Under the pieces are notes generated by a model. The model saw only the letters and a list, made by a program, of their open reading frames with translations. It did not search any database and was not told the origin of the DNA. From contig CANQEW010000004.1 of the NCBI GenBank assembly GCA_947596085.1, forward strand, positions 1 through 64,000: a stretch of 64,000 nt of DNA. The letters run 5' to 3'. A program made the translations under genes and the position numbers. Below, piece by piece: positions 1-64,000 of this stretch. This DNA is from an uncultured Clostridia bacterium. GTDB lineage: Bacteria; Bacillota; Clostridia; Christensenellales; Aristaeellaceae. Every line of letters starts with the position of its first letter. The stretch's first letter is position 1.

Positions 1-105
1 CCCCTGCCGGAAAATCTCCACCCTTTCCCTTGACAGCCCCCTCCCTCGCTGTTACCTATGATTGACGCCAACAGATAGCACGCTCCCGCCGCCGCCGCAA
101 GCGCC

Positions 106-134
106 TTGATGTTTAATTCCAAATTTAGTATAAT
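106..134 (+). promoter_or_regulatory. sigma70-type promoter upstream of miaA (TTGATG-17-TATAAT)
   Basis: TTGATG at 106-111, 17-nt spacer, TATAAT at 129-134, just upstream of the miaA start. Confidence 0.6.
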
Positions 135-149
135 GAAAGACAAAGGAGC

Positions 150-1058
150 GTGAGAGGCATGTCCGAACTTCCCAAAATGATCGCCGTGGTGGGCACGAAC
201 GCCTCGGGCAAGAGCGGCCTCGGCGTGGAGCTGGCGCGCCGCTTCGGCGGGGAGATCGTGTCGGCGGACTCCCGGCAGGTGTTCAGAGGGCTCGACCTGG
301 GCAGCGGCAAGATCACGGCCGAGGAGATGCGCGGCGTGCCCCACCATCTGCTGGACGTGTGCGCGCCCGGCGACTTCTTCTCCATGCACGACTTTCAGCG
401 CCTGGCCTACGCCGCCATCGACGATATTCTCGCCCGGGGCCGCATCCCCTTCCTGGTGGGCGGCACGGGGCTCTACGTTGACTGCGTGACCGAGGGCTAC
501 GTCATGAGCAACCGCATGCCCGACCTCGCCTACCGGGACGAGCTGGAGAAGCGCTCCACCCCCGAACTGTATGAAATGCTGCAAGCGGCGCTGCCCGGCG
601 CGGAGGTGGACCCGCGCAACCGCAACCGCGTGATGCGGATGCTGGAGAAGCTCCACGACGGAGACGATCACGCGCCCGGCCGATCCCCCCGCTACGACTG
701 CCTCAAGCTCGGCGTGACCTGGGACCGTCCCACGCTGAAGGCGCGCATCGACGAGCGCCTGGAGCGCCGCATGGCCCAGGGCATGGTGGACGAGGTGCGC
801 GGCCTGCTCGATCGCGGCGTGCGCCCGGAGTTCATGGTCAAGCTGGGGCTGGAGTACCGCTTCATCACCCAGTACCTGACCGGCGAGATCGAGACGGATG
901 CGGAGATGACCGAGCTGCTCGCCGCCGCCATCAAGCGCTTCGCCAAGCGGCAGATGACCTGGTTCCGCCGGGACAAGTCCATTCGCTGGCTCGACATGCG
1001 CGGCGACCCTGCCGCCGAGGCCGAGGCGCTGATCCGCGCCTTCCTGAAAGCGCGCTGA
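150..1058 (+). CDS. miaA: tRNA dimethylallyltransferase
   Basis: P-loop GTNASGKS, SADSRQVFRGLDLGSGK, PHHLLD, VGGTGLYVD motifs typical of MiaA. Confidence 0.95.
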   Translation: MRGMSELPKMIAVVGTNASGKSGLGVELARRFGGEIVSADSRQVFRGLDLGSGKITAEEMRGVPHHLLDVCAPGDFFSMHDFQRLAYAAIDDILARGRIPFLVGGTGLYVDCVTEGYVMSNRMPDLAYRDELEKRSTPELYEMLQAALPGAEVDPRNRNRVMRMLEKLHDGDDHAPGRSPRYDCLKLGVTWDRPTLKARIDERLERRMAQGMVDEVRGLLDRGVRPEFMVKLGLEYRFITQYLTGEIETDAEMTELLAAAIKRFAKRQMTWFRRDKSIRWLDMRGDPAAEAEALIRAFLKAR

Positions 1059-1063
1059 TCCCA

Positions 1064-1112
1064 AAAAACAAAGCGCGGCCGCGAAGGGGTTCCGACTCCC
1101 TTGCGGCCGCGT
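1064..1112. terminator. bidirectional terminator-like hairpin between convergent genes
   Basis: cgcggccgcgaaggg...ctcccttgcggccgcg inverted repeat flanked by an A-rich run on the left. Confidence 0.6.
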
Positions 1113-1125
1113 TCGCATCCCGGTC

Positions 1126-2229
1126 CTACTGCTTCATTTCGAGCTTCACCGTGAAGTGCAGCTCCTCGTAGGTGCCGGTCAGCTCGCCGTTCTCGTCGTA
1201 GTAGCGGTAGATGGTCAGATCCACCTTGTCGCCGGCCGCGCACTTGTCCAGCTCCTTGAGCAGATCCATGTAGCTCTTGACGCGCACGCCGTTGATCTCG
1301 GTGATCACGTCGCCCACCTGCAAACCCGCCTTGGCGGAGGGGCCGCGCTCCTCCACGGTGTACACCTGCGCGCCGATGGGCGGATGGCTGCGGATCGGCT
1401 CGTCCGGGCCGTCGATGTCGGCCACCGTGATGCCCAGCCGCGGCCGGGTCACGCTGCCGGTGTCGATGATCTGGTCGATGAAGACCTTTACTTCGTTGAT
1501 CGGAATGCAGAAGCCCAGCCCCTCATAGATCACGCTGCTGTCGAACATGAACTTCAGCGTGGGAATGCCCACCAGCTCGCCCTTGTAGTTGAGCAGCGCG
1601 CCGCCGGAGTTGCCGGAATTGATGGCGGCGTCGATCTGGATGGTGGAAACGCTGCGGCTGAAGTTGTTCGCGTTGATGTCCTCGCGCTCAAGACCCGAGA
1701 TGATGCCGGCGGTCACGGTGCCGGAGAGCACCTCCATCATGTCGCCGGGATTGCCGATGCAGATGGCCAGCTCGCCCACGCGCAGCGCGTCCGAATCGCC
1801 CAGCGGCACGGGCTCCACGCCGGCGGGCGCACTCTCCTCGAAGTGCAGCACGGCGATGTCGGTGCCGTCGTCATGGCCCACGGCCGTGACCTCCATCTCC
1901 TCGCCGGAGAGCCACTTGATGCGGTAGAGGTCGCAGTCCTCGATCACGTGGTAGTTGGTCAGAATGTAGCCGCCCTTGCCGTCCGCGCCGGCGCGAATGT
2001 AGGTGCCCGAGCCGCCGCCCATGTCGTCCTCCGTCACCACGCGGGAGACCGGGTCCCAGGTCTCCGCGTAGCACTTCACCTCCACCACGGCGGGGCGCAC
2101 GCGGTCGGCGATGTCCGGGATCGGGTTGGACGCGGAGTACACCACATCATAGGAGGGGGCCTCGGCCAGCGCCGCACAGCCGGTCAGCAGCGCCGAGAGC
2201 AGCAGGAGCGCACAGATTCTCTTCAACAT
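1126..2229 (-). CDS. HtrA/DegP-like trypsin serine protease with PDZ domain, predicted lipoprotein
   Basis: TNYHVIEDCD, GTDIAVL, INSGNSGGAL catalytic motifs; C-terminal PDZ (AGLQVGDVITEINGVRVKS); N-terminal LLTGC lipobox. Confidence 0.9.
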   Translation of the reverse strand: MLKRICALLLLSALLTGCAALAEAPSYDVVYSASNPIPDIADRVRPAVVEVKCYAETWDPVSRVVTEDDMGGGSGTYIRAGADGKGGYILTNYHVIEDCDLYRIKWLSGEEMEVTAVGHDDGTDIAVLHFEESAPAGVEPVPLGDSDALRVGELAICIGNPGDMMEVLSGTVTAGIISGLEREDINANNFSRSVSTIQIDAAINSGNSGGALLNYKGELVGIPTLKFMFDSSVIYEGLGFCIPINEVKVFIDQIIDTGSVTRPRLGITVADIDGPDEPIRSHPPIGAQVYTVEERGPSAKAGLQVGDVITEINGVRVKSYMDLLKELDKCAAGDKVDLTIYRYYDENGELTGTYEELHFTVKLEMKQ

Positions 2230-2295
2230 GTCATCTTCCTCGCTTCAACAGTTTCATTCTTCATTATACAACGGGCGCGGGAAAAAGGAAAGCCC

Positions 2296-3771
2296 CTATA
2301 TTTGGCGATTTTCCCCGGCGGGCAGGCTGCGCTGAACCGGCTCGGCCGCGCGCAGGGCGAAGGAAAACTCCGTGTCGCCCGGGCGGGAGCGCATGGCGAT
2401 GTCGCAGCCGTGCTGCTGCAGTATGGTCTTGCAGATGGAAAGGCCCAGCCCCGTGCCCATGCCCACCGTATGCGCCTTGTCCGCCTTGTAGAAGCGGTCA
2501 AACACGTGCGGCTGGTCGGCCTCGTCCACACCGGGGCCGTTGTCCCGCACGCAGAAGCGCACGCTGTTTCCCTCGCGCCGGGTGATCAGCGTCAGCACGC
2601 CGCCTTCGCCCGGCATGAACTTCACCGCGTTGTCCACGAAGTTCGAAACCACCTGCGTGATCCGGTTCACGTCCCCCAGCGCGCAGCAGGGATCGGGGGC
2701 GAGCTGCACGTCCACGTCGATGCCCTTCTCCTCGATGCGCTGCTCGAAGCGGATCAGGATGCGCCGCATCATCTCGTTGGCGTCAAAGGGCTCGATGGTC
2801 ATCGGGAACTTGCCCGACTCCAGCCGGCTCAAGTCCAGCAGATCGCGCACTAGGTCGGTCAGGCGGTTGGTCTCGTCCAGCACCACCTGCAGGTACTTCG
2901 GGCGGTCCGCGTCGGAGATCGTGCCGTCCAGCATGGCCTGCACGTAGCCCTTCATGCTGGTCATCGGCGAGCGCAGCTCGTGGGACACGTTCGCCACGAA
3001 GCTGCGGCGCGACTCTTCCATGCTGGAGAGCTCCGAGGCCATGCGGTTGATGGAGTGGCCGAGCTGCTCGAGCTCGCCGCCGCAGTTGAGCTCCACGCGC
3101 CGGGACAGCTCACCCCGGGAGAAGGCGCGCACCGCGCGCTCGATCTCGTGAATGGGCAGCGTCTGGTTGCGCGCCACCAGAAACGCCAGCACCGCGCCCA
3201 GCAGCAGCGACACCGCCACCGGAAGCGCGAGCTGCGGAAGCACCGTCGTGAAGCTCACCGTGAGCTGATCCACCGGGATGTGCAGAAGCACCGCGCCCAC
3301 CACGCGTCCGTCGCTGTACGTCCAGGGCACGCCGATGGTCACGATGTGGTCGCCCAGTTGCTCGAACAGCCCCGTGGCGCGGATCTCCTCGCCCGCGCCG
3401 ATGCGGTCGAGCTGCTCCTGCACCGCCTCCGTGGCGGGGCCCTCGGTGGTGTTCCAGAAGCGATCGACCACCTGCATCTTGCCGGAGGAGAAGTTGACGA
3501 TCCAGATCTCCGCGTTGTATTCGTTGTAGATGTCGGCGATCTTCTCATTGACCAGGTACTGGATCGTGGCGTTGGAGCGGATCAGGCTCAACTCGTTGAG
3601 CTGCCGCATGTACTCCGCCACCTGCCGCGCCTGCATGCGCACCTCGGTCTCGTAGTTCTCCTGCGCGCGGGCGCGCTGCAGCGTGAGCAGGATCGAGGAA
3701 AACAACGCCACCGTGACCAGGATCACTGCGAGGATCGAGCTGAACATCCGCCAGAACAGACCGTTCTTCAT
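2296..3771 (-). CDS. sensor histidine kinase (HAMP, HisKA, HATPase_c)
   Basis: VSHELRSPMTSMKGY H-box; NFVDNAVKF N-box; DNGPGVD and GLGLSICK G-boxes. Confidence 0.93.
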   Translation of the reverse strand: MKNGLFWRMFSSILAVILVTVALFSSILLTLQRARAQENYETEVRMQARQVAEYMRQLNELSLIRSNATIQYLVNEKIADIYNEYNAEIWIVNFSSGKMQVVDRFWNTTEGPATEAVQEQLDRIGAGEEIRATGLFEQLGDHIVTIGVPWTYSDGRVVGAVLLHIPVDQLTVSFTTVLPQLALPVAVSLLLGAVLAFLVARNQTLPIHEIERAVRAFSRGELSRRVELNCGGELEQLGHSINRMASELSSMEESRRSFVANVSHELRSPMTSMKGYVQAMLDGTISDADRPKYLQVVLDETNRLTDLVRDLLDLSRLESGKFPMTIEPFDANEMMRRILIRFEQRIEEKGIDVDVQLAPDPCCALGDVNRITQVVSNFVDNAVKFMPGEGGVLTLITRREGNSVRFCVRDNGPGVDEADQPHVFDRFYKADKAHTVGMGTGLGLSICKTILQQHGCDIAMRSRPGDTEFSFALRAAEPVQRSLPAGENRQI

Positions 3772-3775
3772 GGAC

Positions 3776-4480
<705 letters not shown>

Positions 4481-4493
4481 CGTGACGACGCGC

Positions 4494-6836
4494 TTATTTC
4501 ATGGTTACGATGGTCACGCCGTCCTCGCCCTCGCCGTAGCGGCCCAGGCGGAACTCCTTGACGGCGGGATGGGTCTTTAAGTGCTTGTGGATGCCGGCGC
4601 GCAGGATGCCCGTGCCCTTGCCGTGGATGATGCTCACGCTGCGCAGGCGGTTGATGACCGCGCCGTCCAGGAACAGATCCACCGCCATCAGCGCCTCCTC
4701 CAGGTTGCAGCCGCGTACGTCGCACTCCGTCTCCACCGGCCGCGCGGCCACCTGCACACGGTTGCCCACCTTGGGCTTCTTCGCCTTGTCCGGCGCCGCC
4801 GTGCGCATGTCGCTGAGCTTCGCCTTGAGCTTGAGCGCGCCGGCCTGCACCGTACATTCACCCTTCGAATCGGGCGGCGTCAGGATCACGGCCTTCGCGC
4901 CCAGCGTGGTCAGCTCCACCGTGTCGCCCACGCGCGCCTCGGTGAGCGCCTCGCCCGGCTTGGGAGCGCCCGGCAGGTGCTCGGCATTTTCGTCGATGGA
5001 TGCCTGCAGCTTCGCGCGCATTTCGTGCAGCTCGTGCTCCTTCAGGCCCTCGCTGCCCTTCCGCTTCAATTCGGAAATCAGCTGCTCCGACTCCCGCTGC
5101 GCCTTCTGCAGAATGCGCCGCGCCTCGTCCTTGGCCTTGCGGAGGTCGCGCTCCCGGTGCTCGGCCAGATCGGCGCGGAGCTTCTCGGCCTCGTCGCGCA
5201 GCCGCTGCGTCTCGATGTGCGCCTCCTCGGCCAGCTTGCGCTCCTTCTCGGCGATCTGGCGATGGTATTCGGCGTTGGCGATCACGTCTTCGAACTTTAC
5301 CTGGTCGCGGGTGAGCCGCTCGCGCACGCTGTCGATCAGATCCTCGGGAAGGCCGAGCTTGCGGGAGATCTCGAAGGCGTTCGACTTGCCCGGCACGCCG
5401 ATGGACAGCCGGTAGGTGGGCCGCAGCGTTTCGACGTTGAACTCCACCGAGGCATTCTCCACGCCCGGCGTGGTCAGCGCGAACACCTTCAATTCGCTGT
5501 AGTGGGTGGTCGCCATCGTCCGCACCTTCCGCTCCAGCAGGCGGCTGAGGATCGACATGGCCAGCGCCGCGCCTTCGGTGGGATCAGTGCCCGCGCCCAG
5601 CTCATCGAAGAGGACGAGGGAGTTCTCCGTCACGTTCGCCAGGATGTCCACGATGTTGGTCATGTGGGAGGAGAAGGTGGACAGCGACTGTTCGATGCTC
5701 TGCTCGTCGCCGATGTCCGCGTACACCTCGTCGAAGATGGCCAATTCCGATCCGAAGGCGGCGGGAATCTGCAGGCCCGCCTGCGCCATCAGCGAGAGCA
5801 GGCCGACGGTCTTGAGCGTCACCGTCTTGCCGCCGGTGTTCGGGCCGGTGATGACCAGCGTGGTGAAGTCCACGCCCAGCCAGAGGTTCGAGGGCACTAC
5901 CTTCTCCGGATCGATCAGCGGGTGGCGCGCGCGGATCAGGTTGATCCGGCCCTCGGTGTTGAGCTTGGGCGGCACCGCGCGCATGGCGCGGCCCAGCGCC
6001 GCGCGGGCGAAGATCATGTCGAGCTGCGCCATCGTCTCCAGACTCTCGGCGATGATCGCGCCGTCCGGGGCGATCTGCGCGGAGAACGCGGCCAGGATGC
6101 GCTCGATCTCGTTGTGTTCCTTGACGGCCCACTGCTTGAGCTCGTTGCCCGCCTCCACCACGGCCATGGGCTCGATGAAGAGCGTCGAGCCCGTGCCCGA
6201 CTGGTCGTGCACGATGCCGGGCACGCTGCTTCTGCACTCCGCCTTCACCGGCACCACGTAGCGGCCGTTGCGCATGGTGATGATGTTGTCCATCAGGTAC
6301 TTCTGGCTCGGCCCGCGCAGTATGGCGTTCAGGCGGTCGCGGATGCGGTCGTTGAGCTGACGCATGTGGCGGCGGATGTCGGCGAGCTCCTGGCTGGCGT
6401 GGTCGCTGATCTCGTCCTCGGAGAGGATCGCGTCGAAGATGTCCTCCTCCAGATTGCGGTTCGTGTAGAGCGTGGAGCCGAGCTGGGTCAAAAGCGGGGT
6501 GTCCTCGCGCTCCGTCACCAGCGCGCCGCGCACCAGCCGCGACGCCTTGATCGCGTCCGCGATCTGCAGAAGCGACTTCGCAGAAAGCGTCGATCCGATG
6601 CCCGCGAGCTTCAAAAATTCCCGCACGTCCGCGAACGGACAGATGGGATTCGAGCCGTTGTAGGCCAGAACCGTGGAGGCCTCCTCGGTCTCCTGCTGGC
6701 GGCGGCGCACCAGCGGCGCGTCGCCGGACGGCTCCAGCTTCAGCGCGCAGGCGCGGCCCAGCTCCGTCACGGCCAGCGCCGCCAGCCGCTCGCGAATCTT
6801 GGGAAACTCCAGCACGCGCAGATTTCTCTCGTTCAT
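4494..6836 (-). CDS. mutS2: endonuclease MutS2 with Smr domain
   Basis: MutS-type ATPase TGPNTGGKTVTLKTVGL, FDELGAGTDPTEGAAL; C-terminal Smr SIIHGKGTGILRAGIHKHLK. Confidence 0.95.
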   Translation of the reverse strand: MNERNLRVLEFPKIRERLAALAVTELGRACALKLEPSGDAPLVRRRQQETEEASTVLAYNGSNPICPFADVREFLKLAGIGSTLSAKSLLQIADAIKASRLVRGALVTEREDTPLLTQLGSTLYTNRNLEEDIFDAILSEDEISDHASQELADIRRHMRQLNDRIRDRLNAILRGPSQKYLMDNIITMRNGRYVVPVKAECRSSVPGIVHDQSGTGSTLFIEPMAVVEAGNELKQWAVKEHNEIERILAAFSAQIAPDGAIIAESLETMAQLDMIFARAALGRAMRAVPPKLNTEGRINLIRARHPLIDPEKVVPSNLWLGVDFTTLVITGPNTGGKTVTLKTVGLLSLMAQAGLQIPAAFGSELAIFDEVYADIGDEQSIEQSLSTFSSHMTNIVDILANVTENSLVLFDELGAGTDPTEGAALAMSILSRLLERKVRTMATTHYSELKVFALTTPGVENASVEFNVETLRPTYRLSIGVPGKSNAFEISRKLGLPEDLIDSVRERLTRDQVKFEDVIANAEYHRQIAEKERKLAEEAHIETQRLRDEAEKLRADLAEHRERDLRKAKDEARRILQKAQRESEQLISELKRKGSEGLKEHELHEMRAKLQASIDENAEHLPGAPKPGEALTEARVGDTVELTTLGAKAVILTPPDSKGECTVQAGALKLKAKLSDMRTAAPDKAKKPKVGNRVQVAARPVETECDVRGCNLEEALMAVDLFLDGAVINRLRSVSIIHGKGTGILRAGIHKHLKTHPAVKEFRLGRYGEGEDGVTIVTMK

Positions 6837-6837
6837 A

Positions 6838-9165
6838 TCATTCCACTCCTCGGAAGTAGTGTCCTGTGGTGGTGTTCATCGCGTCCAGCTTCGGCCAATC
6901 CACCTCCGCGCGGGGATCGTTCCCAGCCAGCGCGGCGCGGTGCAGGCGCACGACCGCCTCGACCGGATCGCCCGGCTCCAGCAGCAGCCGCCAGGCGCCA
7001 GCGGCGGGCAGCGAGGCCCGGCGGCGCAGCAGCATCAGCGTGGCGGAGTTCAGAAGCTGAATCGTGCAGCCCTCGTCCGATGCGACGCGCTTGAGCGGGA
7101 AGCGCGCGCCCAGCCGGTCGGTCAGCGCCTTCGCGTCGACGCGCTCGTCCGGCGCGCGGCCGTCGCAGCGGCGGCAGTCCCGATGCGGGCCGCGCAGCTG
7201 TTTCGCTGCGCGCAGCGGGCAGTGGCGCAGCTGCATCAGCGGCAGCCGCCCGTAGACGATCAGTTCGCGCGCGCCGCCCAGCGCCTCGATCTGCGCCCGG
7301 TTGAGCTCCACGGAGGGGGTGCAGCGGCGCGCGCCCCAGTCCGCGAGCTGCGCGACGGACAGGTCGTTGGCCACATTGAGCGGATAGTCGCCCACCCGCT
7401 CTCCCGGCCAGTCCAAGCCGAACTGGCCAACGTTGGAAAGCAGCACCCGGCGGATGCGCCCGGCGTTCGCCCACACCCAGTCGCGCAGAGCGCTCAGCGT
7501 CGCTTCGCCCGCCACCGGGGGCAGCGCCAAATCGAAGCGCTCGGGGAGGAGCGCAAGCGCCGCGTCCAGCGCCCGCGCGCGCAGGTCCGCCGGGGCGAAG
7601 GCGGCAAAGTCCGCGCCCGCGTTCAGTGCCCGGCGCAAGATCGACGCGTCGCCGCTCTGAGCGATGAGCTCGGGCCTGTCCCCGGATTGTGCGGGAAGCG
7701 CGGGCAACGCCATCTTCGCGCATGCGTGGGGCGGATTGCGCCGCGCCGCGAGCAGCGTTTCCACGGCGCCGCGCCGCAGCGCGTTCAGCGCGGAGAGCGG
7801 AAGGTAGGCGTTCTCGTCGATCTCCGCCGCCCAGCCGCGCAGCTCGAAGGGCGTATCGCCCAGCTTCGCGATCTGGGAGCGGGCGCGCTCCGGATCGGCG
7901 GGACGGGAGCGCGCGGCCTGCGCGATCTCGCCCTCGGCGAGGGCGGTGTGCGCGCCGTCGCTCAGTTCCAGCAGCGCGGGCTCACCCACCCGCAGCCGCA
8001 GGCGCGCGTCCACGGGGAACTTCCGCCGCTCGCCGGCAAAGGCTTCCCGCAGCGAACGCATCTGCGCCTCCGAGGTCAGCCGGATCAGCGCGTCTCCCCG
8101 CTTCGCGGCGGGCAGGAGCGCCGCGCCGGCGGGGGCCGAGGCCATGCGCACGGGGACGTCCTCGCCGCCCGCCCGGCGCAGAACCAGCGCGTCGCGCTCA
8201 TCCACGGCGGCGGTTAACTCGACTTCTCCGCCCTTCCGGCAGCGGCCGATCTCCACGCCCAGGTGGTTCGGACGCTCCGAATACATCAGCTCGTCCTCCC
8301 GCGCGCCGGGGCCGTAGCCGCGGGTGAAGCCGCCGCGGTTGAACATCTGCGCGAGTTCCCGCTTCGCCGCCTCCGCGTCGAAGCGTTCACCCCGCGCCAT
8401 CGCGTCCAGCGCGGCTCGGTAGACGGAGACCGTCTGCGCCACGTACTCCGGGCGCTTGAGTCGCCCTTCGATCTTGAGGCTGGCGACTCCGGCCCGGGCG
8501 AGCGCGTCCAGGCCGTCCAGGCCGCACAGGTCGCGGGTGGACAGCAGGTAGCCCTCGCGCCCGTTCAGCGCGTACCGCTGGCGGCAGGGCTGGGCGCACA
8601 GGCCGCGATTGCCGCTGCGCCCGCCAATCATCGACGAGAGCAGGCACTGGCCCGAGCAGCTCACGCACAGCGCGCCATGCACGAATACCTCCAGCTCCGC
8701 GCCGAGGCCCGCGCAGCGGGCGATCTCCGCATGGGTCATCTCCCGGGCGAGCACCACGCGCTTGAATCCCTGCTCCGCCAGAAACCGCACGGCCTGCGGG
8801 TTGTGCGCGGCCATCTGGGTGCTGGCGTGCAGGGGCAGCGATGGCGCCATCTCGCGGACGGCGCGCGCGACGCCGAAGTCCTGCACGATCACGCCATCCG
8901 CGCCCGCGCGGCAGATCTCCTCGACGGTCGCCTCAAGCCGGATGAGTTCATCCTGCCGCACCATGGTGTTGAGCGTCACATACACCTTCGCGCCGCGCTG
9001 CTGACAGTAGCGCATGGCGGCGTCCAGCTCGCCCTCGAAGTTGTCCGCGCTCCGGCGGGCGTTGAAGTCGCCCGCGCCCAGGTACACCGCGTCCGCGCCG
9101 CACTGCACCGCCGCGGTCATGGCGGCGGCGCTTCCAGCGGGGGCCAGCAATTCGGGCAGCTTCAA
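6838..9165 (-). CDS. U32 family peptidase / DUF3656 domain protein
   Basis: LPELLAPAGSAAAMTAAVQCGADAVYLG and HGALCVSCSGQCLLSSMIGGRSGNRGLCAQPCRQ motifs; likely TTG start at 9165, overlapping zapA. Confidence 0.88.
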   Translation of the reverse strand: MKLPELLAPAGSAAAMTAAVQCGADAVYLGAGDFNARRSADNFEGELDAAMRYCQQRGAKVYVTLNTMVRQDELIRLEATVEEICRAGADGVIVQDFGVARAVREMAPSLPLHASTQMAAHNPQAVRFLAEQGFKRVVLAREMTHAEIARCAGLGAELEVFVHGALCVSCSGQCLLSSMIGGRSGNRGLCAQPCRQRYALNGREGYLLSTRDLCGLDGLDALARAGVASLKIEGRLKRPEYVAQTVSVYRAALDAMARGERFDAEAAKRELAQMFNRGGFTRGYGPGAREDELMYSERPNHLGVEIGRCRKGGEVELTAAVDERDALVLRRAGGEDVPVRMASAPAGAALLPAAKRGDALIRLTSEAQMRSLREAFAGERRKFPVDARLRLRVGEPALLELSDGAHTALAEGEIAQAARSRPADPERARSQIAKLGDTPFELRGWAAEIDENAYLPLSALNALRRGAVETLLAARRNPPHACAKMALPALPAQSGDRPELIAQSGDASILRRALNAGADFAAFAPADLRARALDAALALLPERFDLALPPVAGEATLSALRDWVWANAGRIRRVLLSNVGQFGLDWPGERVGDYPLNVANDLSVAQLADWGARRCTPSVELNRAQIEALGGARELIVYGRLPLMQLRHCPLRAAKQLRGPHRDCRRCDGRAPDERVDAKALTDRLGARFPLKRVASDEGCTIQLLNSATLMLLRRRASLPAAGAWRLLLEPGDPVEAVVRLHRAALAGNDPRAEVDWPKLDAMNTTTGHYFRGVE

Positions 9166-9434
9166 TCGCGCTTCAGGCGCTCGATCTCGGCGCGCGCCTC
9201 CTCCAGCTCCCTGCGCAGCCTCCGGTTTTCCTCCCGGGACTTCATCATGTCGTCGGCGGCGTTCATTGCCGCGAGCACGGCAAGCTGGCCGCCGGGCAGG
9301 TGCGTGGCCTGGTTGAGTTCGCGCAGTCGGCGGTCGACCCACGCGGCCACGCCCTGCACGTACTCCTCGGAGTCGCGGGTGACAATGGCGTACTCCCGGC
9401 CGGCGATGCGAACCGTGGTTCTGATCTTTTCCAT
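9162..9434 (-). CDS. zapA: cell division protein ZapA-like
   Basis: RTTVRIAGREYAIVTRDSEEYVQGVAAWVDRRL with C-terminal coiled coil; adjacent to U32 peptidase. Confidence 0.85.
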   Translation of the reverse strand: MEKIRTTVRIAGREYAIVTRDSEEYVQGVAAWVDRRLRELNQATHLPGGQLAVLAAMNAADDMMKSREENRRLRRELEEARAEIERLKRD

Positions 9435-9594
9435 GACAATCTCCCTCATCGGATATTTCACCAATAATATAATACCACAGAATGCAAGCCCCAACAAGCG
9501 GCGCGGAAGAAATTGACCGATTCCAGGTACGGCGCGGCGGCGGAACGCATAGGTTGAGTATGAACGGCGCGGAAAGGGACGGGAGGCGACGGGG

Positions 9595-9765
9595 ATGCGC
9601 AAATATTGTACCGGCGGCGGGAACTCGCGCGCCAAGATCATCGGCATCGTGCTGATGGCGCTGGGCGCGCTGGCGCTTTTGCTGTTCGTGCCCTACTGGG
9701 TCTGGACTTCGGTGCTGGCGGTGCTCCTGATCAGCATCGGGTTTCTGGTCTGGAGGTTCAGTTAG
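9595..9765 (+). CDS. small membrane protein (56 aa)
   Basis: Manual translation MRKYCTGGGNSRAKIIGIVLMALGALALLLFVPYWVWTSVLAVLLISIGFLVWRFS*. Confidence 0.65.
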   Translation: MRKYCTGGGNSRAKIIGIVLMALGALALLLFVPYWVWTSVLAVLLISIGFLVWRFS

Positions 9766-9903
9766 CGGGACGGGGTCATCCCAATGGACGGGGTCATCCA
9801 ATGCGGGACGGCCCCGTCGTATTGTTTTCTTGCAAAACCGAAGCGCCGGGGGAATCAGGCGAAGAATTCCAACTCGAACGCGCCCGGCGGAAATTTGGAA
9901 CCG

Positions 9904-11073
9904 CTACACCGTGACGAACTTATGCGTGAAGTCCTGCATGGCTTTTCGTTCTTCGGGTTCGTCGCAGCAGAGCGCGCGCAGGTCGGTGGCGCGGCATTCG
10001 AGCGCAAAGACCGGATCGCCGCGCAGCCTGACCGGGTCGGAGGCGATCGACAGCGATGCGCGGCGCGAGAGCGCCGCGAGCAGCAGCCGCGCATCCGCGC
10101 GCGCGCCCAGCAGGCGGGCGTAGGAGGGCAGGGGATGGGCCGCGAGGAGCTCCTCCGTCACGCCCAGCAGCGCGTGCGCGCACAGTCGCGTCAGCCGCGC
10201 GCGTGTGTAGCGCTTGCATTTGAGCATGTCGATCAGCTCCGCGCAGGTTGAAGCCCCCCGGGCGCAGCGCGCGAGGCGGCGGTCCAGTCCCTCCGACGCG
10301 CCGGGCAAGGCGGCGAGCTGTGCGCCGGTCATGCTTCGCAGCGCGTGCAGCAGCAGGTCGTCCGGCGCGTGCATCCTCGGCGCGGCGGCAAGCGCGCCCC
10401 GCGCAGCCTCCGGCACGCACGCGAGCGCGGCTTCCAGCTCGCCCCGGTCGAGCGCGGCGCGAACGGCCGAGGCGGAGGCGAATTTGCCCAGCGCCGCGTC
10501 GTGGTAGCCGCCCGCGCGGACGACGGCCAGCGGTTCCATCGCGGAGCCCAGCGCGCGGAGCGCGCGCAGGTATTCCACCGCCAGGATCAGATTCGGCGCG
10601 TTCAGCGCGCCGGGCGCGAGGTCCAGTTCCGCCGCCAGCGCCTCGCCCCGGGCGCGGGCGTGGGACTTACCCTCGGCCAGGCCGCGCTGGATTGCGGCGG
10701 ATAGCTCCGGCGGCTCATGCTCCCCCATCTCCGCCAGCCTCTCCAGCAGCCCCATATCCGCGATCTCGCTCCCGAAGGACAGAACGTCGCAACCCAGCCC
10801 GGACAGGATCGCGGCGGCGCCCCGGGCGAAGGCGTCCGCCGGCCGCACCGCCCAGAGCGCCGGCAATTCGAACACCGCGTCCGCGCCGCAGGCAAGCGCC
10901 GCGCGCGCGCGCGACCACTTGTCCAGCCGCGCGGGTTCGCCCCGCTGGGTGAAGCTTCCCGCCATGCAGATTACCACATAGTCGCAGCCGCTCTGGCGGC
11001 GCGTCTCGCGGATGTGATAGGCGTGGCCGTTGTGGAAGGGGTTGTATTCGGCGATGATTCCGGCGATCCTCAT
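9904..11073 (-). CDS. tmcAL: tRNA(Met) cytidine acetate ligase / nucleotidyltransferase family
   Basis: N-terminus MRIAGIIAEYNPFHNGHAYHI and MAGSFTQRGEPA typical of TmcAL (YlbM). Confidence 0.88.
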   Translation of the reverse strand: MRIAGIIAEYNPFHNGHAYHIRETRRQSGCDYVVICMAGSFTQRGEPARLDKWSRARAALACGADAVFELPALWAVRPADAFARGAAAILSGLGCDVLSFGSEIADMGLLERLAEMGEHEPPELSAAIQRGLAEGKSHARARGEALAAELDLAPGALNAPNLILAVEYLRALRALGSAMEPLAVVRAGGYHDAALGKFASASAVRAALDRGELEAALACVPEAARGALAAAPRMHAPDDLLLHALRSMTGAQLAALPGASEGLDRRLARCARGASTCAELIDMLKCKRYTRARLTRLCAHALLGVTEELLAAHPLPSYARLLGARADARLLLAALSRRASLSIASDPVRLRGDPVFALECRATDLRALCCDEPEERKAMQDFTHKFVTV

Positions 11074-11200
11074 GCTGCGCGCTCCTTTCTGCGTCCATTG
11101 TATCCGAAAAGCCGCGGCGAGGCAAGTTTTTTCGCGCGGATGACAGGAGGTTCGCCCGACAGCGTCGAATATTGCGGTATTGTGCAAGGGAGCTGAGATC

Positions 11201-12193
11201 ATGGCCAAGCTATACTTCCGCTACGGCGCGATGGGTTCGTCCAAGACGGCGAACGCCATCATGGTGCAGTACAACTACCATGAGCGCGGACAAAACGCGC
11301 TGATGATCAAGCCGAGGCTCGACAGCCGCGACGGCGAGCGCATCGTGGGCTCGCGCAGCGGGTTGAGCGCGCCCTGCGTCTACATGGAGGAGATCGACGG
11401 CATCGACCTGTCGGTCTACAACTGCATCATCGTGGACGAGGCGCAGTTTCTGACCAAGGCGCAGGTGGCGCGGCTGGTGGACATCGCCGACAACAGCAAC
11501 ATTCCCGTGATCTGCTACGGCCTGCGCGCGGACTTCCAGGGCAATCTGTTCGAAGGCAGCACCTGGCTGATGGCCTGGGCGGACACCATCGAGGAGATCA
11601 AGACGGTGTGCTGGTGCGGCCGCAAGGCCACCTGCAACGCCCGCGTGATCGACGGCAAGGTGGCGCGCGAGGGCGAACAGATCGTGCTGGGCGGCAATGA
11701 GAGCTACGTGGCGCTGTGCCGCAGGCACTGGGCGCGCGGCGAACTGGCGCCCATCGAGGTCAAGAAGATCAGCACCGGCAAGCGCGCCTATCTTTCGCTG
11801 CTCCTCGAGGCCGATCCCAGCGAGGCGATGATCGACAACTACCTCGACAGGAGCGAGATGTACGTGCTCGCCGCGAAGGGGAAGCCCGTCTCCGAGGCGG
11901 TGATCGGCGAACCCGAGCCGGGCGTGTTCGAACTCTACAACCTCGCCACCGAGCGGAGCGAGCGCGGGAAGGGCTACGCGAAGCGGCTTTTGAATCACCT
12001 GATTCGCATGTACAGGCCGTTGGGGAAGAGGCTTCGCGTGGGCACGAGCGCGGACATGATGGAGTTTTACGAAAAGTTTGGCTTCAGGCACGTGGGCACG
12101 AGGAAGGACTTCTTCCTGAATGAAAACTACGACCCCAAGCTGTTCGACGATCCGGGGCTGAGGGACATGGAGGTCTTGGAACTGGAGTGGTAA
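11201..12193 (+). CDS. thymidine kinase fused to C-terminal GNAT acetyltransferase domain
   Basis: TK P-loop YGAMGSSKT, DEAQFL, CWCGRKATCNAR...CRRHW zinc site; then GNAT-like NLATERSERGKGYAKRLLNHLI and MEFYEKFGF in one frame. Confidence 0.85.
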   Translation: MAKLYFRYGAMGSSKTANAIMVQYNYHERGQNALMIKPRLDSRDGERIVGSRSGLSAPCVYMEEIDGIDLSVYNCIIVDEAQFLTKAQVARLVDIADNSNIPVICYGLRADFQGNLFEGSTWLMAWADTIEEIKTVCWCGRKATCNARVIDGKVAREGEQIVLGGNESYVALCRRHWARGELAPIEVKKISTGKRAYLSLLLEADPSEAMIDNYLDRSEMYVLAAKGKPVSEAVIGEPEPGVFELYNLATERSERGKGYAKRLLNHLIRMYRPLGKRLRVGTSADMMEFYEKFGFRHVGTRKDFFLNENYDPKLFDDPGLRDMEVLELEW

Positions 12194-12219
12194 GGATCGC
12201 GGAGAAGGGGAGACAGAAG

Positions 12220-13353
12220 ATGGATTACGACATCGAGAAGATGGCGACGGCGTGCATTGAGGGAATCAACAAGCAAATTCAGAACTTGAACAAGCTCAAC
12301 ATCATTGTTGCCGGCAAGACGGGCGTGGGAAAGAGCACGCTGATCAACGCGGTTTTTCGCGAGAATCTGGCGGAAGTAGGCGTCGGAAGACCGGTGACGC
12401 AGCACATGCGCCAAATTCACAAAAAGGACTTTCCACTGAGCATCTACGATACGCGTGGTCTGGAGCTGGGCAAGGATGTGCAGCGGGAAGTCAAGGACGG
12501 CATCATGGAGGTCATTCGCAGAGGCGCGGGATCGGAGAACATTGACGACCACATTCACTGCATCTGGTATTGTATCAATACCGCCACGAGTCGCGTCGAG
12601 GACGAGGAGCTTCGCTGGCTGGAGGATCTGACCGCGGAGAATCGCGTGGAGCGGGTGCCGATCATCGTCGTACTGACCCAGTCCTTTTCCAAGAAGAAGA
12701 GCCTGGAGATGAAGAATTACCTGCTTGACAGAAATCTGAACGTGGCACAAATCATCCCTGTGCTGGCGCAGGATTACGAGATCGACGAGGAATACACCGT
12801 TTCGGCCTATGGCCTGGACCGGCTGATCGAAGTCATGGAGCAAGTGCTGCCGGATGAGCTGCTAAATGTGCTGGAGCATGTGCAGAAGGTCTCGCTTCAG
12901 GGAAAGATCAAGCGCGCGCGGGCGGTTGTCGCCACTTCGGTCACCGCCGCAGTTGGTGTGGGTGCCGCTCCGATTCCATTTTCAGACGCGGCTGTGCTGG
13001 TTCCAACGCAGATTGGGATGATTGCTGGAATCACGGCGGTGTTCGGGCTTGAAGTAAATAAGGGCATCATCACTGCGTTCATTTCGTCCGCGCTCGGCGC
13101 GGGCGGCATGGCCTTCGCGGGAAAGACGATCGCCGCCAACTTGGTAAAGCTCGTGCCCGTCGCAGGAAGCATTGCAGGGGGTGCCATCTCCGCTTCGACA
13201 GCTGGGGTGCTCACGAGCGTACTGGGCGAGGCGTACATTCAGTTGATGATTCTTGTATACAAGGGGGAACTCAAGACCTCCGATATCAATACGAGCGCGG
13301 GGAAGAAGATCATCAGCGATTTGATGCGCCAGGGAATCGAGAACGACAAATAG
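12220..13353 (+). CDS. Era/YcjX-like GTPase with C-terminal hydrophobic DUF697-like region
   Basis: G1 AGKTGVGKST, G3 DTRGL, C-terminal Gly/Ala-rich hydrophobic helices; ATG at 12220 preceded by a purine-rich SD-like stretch. Confidence 0.8.
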   Translation: MDYDIEKMATACIEGINKQIQNLNKLNIIVAGKTGVGKSTLINAVFRENLAEVGVGRPVTQHMRQIHKKDFPLSIYDTRGLELGKDVQREVKDGIMEVIRRGAGSENIDDHIHCIWYCINTATSRVEDEELRWLEDLTAENRVERVPIIVVLTQSFSKKKSLEMKNYLLDRNLNVAQIIPVLAQDYEIDEEYTVSAYGLDRLIEVMEQVLPDELLNVLEHVQKVSLQGKIKRARAVVATSVTAAVGVGAAPIPFSDAAVLVPTQIGMIAGITAVFGLEVNKGIITAFISSALGAGGMAFAGKTIAANLVKLVPVAGSIAGGAISASTAGVLTSVLGEAYIQLMILVYKGELKTSDINTSAGKKIISDLMRQGIENDK

Positions 13354-13371
13354 GAAGCGTTAGCGTTGAAC

Positions 13372-13431
13372 GCGCGGCCATGCGTTTGTCTTGTGACAAG
13401 GTGGCATTTTGCTACCCAGGCATGGCCGCGC
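13372..13431. other. predicted three-way-junction structured element (RNA or repeat)
   Basis: Outer stem gcgcggccatgc/gcatggccgcgc (12 bp) enclosing two hairpins ttgtc-ttgt-gacaa and ggtggc-atttt-gctacc. Confidence 0.6.
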
Positions 13432-13526
13432 TTCTATATTTCTGAGGATGTAGCCCCATTTCTTCATCCAATCTACATTGCACATTTCCAGGGAATCCGC
13501 TATAATCAATCCTGAGGTGTTATGCC

Positions 13527-14390
13527 ATGTTTATCACTTCCGACTGGAAGGATTATGAAGTTCTGGACACCGGCGACGGCGAGAAGCTGGAGCGCTGGCG
13601 CGACGTGATTCTGCGCAGGCCCGACCCGCAGACCATATGGCCGAAGCAGCGGCCGGAGCTGTGGACGCGCGCCGACGCGCACTACCACCGCTCGAATCGG
13701 GGCGGCGGCGAGTGGGAGTTCTTCAAGAAGCTCCCCGAGCGCTGGAGTGTGCGCTATGGTGAACTTGAGTTCTATGTGCGCCCCACGGGCTTCAAGCACA
13801 CGGGCCTCTTCCCGGAACAGGCGGTGAACTGGGACTGGATGGCGGGGCTCATTCGCAAGTCGAACCGCCCGATCCGCGTGCTCAACCTCTTCGGCTACAC
13901 CGGCGGCGCGACCTGCGCCTGCGCGGCGGCGGGGGCGCATGTGACCCACGTGGACGCGGCCAAGGGCATGGTGCAGTGGGCGGGGGAGAACCGCAAGCTT
14001 TCGAAGATTGATGAAACCGCCGTGCGCTGGATCGTGGACGACGCGCTGAAATTCGTCGCCCGCGAGGAGCGCCGGGGCCGGAAGTACGAGGGCATACTGA
14101 TGGACCCGCCCAGCTACGGGCGCGGCCCTGGCGGCGAGGTGTGGAAGCTGGAAAACGAGCTGTTCGGGCTGGTGGAGGCCTGCGAGCGCGTGCTCGCGGA
14201 TGACGCGCTGTTCATGCTCATCAACAGCTACACCACCGGGCTTCAGCCCGCCGTGCTGCACAACATGCTGACGATGACCGCGGCGCGCGGCCGCGGCGGG
14301 CGCGTGACGGCGGACGAAATCGTGCTGCCCGTGACCGCGGGCGGCGTGCTGCCCTGCGGCGCGTCCGGCAGGTGGGAAGGAAACAAATGA
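13527..14390 (+). CDS. class I SAM-dependent methyltransferase (RlmI/RlmK-like)
   Basis: VLNLFGYTGGATCACAAAGAHVTHVDAAKGMVQWAGEN, MDPPSYGRGPGGEVWKLE motifs. Confidence 0.85.
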   Translation: MFITSDWKDYEVLDTGDGEKLERWRDVILRRPDPQTIWPKQRPELWTRADAHYHRSNRGGGEWEFFKKLPERWSVRYGELEFYVRPTGFKHTGLFPEQAVNWDWMAGLIRKSNRPIRVLNLFGYTGGATCACAAAGAHVTHVDAAKGMVQWAGENRKLSKIDETAVRWIVDDALKFVAREERRGRKYEGILMDPPSYGRGPGGEVWKLENELFGLVEACERVLADDALFMLINSYTTGLQPAVLHNMLTMTAARGRGGRVTADEIVLPVTAGGVLPCGASGRWEGNK

Positions 14391-16315
14391 TTTTACTTTC
14401 GATCCAAAACGTGACCAAATCCTTCGCGATGAACACCGTGCTCAAGGACGTGAACCTGACGCTGCAGGCCGGGAGCCGCATGGGGCTGACCGGCGTCAAC
14501 GGCAGCGGCAAGAGCACGCTCTTCAAGCTGATCGCCGGGCAGATGGAGCCCGACGAGGGCACGGTTTCGCTGGTGAAGGGCACGCGGGTGGGGCTGCTCA
14601 CGCAGGAGGCCGACATTCAGTCCGACCTCACCGTGCAGCAGGAGCTCGAGCGCGTATTCGAGCCGCAGCGGGAGATGGAGCGCAAGCTGCGCGCCATGGA
14701 GGCGCAGATGGCCGGCGTCGAGCCGGGATCGGCGGACTACGATCGGCTCTCAAAATCCTACTCCAACCTGCTCGACCGCTTTGAGCGCTCGGGCGGCTAC
14801 GAGTGGCCCAGCCGCATTCAGGGCGTGCTGGCGGGTTTGGGCTTCGCCCGGGGCCGCGAGGATTCGCCCGCGCGGGTGCTCTCCGGCGGCGAAAAGACGC
14901 GGCTGTGCCTGGCGCGGCTGCTGCTGACACAGCCGGAGCTGCTGCTGCTGGACGAGCCGACCAACCATCTCGACCTGGCGGCCACCCAGTGGCTGGAGGA
15001 CACGCTCAGAAAGTACCGGGGCACCGTGCTGGTGATCTCCCACGACCGCTACTTCCTCAACGCGGTGTGCGACTGCATGGCGGAGCTTTCGCTGAAGCGG
15101 CTCACCCAGTACGAGGGCAACTACGACCAGTTCTCCGTCAAGCGCCGCGCGGAGGTCGAGCGCCGCATGAAGGAGTACAAGCTGCAGCAGGCGGAGATCG
15201 CCCGACAGGAGGCCATCATCCAGCGCTACCGCATGTACAACCGCGAGAAGTCCATCAAGGCGGCCGAGAGCCGGGAGAAGCGTCTGGAGAAGATGGAGCG
15301 GCTGGAGAAGCCCGTCAGCGAGCAGAAGGTGCGCTTCTCCTTCGAGGCGCGCCGCAGGACCGGTGATGACGTGCTGATGGTCCGGGAGCTTTCCAAGAGC
15401 TTCGAGGGCCGCGAGCTGTTTCACGACTTCAACCTGCACCTGCGCGCGGGCGACCGGGTGGCGATCATCGGGCCGAACGGCGTGGGCAAGTCCACGCTGC
15501 TCAACATCATCGCGCGACAGCTTCCGCCGGATCGCGGCACGGTGACGTTCGGCGCGAACGTCGATCTGGGCTACTACGAGCAACACCAGACGAAGCTGCA
15601 CCCCGACAAGGACATCTTAAACGAGGTGTGGGACGACTTTCCCCGGCTGGAGCTGGATCGCGTGCGCGGGGTGCTGGCGCTGTTTCTGCTCACCGGCGAC
15701 GACGTGTTTCAGCCCATCCACACGCTCTCGGGCGGCGAGAAGGGCCGCGTTTCGCTGGCGAAGCTGATGCTGCGGCACGACAACCTGCTGTTGCTGGACG
15801 AGCCGACCAACCATCTGGACATGGACAGCCGCGAGGTGCTCGAGGGCGCGCTGGAGGACTTCGAGGGCACGATCCTCACCGTCTCCCACGACCGCTACTT
15901 CATCAACCGCGTGGCCGACCGCGTGATCGAGATGAGCGCGGATGGCGCGAAGGAATACATCGGCAATTACGACGACTACCTCGAAAAGAAGCGGCTCGAG
16001 GAGGCCGGCCAGGTCGAGGAGCTCTCCTCCGGCAAGACCCGCACGCAGATCGACAAGGAGAAGCGCCGGGAGCGGCTCAAACGGGAGGGCGCGAAGGCGC
16101 TTCGGCAGAAGCTGAAGGCCGCCGAGGAGGACATCGCCCGCGCCGAAGCGCGCATCGCCGAGCTCGAGGCGAAGATGGCCGATCCCGAGACGTACCGGGA
16201 CGGCGGCCTCGCCCAGTCCGTCGCCCGGGAGCACCGGGAGGCGCAGGCGGGCATGGACGAACTCTACGAGCTCTGGGAGGAATTGAGCGAGGCCGTGGCC
16301 GCGCTGGACGAGTGA
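14387..16315 (+). CDS. ABC-F family ATP-binding cassette protein
   Basis: Two ABC domains (GVNGSGKST...LSGGEKTR; GPNGVGKST...LSGGEKGR), linker, C-terminal coiled coil; ATG overlaps upstream TGA. Confidence 0.93.
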   Translation: MILLSIQNVTKSFAMNTVLKDVNLTLQAGSRMGLTGVNGSGKSTLFKLIAGQMEPDEGTVSLVKGTRVGLLTQEADIQSDLTVQQELERVFEPQREMERKLRAMEAQMAGVEPGSADYDRLSKSYSNLLDRFERSGGYEWPSRIQGVLAGLGFARGREDSPARVLSGGEKTRLCLARLLLTQPELLLLDEPTNHLDLAATQWLEDTLRKYRGTVLVISHDRYFLNAVCDCMAELSLKRLTQYEGNYDQFSVKRRAEVERRMKEYKLQQAEIARQEAIIQRYRMYNREKSIKAAESREKRLEKMERLEKPVSEQKVRFSFEARRRTGDDVLMVRELSKSFEGRELFHDFNLHLRAGDRVAIIGPNGVGKSTLLNIIARQLPPDRGTVTFGANVDLGYYEQHQTKLHPDKDILNEVWDDFPRLELDRVRGVLALFLLTGDDVFQPIHTLSGGEKGRVSLAKLMLRHDNLLLLDEPTNHLDMDSREVLEGALEDFEGTILTVSHDRYFINRVADRVIEMSADGAKEYIGNYDDYLEKKRLEEAGQVEELSSGKTRTQIDKEKRRERLKREGAKALRQKLKAAEEDIARAEARIAELEAKMADPETYRDGGLAQSVAREHREAQAGMDELYELWEELSEAVAALDE

Positions 16316-16423
16316 CGATTTGCGTCCCTTCGGCTTGCAAGCCGGGCGCGCGGGTGCTATAATACCGAGTTGTGAAGTCCTGCGGCCTTCCGCATCGACA
16401 TATATTACGCGAGGAGAATCCCG

Positions 16424-17836
16424 ATGGTCTTTTCCAGCAATGTCTTTCTGTACTTCTTTCTAACGGCGGTGCTCATCGGCTACGCCGTGTTCTGGCGCTG
16501 GCGGAAGGTGAACAATGTGTTCCTCACGCTGGCCTCGCTGGGCTTCTACGCCTGGGGGCAGCCGCGCTTCGTGTTCGTGATGCTGGCCTCCATCTTCTGC
16601 AACTGGCTCTTCGCGCTGTGGATCGACCGCGAAAAGCAGAAGCCGGACCGCAGCCGCGCGAAGCTCGCGCTGGTGCTGGCCATCGCGATGAATCTGGGCC
16701 TGCTGGGCGTGTTCAAGTACCTGGTGTGGCTGCTCCGGAATGTCAACGCGTGGTTCAACCTGTCGTTCCCGGTGCCGGAGATCGCGCTGCCCATTGGCAT
16801 ATCGTTCTTCACCTTCCAGGCGATGAGCTACGTGATCGACGTCTATCGCGGCGACGGCAAGGTGCAGAGGAGCTTCATCAACGTCTGCCTGTACGTGTCC
16901 TTCTTCCCGCAGCTGATCGCGGGCCCCATCGTGCGCTACCAGACCGTGGCGGACGAGATCGAGAACCGGCGGGAGAACATTCACGACTTCACCGCCGGCG
17001 TGCACCGCTTTCTGATCGGCCTGTGCAAAAAGACGCTGCTGGCGAACACGCTGGGCCTGCTGGTGGACACCTTCTTTGGCCTGGAGCGCTCGCAGCTCTC
17101 CGTGGGCGGCGCGTGGATCGCGGCCGCCGCGTATCTGATGCAGGTGTACTACGACTTCTCCGGCTACTCCGACATGGCCATCGGCCTGGGTCGCATGTTC
17201 GGCTTCCACTTCCTGGAGAACTTCCGCTATCCCTTCACCGCGAAGTCGGTGGCGGGCTTCTGGCGCAGGTGGCACATCTCGCTGACCTCGTGGTTTCAGG
17301 ACTACGTGTACATACCGCTGGGCGGCAGCCGCGTGAGCAAGCCCCGGCTGGTGTTCAACATGTTCGTGGTCTGGGCGCTGACGGGACTCTGGCACGGCGC
17401 GGCCTGGACCTACGTGCTCTGGGGCATCGGCTTCTTCGCGATCTTGGCGGTCGAGCGCTTCACAGGCATGGGCAAGTGGATGGAAAAGCATCCCGTGGGG
17501 CATTTCTATGCCATGCTGATGGTGGTGTTCTTCACGGTGATGATCCGCTGCGACGACCTGCCCCACGCATGGTCGATGTACGGCTCGCTGCTGGGATTGA
17601 GCGGCGCGCCGCTGTGGAACAGCGTGACCGGCGTGCTGTTCAGGGAGTCGATGTGGTTCTTCCTGGCGGCGCTGGTCTGCGGGCTGCCGGTGCGGGACTT
17701 CATCATCGGCAGGCTGCATGTGAACGAGAAGCTTGTGCAGATCACGGGCGCGGTGCTGCTGGTGGGCCTCACGGTTCTGTCCATCAGCTACATCGCCATG
17801 AACAGCTACAATCCGTTCATCTACTTTAACTTCTGA
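16424..17836 (+). CDS. MBOAT family O-acyltransferase
   Basis: Multi-TM AlgI/DltB-like sequence with FRYPFTAKSVAGFWRRWHISLTSWFQDYVYIPLGGSR and ALTGLWHGAAWTYVLWG. Confidence 0.92.
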   Translation: MVFSSNVFLYFFLTAVLIGYAVFWRWRKVNNVFLTLASLGFYAWGQPRFVFVMLASIFCNWLFALWIDREKQKPDRSRAKLALVLAIAMNLGLLGVFKYLVWLLRNVNAWFNLSFPVPEIALPIGISFFTFQAMSYVIDVYRGDGKVQRSFINVCLYVSFFPQLIAGPIVRYQTVADEIENRRENIHDFTAGVHRFLIGLCKKTLLANTLGLLVDTFFGLERSQLSVGGAWIAAAAYLMQVYYDFSGYSDMAIGLGRMFGFHFLENFRYPFTAKSVAGFWRRWHISLTSWFQDYVYIPLGGSRVSKPRLVFNMFVVWALTGLWHGAAWTYVLWGIGFFAILAVERFTGMGKWMEKHPVGHFYAMLMVVFFTVMIRCDDLPHAWSMYGSLLGLSGAPLWNSVTGVLFRESMWFFLAALVCGLPVRDFIIGRLHVNEKLVQITGAVLLVGLTVLSISYIAMNSYNPFIYFNF

Positions 17837-17849
17837 TCGGAGGGGCGAT

Positions 17850-18752
17850 ATGCGAAATCTGGCCGAAACCCTGCGCGCGCTCGCGCCGGAGCGGGTGCTT
17901 GAGAGCGAGCCCATGTCCCGCCACACCACCTTTCGCGTGGGCGGCCCGGCGGAGCTGATGTTCCTTCCGGCGAGCGCCGGCGAGCTGACGGCGGCGCTGG
18001 ACGCGGCGCGCTCGGCGGGCGCGCCGGTGCACCTGGTTGGCAACGGCTCGAACCTGATCGTGCGCGACGGCGGGCTGCGCGGGCTGACGATCGTCATGGG
18101 CGAGCCCTTTTCGTCGGTGCGCGTCGTGGGCAGCCGCGTCATCGCCCAGGCGGGCGCGCCGCTGGCGCGCGTCGCGGCGGTTGCGCACGAGGCGGGGCTC
18201 ACCGGATTGGAGTTCGCGAGCGGCATTCCCGGCACGCTGGGCGGCGGCTGCGCGATGAACGCGGGCGCCTACGGCGGCCAGCTCTCGGACGTGATCGAGA
18301 GCGCGCTGGTGCTGTTGGACGGAACCGCGCGCATGCTCGGCCGGGACGAATTGGAGATGGGCTACCGCTCCACGCGCGTGCTGCGCGAGGGCGGAATCGT
18401 GCTGGAGGCGCGCTTTGCGCTGGCGCCGGATGATCCGGCGGAGATCGCGGCGCGGATGCGCGAGCTCAACGCCCGCAGGCGGGAGAAGCAGCCGCTGAAC
18501 CTGCCCAGCGCGGGTTCCACCTTCAAGCGCCCTGAGGGCCATTTCGCGGGCGCGCTGATCGAGGGCTGCGGTCTGAAGGGCGCGCGCGTCGGCGGCGCGC
18601 AGGTCAGCGAGAAACACGCGGGCTTCATCGTGAACGCCGGCGGCGCGACCGCGGCGGACATCCTCGCGCTGATGGCGCGCGTGCGCGAGACCGTGCTGCG
18701 CGAGACGGGTGTGGAGCTGGAGCCGGAGGTTCGAATCATCGGCGAGGATTGA
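17850..18752 (+). CDS. murB: UDP-N-acetylenolpyruvoylglucosamine reductase
   Basis: MSRHTTFRVGGPAELM, GNGSNLIVRDGG, GIPGTLGGGCAMNAGAYGG, LPSAGSTFKRPEGHFAGALIEGCGLKG. Confidence 0.96.
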   Translation: MRNLAETLRALAPERVLESEPMSRHTTFRVGGPAELMFLPASAGELTAALDAARSAGAPVHLVGNGSNLIVRDGGLRGLTIVMGEPFSSVRVVGSRVIAQAGAPLARVAAVAHEAGLTGLEFASGIPGTLGGGCAMNAGAYGGQLSDVIESALVLLDGTARMLGRDELEMGYRSTRVLREGGIVLEARFALAPDDPAEIAARMRELNARRREKQPLNLPSAGSTFKRPEGHFAGALIEGCGLKGARVGGAQVSEKHAGFIVNAGGATAADILALMARVRETVLRETGVELEPEVRIIGED

Positions 18753-18776
18753 CGGCGACGCATCGGGAGGTTCGAA

Positions 18777-19739
18777 ATGTCCTTTGCATCGAACGCGCGC
18801 GCCGAGATGGCGCGCAAACTCTGTGCGGAGCGTTGCTGCGCCCGCGCGGAGCTTGCGGCGGCGCTGCTGGCGCCGGGCGCGGTCAGTTACCGCTTCGGCG
18901 GCGCGTTTCGCTATGGCCTCAGCGTCACCACCTCGGAGGCGGCCGTGGTGCGCCACTACTTTCAACTGCTCAAGCGCCACTTCGGCGTGGCCGCGCAGAT
19001 CCGCACGCTGCGGGGAGGCTCCCTGCGGAGCGCGACGCGCTATCAGCTGCTGATTCCCGACGAGGCGGCGGACATGCTGCTGCGCGAAAGTGGTGTATAC
19101 GATCCGAACGAACCCTTTGGCCTGCGCGTCACGCCGCCGGAGGCGCTGATGGACTACGCGTGCTGCAAGAAGAGCTTCCTCAAGAGCGCCTTCATGCTCG
19201 GCGGGGGAATCGCCAATCCGGAGCACGGCTATCACCTCGAAATCGCCGCCTCGAGCGAGGAATTCGCGGATTTCGTTATAAAAATTCTAAATTATTTTGA
19301 AATTCACGCAAAAAAGACGTGCAGAAAATCGAAATTTGTGGTATACTTAAAGAGAAGCGACGATGTGTGCGACGCGCTGACGCTGATGGGCGCGCCGCAG
19401 GCGATGCTGGCGCTGCAGGGCGTGCGGGTGAAGAAGGATGTGAGCAACCGCGTCAACCGCCAGCTCAACTGCGACGGCTCCAACATCAACCGCGCGATGG
19501 AAACGGCGCTCCGGCAGATCGAGGACATCCGCGTGATCGAGGATCAGCTGGGGCTGGACAAGCTGCCCGCGCCGCTCCGGGAGATCGCGGAGGCGCGGCT
19601 GGCGAACGCGGAGGCGTCGCTCACAAGTCTGGGGGAATTGCTCGTTCCTCCGCTGGGGAAGTCGGGGGTCAACGCCCGCCTGCGCAGGCTGCGGGAAATC
19701 GCGGACGCGCTGCGCGGCGGCGGGGAAGTAAAACTGTGA
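18777..19739 (+). CDS. whiA: DNA-binding protein WhiA
   Basis: LAGLIDADG-like N-terminus and NRQLNCDGSNINRAMETALRQIEDI / LPAPLREIAEARLANAEASLTSLGELL HTH. Confidence 0.93.
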   Translation: MSFASNARAEMARKLCAERCCARAELAAALLAPGAVSYRFGGAFRYGLSVTTSEAAVVRHYFQLLKRHFGVAAQIRTLRGGSLRSATRYQLLIPDEAADMLLRESGVYDPNEPFGLRVTPPEALMDYACCKKSFLKSAFMLGGGIANPEHGYHLEIAASSEEFADFVIKILNYFEIHAKKTCRKSKFVVYLKRSDDVCDALTLMGAPQAMLALQGVRVKKDVSNRVNRQLNCDGSNINRAMETALRQIEDIRVIEDQLGLDKLPAPLREIAEARLANAEASLTSLGELLVPPLGKSGVNARLRRLREIADALRGGGEVKL

Positions 19740-19751
19740 GGTGAGGGAATC

Positions 19752-20009
19752 ATGATGAAGCGGGAAATCGTGTTCGGCGCGTGCGCGGCCGTCACGCCGG
19801 ACTTCGCGGCGCGCCTCGCGCAGCTGGCCACGGAGGTCGCCTCCGAGGTCTATTTGGAGCGCGGCGGCGCGCGGCTGTGCGTGGATTCGCTGATCAGCAT
19901 ATTGTCGATGGACCTGCGCCGCGGAGCGCGGGTAGTCGTGTGCGCGGAGGGCGCGGACGAGGCCGAGGCCGCGGAGCGCGTCTGCGCGCTGCTGACCGGA
20001 AAATCCTGA
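19752..20009 (+). CDS. HPr/Crh-like phosphocarrier paralog lacking the catalytic His15
   Basis: HPr-like fold with Ser46 region VDSLISILSMDL and C-term VVCAEGADEAEAAERVCALL; GLHARPA site replaced by AVTPDFA; follows whiA. Confidence 0.7.
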   Translation: MMKREIVFGACAAVTPDFAARLAQLATEVASEVYLERGGARLCVDSLISILSMDLRRGARVVVCAEGADEAEAAERVCALLTGKS

Positions 20010-20023
20010 GCGAAAAATTATTC

Positions 20024-20058
20024 AACCAAGGCCATCGGCACAGCCGATGGCCTTGGTT
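20024..20058. terminator. bidirectional Rho-independent-like terminator
   Basis: 16-bp perfect inverted repeat aaccaaggccatcggc-aca-gccgatggccttggtt between convergent genes. Confidence 0.8.
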
Positions 20059-20080
20059 TTGGTATGTACGTATGTACGTT

Positions 20081-20920
20081 TTACGTCCGCATGAACGCGA
20101 TGCCGAATACGTTCTCGCCGCAGTGGCTGGTGATGGAGCAGCCCGCGCGGACGATGTGAACCTCCGTGAAGGGCACGGCGTCGGTCACGATCCTGCGAAT
20201 CTCCTGCACCGCCGCGTCGGTGAGGCCGGTGTGGGGGAGGAACACGCGCCGGGGTACGATGCTCTGCGCGTCTTTCAGGCGGTCCGCCAGATACGCCCGG
20301 GCGCAGCGCTCGTAGGTGCCGCGGTACTTCTTGCCCACCACCATCTTTCCGTCCACGACCTCGATGCAGGGGCGCAGGTGCAGCACGTTCGCGCCGAGCA
20401 TCGCCACCATCGAGCAGCGGCCGCCCTTGTACAGGTAGTCCAGCCGGTCGATGATGAAGGACATCTCGATCTTGTCGCTCAGCGCGCGCACCTCCTCGGC
20501 GGCCTGGGCGGGGTCCATGCCCGCCTCGATGCGGTCGGCGGCCTCGGCGAGGCTCATGGCGATGCCGGTGGACAGGTGGCGCGTGTCGATGCAGTAGACC
20601 GGCAGCCCCTCGGCCGCGATGCAGGCGTTTTGCCAGCAGGAGGAGAACTCCGAGCTGATGTCGAAGTGCAGAATCGCGTCGCAGTCCTTCAGCAGCTCGT
20701 GGAACACCTGCTGATACTCTTCCACATTGATGGCGGAGGTCTTGGGCAGGTCCGCGCCGCGCCCCACCTGCGCAAAGATGTCGTCGGGATGGATGTCCAC
20801 GCCGTCCTTGTAGAACACGCCGCCCAGCTGGACGCTCAGCGGAATGACCTTCACCTGATAGCGCTCGATGAATTCGGGAGACATATCGCAGGTGCTGTCC
20901 GCGGTGAAGCGTACTTTCAT
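20081..20920 (-). CDS. DegV family fatty-acid-binding protein
   Basis: FTADSTCDMSPEFIERYQVKVIPLSVQLGG, KTSAINVEEYQQVF, DTRHLSTG motifs. Confidence 0.93.
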   Translation of the reverse strand: MKVRFTADSTCDMSPEFIERYQVKVIPLSVQLGGVFYKDGVDIHPDDIFAQVGRGADLPKTSAINVEEYQQVFHELLKDCDAILHFDISSEFSSCWQNACIAAEGLPVYCIDTRHLSTGIAMSLAEAADRIEAGMDPAQAAEEVRALSDKIEMSFIIDRLDYLYKGGRCSMVAMLGANVLHLRPCIEVVDGKMVVGKKYRGTYERCARAYLADRLKDAQSIVPRRVFLPHTGLTDAAVQEIRRIVTDAVPFTEVHIVRAGCSITSHCGENVFGIAFMRT

Positions 20921-20988
20921 AAAAACCCCTCCGGTTGGTAAGAATTGGAATCTATTATACCGTCAAATCGCGGCCACGTCAAGCGCCA

Positions 20989-21948
20989 TTACGCCACGGA
21001 GAACACCAGCAGCCCCACGTAGACGACATAGACCGCCAGGAGAATCGCGCCCTGCGCGCGCTTGAGCTTGCCGGTGATCAGCGTGGGCACCACGGCGATC
21101 AGCACCAGCGCCAGGCAGAACGGCATGTCCAGACGGATGTTCTGCGCCAACACCGGCAGCGGCTTGCCGGACACCACCGCGCACAGCGGCAGGATGACGG
21201 TGAGGTCGATGATGTTCGCGCCCACGATGTTGCCGATGGACAGCGAGGACTGCTTCTTGGCGATGGCGGTCAGCGTGGTCACGAGCTCCGGGAGCGACGT
21301 GCCCACGGCGACCAGCGTCGCGCCGATGATGGCGTCCGGGATGCCCAGCAGCTCCGCCAGCGCGGTGCCGTTGTCTACCATCAGTTGCGCGCCCAGCACG
21401 ATGCCCGCCGCGCCCAGCACGAACTTGGCGGCGTTGGTGAGCACGGTCTTGCGATCCTTCGCGGGGCGTTCGCCCTCGGCCTCCTTGCCGAGCTGGCGCC
21501 TGGCGGAGATCAGGTTTTCGCCCATGAACACCAGAAACAGAATCAGCATCACAATCGCGCCGGAGATCTTCAATTCGCCCGAGAGCGAGAACAGGAACAA
21601 AAGCAAAATGCTCGCCGCCAGCATGCACAGCTTGAAGGCGTAGTCCTTCCTGCGGATCACCGCGGGCATGAAGATCAGCGACAGCGCCATGATGAGGCCC
21701 ACGTTGGCCGTGACCGAGCCCACCGCGTTGCCCACGGCGATGCCGATGCTGCCCTCCGACGCGGCCATCAGCGACACCAGCAGTTCCGGCAGCGTCGTGC
21801 AGAAGGAGACGATGGTCGCGCCCACGATGAAGCGCGGAATGCCCGACACTTCGGCAATCCAGCCCGCCGCGTCTACGAAGAAGTCGCCGCCCTTGACGGT
21901 CAGCGCCAGGCCCAGTATAAACAGTAGCACGATGCAGACTGCGTTCAT
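20989..21948 (-). CDS. calcium/sodium (CaCA-type) antiporter
   Basis: Repeated GATIVSFCTTLPELLVSL / GATLVAVGTSLPELVTTL alpha-repeat motifs. Confidence 0.92.
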   Translation of the reverse strand: MNAVCIVLLFILGLALTVKGGDFFVDAAGWIAEVSGIPRFIVGATIVSFCTTLPELLVSLMAASEGSIGIAVGNAVGSVTANVGLIMALSLIFMPAVIRRKDYAFKLCMLAASILLLFLFSLSGELKISGAIVMLILFLVFMGENLISARRQLGKEAEGERPAKDRKTVLTNAAKFVLGAAGIVLGAQLMVDNGTALAELLGIPDAIIGATLVAVGTSLPELVTTLTAIAKKQSSLSIGNIVGANIIDLTVILPLCAVVSGKPLPVLAQNIRLDMPFCLALVLIAVVPTLITGKLKRAQGAILLAVYVVYVGLLVFSVA

Positions 21949-21968
21949 GAAGATCCCTCCGTCGCGAT

Positions 21969-22110
21969 AAAAAATTCACAGCACAGAAGAACTGCGCTGT
22001 GAGTCTCGTCATTTCTCCCGCGAACCGCGGGCCAGACAGACCAGGCCGGAATGGCCGAGATTGTTGGCCTGCCGCACATCTCTGTGCCAACTACTCCCTC
22101 ATAACAGCTC
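21969..22110 (-). ncRNA. candidate yybP-ykoY-type (Mn2+) riboswitch with overlapping terminator
   Basis: Minus strand reads GAGGGAGUAG ... GACGAGACUCACAGCGC; P1 GCUGU..UGAG/CUCACAGC competes with terminator UCACAGCGCAG-UUCU-UCUGUGCUGUGA-AUUUUUU upstream of antiporter. Confidence 0.75.
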
Positions 22111-22142
22111 CGAATATAGCACAGCCTGCCGCGAAAGTCAAA

Positions 22143-22664
22143 TTAAGAATCCATGACAGATTTTTCATAGGCCGCGCGCAGGGGATCGCCCGCGGTTACG
22201 TCGTAGGCGACCGTGCCGCAGTATGTGAAGCCGCGCTTTTCCAGAAGGTGGCGCATGACCGCGTTGCCCCGGTGGGTGTCGGCGCGGACGGAGGCCACGC
22301 CGCGCGAGCGCGCGAGCTCCTCGGCGAACGCCAGCATCGCCGCGCCGAGCCCCCTGCCCCGACAGGCGTCGCTCGCGCAGGAGCGGTGCACGGTGAGGTA
22401 TTCGCCGTTCGCCAGCCACGCGCCGTCGATGCGTTCGTAGACCGGTTCGGGCGAGGGCGCCAACGCCAGGTAGCCCGCGATGGCGCCCTCGTTCTCGAAC
22501 ACGTACCCGATGCCCCGGGCGATGTCTGCTTCAATGACCTCGCGCTCAGGATAGCCGTCCTGCCACTGGTCGATGCCGAGCCTCGCGATGGCCCGGCGCG
22601 CCTGGGCGACCACGTCCATGACTGCGTCCAGGTCGCGCGCCTCGGCGGGGCGATGGGAGATCAT
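22143..22664 (-). CDS. GNAT family N-acetyltransferase
   Basis: Acetyl-CoA motif SDACRGRGLGAAMLAFAEELARSRGV, NAVMRHLLEKRGF. Confidence 0.88.
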   Translation of the reverse strand: MISHRPAEARDLDAVMDVVAQARRAIARLGIDQWQDGYPEREVIEADIARGIGYVFENEGAIAGYLALAPSPEPVYERIDGAWLANGEYLTVHRSCASDACRGRGLGAAMLAFAEELARSRGVASVRADTHRGNAVMRHLLEKRGFTYCGTVAYDVTAGDPLRAAYEKSVMDS

Positions 22665-23815
22665 TCCTGGCACGCCTCCCGGATCATGTTGAACAGCGGC
22701 TCTTCGGGCTTGAGGCCCATGTAGCGCTCGATCACGTAGTTGAGGCCCTTCTCCCGCAGCGCCTGCTGCACCTCGGGCGCGGTGGGATCGCCCGCCGGGG
22801 CGAACTTCAGCGCCGCGGCGATGCCGCGCAGGATGGGCGCGGGATCGACGTCCTCCTCCATGCAGAACAGCGCCGCGCCCACGATGCGGTCGTTGCGGCG
22901 CAGCTTGCGCACCGGGTCCGCGCCCACGCGGGACACGGTGTCCTGCAGCGCGCGGTTCTGGAAGCGGAACAGCAGGTCGATCACGTTGTTCTGCACGTTC
23001 TCGCGCACCTCGTTTCCGAACTTGTGGATCAGCGCGCGGGCGGAGCAGTTCATCGCGGCCTTGACGGATTCGTAGATCCACGGATCGGCGATGGCCTGCC
23101 AGATGTATTCGTAGCCCTTGAGCGCGCCCAGATAGGCGCAGACCGCGTGGCCGCCGTTGTGCAGAAAGAGCTTGCGCTTGATGTAAAATTCAAAGGGGGA
23201 GTAGGGGACGAGGCCTGCGAGCTCGGGAATCTCGCCCTTGAAGGCGTCCTTGTCCACGGGCAGCTCGCAGTAGGGCTCCACGCAGATCAGCAGCGGGTCC
23301 TGCGCGCGCATCTCCGGCGTCAGCGGCGGCACCATGCGGCCGATGGAGGCCTCGATCAGGCCCAGATTCCGATCCGCCCAGGTGCGCTGCGCCTCGTTCA
23401 GGCATTCGTACACCCAGCCGCGCATCAGCACATCGGCCTCGAGCTGGTTTTCGCAGAGGATGATGTCCAGCGGCTTGCCGCTTCCCTCCATGCGGGCAAT
23501 CACGCCCCTGGCGATCACGGGCGCGATCTTCGGCAGGATGTTTACGCCCACGGCGGTGGCCATGATGTCGCAGGAGGCGATCTCCTCGATGGCCTGCGCG
23601 GTGGTGGAGTTGACCGCGCGCACGGGCTTGACCACGGCGTCGACGGTCTCCGCGTTGGAGACGATGCGCACATTGTACTCGCCCCGGCGGTTCATCTCGT
23701 CGATCAGACTCTGCATGATGTCCAGGAATACGACCTCGTAGCCGGAGTCCGCGAATACCTTGCCGATAAAGCCGCGGCCGATGTTGCCGCCGCCGTACAT
23801 GACTGCCTTTTTCAT
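22661..23815 (-). CDS. mtlD: mannitol-1-phosphate 5-dehydrogenase-like
   Basis: MKKAVMYGGGNIGRGFIGKVFADSGYEVVFLDI N-terminus, CENQLEADVLM, HNGGHAVCAYLG. Confidence 0.85.
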   Translation of the reverse strand: MKKAVMYGGGNIGRGFIGKVFADSGYEVVFLDIMQSLIDEMNRRGEYNVRIVSNAETVDAVVKPVRAVNSTTAQAIEEIASCDIMATAVGVNILPKIAPVIARGVIARMEGSGKPLDIILCENQLEADVLMRGWVYECLNEAQRTWADRNLGLIEASIGRMVPPLTPEMRAQDPLLICVEPYCELPVDKDAFKGEIPELAGLVPYSPFEFYIKRKLFLHNGGHAVCAYLGALKGYEYIWQAIADPWIYESVKAAMNCSARALIHKFGNEVRENVQNNVIDLLFRFQNRALQDTVSRVGADPVRKLRRNDRIVGAALFCMEEDVDPAPILRGIAAALKFAPAGDPTAPEVQQALREKGLNYVIERYMGLKPEEPLFNMIREACQE

Positions 23816-23918
23816 CCGAGCATCCCTCTTTCTATCGTGTTGCAAATTCATTATAGCATCGCAAAGTTACGCGCGGAGGAAGGGAATGCTAAAAAGAGCG
23901 CACCGGCAAGACCGCCGC

Positions 23919-24443
23919 TCACAGCGCAAGTCCCGCCAGGATTTCCTCCATCTCCGCCTGCTCCAGACCGCTGAAGCCCGCGACAATCAGGCGCGAGCCG
24001 TCGGAGAGGTAGTAGAGCCGGAAGATCTGCTCTCCGATGGCGCAGGCGAACGCGGCGCAGCGGTTCTCGCCGAGCCGGACCTCCTTCGCGGCCTCCGCGT
24101 CGCCGATCAGCGTCTCTGCGGCCTCCTTCGCGGCGTCCAGACAATCCGTGTCCGATTCGATCTCCGCGAAGACGGCCGCCGCGCCGCGCTCCGCGTCCAT
24201 CGCGGCGAGGATGGTTTTTGCCGAATCCGGGTAGTCGGCCTGCAGCGCGGCCTCGTAGGCCGCGAGCGCGTCGCCCTCCAATATTTCGAAGCCCGATGGC
24301 AGCGAAACGCGCAGGCCGCCGGCCTCGAACTCCACGGCAGCGGGCGCGGACGTCGCCAGCGCGGAGACCAAGCCGCCCTCGGCCCGGGCGGGGAGCGCGG
24401 TCAGCGCCAGCGCGGCCAGCGCGCAGAGAAAACGCCTCTTCAT
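23919..24443 (-). CDS. secreted hypothetical protein
   Basis: Signal peptide MKRRFLCALAALALTALPARAEG and 150-aa acidic mature part. Confidence 0.6.
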   Translation of the reverse strand: MKRRFLCALAALALTALPARAEGGLVSALATSAPAAVEFEAGGLRVSLPSGFEILEGDALAAYEAALQADYPDSAKTILAAMDAERGAAAVFAEIESDTDCLDAAKEAAETLIGDAEAAKEVRLGENRCAAFACAIGEQIFRLYYLSDGSRLIVAGFSGLEQAEMEEILAGLAL

Positions 24444-24564
24444 ACGAAAACGCCTCCTTTTTCTCATGATAGCATATATATGTTAAGTTTTTCAACGGAA
24501 GAAGTTCGGAAAAGATTTAACGCGCCGTCAATGCAATTCATCTCGTTTCGAAACAATGGCGCGC

Positions 24565-24598
24565 TATAATCATTCACTGGTTAATCATTAACTGGTGA
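24565..24598 (+). promoter_or_regulatory. -10 box plus 25-nt imperfect palindromic operator for the MarR operon
   Basis: TATAAT at 24565-24570 followed by TCACTGGTTAATCATTAACTGGTGA (24574-24598, 10 of 12 symmetric pairs). Confidence 0.65.
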
Positions 24599-24618
24599 AC
24601 GGATTGGAGGGGCGGACA

Positions 24619-25077
24619 TTGGAAGATACGCTTCAGCGGGTCAACGAGAAGATGCGGCGCATCGATCGGCGACAGATGTGCATCATCGGCCGTACGGTGG
24701 GAGAGCTTGGCATATCGCCGAGCCAGCACTTCGTGCTGATGCAGCTGAGCCGGTCAGGTCGGGTCGCGTCCCAGGCGAAGATGGCCCAGATGCTGCACGT
24801 GAGCCCGGCGCGGATCACGCTGGCGATGAAGGACTTGGAGTCGGAGGGCTACATTGAGCGCGCCAGTGGCGCGGATACGCGCCGGAACGAAATCTCGCTC
24901 ACGCCGAAAGGCGAGGAGATGGTGCGGGAGAGTTTCGTTCGATTTCAGAGGCTTGACGAGGCGACCTACGCGGGCTTTGAGCCTGCAGAGCTTGCGCAGT
25001 TCGCGGGCTTCTTGGACAGGGTGCTCGAAAATCTGGATCGGATGGGAACACAAATGCGGCGAGGTGAAAACAGGTGA
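24619..25077 (+). CDS. MarR family transcriptional regulator
   Basis: Winged-helix AKMAQMLHVSPARITLAMKDLESEGYIERASGADTRRNEISLTPKGEEM; TTG start at 24619 with GGAGGGG SD (track start 24595 possible). Confidence 0.85.
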   Translation: MEDTLQRVNEKMRRIDRRQMCIIGRTVGELGISPSQHFVLMQLSRSGRVASQAKMAQMLHVSPARITLAMKDLESEGYIERASGADTRRNEISLTPKGEEMVRESFVRFQRLDEATYAGFEPAELAQFAGFLDRVLENLDRMGTQMRRGENR

Positions 25078-26822
25078 AGAGATGGCTTCATTACGTGCGG
25101 CCCTACAAGAAGTATTTCATATTGGGGCCGCTGTGCATGATCGTGGAGGTGCTGGGCGAGATCGTCCTGCCGCGCCTCTATGCCAGCATCATCAACACCG
25201 GTGTGGCCGGGCGCAGCGCGGGGCACATCGTCGCGGTGTGTGCGCTGATGATCGCCACATCGCTGGTGATGATGCTGGGTGGCGTGGGCGGCGCGTACTT
25301 CGGCGCGAAGGCCGCGGTGAATTTCGCGGCGGATTTGCGCCGGGACGTGTTCGCCAAGGTTCAGAAGTTCTCCTTTGAGAACATCGACCGCTTCTCCACC
25401 GGATCGCTGGTCACGCGGATGACCAACGACGTGACGCAGCTGATGAACTTCGTGAACATGCTGCTGCGCATGTTCCTGCGCTCGCCGGGGATGCTGATCG
25501 GCGCGCTGGTGATGACGATACTGATGGACCCGGGCCTGGCGCGGGTGCTGGCGGTGACGCTGCCGCTGCTGCTGATCGTGCAGGCGCTGGTGATTCGCGC
25601 GGCGTATCCCCGGTTCACGCGAATGCAGTCGAAGCTCGACGCGCTGAACACGGACATCCAGGAGAACCTGACCGCCGTGCGCGTGGTGAAGTCCTTCGTG
25701 CGGGAGGACTTCGAGCAGGACAAGTTCGACGCCGCCAACGGGGATTTGAAGAACGCTGGCCTGTCGGCCATGCGCATCATGGTTTCGATGATGCCGCTGA
25801 TGATGCTGATCATGAACCTGACCAGCGTGGCCGTGGTGTGGCTGGGCGGCAATGAGGTGATCGCGGGCGGCATGCAGGTGGGCGACCTGAGTGCGTTCAT
25901 CACTTACATCACACAAATACTGATGTCGCTGATGATGGTGTCGATGCTGTTCATGGTGTCGTCGCGCTCGATGGCCTCGGCCCGGCGCATCTCGGAGGTG
26001 CTCGACGAGAGGATCGACCTGACCGACGAGGCCTCCGCCCAGCCCGAACGGCGCGTGGAGCGCGGTGCGGTGGAGTTCCGCCACGTGTCCTTCCGCTACT
26101 ACAAGAACAGCCCCGACCGCGTGCTGGACGACGTGAGCTTCACCGTGGGCGCGGGAGAGACGCTGGGCATCATCGGCTCCACCGGCTCCGGCAAGAGCAC
26201 GCTGGTATCCATGATTCCGCGCCTGTACGACGTGGACGAGGGCGAGGTGCTGGTGGACGGCGTGAACGTGAAGGATTACAGCCTGACCCATCTGCGCGCG
26301 GGTGTGGGTATGGTGCTGCAGAAGAACGTGCTGTTCTCGGGCACCATCGAGGAGAATTTGCGCTGGGGCGGCGAGGACGCGAGCATGGACGAGATTGTGC
26401 ACATGTCGGAGCTTGCCCAGGCAGACAGCTTTGTGCGCGGCTTCGAGAAGGCGTACAGCAGCGACATCGAACAGGGCGGCGCGAACGTGTCCGGCGGCCA
26501 GAAGCAGCGGCTGTGTATCGCCCGCGCGCTGCTCAAGAAGCCGAAGATTCTGATTCTCGACGACTCCACCAGCGCCGTGGATACCGCCACCGAGGCGCGC
26601 ATCCGGCACGCGCTCAACACCGAACTGAAGGGCGCGACGAAGATCATCATCGCCCAGCGCATCACTTCAGTGATGAACGCGGACCGCATACTGGTGCTCG
26701 ACGAGGGCCGGATCACCGGCATCGGCACCCACGCGGAGCTGCTCGCGAGCAATCAGGAGTACCGCGAGATCTACGAGTCCCAGACCTCCGGGGCGCTGGG
26801 CGAGGCAAAGGAGGGAGCGTAA
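25074..26822 (+). CDS. ABC transporter ATP-binding/permease (multidrug exporter type)
   Basis: TM domain plus GSTGSGKST Walker A, VSGGQKQR signature, LILDDSTSAVDT Walker B. Confidence 0.94.
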   Translation: MKRWLHYVRPYKKYFILGPLCMIVEVLGEIVLPRLYASIINTGVAGRSAGHIVAVCALMIATSLVMMLGGVGGAYFGAKAAVNFAADLRRDVFAKVQKFSFENIDRFSTGSLVTRMTNDVTQLMNFVNMLLRMFLRSPGMLIGALVMTILMDPGLARVLAVTLPLLLIVQALVIRAAYPRFTRMQSKLDALNTDIQENLTAVRVVKSFVREDFEQDKFDAANGDLKNAGLSAMRIMVSMMPLMMLIMNLTSVAVVWLGGNEVIAGGMQVGDLSAFITYITQILMSLMMVSMLFMVSSRSMASARRISEVLDERIDLTDEASAQPERRVERGAVEFRHVSFRYYKNSPDRVLDDVSFTVGAGETLGIIGSTGSGKSTLVSMIPRLYDVDEGEVLVDGVNVKDYSLTHLRAGVGMVLQKNVLFSGTIEENLRWGGEDASMDEIVHMSELAQADSFVRGFEKAYSSDIEQGGANVSGGQKQRLCIARALLKKPKILILDDSTSAVDTATEARIRHALNTELKGATKIIIAQRITSVMNADRILVLDEGRITGIGTHAELLASNQEYREIYESQTSGALGEAKEGA

Positions 26823-28706
26823 ATGGCCGGAAGGACGCTGGAAAACCTGCGGGCGCGCTACAACACCGCCGCGCGGGACAATCCCTTCGGAAACCGTGGT
26901 CCCGGCGGACGCGGGCCCGGCGGCAGGCCCGGGCGCGGCTCCCAGGCCACGGGCAGGCCGAAGGACGCGAGGGCCACGATCGCGCGCGTATTTTCCTATT
27001 TAAAACAGTACTGGCTGCGGCTGGCGGTGGTGCTCGTGTGCCTGTTCTTGAGCACGGCCGCGACGATGGCGGGCGGCTATCTGCTCCGCCCGATATTGAA
27101 CCACATCGCGGATTTCAGCCTGAGCGCGGCGGAGCGGGGCGCGTACCTGCTGCGGATGCTGATCGTGCTGGCGACCGCCTACATGGTGGCGGTGGCGGCG
27201 TCGTTCTTGCAGTACCGGCTGATGGTGGAGGTGTCCCAGAGCGCGGTGGAGCGCATCCGCCGCGACCTGTTCGCCAGGCTGCAGCGGCTGCCGCTCAAGT
27301 TCTTTGACGGCCGCAGCAACGGCGAGATCATGAGCCGCTTCACCAACGACGTGGACAACATCGGCCTCATGCTGGACAACTCCGTGGTGGCGATGATCTC
27401 CGGCGCGGTGACGCTGGTGGGCACGCTGGTGATGATGATCATCACCAACTTCTGGCTGACGCTGATTACGGTGGTGTTCATACCGCTGTTCATGCGCCTC
27501 AGCGTGGGCATCATGTCCCGAAGCCGCCGCTACTTCAAGGCGCAGCAGGCGGCGCTGGGCGCGGTGAACGGCTACATCGAAGAGACCGTGGCGGGCCAGA
27601 AGGTGGTCAAGGTGTTCGGCCGGGAGGAGATCTGCGAGGACGAATTCGGCCGGCTCAACGACGACCTGCGCGAGAAGCAGATCGGCGCGCTGTTCTTCGG
27701 CGGCATTATGGGCCCGATCATGGGCAACACCTCGAAGGTGAGCTACTCGCTGACGGCGGGCATCGGCGGCCTGCTGTGCCTGTTCGGGGGCTTCGACGTG
27801 GGCGGTCTGGCGATCTTCGTCAACTACGCCAGCCAGTTCGCCCGCCCCATCAACGAGCTCTCTCAGCAGGTGAACACGGTGCTCTCGGCGCTGGCGGGCG
27901 CGGAGCGCGTGTTCCAGATCATGGACGAGCCGCCCGAGGCGCCGGACGCTCCGGACGCGGTCGCGCCGGTCATCCGGGGCGACGTGGCGCTGGAGGATGT
28001 GAGCTTCGGCTACGAGCCGGGCAAGACCATCCTCAAGCACATCTCCCTCTACGCGCATCCGGGCCAGAAGATCGCCTTCGTGGGCTCCACCGGCGCGGGC
28101 AAGACCACGGTCACGAACCTGTTGAACCGCTTCTACGACATCGAATCCGGCCGCATCACCGTCGACGGCGTGGAGATTCACAACATCCGGCGCGACGTGC
28201 TGCGGCAAAACATCGCCATGGTCTTGCAGGACACGCACCTGTTCACCGGAACGATCATGGAGAACATCCGCTACGGCCGTCTCGACGCCACGGATGAGGA
28301 GGTCATACAGGCCGCCAAGACCGCCAGCGCGCACGGCTTCATCATGCGCCTGTCCGATGGCTACCAGACGCGCATCGACGGCGACGGCGCAAATCTCTCT
28401 CAGGGCCAGCGGCAGCTGTTGAACATCGCTCGGGCGGCCTTGAGCAAGGCGCCGATCCTGGTGCTGGACGAGGCGACCAGCTCCGTGGACACGCGCACCG
28501 AGCGCATGATCGAGCGCGGCATGGATCACCTGATGGCCGACCGCACCACCTTTGTGATCGCGCATCGACTCTCCACCGTGCGAAACGCCAACGCCATCAT
28601 GGTGCTGGAGAACGGCGAGATCATCGAGCGCGGCGATCACGACGACCTGCTGCGCCAGAAGGGCCGCTACTACGAACTGTATACGGGCAAGAAGGAATTG
28701 AGCTGA
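26823..28706 (+). CDS. ABC transporter ATP-binding/permease, partner of preceding gene
   Basis: GSTGAGKTT, LSQGQRQLLNIARA, VLDEATSSVDT; 1-bp spacing from upstream ABC. Confidence 0.94.
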   Translation: MAGRTLENLRARYNTAARDNPFGNRGPGGRGPGGRPGRGSQATGRPKDARATIARVFSYLKQYWLRLAVVLVCLFLSTAATMAGGYLLRPILNHIADFSLSAAERGAYLLRMLIVLATAYMVAVAASFLQYRLMVEVSQSAVERIRRDLFARLQRLPLKFFDGRSNGEIMSRFTNDVDNIGLMLDNSVVAMISGAVTLVGTLVMMIITNFWLTLITVVFIPLFMRLSVGIMSRSRRYFKAQQAALGAVNGYIEETVAGQKVVKVFGREEICEDEFGRLNDDLREKQIGALFFGGIMGPIMGNTSKVSYSLTAGIGGLLCLFGGFDVGGLAIFVNYASQFARPINELSQQVNTVLSALAGAERVFQIMDEPPEAPDAPDAVAPVIRGDVALEDVSFGYEPGKTILKHISLYAHPGQKIAFVGSTGAGKTTVTNLLNRFYDIESGRITVDGVEIHNIRRDVLRQNIAMVLQDTHLFTGTIMENIRYGRLDATDEEVIQAAKTASAHGFIMRLSDGYQTRIDGDGANLSQGQRQLLNIARAALSKAPILVLDEATSSVDTRTERMIERGMDHLMADRTTFVIAHRLSTVRNANAIMVLENGEIIERGDHDDLLRQKGRYYELYTGKKELS

Positions 28707-28720
28707 AACCGGCGACAGAG

Positions 28721-28752
28721 CGCCCCGGCGGTGATCCGCCGGGGCGAATTTT
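28721..28752 (+). terminator. Rho-independent-like terminator
   Basis: 11-bp perfect stem cgccccggcgg-tgat-ccgccggggcg then aatttta. Confidence 0.75.
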
Positions 28753-28832
28753 ATCGGTATATTATTGCGATGGGGTCGGGTGCGGACGGCATCCGAGGAT
28801 GGGAACGGTGAAGAGTGCTTTAATTTTGCGCC

Positions 28833-29885
28833 TTACAGCCGCGCCGCTTCGCCCACGTCCACGATGTGAAACGCCGCCGCGCGGCCCAGCCGGTTCATTA
28901 CAGCCAGCCCGATGCCCTCGGCGTCCACGGCCTCGGAGAAGATGCGCTTCGCGCCGAGCGCGTCGGCCTCGCGCAGCATGGCGAAGATCCGCTGCGCCGC
29001 CTGCGCCGCGCCGGTTCCCAGCGAGCGAACGCGGCGCGCGCCGTAGCGGGGGAGATTTTCCTCCAGCGCCAGGATCAGCGGCTCGCTATCTTCCGCCTCG
29101 GCGCGGTCATAGGCCGCGCGGATCGCGCGCGCCACGGCCTCCGAATCGCCGCGGAAGATCGTGAGCTCGCCCTCGGGGGCGTAGTGGCGGTACTTCATGC
29201 CCGGCGAGCGCGGGCGCTCGTTCTCACCCAGGGGGCGCAGCACCGCGTCGTCCACCTCGCACGCGCCGCAGATCTCCGCCACTCGCTCCGGGGATACCCC
29301 GCCGGGGCGCAGCACGCGCGGCACCGGGCCCGTCACGTCCAGCACGGTGGATTCCACGCCCACGCCACAGGGGCCGCCGTCCAAAATCAGCGGAATGCGG
29401 CCGCTCATATCCTCAAACATGTGCTGCGCGGATGTGGGACTGGGCCGCCCCGAGCGATTGCCACTGGGCGCGGCGATGGGCCGCCCCGAGCGCTCGATCA
29501 GCTCCCGGGCCACCGGATGGGCGGGCATGCGTACGGCGACGGTGTCCAGCCCGCCGGTGGTGCGCAGCGGCACCAAATCCGATTTCGGAAAGATCAGCGT
29601 CAGCGGCCCCGGCCAGCAGGTTTCCATTAGCCTGCATGCTTGGGGGGAGGGCTCCGCCGAGATCAGCGGTGCGAGCCGCTCGATCCGCGCGATGTGCACG
29701 ATCAGCGGGTTGTCGCCGGGGCGGCCCTTCGCCTCGAAGACGGCGCGCACGGCATCCGGGTTCAGCGCGTCCGCGCCGAGCCCGTATACCGTCTCCGTGG
29801 GGATGCCGACCAGTTCGCCGGCGCGAATGCGCGCGGCGGCCTCGTCGAGCGCCGCCGCGTCGGGCTTCAATATGCGGGTATTCAA
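28833..29885 (-). CDS. L-threonylcarbamoyladenylate synthase (Sua5/YwlC)
   Basis: GIPTETVYGLGADALNPDAVRAVFEAKGRPGDNPLIVHI, SGNRSGRPSPT, PGMKYRHYAP Sua5 linker. Confidence 0.94.
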   Translation of the reverse strand: MNTRILKPDAAALDEAAARIRAGELVGIPTETVYGLGADALNPDAVRAVFEAKGRPGDNPLIVHIARIERLAPLISAEPSPQACRLMETCWPGPLTLIFPKSDLVPLRTTGGLDTVAVRMPAHPVARELIERSGRPIAAPSGNRSGRPSPTSAQHMFEDMSGRIPLILDGGPCGVGVESTVLDVTGPVPRVLRPGGVSPERVAEICGACEVDDAVLRPLGENERPRSPGMKYRHYAPEGELTIFRGDSEAVARAIRAAYDRAEAEDSEPLILALEENLPRYGARRVRSLGTGAAQAAQRIFAMLREADALGAKRIFSEAVDAEGIGLAVMNRLGRAAAFHIVDVGEAARL

Positions 29886-29922
29886 ATGGAATCTCCTCGC
29901 AGTGTAAATGGTGCGGTCGCGG

Positions 29923-31008
29923 TCAATCCTGATTCGCCAGCAGCGCCGTCTGCTCCGCCAGCGTCAGCGCGTCGATGATCTCGTCCAGATCGCCGTTGAT
30001 GACGGAGTCGATCTTGTACAGCGTCAGTCCGATGCGGTGATCGGTCACGCGGCCCTGGGGGAAGTTGTAGGTGCGGATGCGCTCCGAGCGGTCGCCCGTG
30101 CCCACCTGTCCCTTGCGACGGTCGGCGTATTCGCTCTGCTGCCGCTGGCGTTCCATGTCGTAGAGCCGGGACTTCAATACGCGCATGGCCTGCTCCCGGT
30201 TCTGAATCTGGCTGCGCTGGTCCTGGCTGGTGACCACCAGGCCCGTGGGAATGTGGGTGATGCGCACGGCCGAGTCGGTGCGGTTGACGTGCTGGCCGCC
30301 CGCGCCGGAGGCGCGGTAGGTGTCGATGCGCAGGTCGTTCGGGTTGATCTCGACCTCCACGTCCTCGGCCTCGGGCAGCACGGCCACCGTCGCGGTGGAG
30401 GTGTGGATGCGCCCGGAGGATTCGGTCACCGGCACGCGCTGCACCCGATGCACGCCGGATTCATACTTGAGCTTCTGGAAGACGTTCTTGCCCTGAATCA
30501 GCGCCACGCTCTCCTTCACGCCGCCCAGCTCCGTGGAGCCGTCCTCGATGAGCTGGAAGCTCCAGCCCTGCGACGCCGCGTAGTGGGCGTACATGCGCAA
30601 TAGCTCCGCCGCGAACAGCCCTGCCTCGTCGCCGCCCGCACCCGCGCGCACCTCGAGCACGGCGTTTTTGTAGTCATCCGGGTCCTTCGGCAGCAGCGCG
30701 ATGCGCGCCTCCCGCGCCGCCTGTTCGAGCTTGGGTTCGAGCTCGGAGAGCTCCTCCCGGGCCATGTCGCGCATCTCGGGGTCGTCCAGAAGCTCCCGCG
30801 CCGCGTCGATCTCCTCCCGCAGCCGGCGGAAGTTCACCGCGATTTCGTTCAGCTCGCCCAGCTCCGCGTGCTCGCGCATGAGCCGTGTGAACAGCGCGCT
30901 GTCCGAGATGACCTCGGGCAGCGTGATTCGAATGGACAGCTCCTCGTAGCGCCCCTCGACGCTCTCCAGCTGCCGGGCGATGCGCTCCTGTTCGTTGAAA
31001 TCGGCCAT
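29923..31008 (-). CDS. prfA: peptide chain release factor 1
   Basis: [24 protein letters not shown] motif [43 protein letters not shown]. Confidence 0.96.
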
Positions 31009-31848
31009 TTATCTGCTCCTCAGCCAAATGATTCGTTCGACCCCGTTGAGGTCCCTGCGTGTGCCCGCGTCCGCCGCGTCCAGGTGCTCGCGCAGAATCG
31101 CCAGCGCGGCCTCGGCCTCGCCCGCGCCCACCTCCAGGTAGACGCTGCCGCCGGGATTCAGGTGTGCGCCCGCGTCCGCCGCGATGCGGCGGTAGAAGTC
31201 CAATCCGTCCGCGCCGCCGTCGAGCGCCAAGATGGGCTCGAACCGCACCTCGCGCTGGAGCTCGGGAAGCTCCGCGCTGCATATGTAGGGCGGATTGGAT
31301 ACGATCAGGTCGAAGCGCTCGCCGCGCACCGCCTGAAACAGATCGCCCTTCCGAATCTCCACGTCCGCGTTGAGCTCCCTGGCGTTCTTGCGGGCCACGT
31401 CCAGCGCGCCGGCGCTCGCGTCCGCCAGCGTCACCCGCGCCCCGGGCACCAGCGTGGCGATGGACAGTCCGATGGCGCCGCTGCCCGCGCACAAGTCGAG
31501 CACGGAGGCCCCGCGCTTCCCCTGCAGCGCCACGATGGCGGCCTCGGCCAGCGTTTCGGTGTCCTGCCGGGGGATCAGTACGCGCTCATCCACGTAGAGC
31601 CGCATGCCCATAAAATCCGCACGGCGCAGAATGTACTGCACCGGTTCGCCCGCCGCGCGGCGGCGCAGCATGTCGTCTAGCCGCGCCAGCTCGTCCGGCT
31701 CCGGCTCGCGCTGGGCCTCGAAGCGCAGCTCCGGCGCGGTCATGCCCAGCGCGTCCTCCGCGATCCAGCGGGCGTCGATCTCCGGGTCCGGGCAGCCGGA
31801 GGCGCGCAGCGCCTCAATCGCCTTCGTCATCCATTCCGATATGGTCAT
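31009..31848 (-). CDS. prmC: peptide chain release factor N(5)-glutamine methyltransferase
   Basis: VLIPRQDTETLAEAAI, VLDLCAGSGAIGLSIA, IVSNPPYI. Confidence 0.95.
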   Translation of the reverse strand: MTISEWMTKAIEALRASGCPDPEIDARWIAEDALGMTAPELRFEAQREPEPDELARLDDMLRRRAAGEPVQYILRRADFMGMRLYVDERVLIPRQDTETLAEAAIVALQGKRGASVLDLCAGSGAIGLSIATLVPGARVTLADASAGALDVARKNARELNADVEIRKGDLFQAVRGERFDLIVSNPPYICSAELPELQREVRFEPILALDGGADGLDFYRRIAADAGAHLNPGGSVYLEVGAGEAEAALAILREHLDAADAGTRRDLNGVERIIWLRSR

Positions 31849-32788
31849 CGGAGTTCACCTCGGTTTTCGTCTCGTCCCGCGAGCCGCCCATGGCGGCGTC
31901 GAAGGCGCAGACCGCGACCTCCAGCATCTGGGGATGCGGTTCCAGCGTCGTCATATGCTGGAGGAGGTCCATGGGTGTGCGCAGCGCGCGCACGAGCGGC
32001 GTCACCTTTCGCGCCTCCTCCAGCGCGGAGAAGGGTTCGTTGAGCACTCCCGCCGCCGCGAGCAGCACGAGAACGCGCAGAATCGCGGTCACGGCCGGGC
32101 CCCGCCGCGGCAGCAGCGGGAACAGCAGCAGCGCCGCGATCAGCGCGCACAGCAAAAAGGCGGGATCGCTGCGTCGGGCGCAGATCGAATGGCGCGCGGC
32201 GTTGGCGGCGTTCACCTCGTCGCGGCATTCGTAGCAGTTGACGACCTTGTTGATCGCGCCCTTGTACATCGCCAGCCGCTTGAATACCCGCAGCCGGCAG
32301 AGCAGTCCGACCGCGATCAGCAGTCCCACGATGCGCACGAGCGCCGAGAGATAGTCGATCCAGACGCGGGAGAGCGCGGCGTGCCGCTCCAGAAGCAGCT
32401 GCGCGCCCGCCGGCGCGGCATACAGGCAAAGCGCCGCCAGCAGAACGATCAGTATCGCGCTCAACAGCGTAGCGAGGGTCTGGGGGCGGATGCGCAGAAA
32501 CCGCGCGATGGCCTGCTCGACCGCCGTGCCCCGCACCGGGCGCTGCGGGCGCAGCTCGGCGGATTCGCCGATGCCGTCAAAGAAGCGCGCCACGCCGTGA
32601 ATCAGGCGCGCCGCGCCGCGCAGGAGCGGAACGTCCATGCAGGCGCGCAGGAAGCGCCGGGGCTCGCGGCGCACGCGCACGGAGATGTCCTTTTTCTCGT
32701 CGCGCACGGCGAACACCGTGTACCGGCCCACCTCCAGGCGCACGCCCTCTGCCACGGGCGTGCCGCTGAAGCGCCTGAGCTTTGCCAT
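31814..32788 (-). CDS. DUF1385 family membrane protein
   Basis: RRFLRACMDVPLLRGAARLIHG..., YKGAINKVVNCYE; located between rpmE and prmC. Confidence 0.78.
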   Translation of the reverse strand: MAKLRRFSGTPVAEGVRLEVGRYTVFAVRDEKKDISVRVRREPRRFLRACMDVPLLRGAARLIHGVARFFDGIGESAELRPQRPVRGTAVEQAIARFLRIRPQTLATLLSAILIVLLAALCLYAAPAGAQLLLERHAALSRVWIDYLSALVRIVGLLIAVGLLCRLRVFKRLAMYKGAINKVVNCYECRDEVNAANAARHSICARRSDPAFLLCALIAALLLFPLLPRRGPAVTAILRVLVLLAAAGVLNEPFSALEEARKVTPLVRALRTPMDLLQHMTTLEPHPQMLEVAVCAFDAAMGGSRDETKTEVNSDDHIGMDDEGD

Positions 32789-32828
32789 GATTCCGCCTCC
32801 TCTCCCAGAGCATCATAAATTGCGATAT

Positions 32829-32859
32829 AAAAAAACAGACCGGGCGTTTCGCCGGTCTG
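32829..32859 (-). terminator. terminator downstream of rpmE
   Basis: Minus-strand stem cagaccggcg/cgcccggtctg followed by T-run (A-run 32829-32835 on plus strand). Confidence 0.65.
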
Positions 32860-32922
32860 CACTGGCTGGACGAAGCGCCTAAGACAGCCAAAGCACCGGA
32901 CCGAGCCCGGTGCTTTCGCTGA

Positions 32923-33120
32923 CTACATGCCGTAGCGCTTCTTGAAGCGGTCCACGCGTCCGCCGGTATCAACCAGCTTCTGCTTGCCGGTGTAGAAGGG
33001 GTGGCACTTCGAGCAAATATCGACGCGCATCTCCTTCTTCACGGAGCCCGTTTCAAAGGTCTCGCCGCAGACGCAGCGGACGATGGCCTTGCCGTAATTC
33101 GGATGGATATTTTCCTTCAT
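32923..33120 (-). CDS. rpmE: 50S ribosomal protein L31 (zinc-ribbon type)
   Basis: [65 protein letters not shown]. Confidence 0.96.
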
Positions 33121-33364
33121 GGTTTTCACCTCACTCTGACCGGACTGTCGGCTCTCCGGCGGAACCGGCATCCGATTCGTCAACAAAAGAGATTATAGCA
33201 CAAACCCCCGGCGCTTTCAAGGGATTTCGCATTTTTTACATAGGAATTCCCATTTTTTACGCACATACCGCCCGCGCCGCGCGAAGATAATAATATAAAT
33301 TGGTAACTTTCGGGCCGGCAAAGGCAAAAACAAACAATTAACATGAATTTTTTTCTTGGGACTA

Positions 33365-33432
33365 TTGACAAAAGCCGGAACGGGTGCTAAATTATATTGC
33401 AGAAGTTAGCACTCGACAGACTTGAGTGCTAA
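33365..33432 (+). promoter_or_regulatory. sigma70 promoter (TTGACA-17-TAAATT) with perfect CIRCE operator
   Basis: CIRCE TTAGCACTC-GACAGACTT-GAGTGCTAA at 33406-33432, exact 9-9-9. Confidence 0.97.
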
Positions 33433-33468
33433 CAGAGCGGAAGGCGAGCGCGGAGGGAGGGATGTGCG

Positions 33469-34488
33469 ATGCCGCTGGACGATCGAAAGTTTATGATTTT
33501 GCAGGCGATCATCGACGACTACATCACCACGGCCGTGCCCGTGGGTTCGCGCACGATCTCCCGCAAGGCCGGCGTGGGCTTCTCCCCGGCCACCATCCGC
33601 AACGAAATGAGCGATCTGGAGGAGCTGGGCTATCTGGATCAGCCCCACACTTCGGCGGGGCGCGTGCCTTCAGACAAGGCGTACCGGCTGTACGTGGACC
33701 GGCTGATGAAGGTGGGCAAGCTCACCAGCGATGAGCGAGAGCGCATTCACGACTACATGCAGTCCCGCGGCGCGCAGGTGGACGCGGTGATTCGCAGCGC
33801 GGCTACGGTGCTGGCGGACGCCACCCAGTACACCTCGGTGATCGTGGCCCCGAAGCTCGGCTCGCTGCGCATCCGGCACATCCAGCTGGTGCCCGTGTCG
33901 GAGGAGATGGCGCTGATGATCATCGTCACGAATCTGGGCATCGTCAAGGACGCGGTGATTCGCGTGCCGAGCGGCCTGAGCGCCGACGATCTCTATTCCA
34001 TCAGCCGAATGCTGACCGAGCGGCTGGCGAACAAGCCGCTGGAGGCGGTGCGCGCGACGTTCGCGGAGCTTTTGCAGGATGCGGAGAGCAACCGCAGGCT
34101 CATGGTCGAGGCGCTGCGCGTGATCGGGCGTAAGCTCGACGCCGAGGATGCCACGGAGGTCGTGGTGGGCGGAAGCTCGAAACTTCTGAACTACCCGGAG
34201 TACGCGGACGTGGAGAAGGCGAAGAACTTCCTGGCGGTGCTGGAATCCAAGGACAAGCTCCGGCAGCTGATCGGCCGGGAGGAGGGCATGGAGGTAACGA
34301 TCCACATCGGCGCGGAGAACGGGCCCGAGATGAGCGACTGCTCCGTGGTCACCGCCCGCTACCGCGTGGGCGATCAGGTCACCGGCGCGCTGGGCATCAT
34401 CGGCCCCACGCGGATGAACTACAACCGGGTGATCTCGGTGTTGGAGTTCATGAGCCGGGCGATGAGCGAACTGCTCTCCAACCGCTGA
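33469..34488 (+). CDS. hrcA: heat-inducible transcription repressor HrcA
   Basis: DDRKFMILQAIIDDYITTAVPVGSRTISRKAGVGFSPATIRNEMSDLEELGYLDQPHTSAGRVPSDKAYRLYV. Confidence 0.97.
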   Translation: MPLDDRKFMILQAIIDDYITTAVPVGSRTISRKAGVGFSPATIRNEMSDLEELGYLDQPHTSAGRVPSDKAYRLYVDRLMKVGKLTSDERERIHDYMQSRGAQVDAVIRSAATVLADATQYTSVIVAPKLGSLRIRHIQLVPVSEEMALMIIVTNLGIVKDAVIRVPSGLSADDLYSISRMLTERLANKPLEAVRATFAELLQDAESNRRLMVEALRVIGRKLDAEDATEVVVGGSSKLLNYPEYADVEKAKNFLAVLESKDKLRQLIGREEGMEVTIHIGAENGPEMSDCSVVTARYRVGDQVTGALGIIGPTRMNYNRVISVLEFMSRAMSELLSNR

Positions 34489-34536
34489 GTTTTTAAATCA
34501 CCACCGGCCCAGGGCCGGCGAAAGGAAGCAGATTTG

Positions 34537-35142
34537 ATGAAGAAAAAGGTCAACAACACGGCCAATCCCGCCCCGGAGGAGGCGGCGCAGGCCCCGGAGG
34601 CCGAGGCGGCCGAGACGGTCGAACAGGCCCAGCAGCCCCAGGACGAGGGCGCGGCGGAGGAGCCTCAGCAGCAGGAGGCCACCGTGGAACAGTGGCAGGC
34701 GGCGCTGGAGACGGCGGTCAGGCAGCGCGACGAATATCTGGATTCCCTGCGCCGGTCGCAGGCGGACTTCCAGAATTTCAAGCGCCGCAACCAGACGGCC
34801 CGCGCCGACGGCTATGAGGACGGCATGCGCGAGGTGATCGCGGCGGTGCTGCCCGCCATCGACAATTTGGAGCGCGCGCTGGACGCCGCCGAAAAGGCGG
34901 GCGAGGGCGGCGCGATGGTGGACGGCGTAAAGATGACGCTGACGTCGCTGACCGACGGACTGAAGCGCTTCGGCTTCGAGGAGGTGCCCGCGCTGGGCGA
35001 GCAGTTCGATCCCGATCTGCACAACGCCGTGATGCGCGAGAGCGGCGAGATGCCGGGAAAGATTCTGGAGGTATTCCAGAAGGGTTACCGCGTCAAGGGC
35101 AAGATCATTCGCTACGCGATGGTCAAGGTCTGCGCCGAATAG
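34537..35142 (+). CDS. grpE: nucleotide exchange factor GrpE
   Basis: RDEYLDSLRRSQADFQNFKRRNQ, LPAIDNLERAL, VFQKGYRVKGKIIRYAMVKV. Confidence 0.95.
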   Translation: MKKKVNNTANPAPEEAAQAPEAEAAETVEQAQQPQDEGAAEEPQQQEATVEQWQAALETAVRQRDEYLDSLRRSQADFQNFKRRNQTARADGYEDGMREVIAAVLPAIDNLERALDAAEKAGEGGAMVDGVKMTLTSLTDGLKRFGFEEVPALGEQFDPDLHNAVMRESGEMPGKILEVFQKGYRVKGKIIRYAMVKVCAE

Positions 35143-35150
35143 CGGCGCAT

Positions 35151-35232
35151 CACTGAAAATCTGAGGATTTTCAGTGAGAAGGAGGAGGACTTCGGATTGC
35201 TGAAATCCTCACGGATTCTCGGGCGAAGTCCT
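35151..35232 (+). repeat. tandem hairpins in the grpE-dnaK intergenic region
   Basis: 11-bp perfect stem cactgaaaatc-tgag-gattttcagtg (35151-35176); 9-bp stem aggacttcg...cgaagtcct (35186-35232). Confidence 0.65.
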
Positions 35233-35366
35233 GACTGGCGGATACGCTGGAAATGATTGAACAGGCTCGGCGACGGCAGGCTGAGCGAGTGCGGAAACTT
35301 CTTCTACGAGAGAAGTTCACATATAAAGACAAAAACGAATTCAAGGGATTTGAGGAGGATATAACA

Positions 35367-37196
<1,830 letters not shown>

Positions 37197-37217
37197 GCCT
37201 CATTCGGATCGAATCCA

Positions 37218-37239
37218 GGGGCAGGGATTTCCCTGCCCC
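37218..37239 (+). repeat. perfect hairpin between dnaK and dnaJ
   Basis: ggggcaggga-tt-tccctgcccc. Confidence 0.6.
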
Positions 37240-37261
37240 AATGGCAATAGAAGGATGACAT

Positions 37262-38395
37262 ATGGCGAAGAGAGACTATTACGAGGTTTTGGGCGTCGAT
37301 AAGAGCGCCGACGACGCGGCCATCAAAAAGGCCTACCGCACGCTGGCCAAGAAGTACCACCCGGACGTCAATCCCGGCGACAAGGACGCGGAGGAGAAGT
37401 TCAAGGAGGTCAACGAGGCCTATCAGGTGCTCTCCAATCCGCAGAAGCGCGCTCAGTACGATCAGTTCGGTCACGACGGCCCGCAGGGCTTCGGCGGCGG
37501 CGCGTACAGCGACTTCAGCGGTTTCGGCGGCGGCTTTGGCGGCTTCGACGACATCTTCTCCACGATCTTCGGCGGCGGCATGGGCGGCGGCGCGCGCAGA
37601 AACGGCCCGGTTCCGGGTGACGATCTGCGCTACGATCTGTCGATTACCCTCGATGAGGCGGCCTTCGGTTGCGAGAAGGAGATCAACCTGGTGCGCGACG
37701 AGGAGTGCCCGGATTGCCACGGCACCGGCGCGAAGCCGGGCAGCAAGGTGGAAAAGTGTCCCACCTGCGGCGGCACCGGCCAGGAGCGCGTCACGCAGAA
37801 CACGCCCTTCGGGCGCATTCAGAATGTGCGCACCTGCTCCCGCTGTCACGGCAGCGGCCAGATCATCTCGGAGCCCTGCGTCAAGTGCCACGGGCGCGGC
37901 AAGATCCGCGTCAGCAAGCGCAAGACCGTGAAGGTGCCCGCGGGCATCAGCGACGGCCAGGTGCTCACCATTCGCGGCCAGGGCGGCCTGGGCGAGCGCG
38001 GCGGCGAGCCGGGCGATCTGCTGATCGTGGTGAGCGTCAAGCGTCACAAGCTGTTCCAGCGCGAGGGTGACAACCTGCACATTGAACTGCCCATCACCTT
38101 TACGCAGGCGGCGCTGGGCGCGGAGATTGACGTGCCCACGCTGCGCAAGCCGGTGAAGTACCGCTTCCCGGAGGGAACGCAGCCCGGTCAGGTGTTCTGC
38201 ATCCGTGGCGAGGGCGTGCCACATCTGCGCGGGAGCGGCAAGGGAGATCTGTACGTGACCGCCGTGGTGGAGATTCCCAAGAAGCTCACCGAGAAGCAGA
38301 AGGAACTGCTGCGCCAGTTTGACGGCACGGCTTCGGGCAATCAGTACGAAAAGAAGAAAAGCTTCTTCGACCGCGTGAAGGATGCGTTTTCCTAG
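37262..38395 (+). CDS. dnaJ: chaperone protein DnaJ
   Basis: J-domain [40 protein letters not shown] region, four CxxCxGxG repeats. Confidence 0.97.
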
Positions 38396-38503
38396 GCGGC
38401 AGCAGAAGGGAGAATCCAAGGAACCCCAGGTTCCTTGGCGGGCCTGGGCAGCGCCCAGCGTCCCTTTCCGCATCGTCGCCGAACGACGCATCGACATCCC
38501 CAA

Positions 38504-38558
38504 CGTCAGCGGGAGGGGCCCCAGGAAGCAGCGCTCCCTGGGGCCCCTCCCGCTGACG
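38504..38558. repeat. 22-bp perfect GC-rich inverted repeat (11-nt loop)
   Basis: cgtcagcgggaggggccccagg-aagcagcgctc-cctggggcccctcccgctgacg. Confidence 0.85.
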
Positions 38559-38759
38559 CTTCGACGTTTCGTTCGATTAGTGGGCAGTGGGTGTGTCCAT
38601 CCTCCCCACGCGCGAGCGCCCTTCGATGCTTTTGCTCCACTCACGGAGGACGTTGTCGCCGCGCTTTTTACACCGCCCCGCTTGCCTTTTCACATTCAAA
38701 CCGTTATAATGAATCCGGCGGGGGATACCTTCGCCGGAATTCACAATGTGAGGGATTCG

Positions 38760-39704
38760 ATGGACTGGATGGAATTGACGGTGCTCACCACCACCGCGGG
38801 CGCGGATATGGTCTCGCAGATTCTGATGGACGCGGGAAGCTCCGGCACGATGATCGAGGACAGGAACGATGTGGCCGCCAATCAGCGCCCCGAGGGCCAG
38901 TGGGACATCATCGACGAGGAGATCGCCAGGCGCATCGGCGACGACGTGAAGGTCACCGGCTTCTACGAGGTGGACGCCTCACTCAACGACCGCGTGCGCT
39001 ACGTGGAGGGCGAGCTGCGCCGCGTCCGCGCGCTCGATCTGGGCTTCGACGCGGGCAAGCTGGAGCTTATTCAACAGACCTTCGCCGAGGAGGATTGGGC
39101 GGAGAATTGGAAGAAGGCATTTCGGCCGCTGCGGCTGGGGGAGCACATGGTGATCAAGCCCGGCTGGACGGACTGCGAATTGCTGCCCGGCGACCACGTG
39201 ATCGAGATCGACCCGGGCATGGCCTTCGGCACCGGCACCCACGAGACCACCGGCATGTGCGTGGAGCTGGTGGAGAAGTGCGTCAAGCCCGGCATGACGG
39301 CCATCGACGTGGGCACGGGCACGGGCATCCTCGCCATCGCGGCGGCCCAGATGGGTGCGAAGGATGTTTTGGCCATCGACATCGACCGCGTGGCCGTGCG
39401 CGTGGCGGCGGAAAACATTCGGCACAACGGCTTCGAGGGCAAAATCCGCTGCGCGGCGGGCGACCTGCTCGAGAGCGTGGACGAGGTCGCCGACGTGGTG
39501 ATCGCCAACATCATCGCCGACGTCATCATCGGCATGGCCGAACCGGTGCGCGCGCACATCGTTCCCGGCGGCACGTTCATCTGCTCCGGCATCTCCTCCG
39601 AGCGCAGGGCCGACGTGGAGGGCGCGCTGAACGCGGCGGGCTACGAAATCTTCGACGTTCGCGAGCGCGGCGGCTGGTGCGCGATGGCCGCGAAGCGGCC
39701 GTGA
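38760..39704 (+). CDS. prmA: ribosomal protein L11 methyltransferase
   Basis: MDWMELTVLTTTAGADMVSQIL, DPGMAFGTGTHETT, AIDVGTGTGILAIAA, VIANIIADV. Confidence 0.93.
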   Translation: MDWMELTVLTTTAGADMVSQILMDAGSSGTMIEDRNDVAANQRPEGQWDIIDEEIARRIGDDVKVTGFYEVDASLNDRVRYVEGELRRVRALDLGFDAGKLELIQQTFAEEDWAENWKKAFRPLRLGEHMVIKPGWTDCELLPGDHVIEIDPGMAFGTGTHETTGMCVELVEKCVKPGMTAIDVGTGTGILAIAAAQMGAKDVLAIDIDRVAVRVAAENIRHNGFEGKIRCAAGDLLESVDEVADVVIANIIADVIIGMAEPVRAHIVPGGTFICSGISSERRADVEGALNAAGYEIFDVRERGGWCAMAAKRP

Positions 39705-40438
39705 ACTCCTTCTACATCGAGGGCCGGGGAGCCGCCGGGGCGGCGGCGCGGCTGCTTCCCGAGGAGGCGAAGCACGCTTCCCAGGTGCTGCGCCTGCGCC
39801 TGGGCGAGGAGATCTTCGCCGTGGACGAGGCCGGCGCGCGCTTTCTGGCCGTGCTGACCGAAGTGGACAGGGGTGGATGCGCCTGCGCGCTGCGCGAGGC
39901 GCTGCCGGACAACGAGCCGCCGGTGCGCGTGACCGTGTACCAGGGCCTGCCCAAGGCGGACAAGCTGGAGATGATCGCCCAGAAGCTCACGGAGCTGGGC
40001 GCGGCGCGGCTGGTTCCGGTGAAGATGGAGCGCTGCGTGGCGCGGGCGGACGAGCGCGACGGCGAGCGGAAGCGCGAGCGGCTGCAAAAGATCGCCCGCG
40101 AGGCGGCCAAGCAGTGCAAGCGCGGCCGCGCGCTCGAGGTGGCGCCCCCGCGCGCGTGGGGCCAGCTCGAGGCGGAGATGAAGGGGCACGATCTGCTGCT
40201 CGTGCCCTGGGAGGAAGCCTCCGGCAGGGGGCTGCGCGCCGCACGGAAAGAATTTCCCGCCGCGCGGGACATCGGCATCGTGATCGGCCCGGAGGGCGGC
40301 ATGAGCGCGACGGAGGTCGATGCGCTGACCGCGCTGGGGGCGATTCCTGTGACGCTCGGGCCGCGCATTCTGCGCACGGAGACCGCCGCGATAACCGCGT
40401 GCGCGCTGACGATGCTTCTGTGGGGAGACCTGGGATGA
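39701..40438 (+). CDS. rsmE: 16S rRNA (uracil1498-N3)-methyltransferase
   Basis: HASQVLRLRLGEEI, VYQGLPKADKLEMIAQKLTELGAARLVPV, IGPEGGMSATEVDAL, LGPRILRTETA; GTG start overlaps the prmA stop. Confidence 0.93.
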   Translation: MNSFYIEGRGAAGAAARLLPEEAKHASQVLRLRLGEEIFAVDEAGARFLAVLTEVDRGGCACALREALPDNEPPVRVTVYQGLPKADKLEMIAQKLTELGAARLVPVKMERCVARADERDGERKRERLQKIAREAAKQCKRGRALEVAPPRAWGQLEAEMKGHDLLLVPWEEASGRGLRAARKEFPAARDIGIVIGPEGGMSATEVDALTALGAIPVTLGPRILRTETAAITACALTMLLWGDLG

Positions 40439-41718
40439 GGACGATCGCCGTACATACGCTGGGCTGCAAGGTCAACCAGTACGACACCGAAGCCATGCTG
40501 GAGCGCTTCGAGCGCGCGGGCTATCGCGCCGTGCCGATGCGCGAGGAGGCCGACGTGTATCTGATCAACACCTGCACCGTCACCGGCACGGGCGATACCA
40601 AGTCCGAAAAGCTGATCCGCCGCTGCGCGCGGCTGCACCCGAACTGCGCCATCGTCGTGGCCGGCTGCCTCGCCCAGCGCAAGGCGGAGGAGCTGCTGCA
40701 GATGGATAACGTGCGGCTGGTGATCGGCACCCAGCGGCGCGGACAGGTGGTGGAGCTTTTGGAGGGGGCGCTCGCGGAGGACGCGCGCGTCAACGCCGTC
40801 AACAGCCTCAAGAGCGCGGCGTTCGAGCCGCTCTACGTCTCCCGCCACGAGGGCAAGACCCGCGCCTCGATGAAGATTCAGGAGGGCTGCGACAACTGGT
40901 GCAGCTACTGCATCATCCCGGCGGTGCGCGGGCCGGTGCGCTCGATGCCCCTCGGCGACGTGCGCCGGGAGGCGGAACGGCTGGGAGCGGCGGGCTATCG
41001 GGAGATCGTGGTCACGGGCATTCACCTGGCGAGCTACGGCCGGGGCACGGATGATACGCTGTTGGACGCGATTCGCGCGGTGCATGGCGCGGCGGGCGTG
41101 GAGCGCGTGCGGCTGGGCTCGCTGGAGCCGGGGATCGTCACGGAGGACTTCGCCCGGGCGCTCTCGGAGCTTTCGGGGCTGATGCGGCAGTTTCACCTGT
41201 CGCTGCAGTCGGGCAGCGCGGCGGTGCTGGAGCGGATGCGCCGCCACTACACGCCGGAGGCGTACCTCGCCGCCTGCGAAACGCTCCGGCGCTTCATGCC
41301 GGACTGCGCGGTCACCACGGATGTGATCGCGGGCTTTCCCGGCGAGACCGAGGCGGAGTTCCAGGAGACGCTGGATTTTCTCCGAACGGCGCGGCTGGCC
41401 CGCATCCACGCGTTTCCGTATTCCCGCCGGTCGGGCACCGTGGCCGACCGCATGCCGGATCAAGTCAGCGAAGCGGTGAAGCATGCGCGCGTGGAAAAAT
41501 TGATCGGGCTTGGCAACCAATTGGAGGAAAGTTTCGTCAAAGGATTGATTGGCAACGTGGAGTCCGTGCTGTTTGAGACGGCGGCGGGGGACGGCCTCGC
41601 CGAGGGCTACACGGGACAATACGTGCGCGTGCGCGCGCAGGCCGAACCGGGAAGCATCCGCCGGGTGCGCATCATCGGGGCCGAGGGCGCGCTGGCGCGC
41701 GGCGAAATCATTGAATGA
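40435..41718 (+). CDS. mtaB: tRNA t6A37 C2-methylthiotransferase MtaB-like
   Basis: HTLGCKVNQYDTEAM, NTCTVTGTGDTKSEKLIRR, radical SAM KIQEGCDNWCSYCIIPAVRGPVRS. Confidence 0.93.
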   Translation: MRTIAVHTLGCKVNQYDTEAMLERFERAGYRAVPMREEADVYLINTCTVTGTGDTKSEKLIRRCARLHPNCAIVVAGCLAQRKAEELLQMDNVRLVIGTQRRGQVVELLEGALAEDARVNAVNSLKSAAFEPLYVSRHEGKTRASMKIQEGCDNWCSYCIIPAVRGPVRSMPLGDVRREAERLGAAGYREIVVTGIHLASYGRGTDDTLLDAIRAVHGAAGVERVRLGSLEPGIVTEDFARALSELSGLMRQFHLSLQSGSAAVLERMRRHYTPEAYLAACETLRRFMPDCAVTTDVIAGFPGETEAEFQETLDFLRTARLARIHAFPYSRRSGTVADRMPDQVSEAVKHARVEKLIGLGNQLEESFVKGLIGNVESVLFETAAGDGLAEGYTGQYVRVRAQAEPGSIRRVRIIGAEGALARGEIIE

Positions 41719-41733
41719 AGCGAGGTGAGAGAT

Positions 41734-42066
41734 ATGGATTGTCTGTTCTGCAAGATCATCGCGGGGGAAATTCCCTGCGATAAGGTGTACGAGGATGAGA
41801 AGGTGTTCGCCTTTCGCGACATCAATCCCCAGGCGCCGGTGCACGTGCTGCTGGTGCCCAAGAAGCATATGAGGAACATTCTGGAGTGCGACGGCGAGAC
41901 CGCCGCGGCGCTGGTCCGGGCCGTCGGCGCGGTGGCGAAGCGGGAGGGCCTGGAGGCCGACGGCTTCCGCGTGATATCCAACTGCGGCCGCAACGGCTGC
42001 CAGTCGGTGGAGCATCTGCACGTCCACCTGCTCGGCGGGGCGCAGCTGAGCGAGAAGATGTCCTGA
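41734..42066 (+). CDS. HIT family (HinT-like) protein
   Basis: MDCLFCKIIAGEIP...HVLLVPKKH...SVEHLHVHLLGG. Confidence 0.95.
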   Translation: MDCLFCKIIAGEIPCDKVYEDEKVFAFRDINPQAPVHVLLVPKKHMRNILECDGETAAALVRAVGAVAKREGLEADGFRVISNCGRNGCQSVEHLHVHLLGGAQLSEKMS

Positions 42067-42126
42067 CGGGGTGACGGCCGCCGGGCGAACAAATTTGTGA
42101 ATTTTTTTAATTTGCATCGGAATCGC

Positions 42127-42155
42127 TTGACGGTATACAGATTATGCGCTATAAT
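42127..42155 (+). promoter_or_regulatory. sigma70-type promoter for rpsU (TTGACG-17-TATAAT)
   Basis: TTGACG 42127-42132, TATAAT 42150-42155. Confidence 0.75.
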
Positions 42156-42223
42156 GATTTTTGTGGCGCACCCCATGCTACATTGGCGTATGCCAGTCCA
42201 AATGCGAGGGGAGGGAAAAACTC

Positions 42224-42397
42224 ATGTCCGAGGTGCGGATTCGCGAAAATGAATCATTGGAAAGCGCGCTGCGTCGCTTCAAGCGCAAGACCGCTCGTGA
42301 CGGTATTCTTGCCGAGGCACGGAAGCGCGAGCATTACGAAAAGCCCAGCGTAAAACGCAAAAAGAAGGCGGAGGCTGCTCGCAAGCGCAAGTATTGA
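42224..42397 (+). CDS. rpsU: 30S ribosomal protein S21
   Basis: [57 protein letters not shown]. Confidence 0.96.
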
Positions 42398-42408
42398 TTG
42401 CAAATGAA

Positions 42409-42434
42409 AGCCCCTTTGAAGCTCCAAAGGGGCT
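42409..42434 (+). terminator. terminator after rpsU
   Basis: agccccttt...aaaggggct stem. Confidence 0.6.
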
Positions 42435-42530
42435 GCTTTCTATCGTCGGTTGAATCGAACCCTGCCGAGTTCCCGAATCTCTTCAAGGTTGTTTACTTCG
42501 TTCGCTACATAAGATAGTTGTAGGTGGAAA

Positions 42531-43541
42531 GTGGAATATGGAATGCTCCTTTGGCCGCACGCCAACGTGCGCTACCAAACCGAGACGCTAAAGCTCGCCA
42601 TGGGCGAGCTGAGGCTTACACTGGACGCGCTTTTGCCGGACGCGCGAGTGTTCGCGTACGATGCGTTTCCCGCGCCGGCGCTGCGCATCGAGACGCCCGA
42701 GCCCGTTCGCGGCGAGGCGCTGGACGCGTTGCGCGCACAGTCGCTGATGTACGCGCTGTTCGAATTGCGCAAGGACGGCGCGCTTCTGCCGGTCGCGGGA
42801 CGCGCCGAAGCCCGCGTGGGCGCGGATCTGCCCGGCGTGCTCAAGTACAAGGGAAAGACCAACGAGATGTTTCTGTCGCTGCTCGTCAACGCGGCGCTGT
42901 ACTCGGGCGGCTTCGCCCATCGCGCGGGCGATGCGTTGGAGCTGCTCGATCCGATGTGCGGCCGGGGAACGACGCTGTTCGTGGCCGCGAACCGGGGCTG
43001 GAACGCCACGGGCACGGACGTGGACAGGCGCGATCTCGCCGAGGCGGAGCGCTATTTGAAGCACTACTTCGAGTATCATCGAATGAAGCACAGTCTCACG
43101 CGCGAATCGCGCACGGCGGCGGGCAGGAGCGCGGCCACGTCGCGCTTCGAATACGCGGATACCCCGGAGAGCTTCCGCGCGGGCGACACCCGCTCGCTGC
43201 GGTTCGTCAATGCCGACGCGGCGTGGGCGCGGGAACTGTTCGGGAAGGAGAAGTTTCACATGATCGTGTGCGACCTGCCCTACGGCGTGCAGCACGCGAG
43301 CGTGGGCGGAAGGCCCGAGGAGCTGCTCCGGTGCGCGCTTCCCGCGTGGCACGAGGCGCTGAAGAGGGGCGGCACTGTCGCGCTGTCCTTCAACGCCCAG
43401 ACGCTTCGGCGGGAGAAGGTGCTGCGCCTCCTGGAGGACGCGGGCTTCGATGCCATTCGCGGCGGCGCGCACGAGGGCTTCAGCCACTGGGTGGAACAGG
43501 CGGTGACCCGCGATATCGCGGTGGGCCGCAGGACGAATTAG
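42531..43541 (+). CDS. SAM-dependent RNA/DNA methyltransferase-like protein (UPF0020/TRM11-like)
   Basis: LLDPMCGRGTTLFVAANRGWNATGTDVD and IVCDLPYGVQHA motifs. Confidence 0.7.
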   Translation: MEYGMLLWPHANVRYQTETLKLAMGELRLTLDALLPDARVFAYDAFPAPALRIETPEPVRGEALDALRAQSLMYALFELRKDGALLPVAGRAEARVGADLPGVLKYKGKTNEMFLSLLVNAALYSGGFAHRAGDALELLDPMCGRGTTLFVAANRGWNATGTDVDRRDLAEAERYLKHYFEYHRMKHSLTRESRTAAGRSAATSRFEYADTPESFRAGDTRSLRFVNADAAWARELFGKEKFHMIVCDLPYGVQHASVGGRPEELLRCALPAWHEALKRGGTVALSFNAQTLRREKVLRLLEDAGFDAIRGGAHEGFSHWVEQAVTRDIAVGRRTN

Positions 43542-43550
43542 GAGGTAAAT

Positions 43551-45533
43551 ATGGATTATCGTACGCTCCATACGAAGACGGTGGCCGATCTGCGGCGCAT
43601 CGCGAAGGAGGAGGGCGTGAAGGTGCCGGCGGGCACGAACAAGGCGCTGCTGGTGCAGATGATCGTGGATCGGCAGGTGGAGAACGCCGCGAACGCCGCG
43701 GCCGCGCGCCCGAAGCCGGCCCCCGCGCCCGAGGCGGTGAAGCCGGAAGAGCGGGGAGAATCCGCCCCCGCGAAGGCGGCCGCCGCTTCGGACGAGCCCG
43801 CCCCCGCGAGGGCGGTTGCCCCTTCGAATGAGCCCGCGCCGGTTGCGCGCCCGCGCGGACGCCGGCCGGCGGCGCGGCAGGCGGAAGCCGCGGAACCGGA
43901 GAGAGCGCCGGTGAAAGCGGCCGCCGGACAGGAGGGTGGAACCGCGGAGGCGGAGGCCCCCGCCGCTTCCACACTGGCCGCTGCACCGGAGGCGGTTCCG
44001 GCGGCGGAGAATCCTGCCGTTTCTCCGGCGGTACCCGCCGCGCCGCAGGTTGCGCGGCCCTATCAGCGGCAGATGAGCACCCAGCAGCGCATGGGCGCGC
44101 GTATCCAGCCGCAGCAGGGCGGCTATCGCCCGCAGCCACGCCCCGCACAACTCGGCAGGCCCGCGCGCTTCAGCGCGGAGAGCGCGGTAAGCCGCCCGAC
44201 TCGCGCCTTTGACGGCAATGCGGGCTTTCGCCGTGTCCCAGGCGAGCAGGGAAGCTATCGCCGCCCTGTCCAGAGCGCGGAATTTCAGCAGAGTGTTGAA
44301 GCCCAGCGGCCAGCGGGCGCTCCCGAGCAGACCGCGCCCGCCGAGGAGCGCCCGGTCAACGCCGCCGTGTCCGAGATGATCGCCAGCGGCGACTTCGGCG
44401 ATGGCGCGGGCATCCTGGAGATCCATGCCGACGGCTATGGCTTTCTGCGCGCGGACAACTACCTGCCCGGCAACCGCGACGTGTACGTCTCCGCGGCGCA
44501 GATCCGGCGCTTCAACCTGCGCACGGGCGACTACGTGGTGGGCAAAACCCGCCCCCAGCAGATGGGCGACCGCTCGGTGGGATTGATCTACATCAACGAG
44601 GTTAATGGCCAGTCGCCGGACATGGCGCGCAGCCGCCGGCCCTTCGATTCGCTGATTCCGGTGTACCCGGACGAACGCCTGCGCATGGAGCGCCCCGGCG
44701 TGAACGACATTTCGCTGCGCATCATCGACATGATCGTGCCCATCGGCAAGGGCCAGCGCGGCATGATCGTCTCCCAGCCCAAGGCGGGCAAGACCACGCT
44801 TTTGAAGAAGATCGCCAACGCCATCACCGCCAACAATCCGGACGTGCACCTGATCGTACTGCTGATCGACGAGCGGCCCGAGGAGGTCACGGACATGCAG
44901 CGCTCGATCCAGGGCGAGGTGGTCTACTCCACGTTCGACGAGGCGCCGGAGAACCACACCCGCGTTTCGGAGATGGTGCTGGAGCGCGCCCAGCGGCTGG
45001 TGGAACTGGGCAAGGACGTCGTTGTGCTGCTGGATTCCATCACGCGCCTGGCGCGCGCATACAACCTGGTGATCCCGCCCACGGGGCGCTCGCTGTCGGG
45101 CGGCCTCGATCCGGGGGCACTGTACAAGCCCAAGCGCTTCTTTGGAGCGGCGCGCAACATCGAAAACGGCGGCAGCCTCACCATCATCGCCACCGCGCTG
45201 GTGGACACGGGCAGCCGGATGGATGACATCATCTTCGAAGAATTCAAGGGAACGGGCAACATGGAGCTGCACCTCGACCGCAGCCTGTCCGACCGCCGCA
45301 TCTTTCCGGCGATCGACATGTATCGCTCCAGCACGCGGCGCGAGGAACTGCTGCTGACGAAGGAGGAACTGGACGGCGTGTATCAGGTGCGCAAAATGCT
45401 CTCCAAGGGCAGCCCCCAGGAGGCCGCCGAGCAGCTCATTTCTCTGATTGAAAAGACGAAGACCAACGAGGAATTCTTTCAGAAGCTCAAGGGCTGGCTG
45501 AGCGTATACGAAAAGGAAGGCTTTAAGATGTAA
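43551..45533 (+). CDS. rho: transcription termination factor Rho with ~230-aa low-complexity N-terminal insert
   Basis: Rho_N-like [33 protein letters not shown]-binding; [36 protein letters not shown]. Confidence 0.95.
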
Positions 45534-45561
45534 TGCGGAGGGGGGAAGCCCTTCCAAAGAG

Positions 45562-45602
45562 GCGGCCGCCGCGTGTTCCTGCGGGGATTGCGCGGCGGCC
45601 GC
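45562..45602. terminator. terminator-like hairpin between convergent rho and araC-type genes
   Basis: gcggccgccgcg (45562-45573) / cgcggcggccgc (45591-45602), 12 bp. Confidence 0.6.
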
Positions 45603-45607
45603 TTGCG

Positions 45608-46528
45608 TTATCTTCTTGTATCATGTGCCTCTCGATACTGCAGCGGCGTGCAGCCGTTGATGGATTTGAACATGCGGATGAAGGACGACGTGTTGGCGTA
45701 ACCCGCCGCCAGCGCGGTTTCCGTTACGGAGAGCTTCTGCTGAACCAGCAGCCGCTCGGCGTACTGGATGCGCTTGCGGGTCACGTAGCGGTAGAAGGAC
45801 TCGTGGGTGAACTCCTTGAACATTCGGGAGAAGTGATACTTGCTGAAGTTGAGCATGCCGGAGAGCTTCTCCAGCGAGAGCTCCTCGGTGCAGTGGTTGT
45901 CGATGTAGCTGCACACCATGGTCATCTTGTTCACATACTCCTGCTGCTTGTTGCGCGAGAGCGTGACGGCCTTGTCGGATTCCTCGTAGTGCTGCGCCAC
46001 CAGCGCGAGCATCTGCGCCATCTTGCCGTAGATCACCGGCTCCAGCAGTTCGATGGATCCCAACTGCGCGCCCTTCTCGGCGGGGGGGGGCAGCGTCAAT
46101 TTGTCTCTTTCGAGATAGGCATCGCACATCTCCAAGAAGAGCTTTTCCAATTCGAAGTGGACGTGCGCCGGAGTGTTGGACGCCGAAAACAGCACCGCGG
46201 GATTGATCAGCGAAAGGATCTGATTGATTCCCAGTACATCCGACATCACCGAAAGATCCACCATCAGGAAGTAGCGCCGGCCGGTGGCGGGTGCCTCGTG
46301 GGCGTGGTAGACGTTGGGCGCGATCAGCAGGATGTCCGACGGCTCCAGGTGGAAGATCCGATTGGCGACATGGGTGGTGTAGCCGTTTTCGATGGGCATC
46401 AGCAGCTCCAGCGGCGTGTGCCAGTGGGTGGGGTAGCTGGTGGGCTCGTCGTTCAGATAGGCGACGATGTGCGGATTGTCCGGATAATTCACGATCTCGT
46501 GATACCCGCTGAAACGCACCGTGTCCAT
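45608..46528 (-). CDS. AraC family transcriptional regulator
   Basis: N-term cupin-like HWHTPLELLMPIENGY; C-term HTH LSLEKLSGMLNFSKYHFSRMFKEFTHESFYRYVTRKRIQYAERLL; ATG 46528 with SD gaggagg. Confidence 0.92.
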   Translation of the reverse strand: MDTVRFSGYHEIVNYPDNPHIVAYLNDEPTSYPTHWHTPLELLMPIENGYTTHVANRIFHLEPSDILLIAPNVYHAHEAPATGRRYFLMVDLSVMSDVLGINQILSLINPAVLFSASNTPAHVHFELEKLFLEMCDAYLERDKLTLPPPAEKGAQLGSIELLEPVIYGKMAQMLALVAQHYEESDKAVTLSRNKQQEYVNKMTMVCSYIDNHCTEELSLEKLSGMLNFSKYHFSRMFKEFTHESFYRYVTRKRIQYAERLLVQQKLSVTETALAAGYANTSSFIRMFKSINGCTPLQYREAHDTRR

Positions 46529-46673
46529 GTGGGCGGCCTCCTCTTCGTAAATCATGTGTTGTTTACATGCTGGTTTCATTATATCAAATGGAGAAAAAAA
46601 TGCAAGAAGCCGCACAGAATAAGTTGCGAAAACGAAAAATACAGCAAGAATGGCATATCCACAAGGCAAGTTT

Positions 46674-46706
46674 CCGGTATCAATATACCGGAGATATTGC
46701 TATAAT
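46674..46706 (+). promoter_or_regulatory. palindromic operator overlapping the -35 region, plus -10 TATAAT, of the sugar ABC operon
   Basis: CCGGTAT-CAAT-ATACCGG at 46674-46691 and TATAAT at 46701-46706. Confidence 0.6.
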
Positions 46707-46741
46707 CAGATTATCAATAAAATAAGAGGAGGTTCCCCGAC

Positions 46742-48088
46742 ATGAAGAAACTGGTTTCTACCCTGTTGTGCGTCGTGCTGGTGGCGGCGATGCTCGTTAC
46801 CGGCGCCGCCGCGCTGGCTGAAGACAACGTCATCAACGTGTATGCCTTCACGGATGAGGTTCCGACCATGCTCCAGAAGTATGTTGACGAGCATCCGGAC
46901 TTCGGCTACACCCTCAACACCACCATCATCGCCACCACGGACGGCGCCTACCAGCCCGCTCTGGACCAGGCTCTGGCCGCCGGCGGCTCGGACGCCCCGG
47001 ACATCTACTGCGCTGAGGCCGCGTTCGTTCTGAAGTACACCCAGGGCGACGCCGCTGGCTATGCCGCCGCTTATGAGGATCTGGGCATCGACGTCGCTGC
47101 CGAGATCGAGGCCGCCGACATCGCGCAGTACAGCGTGGACATCGGCACCAACCCCGAGGGCAAGGTCGTTGCGCTGGGCTATCAGGCGACCGGTGGCGCG
47201 TTCATCTATCGCCGCTCCATCGCCAAGGACGTGTTCGGCACCGACGATCCCGCTGAGATCTCCGCGATCATCGGCGGCGGCTCCGGCAGCTGGGACAAGT
47301 TCTTCGAGGCGGCCGAGACCCTGAAGGCTGCGGGCGTGGGCATCATCTCCGGCGACGGCGACCTCTGGCACGCCGTGGAGAACAGCTCCGACTCCGGCTG
47401 GATCGTGGACGGCAAGCTGAACATCGACGCCAAGCGCGAGGCGTTCATGGATCTGTCCAAGACCCTGAAGGACAACGACTATCACAACGATACGCAGGAC
47501 TGGCAGGATGCGTGGTTCGCCGACATGAAGGGCGAAGGCGCGAAGCCGATCTTCGGCTTCTTCGGTCCGGCCTGGCTGATCAACTACACCATGGCCCCGA
47601 ACTGCGGCGGCAGCGCCGTTGGCGAGGGCACCTACGGCGACTGGGCCGTGTGCGAGTCCCCGATCGGCTTCTTCTGGGGCGGCACCTGGCTGCTGGCCAA
47701 CAAAGACACCCAGAAGGCTGAGGCGGTTGCCAAGCTGATCGACTGGGTCACCCTGGATTGCACCGAGGACGGCCTGCAGTATCACTGGGCCAACGGCACC
47801 ATGGTCGAGGGCGAGCAGGGCACCAAGGACGTCGTCGCTTCCGGCACGGTCATGAGCGCTTCCGACGGCACCGTTGACTTCCTGGGCGGCCAGAACATGT
47901 TCGACGTGTTCGTTCCCGCGAACGCCAACGCCAAGGGCACCAACATGACCCAGTATGACGAGACCATCAACCAGTACTGGAGAGACGCGGTCCGTCAGTA
48001 CACCTCCGGCGAGAAGACCAAGGAAGACGCGATTGCCGGCTTCAAGCAGAATGTCGCGGACAACCTGGACGTCGAGGTCGAATTCTAA
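46742..48088 (+). CDS. extracellular solute-binding protein (CUT1 sugar ABC)
   Basis: Signal peptide, SBP-like sequence, followed by two permease genes. Confidence 0.88.
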   Translation: MKKLVSTLLCVVLVAAMLVTGAAALAEDNVINVYAFTDEVPTMLQKYVDEHPDFGYTLNTTIIATTDGAYQPALDQALAAGGSDAPDIYCAEAAFVLKYTQGDAAGYAAAYEDLGIDVAAEIEAADIAQYSVDIGTNPEGKVVALGYQATGGAFIYRRSIAKDVFGTDDPAEISAIIGGGSGSWDKFFEAAETLKAAGVGIISGDGDLWHAVENSSDSGWIVDGKLNIDAKREAFMDLSKTLKDNDYHNDTQDWQDAWFADMKGEGAKPIFGFFGPAWLINYTMAPNCGGSAVGEGTYGDWAVCESPIGFFWGGTWLLANKDTQKAEAVAKLIDWVTLDCTEDGLQYHWANGTMVEGEQGTKDVVASGTVMSASDGTVDFLGGQNMFDVFVPANANAKGTNMTQYDETINQYWRDAVRQYTSGEKTKEDAIAGFKQNVADNLDVEVEF

Positions 48089-48103
48089 GATCGAATGAAG
48101 AGA

Positions 48104-48136
48104 GGGGGAGTGCGGTCTCGTTGAGGCCGCCTCCCC
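48104..48136 (+). promoter_or_regulatory. intercistronic hairpin (attenuator/stabiliser) between SBP and permeases
   Basis: GGGGGAGtGCGGtCTC-gtt-GAGgCCGCCTCCCCTTT. Confidence 0.55.
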
Positions 48137-48169
48137 TTTGACTTTCGCTTCAGAATCAGGAGGGGTACC

Positions 48170-49144
48170 ATGAAGACGAAAAAGCTGTCGTATGCCAGAT
48201 ATGGCTACATATTCAGCATACCCTTTGTCGTCGCGTTCTGCGTATTCACGCTCTATCCCGTAATCTTCACCGTCGCACTTGGCTTCACGGATTTCAAGGG
48301 ACTGGGCGCAACGACATTCCATTTCCTGGCGGACGATCCGTTTAAAAACTTCCGGGCGATCCTGACCGCGCCCACCTTCCAGACGGCGCTGAAGAACACC
48401 TTCATCATGTGGGGCATGAACTTCCTGCCGCAGATTCTGCTGGCGCTGGTGCTGGCGGCCTGGTTCTCGGGCACGCTGTTCAAGGTCAAGGGTCAGGGCT
48501 TCTTCAAGGTCGTATTCTACATGCCCAACATCATCACGGCGGCCACCATCGCGATCCTGTTCGGCGCGCTGTTCGGCTACCCCATGGGCCCGATGAACGA
48601 TCTGGTCACAAGTTTGGGGCTGGCGAAGGATCCAATCTTCTTCTTCCAGAACAAGTGGGTGGCCAAGGGCGTGGTTGCCTTCATTCAGTTCTGGATGTGG
48701 TATGGCTATACGATGATCATCCTGATCTCCGGCATCCTGGGCATGAGCCCCGAGTGGTTCGAGGCCGCGGAGCTGGACGGCGCGACGGGCTGGCAGAAGT
48801 TCTTCTACATCACGCTGCCCAACCTGCGCACGATCATCATCTACACGCTGGTGACCAGCCTGATCGGCGGCCTGCAGATGTTCGACATCCCGAAGCTGCT
48901 GGTGCTCAACAGCGGACCGGACAACGCGACGCTCACGGCCAGCGTATTCATTTACAACCAGGCGTTCAGCGGCAGCTACATGTATAACCGCGCTTCCGCG
49001 GCGAGCATGATCATGTTCGCGATCATCTGCGTGCTTTCGGCCATCGTGTTTGTGCTCTTGCAGGATAAGTCCGAGGTGCAGGCGCGCAAGGAGCTCAAGC
49101 GCGCGGCGAAGGCCGCCCGCAAGGGAAGGGGGATCGGCGCATGA
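48170..49144 (+). CDS. carbohydrate ABC transporter permease (MalF/LacF-type)
   Basis: Six-TM permease with EAAELDGATGWQKFFYITLPNL EAA motif. Confidence 0.93.
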   Translation: MKTKKLSYARYGYIFSIPFVVAFCVFTLYPVIFTVALGFTDFKGLGATTFHFLADDPFKNFRAILTAPTFQTALKNTFIMWGMNFLPQILLALVLAAWFSGTLFKVKGQGFFKVVFYMPNIITAATIAILFGALFGYPMGPMNDLVTSLGLAKDPIFFFQNKWVAKGVVAFIQFWMWYGYTMIILISGILGMSPEWFEAAELDGATGWQKFFYITLPNLRTIIIYTLVTSLIGGLQMFDIPKLLVLNSGPDNATLTASVFIYNQAFSGSYMYNRASAASMIMFAIICVLSAIVFVLLQDKSEVQARKELKRAAKAARKGRGIGA

Positions 49145-49980
49145 AGAAGAAAGTATCCAAGGGCTTTTTGGCCTTCGTGTACGTGGTATGCGCCATCCTC
49201 ACGGTGCTGAGCATCATGCCGTTTTTGATCATGGTGGTCAACGCCACGCGCTCCACCACGCAGATTCAGCAGCACGCCATCTCGGTGATTCCGTCCACAT
49301 ATCTGTTGAAGAACTTCCAGATCCTGACCGGCAAGAGCTTCAACCCGATGCGCGGCTTCCTGAACTCGCTGATCATCTCCACGGGCGCGACGGCCTGCAC
49401 GGTCTACTTCTCGTCGCTGACCGCCTACGCGCTGGTGGTGTACAACTGGAAGCTCCGGCAGCCGTTCTTCACCTTCATCATGGCGGTGATGATGATCCCG
49501 TCCCAGGTGGTGAGCATCGGCTTCTACCAGTTCATGTACCGCATTCACATGACCAACAACTTCCTGGCGCTGATTCTACCCGCGGTGGCCGCGCCGACCA
49601 CGGTGTTCTTCATGCGGCAGTTCATGCTCTCGTCTCTGCCGCTGGAGGTGGTGCAGTCGGCCCGCGTGGACGGCTCCGGGGAGTTCCACACGTTCAACCA
49701 CATCGTGCTTCCGATTTTGAAGCCCGCCATCGCGACGCAGGCGATCTTCTCCTTCGTCAACTCCTGGAACAATCTGTTCCTGCCGTTGATCCTGCTGACC
49801 CGGCAGGAGAAGTACACCATGCCGATCATGGTCTCGCTGCTCAAGGGCGACATCTACAAGACCGAGTATGGCGCGATCTACATGGGCCTGACGCTCACGG
49901 TGCTGCCGCTGTTCGTGGTTTACTTCCTGCTTTCGAAGTACATCATCGCGGGCGTGGCGCTGGGCAGCGTGAAGGGATAA
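49141..49980 (+). CDS. carbohydrate ABC transporter permease (MalG-type)
   Basis: Multi-TM permease; EAA-like loop QSARVDGSGEFHTFNHIVLPILKPAI. Confidence 0.93.
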   Translation: MKKKVSKGFLAFVYVVCAILTVLSIMPFLIMVVNATRSTTQIQQHAISVIPSTYLLKNFQILTGKSFNPMRGFLNSLIISTGATACTVYFSSLTAYALVVYNWKLRQPFFTFIMAVMMIPSQVVSIGFYQFMYRIHMTNNFLALILPAVAAPTTVFFMRQFMLSSLPLEVVQSARVDGSGEFHTFNHIVLPILKPAIATQAIFSFVNSWNNLFLPLILLTRQEKYTMPIMVSLLKGDIYKTEYGAIYMGLTLTVLPLFVVYFLLSKYIIAGVALGSVKG

Positions 49981-49987
49981 AAATAAC

Positions 49988-50623
49988 ATGGACCGCCTGT
50001 TCAGCATGGACAATCCAGTTTGGCGGGCCATTGGAAGGCTCGTCGATCTGGTGTGGATCAACATCCTGACGCTGGTGTGCGCCCTGCCGGTCTTTACGGC
50101 GGGCGCCTCCTTCACGGCGATGTACGATGTGCTCCTGCGCATGGCGGAGGACAGGCAGGGCGCGCTCACGGGCAGATTCTTCCGGGCATTCCGGAAGAAC
50201 TTTCTGCCCGCGACGAAGCTCTGGCTGTGCGCGCTCGCGGTGCTGGCGGTGTACGGTTATAACCTGTGGCTGGTGCACGCCGGGGCATTGGATGGACTGG
50301 GCGCGCTCAAAAAGGTGAGCCTGGGCGTGATTCTGCTGATCCTGTTTCTGCTGATCGTGATGATGCATTACTGCTTTGGACTGACCGCGCGCTATGAAAA
50401 CAGCATGGGCCGCACGGTGAAGAACGCGGCGCTGCTGACCATCGCGTTCTTTCCAAAGAGCTTCTGCATGGGGGTGCTCACCTTCTTTCCGCTGGCGCTG
50501 ACGCTGCTCTCGGACTATTTCTTCTGGCTGTGGTTTCTCTACGGCCTCGCCTATCCGGGCTGGCTGATCGCCCGGCTGATGGCGACGGTGTTCGCCCGCA
50601 TGGAGGAGCGTGACGGAGAATGA
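49988..50623 (+). CDS. DUF624 (YesL-like) membrane protein
   Basis: WRAIGRLVDLVWINILTLVCALPVFTAGASFTAMYDVLLRMAEDRQG N-terminus typical of DUF624. Confidence 0.85.
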   Translation: MDRLFSMDNPVWRAIGRLVDLVWINILTLVCALPVFTAGASFTAMYDVLLRMAEDRQGALTGRFFRAFRKNFLPATKLWLCALAVLAVYGYNLWLVHAGALDGLGALKKVSLGVILLILFLLIVMMHYCFGLTARYENSMGRTVKNAALLTIAFFPKSFCMGVLTFFPLALTLLSDYFFWLWFLYGLAYPGWLIARLMATVFARMEERDGE

Positions 50624-51153
50624 ACCGAGCTGCCTTCCGGGAACTGAGCCTGCGCCAGAAATTGCAGTGGATCGCGCAGTACTACGGCGCGGCGATCGTA
50701 TTGGCGGTCGTCGCCGTCGCCATGGGGATCGGCTTTTTCACCGCCGTGTTCGGGCCGGGGGAGAAGTGCACGGTCAAGGTCATGATTCTCGACGACCGCC
50801 AGACGGCGGACAACTGCCGCCTTTTTTCCGAGGAACTCGGCGCGATGCTGGGCGGAGAGTGCGAAGTCACCAGCTACGCCCCGAGCGCCATGTACGAGAT
50901 GCAGGCGTTCGCCGTGCGGTTGACCTCGGACGCGCTGGACGTGGTCATCGCCCCGGAGGCGCAGATGCGCGAGCTGATCGAGAACGGGTATCTGCGCGGC
51001 ATGGAGAAGCTGGAGGCGAATTCCCGCTACCAGGCGATTACCCGGGGCGGGGAAGCGGACGGCGCGGATATCTACATTGGGCTCGCCGCCCGAACCAAAA
51101 ATGAACGCAACGCATCCGAAACGATGCGATATTTTTCAGAGACAGGGAAGTAA
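50620..51153 (+). CDS. hypothetical membrane-anchored protein
   Basis: Single N-terminal TM (AAIVLAVVAVAMGIGFFTAVF); ATGA overlap with DUF624 gene. Confidence 0.7.
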   Translation: MNRAAFRELSLRQKLQWIAQYYGAAIVLAVVAVAMGIGFFTAVFGPGEKCTVKVMILDDRQTADNCRLFSEELGAMLGGECEVTSYAPSAMYEMQAFAVRLTSDALDVVIAPEAQMRELIENGYLRGMEKLEANSRYQAITRGGEADGADIYIGLAARTKNERNASETMRYFSETGK

Positions 51154-51193
51154 CGACGCCCTGACGAATGAACGATCAAGGGGAGTTTGCCAG

Positions 51194-53344
51194 ATGCGCT
51201 TGAGCGAGAATACAGAAAGAATTGATGCATACAAGCTGCGCGCGCGCGAGCTCGTGCGCCAGATGACGCTGGAGGAGAAGGTTTCGCAGATGGTGCACGA
51301 CGCGCCCGCCATCCCGCGGCTGGGCGTGCCGGCCTACAACTGGTGGAACGAGGCCTTGCACGGCGTGGCCCGCGCGGGCGTCGCCACCATCTTTCCGCAG
51401 GCCATAGGCCTGGCCGCCGCCTTCGACGAGGACATGATGGAGGCGGTGGGCGACGCCGTGTCCACCGAGGCCCGCGCCAAGTTCAACGCCCAGCAGCAGT
51501 ACGGGGACTACGACATCTACAAGGGCCTGACCATGTGGGCCCCGAACATCAACATTTTCCGCGATCCGCGCTGGGGGCGCGGCCACGAGACCTACGGCGA
51601 GGATCCCTTCCTCACGAGCCGGATGGGCGTGCGCTTCGTGGAGGGCCTGCAGGGAAGCGATCCGAATTACATGAAGGTCGCGGCCTGCGCCAAGCACTTC
51701 GGCGTGCACTCCGGGCCGGAATCGCTGCGCCACGAATTTGACGCGCGCGCCACCATGCAGGACATGCGCGAGACCTACCTGCCCGCCTTCCGCGCGCTGG
51801 TCCAGGAGGCCGGGGTGGAGGCCGTGATGGGCGCGTACAACCGCGTCAACGGCGAGCCCTGCTGCGGCAGCCGCGTGCTGCTCAAGGAAATTCTGCGCGG
51901 CGAGTGGGGCTTCGACGGCCATGTGGTTTCCGACTGCTGGGCCATCAAGGACTTCTACCTGGGTCACCGCGTCACATCCAATCCGACGGAGTCGGTGGCG
52001 CTGGCGGTGTCCAACGGCTGCGACATCAACTGCGGCGAGCTCTTCCTCTATCTGACGCAGGCGGTGGAGCAGGGCCTGATCCGCGAGGAAGCGATCACCC
52101 GCGCCTGCGAGCGCCTGTTTACCACCCGCATGAAGCTGGGTCTGTTCGACGAACCCGAGAAGGTCGCCTACAACCGCATCCCCTACGAGGTTGTGGACAG
52201 CCCCGAAATGCGCGCGCTCAACCTCGACGTGGCGAAGCGCACGCTGGTGCTGCTGAAGAACGACGGCCTGCTGCCGCTGGACAAGTCGAAGCTCAAAACC
52301 GTGGGCGTGATCGGCCCGAACGCCAACAACCGCAAGGCGCTGGTGGGCAATTACGAGGGCACGGCGTCCTGCTACGTGACCGTGCTGGAGGGCATTCAGG
52401 ACTACCTTGGCGACGATGTGCGCGTACTCTACTCCGAGGGCTGCCATCTGTACAAGCCGCACGTGGGCGGCCTGGGGCGCGACAACGACCGCATCTCCGA
52501 GGTCAAGAAGATCTGCGAACTGAGCGACGTGGTGATCGCCTGCCTGGGCCTGGACGCGAGCCTCGAGGGCGAGGAGGGCGACGAGGGCAACGAGTTTGCC
52601 AGCGGCGACCGCGAGAATTTGAACCTCCCGGGGCTGCAGGAGGAGCTGCTCAAGACGATCTGCGAGAGCGGCAAGCCCGCCGTGCTGGTGCTGCTCTCCG
52701 GCAGCGCGCTGGCTGTGGGCTGGGCGCAGGAGCACGTGCCGGCGATTCTGCAGGGCTGGTATCCGGGCGCGCAGGGCGGAAGGGCCATCGCCGAGGCGAT
52801 CTTCGGCGAGTTCTCTCCCGAGGGCAAACTGCCGGTGACGTTCTATCGCAGCACGGACGATCTGCCGGAGTTCACCGACTACGCCATGACCAACCGCACC
52901 TACCGCTACATCACCCGCGAGCCGCTGTATCCCTTCGGCTACGGCCTGTCCTACACGCGCTTCGAGGTGACGGACGCGCGCGCCTCCACCGACTGCGTGA
53001 CGGCGGACGGCGTCGATCTGCGCTGCAAGGTGACCAATACCGGCGCGTACGCTGCTCGCGCCGCCGTGCAGGTGTATGTCAAGGCGGAGCGCGCGGGCAC
53101 GCCCAACGCCCAGTTGAAGGGGCTGCGCAAGGTGGCGCTGGCTCCCGGCGAAGCGGCGGAGGTGGCGATCCACCTGCCCGCCGAGGCGTTCTCCCTCTGC
53201 GACGCGGAGGGCGCTCGGAGCGTGGAGCCGGGTGCGTACAGCGTGTACGTCGGCCAGTCCCAGCCCGACGCGCGCAGCCGCGAGCTGCTGGGCTTCGCGC
53301 CGGAGCGCCTGGAATTGCGCTGCGACGCGGCGATCACTTTTTGA
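51194..53344 (+). CDS. glycoside hydrolase family 3 (beta-xylosidase/beta-glucosidase-like)
   Basis: YNWWNEALHGVARAG, WAPNINIFRDPRWGRGHETYGEDPFL, VVSDCWAIKDFYLGHRVT, C-term Fn3-like. Confidence 0.93.
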   Translation: MRLSENTERIDAYKLRARELVRQMTLEEKVSQMVHDAPAIPRLGVPAYNWWNEALHGVARAGVATIFPQAIGLAAAFDEDMMEAVGDAVSTEARAKFNAQQQYGDYDIYKGLTMWAPNINIFRDPRWGRGHETYGEDPFLTSRMGVRFVEGLQGSDPNYMKVAACAKHFGVHSGPESLRHEFDARATMQDMRETYLPAFRALVQEAGVEAVMGAYNRVNGEPCCGSRVLLKEILRGEWGFDGHVVSDCWAIKDFYLGHRVTSNPTESVALAVSNGCDINCGELFLYLTQAVEQGLIREEAITRACERLFTTRMKLGLFDEPEKVAYNRIPYEVVDSPEMRALNLDVAKRTLVLLKNDGLLPLDKSKLKTVGVIGPNANNRKALVGNYEGTASCYVTVLEGIQDYLGDDVRVLYSEGCHLYKPHVGGLGRDNDRISEVKKICELSDVVIACLGLDASLEGEEGDEGNEFASGDRENLNLPGLQEELLKTICESGKPAVLVLLSGSALAVGWAQEHVPAILQGWYPGAQGGRAIAEAIFGEFSPEGKLPVTFYRSTDDLPEFTDYAMTNRTYRYITREPLYPFGYGLSYTRFEVTDARASTDCVTADGVDLRCKVTNTGAYAARAAVQVYVKAERAGTPNAQLKGLRKVALAPGEAAEVAIHLPAEAFSLCDAEGARSVEPGAYSVYVGQSQPDARSRELLGFAPERLELRCDAAITF

Positions 53345-53358
53345 ATGGAGAGGGAACA

Positions 53359-54708
53359 ATGAGTGGATTTCCGAAGGATTTCATATGGGGCGCGGCCTGC
53401 GCTTCCTACCAGTGCGAGGGCGGCTGGGATGCCGACGGCAAAGGGGCAAACATCTGGGATGACTTCTGCCACGAAATCGAGGGACATCACATCTTCGACG
53501 GCACCTCCGGCGACACGGCCTGCGACAGCTACCACCGCTTCCGCGAGGATGTGGCGCTGATGAAGGCGCACAACATCCGCGCCTATCGCTTCTCGGTGAG
53601 CTGGGCGCGGGTGATCCCCCAGGGCACGGGCCCGGTCAACGAGGCGGGGCTGGCGTACTATGACGCGTTGATCGACGAGCTGCTCGCCAACGGCATCGAG
53701 CCGATGGTGACGCTGTACCACTGGGATCTGCCCAGCGCGCTGCAGGATCGCGGCGGCTGGCTGAACCGGGAGATCGTGGACGCCTTCGCGAACTACGCGG
53801 AGCTGCTCGCGAAGCGCTTCAAGGGTCGAGTGACGAAGTTCATGACGATCAACGAGCCCCAGTGCATCGCCCAGCTCGGCTATGGTTCGGGTGAGCACGC
53901 CCCGGGCCTGAAACTGGGAGAGGAGAAGGTCGCGCAGGTCTTCCACCACCTCTGCCTGGCGCACAGCGCGGCCTATCGGGCGATCAAAGCGGCGTGCGGG
54001 AAGGACGTGCAGGTGGGCGCGGTGTCCTGCGGCAGGCTCTGCTATCCGCAGAAGGATACGCCCGAAAACCGCGAGGCCGCCTATCGCGCGAGCTTCCAGC
54101 TGATGGAGAAGAACTGGGCCTTCACGTTCAGCATCTTCCTGGATCCCCTGTGCCTGCGGCGCTATGACGAATCCGCCCCCGAGGCGGTGCGCCGCTTCGC
54201 CGCGACCATCGATCCGGCGGACTGGGATCTCATGGAAAAGCCGGACTTCATCGGCATTAACGTCTATCAGGGCTACATGGTGGACGAGAGCGGCGCGCCG
54301 GTCGAGCTGTATCCGGGCTTCCCGCGCACGGCGATCAAGTGGGCCGTGACGCCCAAAGTGATGCACTACGGCCCGCTAAACGTCATCCGCCGCTACGGCT
54401 TGCCGGTCTACATCAGTGAAAACGGCGTTTCCTGCAACGATCGCGTGCATCTGGACGGCAAGGTGCACGATCCAAACCGCATCGACTTCCTGCACCGCTA
54501 CCTGTTGGAGCTGCGCAAGGCCGTCGATGAGGGTGCGGATGTGCGCGGCTATCTGCATTGGAGTTTCCTGGACAACTTCGAGTGGTCGCAGGGTTACACC
54601 GAGCGCTTCGGTTTGGTGTACGTGGATTATCGAACCTGTGAGCGCGTGCCCAAGGATTCCGCGAGATGGTATGCCGAGGTGAGCGCAAACAACGGAACAA
54701 ATCTCTAA
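53359..54708 (+). CDS. glycoside hydrolase family 1 beta-glucosidase
   Basis: FPKDFIWGAACASYQCEGGWDADGKGANIWDDF, TINEPQC, YISENGVS, HWSFLDNFEWSQGYTERFGLVYVDY; frame-start ATG 53359 with SD. Confidence 0.95.
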   Translation: MSGFPKDFIWGAACASYQCEGGWDADGKGANIWDDFCHEIEGHHIFDGTSGDTACDSYHRFREDVALMKAHNIRAYRFSVSWARVIPQGTGPVNEAGLAYYDALIDELLANGIEPMVTLYHWDLPSALQDRGGWLNREIVDAFANYAELLAKRFKGRVTKFMTINEPQCIAQLGYGSGEHAPGLKLGEEKVAQVFHHLCLAHSAAYRAIKAACGKDVQVGAVSCGRLCYPQKDTPENREAAYRASFQLMEKNWAFTFSIFLDPLCLRRYDESAPEAVRRFAATIDPADWDLMEKPDFIGINVYQGYMVDESGAPVELYPGFPRTAIKWAVTPKVMHYGPLNVIRRYGLPVYISENGVSCNDRVHLDGKVHDPNRIDFLHRYLLELRKAVDEGADVRGYLHWSFLDNFEWSQGYTERFGLVYVDYRTCERVPKDSARWYAEVSANNGTNL

Positions 54709-54777
54709 CGGAGATAAAAGCGAGAAGATTCCTCCCAACGCGGAGCGGGAAGGACAAAAGAGAAAAGACGCAGTATT

Positions 54778-54826
54778 CAGTCCGGCTGTGGAGCGCGTGC
54801 GCTTCGCGGTCGGACATTTTTTATCC
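54778..54826 (+). terminator. terminator at the end of the glycoside operon
   Basis: gtccggctg...gcggtcggac stem followed by attttttat. Confidence 0.7.
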
Positions 54827-55235
54827 AATGAACTTGGCGCAGCAGAACAGTTTCTCGGAGAAGATATTCATGCCGCGATGCCGGTTCCCAGTTGTCTTGC
54901 GCTTTCGCGGCTCTTGCTCTGCTATATTACCGAATGACAGTCTCCGGCGCAATGCGGTGTCTCTCGCCCGCATCAATCTTCATCTTCTCCGTGGGAAAAT
55001 AAATGCGGAAAGCTCTCCGCAAGAGGACAGTACCCTTGTATTTTTGTTTTCGAACCGCCTGACCTGGATACAATGGGCTTCGATGCTCATCCGTTCTTCT
55101 CACATATTTCATGCGGCCGCATAGCGCCAGGGAAAGCAAACCAGGGGATGCAATTTCACGGAATTTCCGGCGTTTTGGATGCAATCTGGCCCAAAGGGAG
55201 TGCGGGTTGTTCAAAGGGCGTATTTGAACTGTGAG

Positions 55236-55292
55236 TTCATTGTTTCCGGCAGCGCCATGCGTTAGAATATATCTGTCGCCGGAAATAATGAA
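55236..55292. repeat. 57-bp promoter-bearing palindromic repeat, copy A
   Basis: ttcattgtttccggcag...ctgtcgccggaaataatgaa; internal TTGTTT-17-TAGAAT; ~matches copy B at 58698-58754. Confidence 0.8.
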
Positions 55293-55293
55293 T

Positions 55294-55395
55294 CCCCGCC
55301 ATGTCGCGGATAGTGTGCCTTTTGCGCACCCACGACTGAAACGGCGCACAGCGCCGGCGAACGGGGAGTGGGAAACCAATTGCGCTTCAGTAAAG
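55294..55395 (+). repeat. conserved structured leader repeat, copy A
   Basis: ccccgccatgtcgcggatagtgtgccttttgcgcacccacgactgaaacggcgcacagcgccggcgaacggggag... near-identical to 58947-59055. Confidence 0.8.
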
Positions 55396-55439
55396 AATGT
55401 TATTCGTCAGAGAAAAGGGACCGTCGCAAAGGAGGAAAA

Positions 55440-56204
55440 ATGCAAGCAAATCAAATTTTTAATGCGGCTCCAGGAACAATAATCTTGTTGTATGGCGAAA
55501 AGCATAATATAAAGGAATTGACTCATAGCATTCAATCTTCAATGCCAGATGATTTCAAAGCGCGAACTTCCTTGAATTCCTGTTCGATTGTTTCCATGGA
55601 TATGTGTGGGGATGAAAAGCCCAATAGCTTTCATGACCTGGCCGTTCTTTGCTCAAGACTTGTCATCTCTGCCGGGAGGCGAAGCCACTTTGAAGGATTG
55701 CTGATGTTGAACATTTCCGATCTCATCACTCGCCCCGAAGACGCCGATCGTCTGAAAGCCCTGGGAGAAATTCTTTCTTTGAAAAATGGATTGGCATCAA
55801 AATGTATAACGCTTCTCTACGGACCAACAAAGGAAAAGGAGATACTCATTGCCGCTGAGGACCTGGACTTTGACGGCAAACTCAGGGTCAGGCGCTTTGA
55901 AGGAACCAGCCAGGAGGATTCATTGCAGGCTCTGTTGGCCCACACCCATATGAGCTGCACAGATAAACGCACGATGAGATTGCTCCAGTCCACCATCGAT
56001 GAAATGCAGGAGCAGCGCCAATTCGATCCCCTCCGTTTCTTCCAGTCCTGTGAAGCACAGGAGGGAATCATCACAAAGGACAGCGTTTGGGCTGCTCTGA
56101 ATGATCCGTATTCCTATATCAACCGAATGAAGAAGGCCATGCCGCTGTCGCAGCGGGATGAAAAAAACACAGTCCACCGTATCGGATTTCAAAGCAATCA
56201 ATGA
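55440..56204 (+). CDS. hypothetical protein, first gene of the VirD4-like operon
   Basis: ATG 55440 with strong SD aaaggaggaaaa; 254-aa ORF; 10 bp before VirD4-like gene. Confidence 0.75.
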   Translation: MQANQIFNAAPGTIILLYGEKHNIKELTHSIQSSMPDDFKARTSLNSCSIVSMDMCGDEKPNSFHDLAVLCSRLVISAGRRSHFEGLLMLNISDLITRPEDADRLKALGEILSLKNGLASKCITLLYGPTKEKEILIAAEDLDFDGKLRVRRFEGTSQEDSLQALLAHTHMSCTDKRTMRLLQSTIDEMQEQRQFDPLRFFQSCEAQEGIITKDSVWAALNDPYSYINRMKKAMPLSQRDEKNTVHRIGFQSNQ

Positions 56205-56213
56205 GAGGGGGAG

Positions 56214-57668
56214 ATGCGAATGTATTATGAAAAATACCTGAATTACCTCTACTCTTCTTCTGGATGGTCTTCGGATGAAAATTTTTCCCAGACTCCCGGC
56301 TGCCTGACTGGGGCGTGGGACCAACCGCATGCCGAAGGCGGTGTAGTCCTCTCAAGCTATGACGGAAAAGTAACCGTTGACGGTGGCGATGAATGCCGTC
56401 ATGTACTGGTGATTGGAGCGACTGGCACGGGCAAATCCCGCCTGGTTATAATGCCTTCGCTGCTATACTCGCTGACCGCAGAGAACAGGCGCTCTTTCGT
56501 AGTTTTCGATGTGAAGGGGGAACTGGAAGCTGAAACCGCTCCCATTGCAGGGAAAATGGGCTACAAACTCCGCAGAATCGATTTCCGAAATCCGGAGAAC
56601 GGAGACGGATGGAATCCCTTCCAAAAAATCAACCGTCTCTATAAGGAGGGTGGAAAAAGCAGAAATAAAGCGCGGAAACTGCTGGAGGATATGATCGCCA
56701 GCATCTTCACTGATGGCGAGTGTTCAAAGATGGATCCTTACTGGAAGAATACTTCGGCCAATCTCTTCCGGGGTGTCTGCGCAACGATTTGGGAAAAGGG
56801 GGAAGATCTTTCTCTTTCCGAGATCCTGAAGCTGTGCAATTCAATTCCCGGGGATAAAGATTACGACCACCGGTGTCTGTTGTTCCAGGCCGTCGACGAC
56901 CTCCAAGACGATTCCACAGCCCGAAGAAATCTGGAGGGTTTTCGAAATGCCTCTAGCATTACGCGAGGGAACATACTTTCCTCCTTCAATACATACCTGT
57001 CGCACTTTACTTCGCGAGACGACATCATGGATATGATATCCAGCCCGAGTTCCCTCGACTTTCAGGAAATCGGCATGAGGCCTACGGTTTTATACATCAG
57101 CCTGCCAGACGATTCGACCGCACTGGGGTCCCTTCAGTGTATGCTGCTCACGCAACTCATGCAGGATTTAAATGAGTGCGCGATTCGAAATGGGGGCGTC
57201 CTTCCCGTCCGGACGGAGATGTATCTGGATGAGGTATGCAACATTCATCCCGCCATACCATCGTTGGAGACAGCGCTGACAATTTCCCGATCGAGAGGCA
57301 TACGGTACATCCTGGCGATCCAAAGTTATAATCAACTCGTCGGCGTATATGGCCAGGCGGCTGAAACCATCGCGGCAAACTGTTCGACGTGGATCGCTCT
57401 GAATATCTCCAAGGATGAAACCTTCCGCTCCAAGTTGAGCCAGCTGTGCGGTGAAAATGCGCTTGGCAATTCTCTGATCACCCCGTCCCAGCTTGCTCTG
57501 CTTCGATACGAGGAAGGAATCGTCATTCGAGAGCGTTCCGCACCGTATTTTTCACGCTTCGATGACCTGAGCAAGATTCAACAACGGCTCAAACTGTTGG
57601 AGAAAGATGGCAGCAGAGAGATTGGAGGAAGAACCTTACTGCGCCCAAGAAGACGACTCACCGCATAG
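56214..57668 (+). CDS. soluble VirD4/TraG-like (type IV coupling protein family) ATPase
   Basis: Walker A VIGATGTGKSRLVIMPSLLYSL, FVVFDVKGELEAETA, NPF, Walker B EMYLDEVCNI, RSRGIRYILAIQSYNQL; no N-terminal TM segments. Confidence 0.85.
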   Translation: MRMYYEKYLNYLYSSSGWSSDENFSQTPGCLTGAWDQPHAEGGVVLSSYDGKVTVDGGDECRHVLVIGATGTGKSRLVIMPSLLYSLTAENRRSFVVFDVKGELEAETAPIAGKMGYKLRRIDFRNPENGDGWNPFQKINRLYKEGGKSRNKARKLLEDMIASIFTDGECSKMDPYWKNTSANLFRGVCATIWEKGEDLSLSEILKLCNSIPGDKDYDHRCLLFQAVDDLQDDSTARRNLEGFRNASSITRGNILSSFNTYLSHFTSRDDIMDMISSPSSLDFQEIGMRPTVLYISLPDDSTALGSLQCMLLTQLMQDLNECAIRNGGVLPVRTEMYLDEVCNIHPAIPSLETALTISRSRGIRYILAIQSYNQLVGVYGQAAETIAANCSTWIALNISKDETFRSKLSQLCGENALGNSLITPSQLALLRYEEGIVIRERSAPYFSRFDDLSKIQQRLKLLEKDGSREIGGRTLLRPRRRLTA

Positions 57669-57751
57669 TCGACTGCCCGGGAGCGCATCTCGGGTCCTTT
57701 CCCCCATCAATGCAACCTTCGGGGATAACTTCAACGGACAAGGAGGAAGGC

Positions 57752-58633
57752 ATGTTGGAAGAAGCGGATTTTGTTGAGAAGGATAGTTCTGTCAACAACC
57801 CAATGAGCGATACTGTCGATTCGGTACAGCAATATCTGAAGGAAATCAGCCGGTATCCTTTGCTGACTATGAACGAGGAAACAGACTTGGCAAAGCGAAT
57901 TGAAGCGGGGGATGCAACCGCCAGGGAAAAATTCATCGAATGCAATTTGCGTCTGGTCGTATCCATTGCCAGAAGCTTTGCCCACCGCGGCCTCCCTTTT
58001 TCTGATTTGCTTCAGGAAGGAAATATGGGACTGTATCATGCCGTCGATAAGTTCGACTGGAGGAAGGGATACAAGTTTTCCACATATGCAACGTGGTGGA
58101 TCAGGCAGGCCATGTTGCGTGCGATTGCGGATCAATCTCGGATTGTGCGCATCCCCATTTACATGTCAGAAACAATCGCTCGATTCAACCGATACAGGAG
58201 ACAATATGAACTTGAAAATGAATGTGAACCTACATCCGCCGAAATCGCCAACGCAATGGGCCTTCCAGAATCCAAAGTGAACGAAATCCTTGTGTTTGAA
58301 CAGGAGCCGGTTTCATTGGAAACACGTGTCGGCGAAGATGAGGATGGTACGCTGGGCGACTTCATCGCGGACGGCAAAGCTCAGGATCCGGAAGAAACTG
58401 TGATTCATAACATTGTAGTTGAGCGCCTTTATGCCGCCCTGGAAACGCTCACACCGCGTGAGAAGGACGTCCTTCTGCTGAGATACGGCCTGATGGGAGG
58501 CAGTCCGCTGACACTGGAAGAGGTGGGTAAAAAATTCCAGGTTACCCGTGAGCGAGCACGTCAGATCGAAGCGATGGCAATCCGCAAGCTCCAACATCCT
58601 TCCAGAAAGTCAATGTTGATTTTTCCGAACTGA
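57752..58633 (+). CDS. RpoD-like (group 2) sigma-70 family sigma factor
   Basis: NLRLVVSIARSFAHRGLPFSDLLQEGNMGLYHAVDKFDWRKGYKFSTYATWWIRQAMLRAIADQSR; region 4 TLEEVGKKFQVTRERARQIEAMAIRKLQHPSR; SD aaggagg. Confidence 0.93.
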   Translation: MLEEADFVEKDSSVNNPMSDTVDSVQQYLKEISRYPLLTMNEETDLAKRIEAGDATAREKFIECNLRLVVSIARSFAHRGLPFSDLLQEGNMGLYHAVDKFDWRKGYKFSTYATWWIRQAMLRAIADQSRIVRIPIYMSETIARFNRYRRQYELENECEPTSAEIANAMGLPESKVNEILVFEQEPVSLETRVGEDEDGTLGDFIADGKAQDPEETVIHNIVVERLYAALETLTPREKDVLLLRYGLMGGSPLTLEEVGKKFQVTRERARQIEAMAIRKLQHPSRKSMLIFPN

Positions 58634-58697
58634 TCCTCGATTCATTGCCGATACCGATCAAAGACCTCGGTGAAAGGACTGAAAATTGAAACGGCAG

Positions 58698-58754
58698 TTC
58701 ATTGCTTCCGGCAGCGCCATGCATTATAATATACCTGCCGCCGGAAACAATGAA
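58698..58754. repeat. 57-bp promoter-bearing palindromic repeat, copy B
   Basis: ttcattgcttccggcag...ctgccgccggaaacaatgaa; internal TTGCTT-17-TATAAT. Confidence 0.8.
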
Positions 58755-58803
58755 CCCACATGAAAGTCAGATGAAAAAAACAATTATTAAATTAAAAAAT
58801 GGG

Positions 58804-58832
58804 TTGACAAGACCAGATGATTGCGATATAAT
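58804..58832 (+). promoter_or_regulatory. perfect-consensus sigma70 promoter TTGACA-17-TATAAT
   Basis: TTGACA 58804-58809, 17 nt, TATAAT 58827-58832. Confidence 0.9.
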
Positions 58833-58838
58833 GAAATC

Positions 58839-58922
58839 ACCTTAAAGGGAGAGAGCCTTTTGATAAGCAGATGACAGTGGGATAGCTGTATCTGTCTGCT
58901 CATCAAAAGGCTCTCTCTTTTT
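58839..58922 (+). ncRNA. short hairpin RNA with own promoter and terminator (~85 nt)
   Basis: 16-bp perfect stem gagagagccttttgat (58849-58864) / atcaaaaggctctctc (58902-58917) enclosing a nested hairpin and followed by a T-run. Confidence 0.65.
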
Positions 58923-58946
58923 GTACCTTGAAAACTAAATAAAACG

Positions 58947-59055
58947 AATCCCTGCCATGTCGTGGATAGTGTGCCTTTTGCGCGCCCACGACTGAAACGG
59001 CGCACAGCGCCGGCGAGCGGGGAGGGAAACCCAGTTGTACTTCAGTAAAAAATGC
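58947..59055 (+). repeat. conserved structured leader repeat, copy B
   Basis: aatccctgccatgtcgtggatagtgtgccttttgcgcgcccacgactgaaacggcgcacagcgccggcgagcggggag... matches 55294-55395. Confidence 0.8.
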
Positions 59056-59226
59056 AGAACGATGCTTACAGCAACGATCGAGATGATTCATGGATGCATT
59101 GTCACAGGCAATGCGCCGCGCCAGCAGGGCGGCCAACGGGCTTGAAACCCTGCATCAGCGGCATGTTTTTCGTGCGTGAAGGGCACATGGCATCGTGGCA
59201 TTTGCGATACAAAGGAGGTATGTAGA

Positions 59227-59427
59227 ATGAAATACTGTTCCGACCCCACCGCTAACATGGCCATCGGCAATCTCATGAAGGAATGGAATCGACTGTCAAA
59301 AATCGCTGACAGAATCCGTGAAGATCCTTATTCCGAGTGGGCGGAGGTGCAACGCCGCCGCTTTACCGGAATATACAAGCGCCTTCTGGACGATACTGCA
59401 GGATCGCCCAAATCGAAGGCGTCCTGA
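59227..59427 (+). CDS. small hypothetical protein (66 aa)
   Basis: ATG 59227 after aaaggagg; MKYCSDPTANMAIGNLMKEWNRLSKIADRIREDPYSEWAEVQRRRFTGIYKRLL. Confidence 0.6.
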   Translation: MKYCSDPTANMAIGNLMKEWNRLSKIADRIREDPYSEWAEVQRRRFTGIYKRLLDDTAGSPKSKAS

Positions 59428-59484
59428 CATGAGCCACAGAACGATGCATAGGGAATCAAAGCGTATGCGGCGTCGTGAACCAGT

Positions 59485-59530
59485 GGTTCATTGTTCACGT
59501 GCTCTCGGATGTGTTATAATTCTGTCGCCG
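59485..59530 (+). promoter_or_regulatory. third, diverged copy of the island promoter module (TTGTTC-18-TATAAT)
   Basis: ggTTCATTGTTcacG...TTATAATtCTGTCGCCG shares flanks with copies A and B. Confidence 0.5.
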
Positions 59531-59628
59531 CGCGGTGAAGCGCCGGCGGTGCTCTTCGCACCACCGTTGGAAGATTCTCGATTTTGGACAAGATGATACC
59601 CTGAACGACGGAGAGGATGTGTTTTCAG

Positions 59629-59844
59629 ATGGATCGCTTTATCCCAAAGGAAAAGATGAGCAAAAAGGCCAGGCGACGGCTCGACAAGCAGCGTCGTGCG
59701 ACATGGTTGTTTTCGCCTGCGACCAGGCGAGTGGAAAGCAAGAAGCATTACAACCGCAAGAAATCCCACGCGCGCGTTGAAACGGCGTGGGATTTTTTAT
59801 ACTGCATATGCCGCCTTGAGGGACGTAACCGCAAATCATCATAG
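59629..59844 (+). CDS. small basic conserved protein
   Basis: MDRFIPKEKMSKKARRRLDKQRRATWLFSPATRRVESKKHYNRKKSHARVETAWDF; 3' end overlaps a terminator. Confidence 0.65.
   Translation: MDRFIPKEKMSKKARRRLDKQRRATWLFSPATRRVESKKHYNRKKSHARVETAWDFLYCICRLEGRNRKSS
59764..59798 (+). terminator. Rho-independent-like terminator
   Basis: atcccacgc...gcgtgggat followed by tttttata. Confidence 0.75.
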
Positions 59845-59957
59845 ATTTGTCGGCATATTCTGGGCCAGCGTAAATTCTGTCTGCCGGGTCAACACAGTCG
59901 CAGAATAAGAATATATATTCCAGTCTTTGCACGCTCTCGTCCATCCCGGCGGCTTTC

Positions 59958-60425
59958 TTATTTTTCAGCTTCATCCGCGTCATCTTCAATGAGACCAAGA
60001 AGATTGAGAATCACTTCGGTCAGGCTCTTCCTCCTTTTTTGAGCCAGCATAGCCTCACCATAGGTCTCAAGTGCGGTATTACAGCTGTTCAGCAGCATTT
60101 CGATCGTTTCTGCATCCTTGATCTCGTCCGCATGTGTGTATAAGCTATAAATGCGATAGCATACCGCTTTTCCGTGATCACAAAATGAGAATGTTCCGCA
60201 GTCGAGGTTTTCATTGGCATCCTTGATTTTGCCGGCCCATTTGGAATGATCCTGCGAGCCCAAATGTGCGGGCAGCTTTGCAGTCAGTTCCAGTTTACTT
60301 CCCTGACGCGCAATGGCAATGTTGTAGGTGTGTTCGCCGATCTCCTTTCTGACCAGAAACGAATAGCTCCAGTCTTCATTGGTGCTCGCAAGAGCGTCCG
60401 TGATAGCAAGTAACTGATCTTTCAT
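59958..60425 (-). CDS. hypothetical protein (YbjN/CesT-like fold guess)
   Basis: 155-aa ORF with SD ggagg; mixed alpha/beta sequence, Asp/Glu-rich C-terminus. Confidence 0.6.
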   Translation of the reverse strand: MKDQLLAITDALASTNEDWSYSFLVRKEIGEHTYNIAIARQGSKLELTAKLPAHLGSQDHSKWAGKIKDANENLDCGTFSFCDHGKAVCYRIYSLYTHADEIKDAETIEMLLNSCNTALETYGEAMLAQKRRKSLTEVILNLLGLIEDDADEAEK

Positions 60426-60440
60426 ATCCTTCGTTCCTCC

Positions 60441-60572
60441 TTAATCCATGTAGAACTCTTGCAGATCGTCCAAACGAAGCAGCATGGGAGCTCCGCCGTT
60501 GGCCGCTCCAGTATCGATGTCAATCCAACTTGTAGTATCGCGAATAAGGTGCCGATCTTCTCTTCAATGAAG
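60441..60572 (-). pseudogene. C-terminal remnant of Ser/Thr phosphatase-like metallophosphoesterase
   Basis: Minus-strand reading DRHLIRDTTSWIDIDTGAANGGAPMLLRLDDLQEFYMD* resembles the conserved C-terminus (IDTGAA-GG-L-LRLDD--FY); no start or catalytic N-terminus. Confidence 0.5.
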
Positions 60573-60699
60573 ATGAATAGCTTGGCAAGCGACTCGATGA
60601 TATGCCGGATATCCCTCCTGACCGCTTCGATGCTGGAACCGCTCTACAAAAGCTGGAATGCCGATCTTATTCTTCTTCCGATATCTCTTTCGATATCCA

Positions 60700-60774
60700 T
60701 TAGAACCAATCGTCCGTGCTTTGGATGAACTTAATGATAAAGTAGATGATCAATCCAAGGATAAATACGGCCAT
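60700..60774 (-). CDS. 24-aa hydrophobic peptide
   Basis: MAVFILGLIIYFIIKFIQSTDDWF* with SD AAAGGAG 6 nt upstream; TAATG overlap with an 18-aa ORF (60644-60700). Confidence 0.45.
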   Translation of the reverse strand: MAVFILGLIIYFIIKFIQSTDDWF

Positions 60775-60809
60775 CGTCTTCTCCTTTCCGCAGATCAAAG
60801 TTTAAATCG

Positions 60810-61112
60810 TTAGCCCAGCGAATCAGTATGACCCTTAACCGCCGTCGGTCCAGGTTCCCTCGGAGCAGCGGAAAGGCGATTATCCTTTTCATGGAAGGAT
60901 TGAAGCATGTCAAACCTCAGCTTTTCCGAAAGGACAGTTTTGTTGGCCTCAGTGGGCAGCCAGCGCGTCTTTCGGCGAATATATGCGTCGCTTGAAGGGA
61001 CGAGGATGCCTTTCACGATCCCATCCGCTGCGCCGGTGGTGAGCTGATCCACAGCGGACTGCGTCAGCTTGAGAAGAGCCTTTGTCGGCGGGTTGAACGA
61101 TCCGCCCATCAC
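60810..61112 (-). pseudogene. N-terminal fragment of NadD-like nucleotidyltransferase
   Basis: MGGSFNPPTKALLKL...GILVPSSDAYIRRK...TVLSEKLRFDMLQ then premature stop. Confidence 0.6.
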
Positions 61113-61144
61113 GATGATCCTCTGGTTTATTGACGTCCTCAGCT

Positions 61145-61528
61145 CTACATTCGTTCCACAATGATCATCTGCACGTAATCGAGCACAGCGTTGGCCACCT
61201 CGCGGCGATAAGGCCGCTCTTCCGAAACAATCCCGTCGTAAAATGGCGGAAGCTTTACCTCCGCCGCGATGCGGTTGAGTACATTAACGTGCGTCAATAG
61301 TGCGTTGTGGTTGATCGTCCTTGTCTTGTCCAGGCGGGAGATCAGATCCCGGTACTCGTCAGCATCCATTGCCCCGCCGGAATATAACCGCTTTTTGATT
61401 TCCAGCTCGTAGATCGCTTGGTGATAGCTTTCGAAGGCCATCAGGGCGTATTCAATTGTTTCCAGTGTTTCCGGGTCGTCCCGAAAGGCGACGAACAGCT
61501 TTTGTACGGTATCGGCATTGACGTTCAT
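61145..61528 (-). CDS. DUF3232-like protein
   Basis: 127-aa, HNALLTHVNVLNRIAAEVKLPPFYDGIVSEERPYRREVANAVLDYV. Confidence 0.6.
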   Translation of the reverse strand: MNVNADTVQKLFVAFRDDPETLETIEYALMAFESYHQAIYELEIKKRLYSGGAMDADEYRDLISRLDKTRTINHNALLTHVNVLNRIAAEVKLPPFYDGIVSEERPYRREVANAVLDYVQMIIVERM

Positions 61529-61599
61529 GTGGCAATCCCTCCTTTACGAAACAGGTCCGTTTCATTGCACTGTGTTATCTGAGCAGATCAAACATGCCA

Positions 61600-61641
61600 G
61601 AGGTTTCCCCTTTACCGACCCCGATGAAGGGGAAACCTCTC
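61600..61641. repeat. 14-bp perfect inverted repeat upstream of the DUF3232-like gene
   Basis: agaggtttcccctt-taccgaccccgatg-aaggggaaacctct. Confidence 0.75.
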
Positions 61642-61649
61642 AATTCGTC

Positions 61650-62129
61650 TTATGTACAATCGTTCGCATCACAGTATACGACGGCGACAATCTCACTCCT
61701 TTCGCATGCTTCCAAACACTCCTGACGCGCTTCCAGTGCCGGAACCAGGGATCCGTTGTCAATACCAAACGGTCGGAAAGCGAATACATGGGCGTTGGTC
61801 ATGTGCAGCATTCCACAGTGATCATCCATGTTGTAAGGGGCAAAATCCGGCATATTATCTGTGACGTCGTCAGCCTCTCTTATGGCCATTCTGACCATTT
61901 CTTCGATAGTGTCCGCCTCTACAAACGACACGACCCTGTCGGAAAACAGCACGAATGCGTCCTGTGCGTTCCGATAGTACCGGCAGTGCCGTATGGTTTC
62001 GATCGCATCATCCGACAGTTCCGAGCCCTTGGGAATCAGAATTGCTGCCCCAGCCAGCGAAGTTGTAGGATCATTTTCCAGCCATTCCCGCTCGACACTC
62101 AAATCAGGCTCATATTTCACGAATTCCAT
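61650..62129 (-). CDS. hypothetical protein
   Basis: 159-aa ORF MEFVKYEPDLSVEREWLENDPTTSLAGAAILIPKG... Confidence 0.6.
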   Translation of the reverse strand: MEFVKYEPDLSVEREWLENDPTTSLAGAAILIPKGSELSDDAIETIRHCRYYRNAQDAFVLFSDRVVSFVEADTIEEMVRMAIREADDVTDNMPDFAPYNMDDHCGMLHMTNAHVFAFRPFGIDNGSLVPALEARQECLEACERSEIVAVVYCDANDCT

Positions 62130-62242
62130 CGACTTACCTCATTCCGAAATGCGTACCATTTGCTCATAGGAAAAAGCGCGCTGATGTAATGCGCAGGGTG
62201 ACAGTCCTCTGTTCCGCCAAAGGGACTCTGCTTTTCTTTGGG

Positions 62243-63064
62243 TTAGCTGCAGCTCCCGGAATCGGATGCCTCCTCCTTCGGGAGGCCGTTCTTCTCCAGC
62301 GATTTCAGCTTCTCCTGCAGCTCTTGCCTGCGTTGATAGGTTTTGATGATATCTGGATCGTCCGGGATCAGAAACTCCTGGACGATGCAGCCGGGGAGAG
62401 AGAACATCTTTACTGCACCTCTTACTTCAAACTGGAGACGCTCTCCTTCCTGACCCAGGATCTTAACACGGCCAAACGCTTTTGTTTCCATCTCCATCCC
62501 AGTGAAATCATAGGTTGGCAAAGCATCAATCTCAGCCTTTACACCGCTGATCGCCTCTTGAAGTGCCGCTTCTTGGATGCACTTTGCTTCTTCCCTTTCC
62601 GCTTTCATCTGCCGGGCTTTTTCCACATATTCAGCTCCGCCGAGTTCCGAACGGATCTTCATCAGGATGATACCCAGATGGTTTTCACCGTTTCCGGACT
62701 TCAAATCGACTCCCCAATAGGTATCGTGCCAAGCGTTTCCTTCCACCAGTTCGATATCGCCAGTGTCAATCAGCTTTTGAAGAAGATCGGGATTCTGAGA
62801 GAATTTCGCCCGAACGACGTCCTCCATGATTTCATCCTTCACGCTTTCCCAGTCTCCGCGAAGCTTTACCTTTTTGCCTTCCCGCTTGGCGACAGCACCC
62901 GTCATCTCGCTGAACTCATCCCGGATGGCCGGATTCAGGGACTTTGCTGACTGAAAAGCCGCTTCACTGTTCTGATAAGTTCTTCCACCCCATTCAAAGG
63001 TTGCAGAGTGCATATTGCTCAAGAAACTGAACTTTCCCCGAAAAGTCATGATGGATTCACTCAT
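62243..63064 (-). CDS. NADAR (YbiA-like) domain protein with C-terminal extension
   Basis: GKFSFLSNMHSATFEWGGRTYQNSEAAFQSAK, VKLRGDWESVKDEIMEDVVRAKFSQNPDL, LVEGNAWHDTYWGVDLKSGNGENHLGIILMKIRSEL. Confidence 0.88.
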   Translation of the reverse strand: MSESIMTFRGKFSFLSNMHSATFEWGGRTYQNSEAAFQSAKSLNPAIRDEFSEMTGAVAKREGKKVKLRGDWESVKDEIMEDVVRAKFSQNPDLLQKLIDTGDIELVEGNAWHDTYWGVDLKSGNGENHLGIILMKIRSELGGAEYVEKARQMKAEREEAKCIQEAALQEAISGVKAEIDALPTYDFTGMEMETKAFGRVKILGQEGERLQFEVRGAVKMFSLPGCIVQEFLIPDDPDIIKTYQRRQELQEKLKSLEKNGLPKEEASDSGSCS

Positions 63065-63278
63065 ACAAAATCCCTCTCTTTCAAACTATTGTGGAAATAT
63101 TATATACCAGCGACAAATGGATGTCTATGACCTCGCAGTTCCAAAGGACAGTGTAATCAATGACCAGTCGTTTTAATTAACAAATAATTAACTTGCGTTT
63201 TTTGAAAATCTGTGGTATATTTTAATATGTTCGCATCATTTTTAGAGAGAGTGAGGGAATTACAGAGGAGGCGGTTTA

Positions 63279-63812
63279 ATGCGGGATTGTACCAATGCAG
63301 CCATTGATCCTATCGCCACCGGACGCAACATTCTCAGCCTTCGCATGGAGAGAGGCCTCTCCGTCAGAGACATTCAACACTATTTCAATTTCGACGAGCC
63401 GAGAGCCATCTACAAGTGGCAGGCCGGCCAGAGTCTCCCGTCCCTTGATAACCTTTATTCCTTGAGCGCTCTGTTCGACGTCCCCATGGACAGCATCATC
63501 GTCGGTAAAAGATATCGGACCAACTCCATTGAGCCGCAGGATTTATCCTGCGGCTCGCATTTTTTAAGGAAGCCGCTTTGCGAACGGGCGAAGCGGTTTT
63601 ATGTATGTTCAATAAAAGATCACACAGCGAACTTATCCAATTGTGGGTGGACAACCGTTTCTGAACCATTACTGCAAATCCTGGATTCACCCGGTTTGCT
63701 GCCGCAACGAGCCTTCTGCACGACATATAACGCATCGCGAGTTTGTCTTTGGCATTCATGCCAAACCGGTGAAAGTGAGCTTTTTCTTGACAGCGCTGCG
63801 ATCCTGTTTTAA
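63279..63812 (+). CDS. Xre-type HTH transcriptional regulator
   Basis: ATGRNILSLRMERGLSVRDIQHYFNFDEPRAIYKWQAGQSLPSLDNLYSLSALFDVPMDSIIVG; part after ~63530 runs through a terminator. Confidence 0.75.
   Translation: MRDCTNAAIDPIATGRNILSLRMERGLSVRDIQHYFNFDEPRAIYKWQAGQSLPSLDNLYSLSALFDVPMDSIIVGKRYRTNSIEPQDLSCGSHFLRKPLCERAKRFYVCSIKDHTANLSNCGWTTVSEPLLQILDSPGLLPQRAFCTTYNASRVCLWHSCQTGESELFLDSAAILF
63531..63566 (+). terminator. Rho-independent-like terminator
   Basis: gagccgcaggat-tt-atcctgcggctc-gcattttttaa. Confidence 0.8.
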
Positions 63813-63852
63813 AATTAAATAGGCATATTGGTTTAATGAGGTTGGATATCGA

Positions 63853-64000
63853 ATGGTTCGAGGCAACGCGCTTAAACGTGGCGGTTTTGCGCTTTTGGTG
63901 GCGGTTGCGCTCCTGTTGGCGGGAGCGCTGGGGAGATTTGCGCCCGCTGCGCATGCGGAACAGTCGGATTCCCTGCTGCGGATCGAGGTGTCGGTTCGGC
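63853..64000 (+). CDS. secreted protein, 5' part (runs off window)
   Basis: MVRGNALKRGGFALLVAVALLLAGALGRFAPAAHAEQSDSLLRIEVSVR... with signal peptide. Confidence 0.6.
   Translation, partial: MVRGNALKRGGFALLVAVALLLAGALGRFAPAAHAEQSDSLLRIEVSVR

Follow-up and report, generated by a model that had tools for sequence, protein, structure and literature searches.

A putative terminator-then-boxA leader upstream of a 66-residue protein gene in an uncultured Clostridia bacterium

The ~190-bp segment that splits one of two copies of a repeated control region in an uncultured Clostridia bacterium (64,000 nucleotides of contig CANQEW010000004.1, the whole stretch analysed and hereafter the window) is best read as a control segment within the leader of an accessory gene, a 66-aa ORF. 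It would act as an attenuator followed by a boxA, by which the polymerases that read through become armed for a long leader; we give this reading a probability of roughly 0.6. The first-pass annotation had proposed for this segment a mobile non-coding RNA cassette, an attenuator, or an RNA partner of the adjacent sigma factor/ATPase module, and the attenuator is the one favoured by the comparative evidence. The elements concerned are the following.

55234–55295, plus strand: left block of copy A, a palindromic operator with promoter P1-A (repeat search, promoter scan)
55287–55368, plus strand: right block of copy A, a structured leader contiguous with P1-A (predicted three-way junction)
55440–56204, plus strand: ORF257 (254–257 aa), the gene served by copy A (no Pfam/NCBIfam match)
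56214–57668, plus strand: VirD4/TraG-like ATPase of the T4SS coupling-protein family, CD1115-like (domain match)
57710–58633, plus strand: RpoD-like sigma-70 factor (domain match)
58686–58757, plus strand: left block of copy B, a palindromic operator with promoter P1-B (repeat search, promoter scan)
58804–58832, plus strand: promoter P2, TTGACA at 58804–58809 and TATAAT at 58827–58832, spacer of 17 (promoter scan)
58844–58922, plus strand: long-stem hairpin of the intrinsic-terminator type, putative attenuator (inverted repeat, folding)
58923–58936, plus strand: boxA-like element GTACCTTGAAAACT (motif as in the rRNA leaders and spacers of the family)
58943–59024, plus strand: right block of copy B, a structured leader (predicted three-way junction)
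59227–59427, plus strand: 66-aa ORF, the gene that the leader serves (predicted all-helical; member of no known family)
63279–63812, plus strand: Xre-type regulator, candidate binder of the palindromic operator (domain match, neighbourhood)

The repeat search in the window aligned the left blocks (55224–55295 with 58686–58757) at 85% identity and the right blocks (55287–55368 with 58943–59024) at 94%, and in the global alignment copy A differs from copy B by a single gap of ~194 bp. The split described in the first-pass annotation is therefore real, with operator and leader blocks contiguous in copy A and a ~190-bp segment between them in copy B. Its term "repeat halves" was misleading, since these genuine repeats are an operator-promoter on the left and a separate structured leader on the right. 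The segment absent from copy A is also AT-rich: its GC content is 34% (27% in 58758–58830), whereas the upstream gene has 49% and the window as a whole 63%. A three-way junction is predicted for the leader block in all four known copies (A, B, and those of the related genomes G062 and G099). This block has a 21-nt core, CTGAAACGGCGCACAGCGCCG, which does not differ between copies A and B and two other genomes; the core pattern was not found in the viral contigs searched.

The perfect hexamers of P2 hold up: this promoter matches the consensus at 12 of 12 positions and is the sole exact TTGACA-17-TATAAT on both strands of the 64 kb, where ~0.002 would be expected from base composition. Two weaker promoters had escaped the first pass, namely P1-B, about 100 bp upstream of P2 and inside the palindrome of copy B (TTGCTT-17-TATAAT at 58702, with its TATAAT at 58725), and P1-A, inside the palindrome of copy A (TTGTTT-17-TAGAAT at 55240, with its TAGAAT at 55263). 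Operator-type promoters of the form TTGAACC-nnn-GGTTCAATG are also found upstream of homologues of the 66-aa ORF and of ORF257, and four loci have an Xre gene in the neighbourhood of the 66-aa ORF. P2 is constitutive in appearance, and P1 is probably under Xre control.

The hairpin that follows P2 is ~79 nt long, with arms of 28 nt that are 89% complementary. The predicted fold of 58838–58924 has an energy of −48.2 kcal/mol, whereas shuffled sequences average −21.1 (z = −8.95) and none of 200 does as well; a U5 run (58918–58922) comes directly after the stem. The window thus presents the hallmark of an intrinsic terminator, a stable hairpin with an immediate U-tract. The first-pass annotation had correctly seen both the hairpin with its T-run and an RNA of ~85 nt (the transcript is predicted to run from ~58839 to ~58923); its 16-bp stem was too short, as the arms span 28 nt and an apical stem continues beyond a 3′ bulge. 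Beside the U-tract, the lower stem (GGGAGAGAGCC / GGCUCUCUC) has a mixed, purine/pyrimidine-rich composition rather than a GC-rich one, which makes the strength of the terminator uncertain. The hairpin is absent from the list of a simple terminator scan, a method that limits stem and loop sizes, and no mutually exclusive antiterminator structure is evident in the window. The Rfam search suggested at first returned no family above the gathering threshold in the window, and the sub-threshold matches (SpF19 and microRNAs) are generic hairpins.

Directly after the U-tract stands an element that had gone unnoticed, GTACCTTGAAAACT, whose motif occurs once in the 64-kb window, exactly behind the hairpin. 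The window's own assembly has no 16S match, and the element was compared instead with ten rRNA operons from three near-complete genomes of the family (G163, G132, and G026). Their 16S leaders carry CCTTGAAAACGATACAG in 10/10 cases, a little downstream of a strong promoter and a short hairpin; their 16S–23S spacers carry GCACCTTGAMAACTGCACA, again in 10/10. CCTTGAMAAC is common to the 16S leaders and spacers of these three genomes and to the window (at 58926), and in locus L006 the form found behind the hairpin (CGCACCTTGACAACTG) is the same as that of the rRNA spacers. Since GTACCTTGAAAACT is the same motif as in the family rRNA leaders and spacers, it is, by its sequence, a boxA of the rrn type.

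Elements of this kind are known chiefly from rRNA operons and lambdoid phages. They bind NusB–S10, and they also act outside rRNA operons (PMC10931766, PMC5725501, PMC7862264). In the window's genome (G000) nusB was found above the cut-off, and rho is present in the window itself as a long open frame of 663 aa (43560–45491). In viral contigs, the boxA 21-mer is present in four different contexts, none of which shows an obvious hairpin like that of the window.

The same arrangement is kept in relatives despite divergent sequence. When 301 genomes of the family were searched at the DNA level, two of them, G062 and G099, gave matches spanning the hairpin and the leader. The G099 locus reads ORF257, VirD4, operator promoter P1, TTGACA-17-TATAGT, hairpin, U5, boxA, leader block, and 66-aa ORF, and is syntenic with the window except that it has no sigma gene; the sequence of the hairpin arms is only partly common to the two. 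Between its 66-aa ORF and its Xre gene, G099 encodes a DUF7788/DUF2828 protein (L041:5941-7239), where the window has other genes. In G118 the hairpin and boxA precede ORF257–VirD4, the place held in the window by the bare copy A. The order promoter, hairpin, U5–6, and GYACCTTGAMAACT is found in G000, G062, G095, G099, and G118. Another mobile or phage-like region of the family, in G024, contains a terminator-type hairpin followed by a boxA at two places (L054:7590-7730 and 9100-9180; GTACCTTGAAAACTG; GCGCACCTTGACAACTG), each before a gene or operon. With the G024 region included, the succession of putative terminator and boxA is a recurring design in the family.

The 66-aa ORF has matches in 18 of the 301 family genomes, the window's own included, and upstream of most homologues lie a promoter and a hairpin with its U-tract, in one of two leader styles. 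In the first, a boxA follows the U-tract (the window, G062, G095, and G099, as well as G118 for ORF257), a type represented by only five loci, all from MAG assemblies. In the second there is no boxA, and the ribosome-binding site comes soon after the U-tract. Equivalent hairpins are present in L005, L006, L008, and L010, while two further homologues (L101 and L103) show the same promoter, a short 5′ hairpin and a long terminator-type hairpin; the hairpins identified in relatives have a U-tract after the stem. Among 20 homologous 66-aa ORF loci, five have no such hairpin (L012, L017, L020, L027, and L028), and a sixth (L026) is truncated. In L102 and L104, 66-aa-ORF-like genes lie directly 3′ of a tRNA-like sequence and a terminator-type hairpin (upstream of position 1501), with no other promoter evident upstream. 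In eight of the leaders that have no boxA, a 5′ segment is complementary to the SD/start region of the same leader; when partners are swapped for comparison, the native pairing ranks 1–3 of 11, as it should in a leader that regulates in cis.

Nine hairpins from relatives, all upstream of homologues of the 66-aa ORF or of ORF257, were used to examine covariation. Two-sided changes affect 15 of 19 pairs, compared to 4–8 in slid controls; the covariation is 0.398 (0.09–0.17 when slid), a score reached by none of 500 shuffles, and in the trimmed MAFFT alignment 71% of the cells are paired, compared to 34–42%. These hairpins are related, and their trimming was guided by the fold; the slid control is therefore the more appropriate of the two, though it too is biased in favour of the structure. 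No consensus structure emerged when 13 hairpins were aligned naively with MAFFT. A covariance model (R1) built from the nine, hairpins of the no-boxA type plus that of G118, found one match in 101 related genomes, at a 66-aa ORF leader-type locus, and is specific to such loci. R1 gave no significant detection on the window hairpin, and a single covariance model for all hairpins was discarded for this reason and for the missing consensus of the 13. The kinship of the window hairpin with the no-boxA hairpins therefore rests on position, shape, and 3′ motif. It shares with the covarying hairpins its position, the long stem, the apical stem, a 3′ bulge with a pyrimidine-rich stretch after it, and the U-tract, and their common descent is probable.

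The gene served by this leader, absent from the first-pass annotation, is separated from the boxA by ~290 nt of untranslated RNA. Its 66-aa product is predicted to be all-helical (mean pLDDT of 79). Searches in Pfam, PHROGs, PDB sequences, and by fold gave no useful match, and its assignment as a known antiterminator, toxin, or sigma-region protein was discarded on that account. Distant homologues, which have no such leader, occur in viral contigs, and the gene family may therefore be phage-derived. Nearby, ORF257 and the VirD4-like ATPase (55440–57668) form a two-gene unit; 6 of 309 family genomes carry it, and its chromosomal site differs among them. PADLOC reports weak matches of the ATPase to Mad8/HerA and of the nearby sigma factor to MzaA, and the unit is possibly a defence or DNA-handling cassette. 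The same island encodes a NADAR-domain protein (PF08719; 62243–63064), and an inverted repeat with 19-nt arms, 89% complementary, and a 4-nt loop (AGAGGTTTCCCCTTTACCG) lies between minus-strand ORFs at 61599–61640.

According to the preferred reading, RNA polymerase starting at P2, or at an operator-controlled P1 that would be repressed by Xre, would at once meet the long-stem terminator. By default, most transcripts would end there as ~80-nt hairpin RNAs, whereas the polymerases that read through would transcribe the boxA and load NusB–S10. Armed in this way, they would resist termination across the ~290-nt untranslated leader, which would otherwise be open to Rho. As the boxA comes after the terminator, it cannot itself relieve that terminator, and some signal or protein is expected to change the read-through. 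In the relatives that have no boxA, the leaders are short and the start region would be tucked into a long-range helix instead, which fits the idea that a long untranslated leader is what calls for a boxA.

An unlikely reading, though one with some weight, is that the ~80-nt hairpin RNA is itself the product, an independent, abundant and trans-acting small RNA with a promoter and terminator of its own, and that read-through into the 66-aa ORF is incidental. The perfect promoter, the hairpin and U-tract right after the start site, and an apical 3′ motif that is similar across relatives agree with it. However, the hairpin holds its place ahead of the 66-aa ORF from genome to genome although most of its stem sequence has changed, whereas a trans-acting RNA usually keeps a seed; furthermore, the hairpin stands directly before SD or boxA elements and matches no Rfam family.

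It is less probable that the hairpin only insulates, as the terminator of an ORF257–VirD4–sigma operon, and that an independent promoter serves the next gene. The hairpin does have a very long stem and follows closely on the sigma gene, and long-stem terminators reportedly resist antitermination in a conjugative plasmid. Nevertheless, P2 lies upstream of the hairpin, which is therefore inside the P2 transcript, and equivalent promoter–hairpin pairs occur without such an operon upstream.

More doubtful still is the idea of a conserved, undescribed RNA leader family acting as a sensor of altered RNA polymerase, which would couple a phage-related 66-aa protein to failed termination. The terminator would normally silence the gene, and only a polymerase altered by an antitermination factor, brought for example by an invading phage or element, would pass it, after which the boxA would lock that polymerase in.

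The history of the two copies bears on the proposal that copy B received a mobile non-coding RNA cassette. In three of the four known places, a hairpin segment stands between the operator promoter and the leader block, and only copy A has them contiguous. In copy A the two block alignments overlap by nine bases, AATGAATCC, of which near-repeats stand at both borders in copy B (AATGAACCC and AACGAATCC). From these border repeats alone, an insertion with target duplication would look identical to a deletion, and it is because of synteny that a deletion between them is preferred. Thus, copy A looks like a deletion derivative rather than the empty site of a mobile insert; this history, which the first-pass annotation had itself set against its reading, is the more likely one. 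A mobile cassette would account for the low GC and for border near-repeats resembling a target duplication, but the latter equally suit the deletion, and the insert has no other copy in its own genome and no match in phage or plasmid records. Instead of at unrelated sites, it is found in other genomes at the same gene and in the same arrangement, with the leader staying before the 66-aa ORF in many genomes and the locus syntenic in G099. The cassette, very unlikely on these grounds, was rejected.

That the hairpin RNA is a guide or partner of the adjacent sigma factor or VirD4-like ATPase is scarcely credible: both genes adjoin in the window, and the hairpin and boxA of G118 precede ORF257–VirD4, but neither a sigma factor gene nor a VirD4 gene is close to the majority of leader-bearing 66-aa ORFs, and the ORF257–VirD4 units of G046, G075, and G345 are without this hairpin.

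Among known systems, the rrn boxA/NusB–S10 antitermination leaders share with the window the motif and the succession of strong promoter, hairpin, boxA, and long untranslated structured RNA. In the window, however, the hairpin that precedes the boxA is U-tailed and of the terminator type, and the apparent target is a small accessory protein gene. Cases of boxA outside rRNA operons include suhB and a ParE-like toxin gene (PMC5725501) and the CRISPR arrays reported in PMC7862264. They are alike in controlling accessory or regulatory genes; in suhB, though, the boxA overlaps translation initiation, whereas in the window it is ~290 nt upstream of the ORF and directly behind a terminator-type hairpin. 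Intrinsic-terminator attenuators have the same promoter, conserved hairpin with U-tract, and gene, and several relatives of the window carry the SD-complementary leader segments mentioned above; unlike them, the window leader has no identified ligand, antiterminator structure, or protein, and no Rfam family matches it.

The bipartite antitermination system conAn of pLS20 (PMC8955417) resembles the locus in its leader RNA element, its small protein gene, and its VirD4 (CD1115-family) setting. On the other hand, the pLS20 control region has no boxA motif and the window has no long conjugation operon downstream. Identity with conAn was rejected, as ConAn1, taken by position only as the first gene of the pLS20 control region (172 aa), is unrelated to the 66-aa ORF, and no conAn2-like RNA match was obtained. 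Finally, the order promoter, structured RNA, terminator, and gene recalls the leaders of type III toxin–antitoxin systems, in which structured RNA repeats and a terminator separate the promoter from the toxin gene. The window, however, has no tandem RNA repeats, and the 66-aa protein shows no endoRNase similarity.

If a terminator followed by a boxA does serve accessory and mobile genes in a family of rumen Clostridia, the antitermination machinery of rRNA has been borrowed there to express genes of islands, and the leader offers a simple, testable system for a gene family of no known function.
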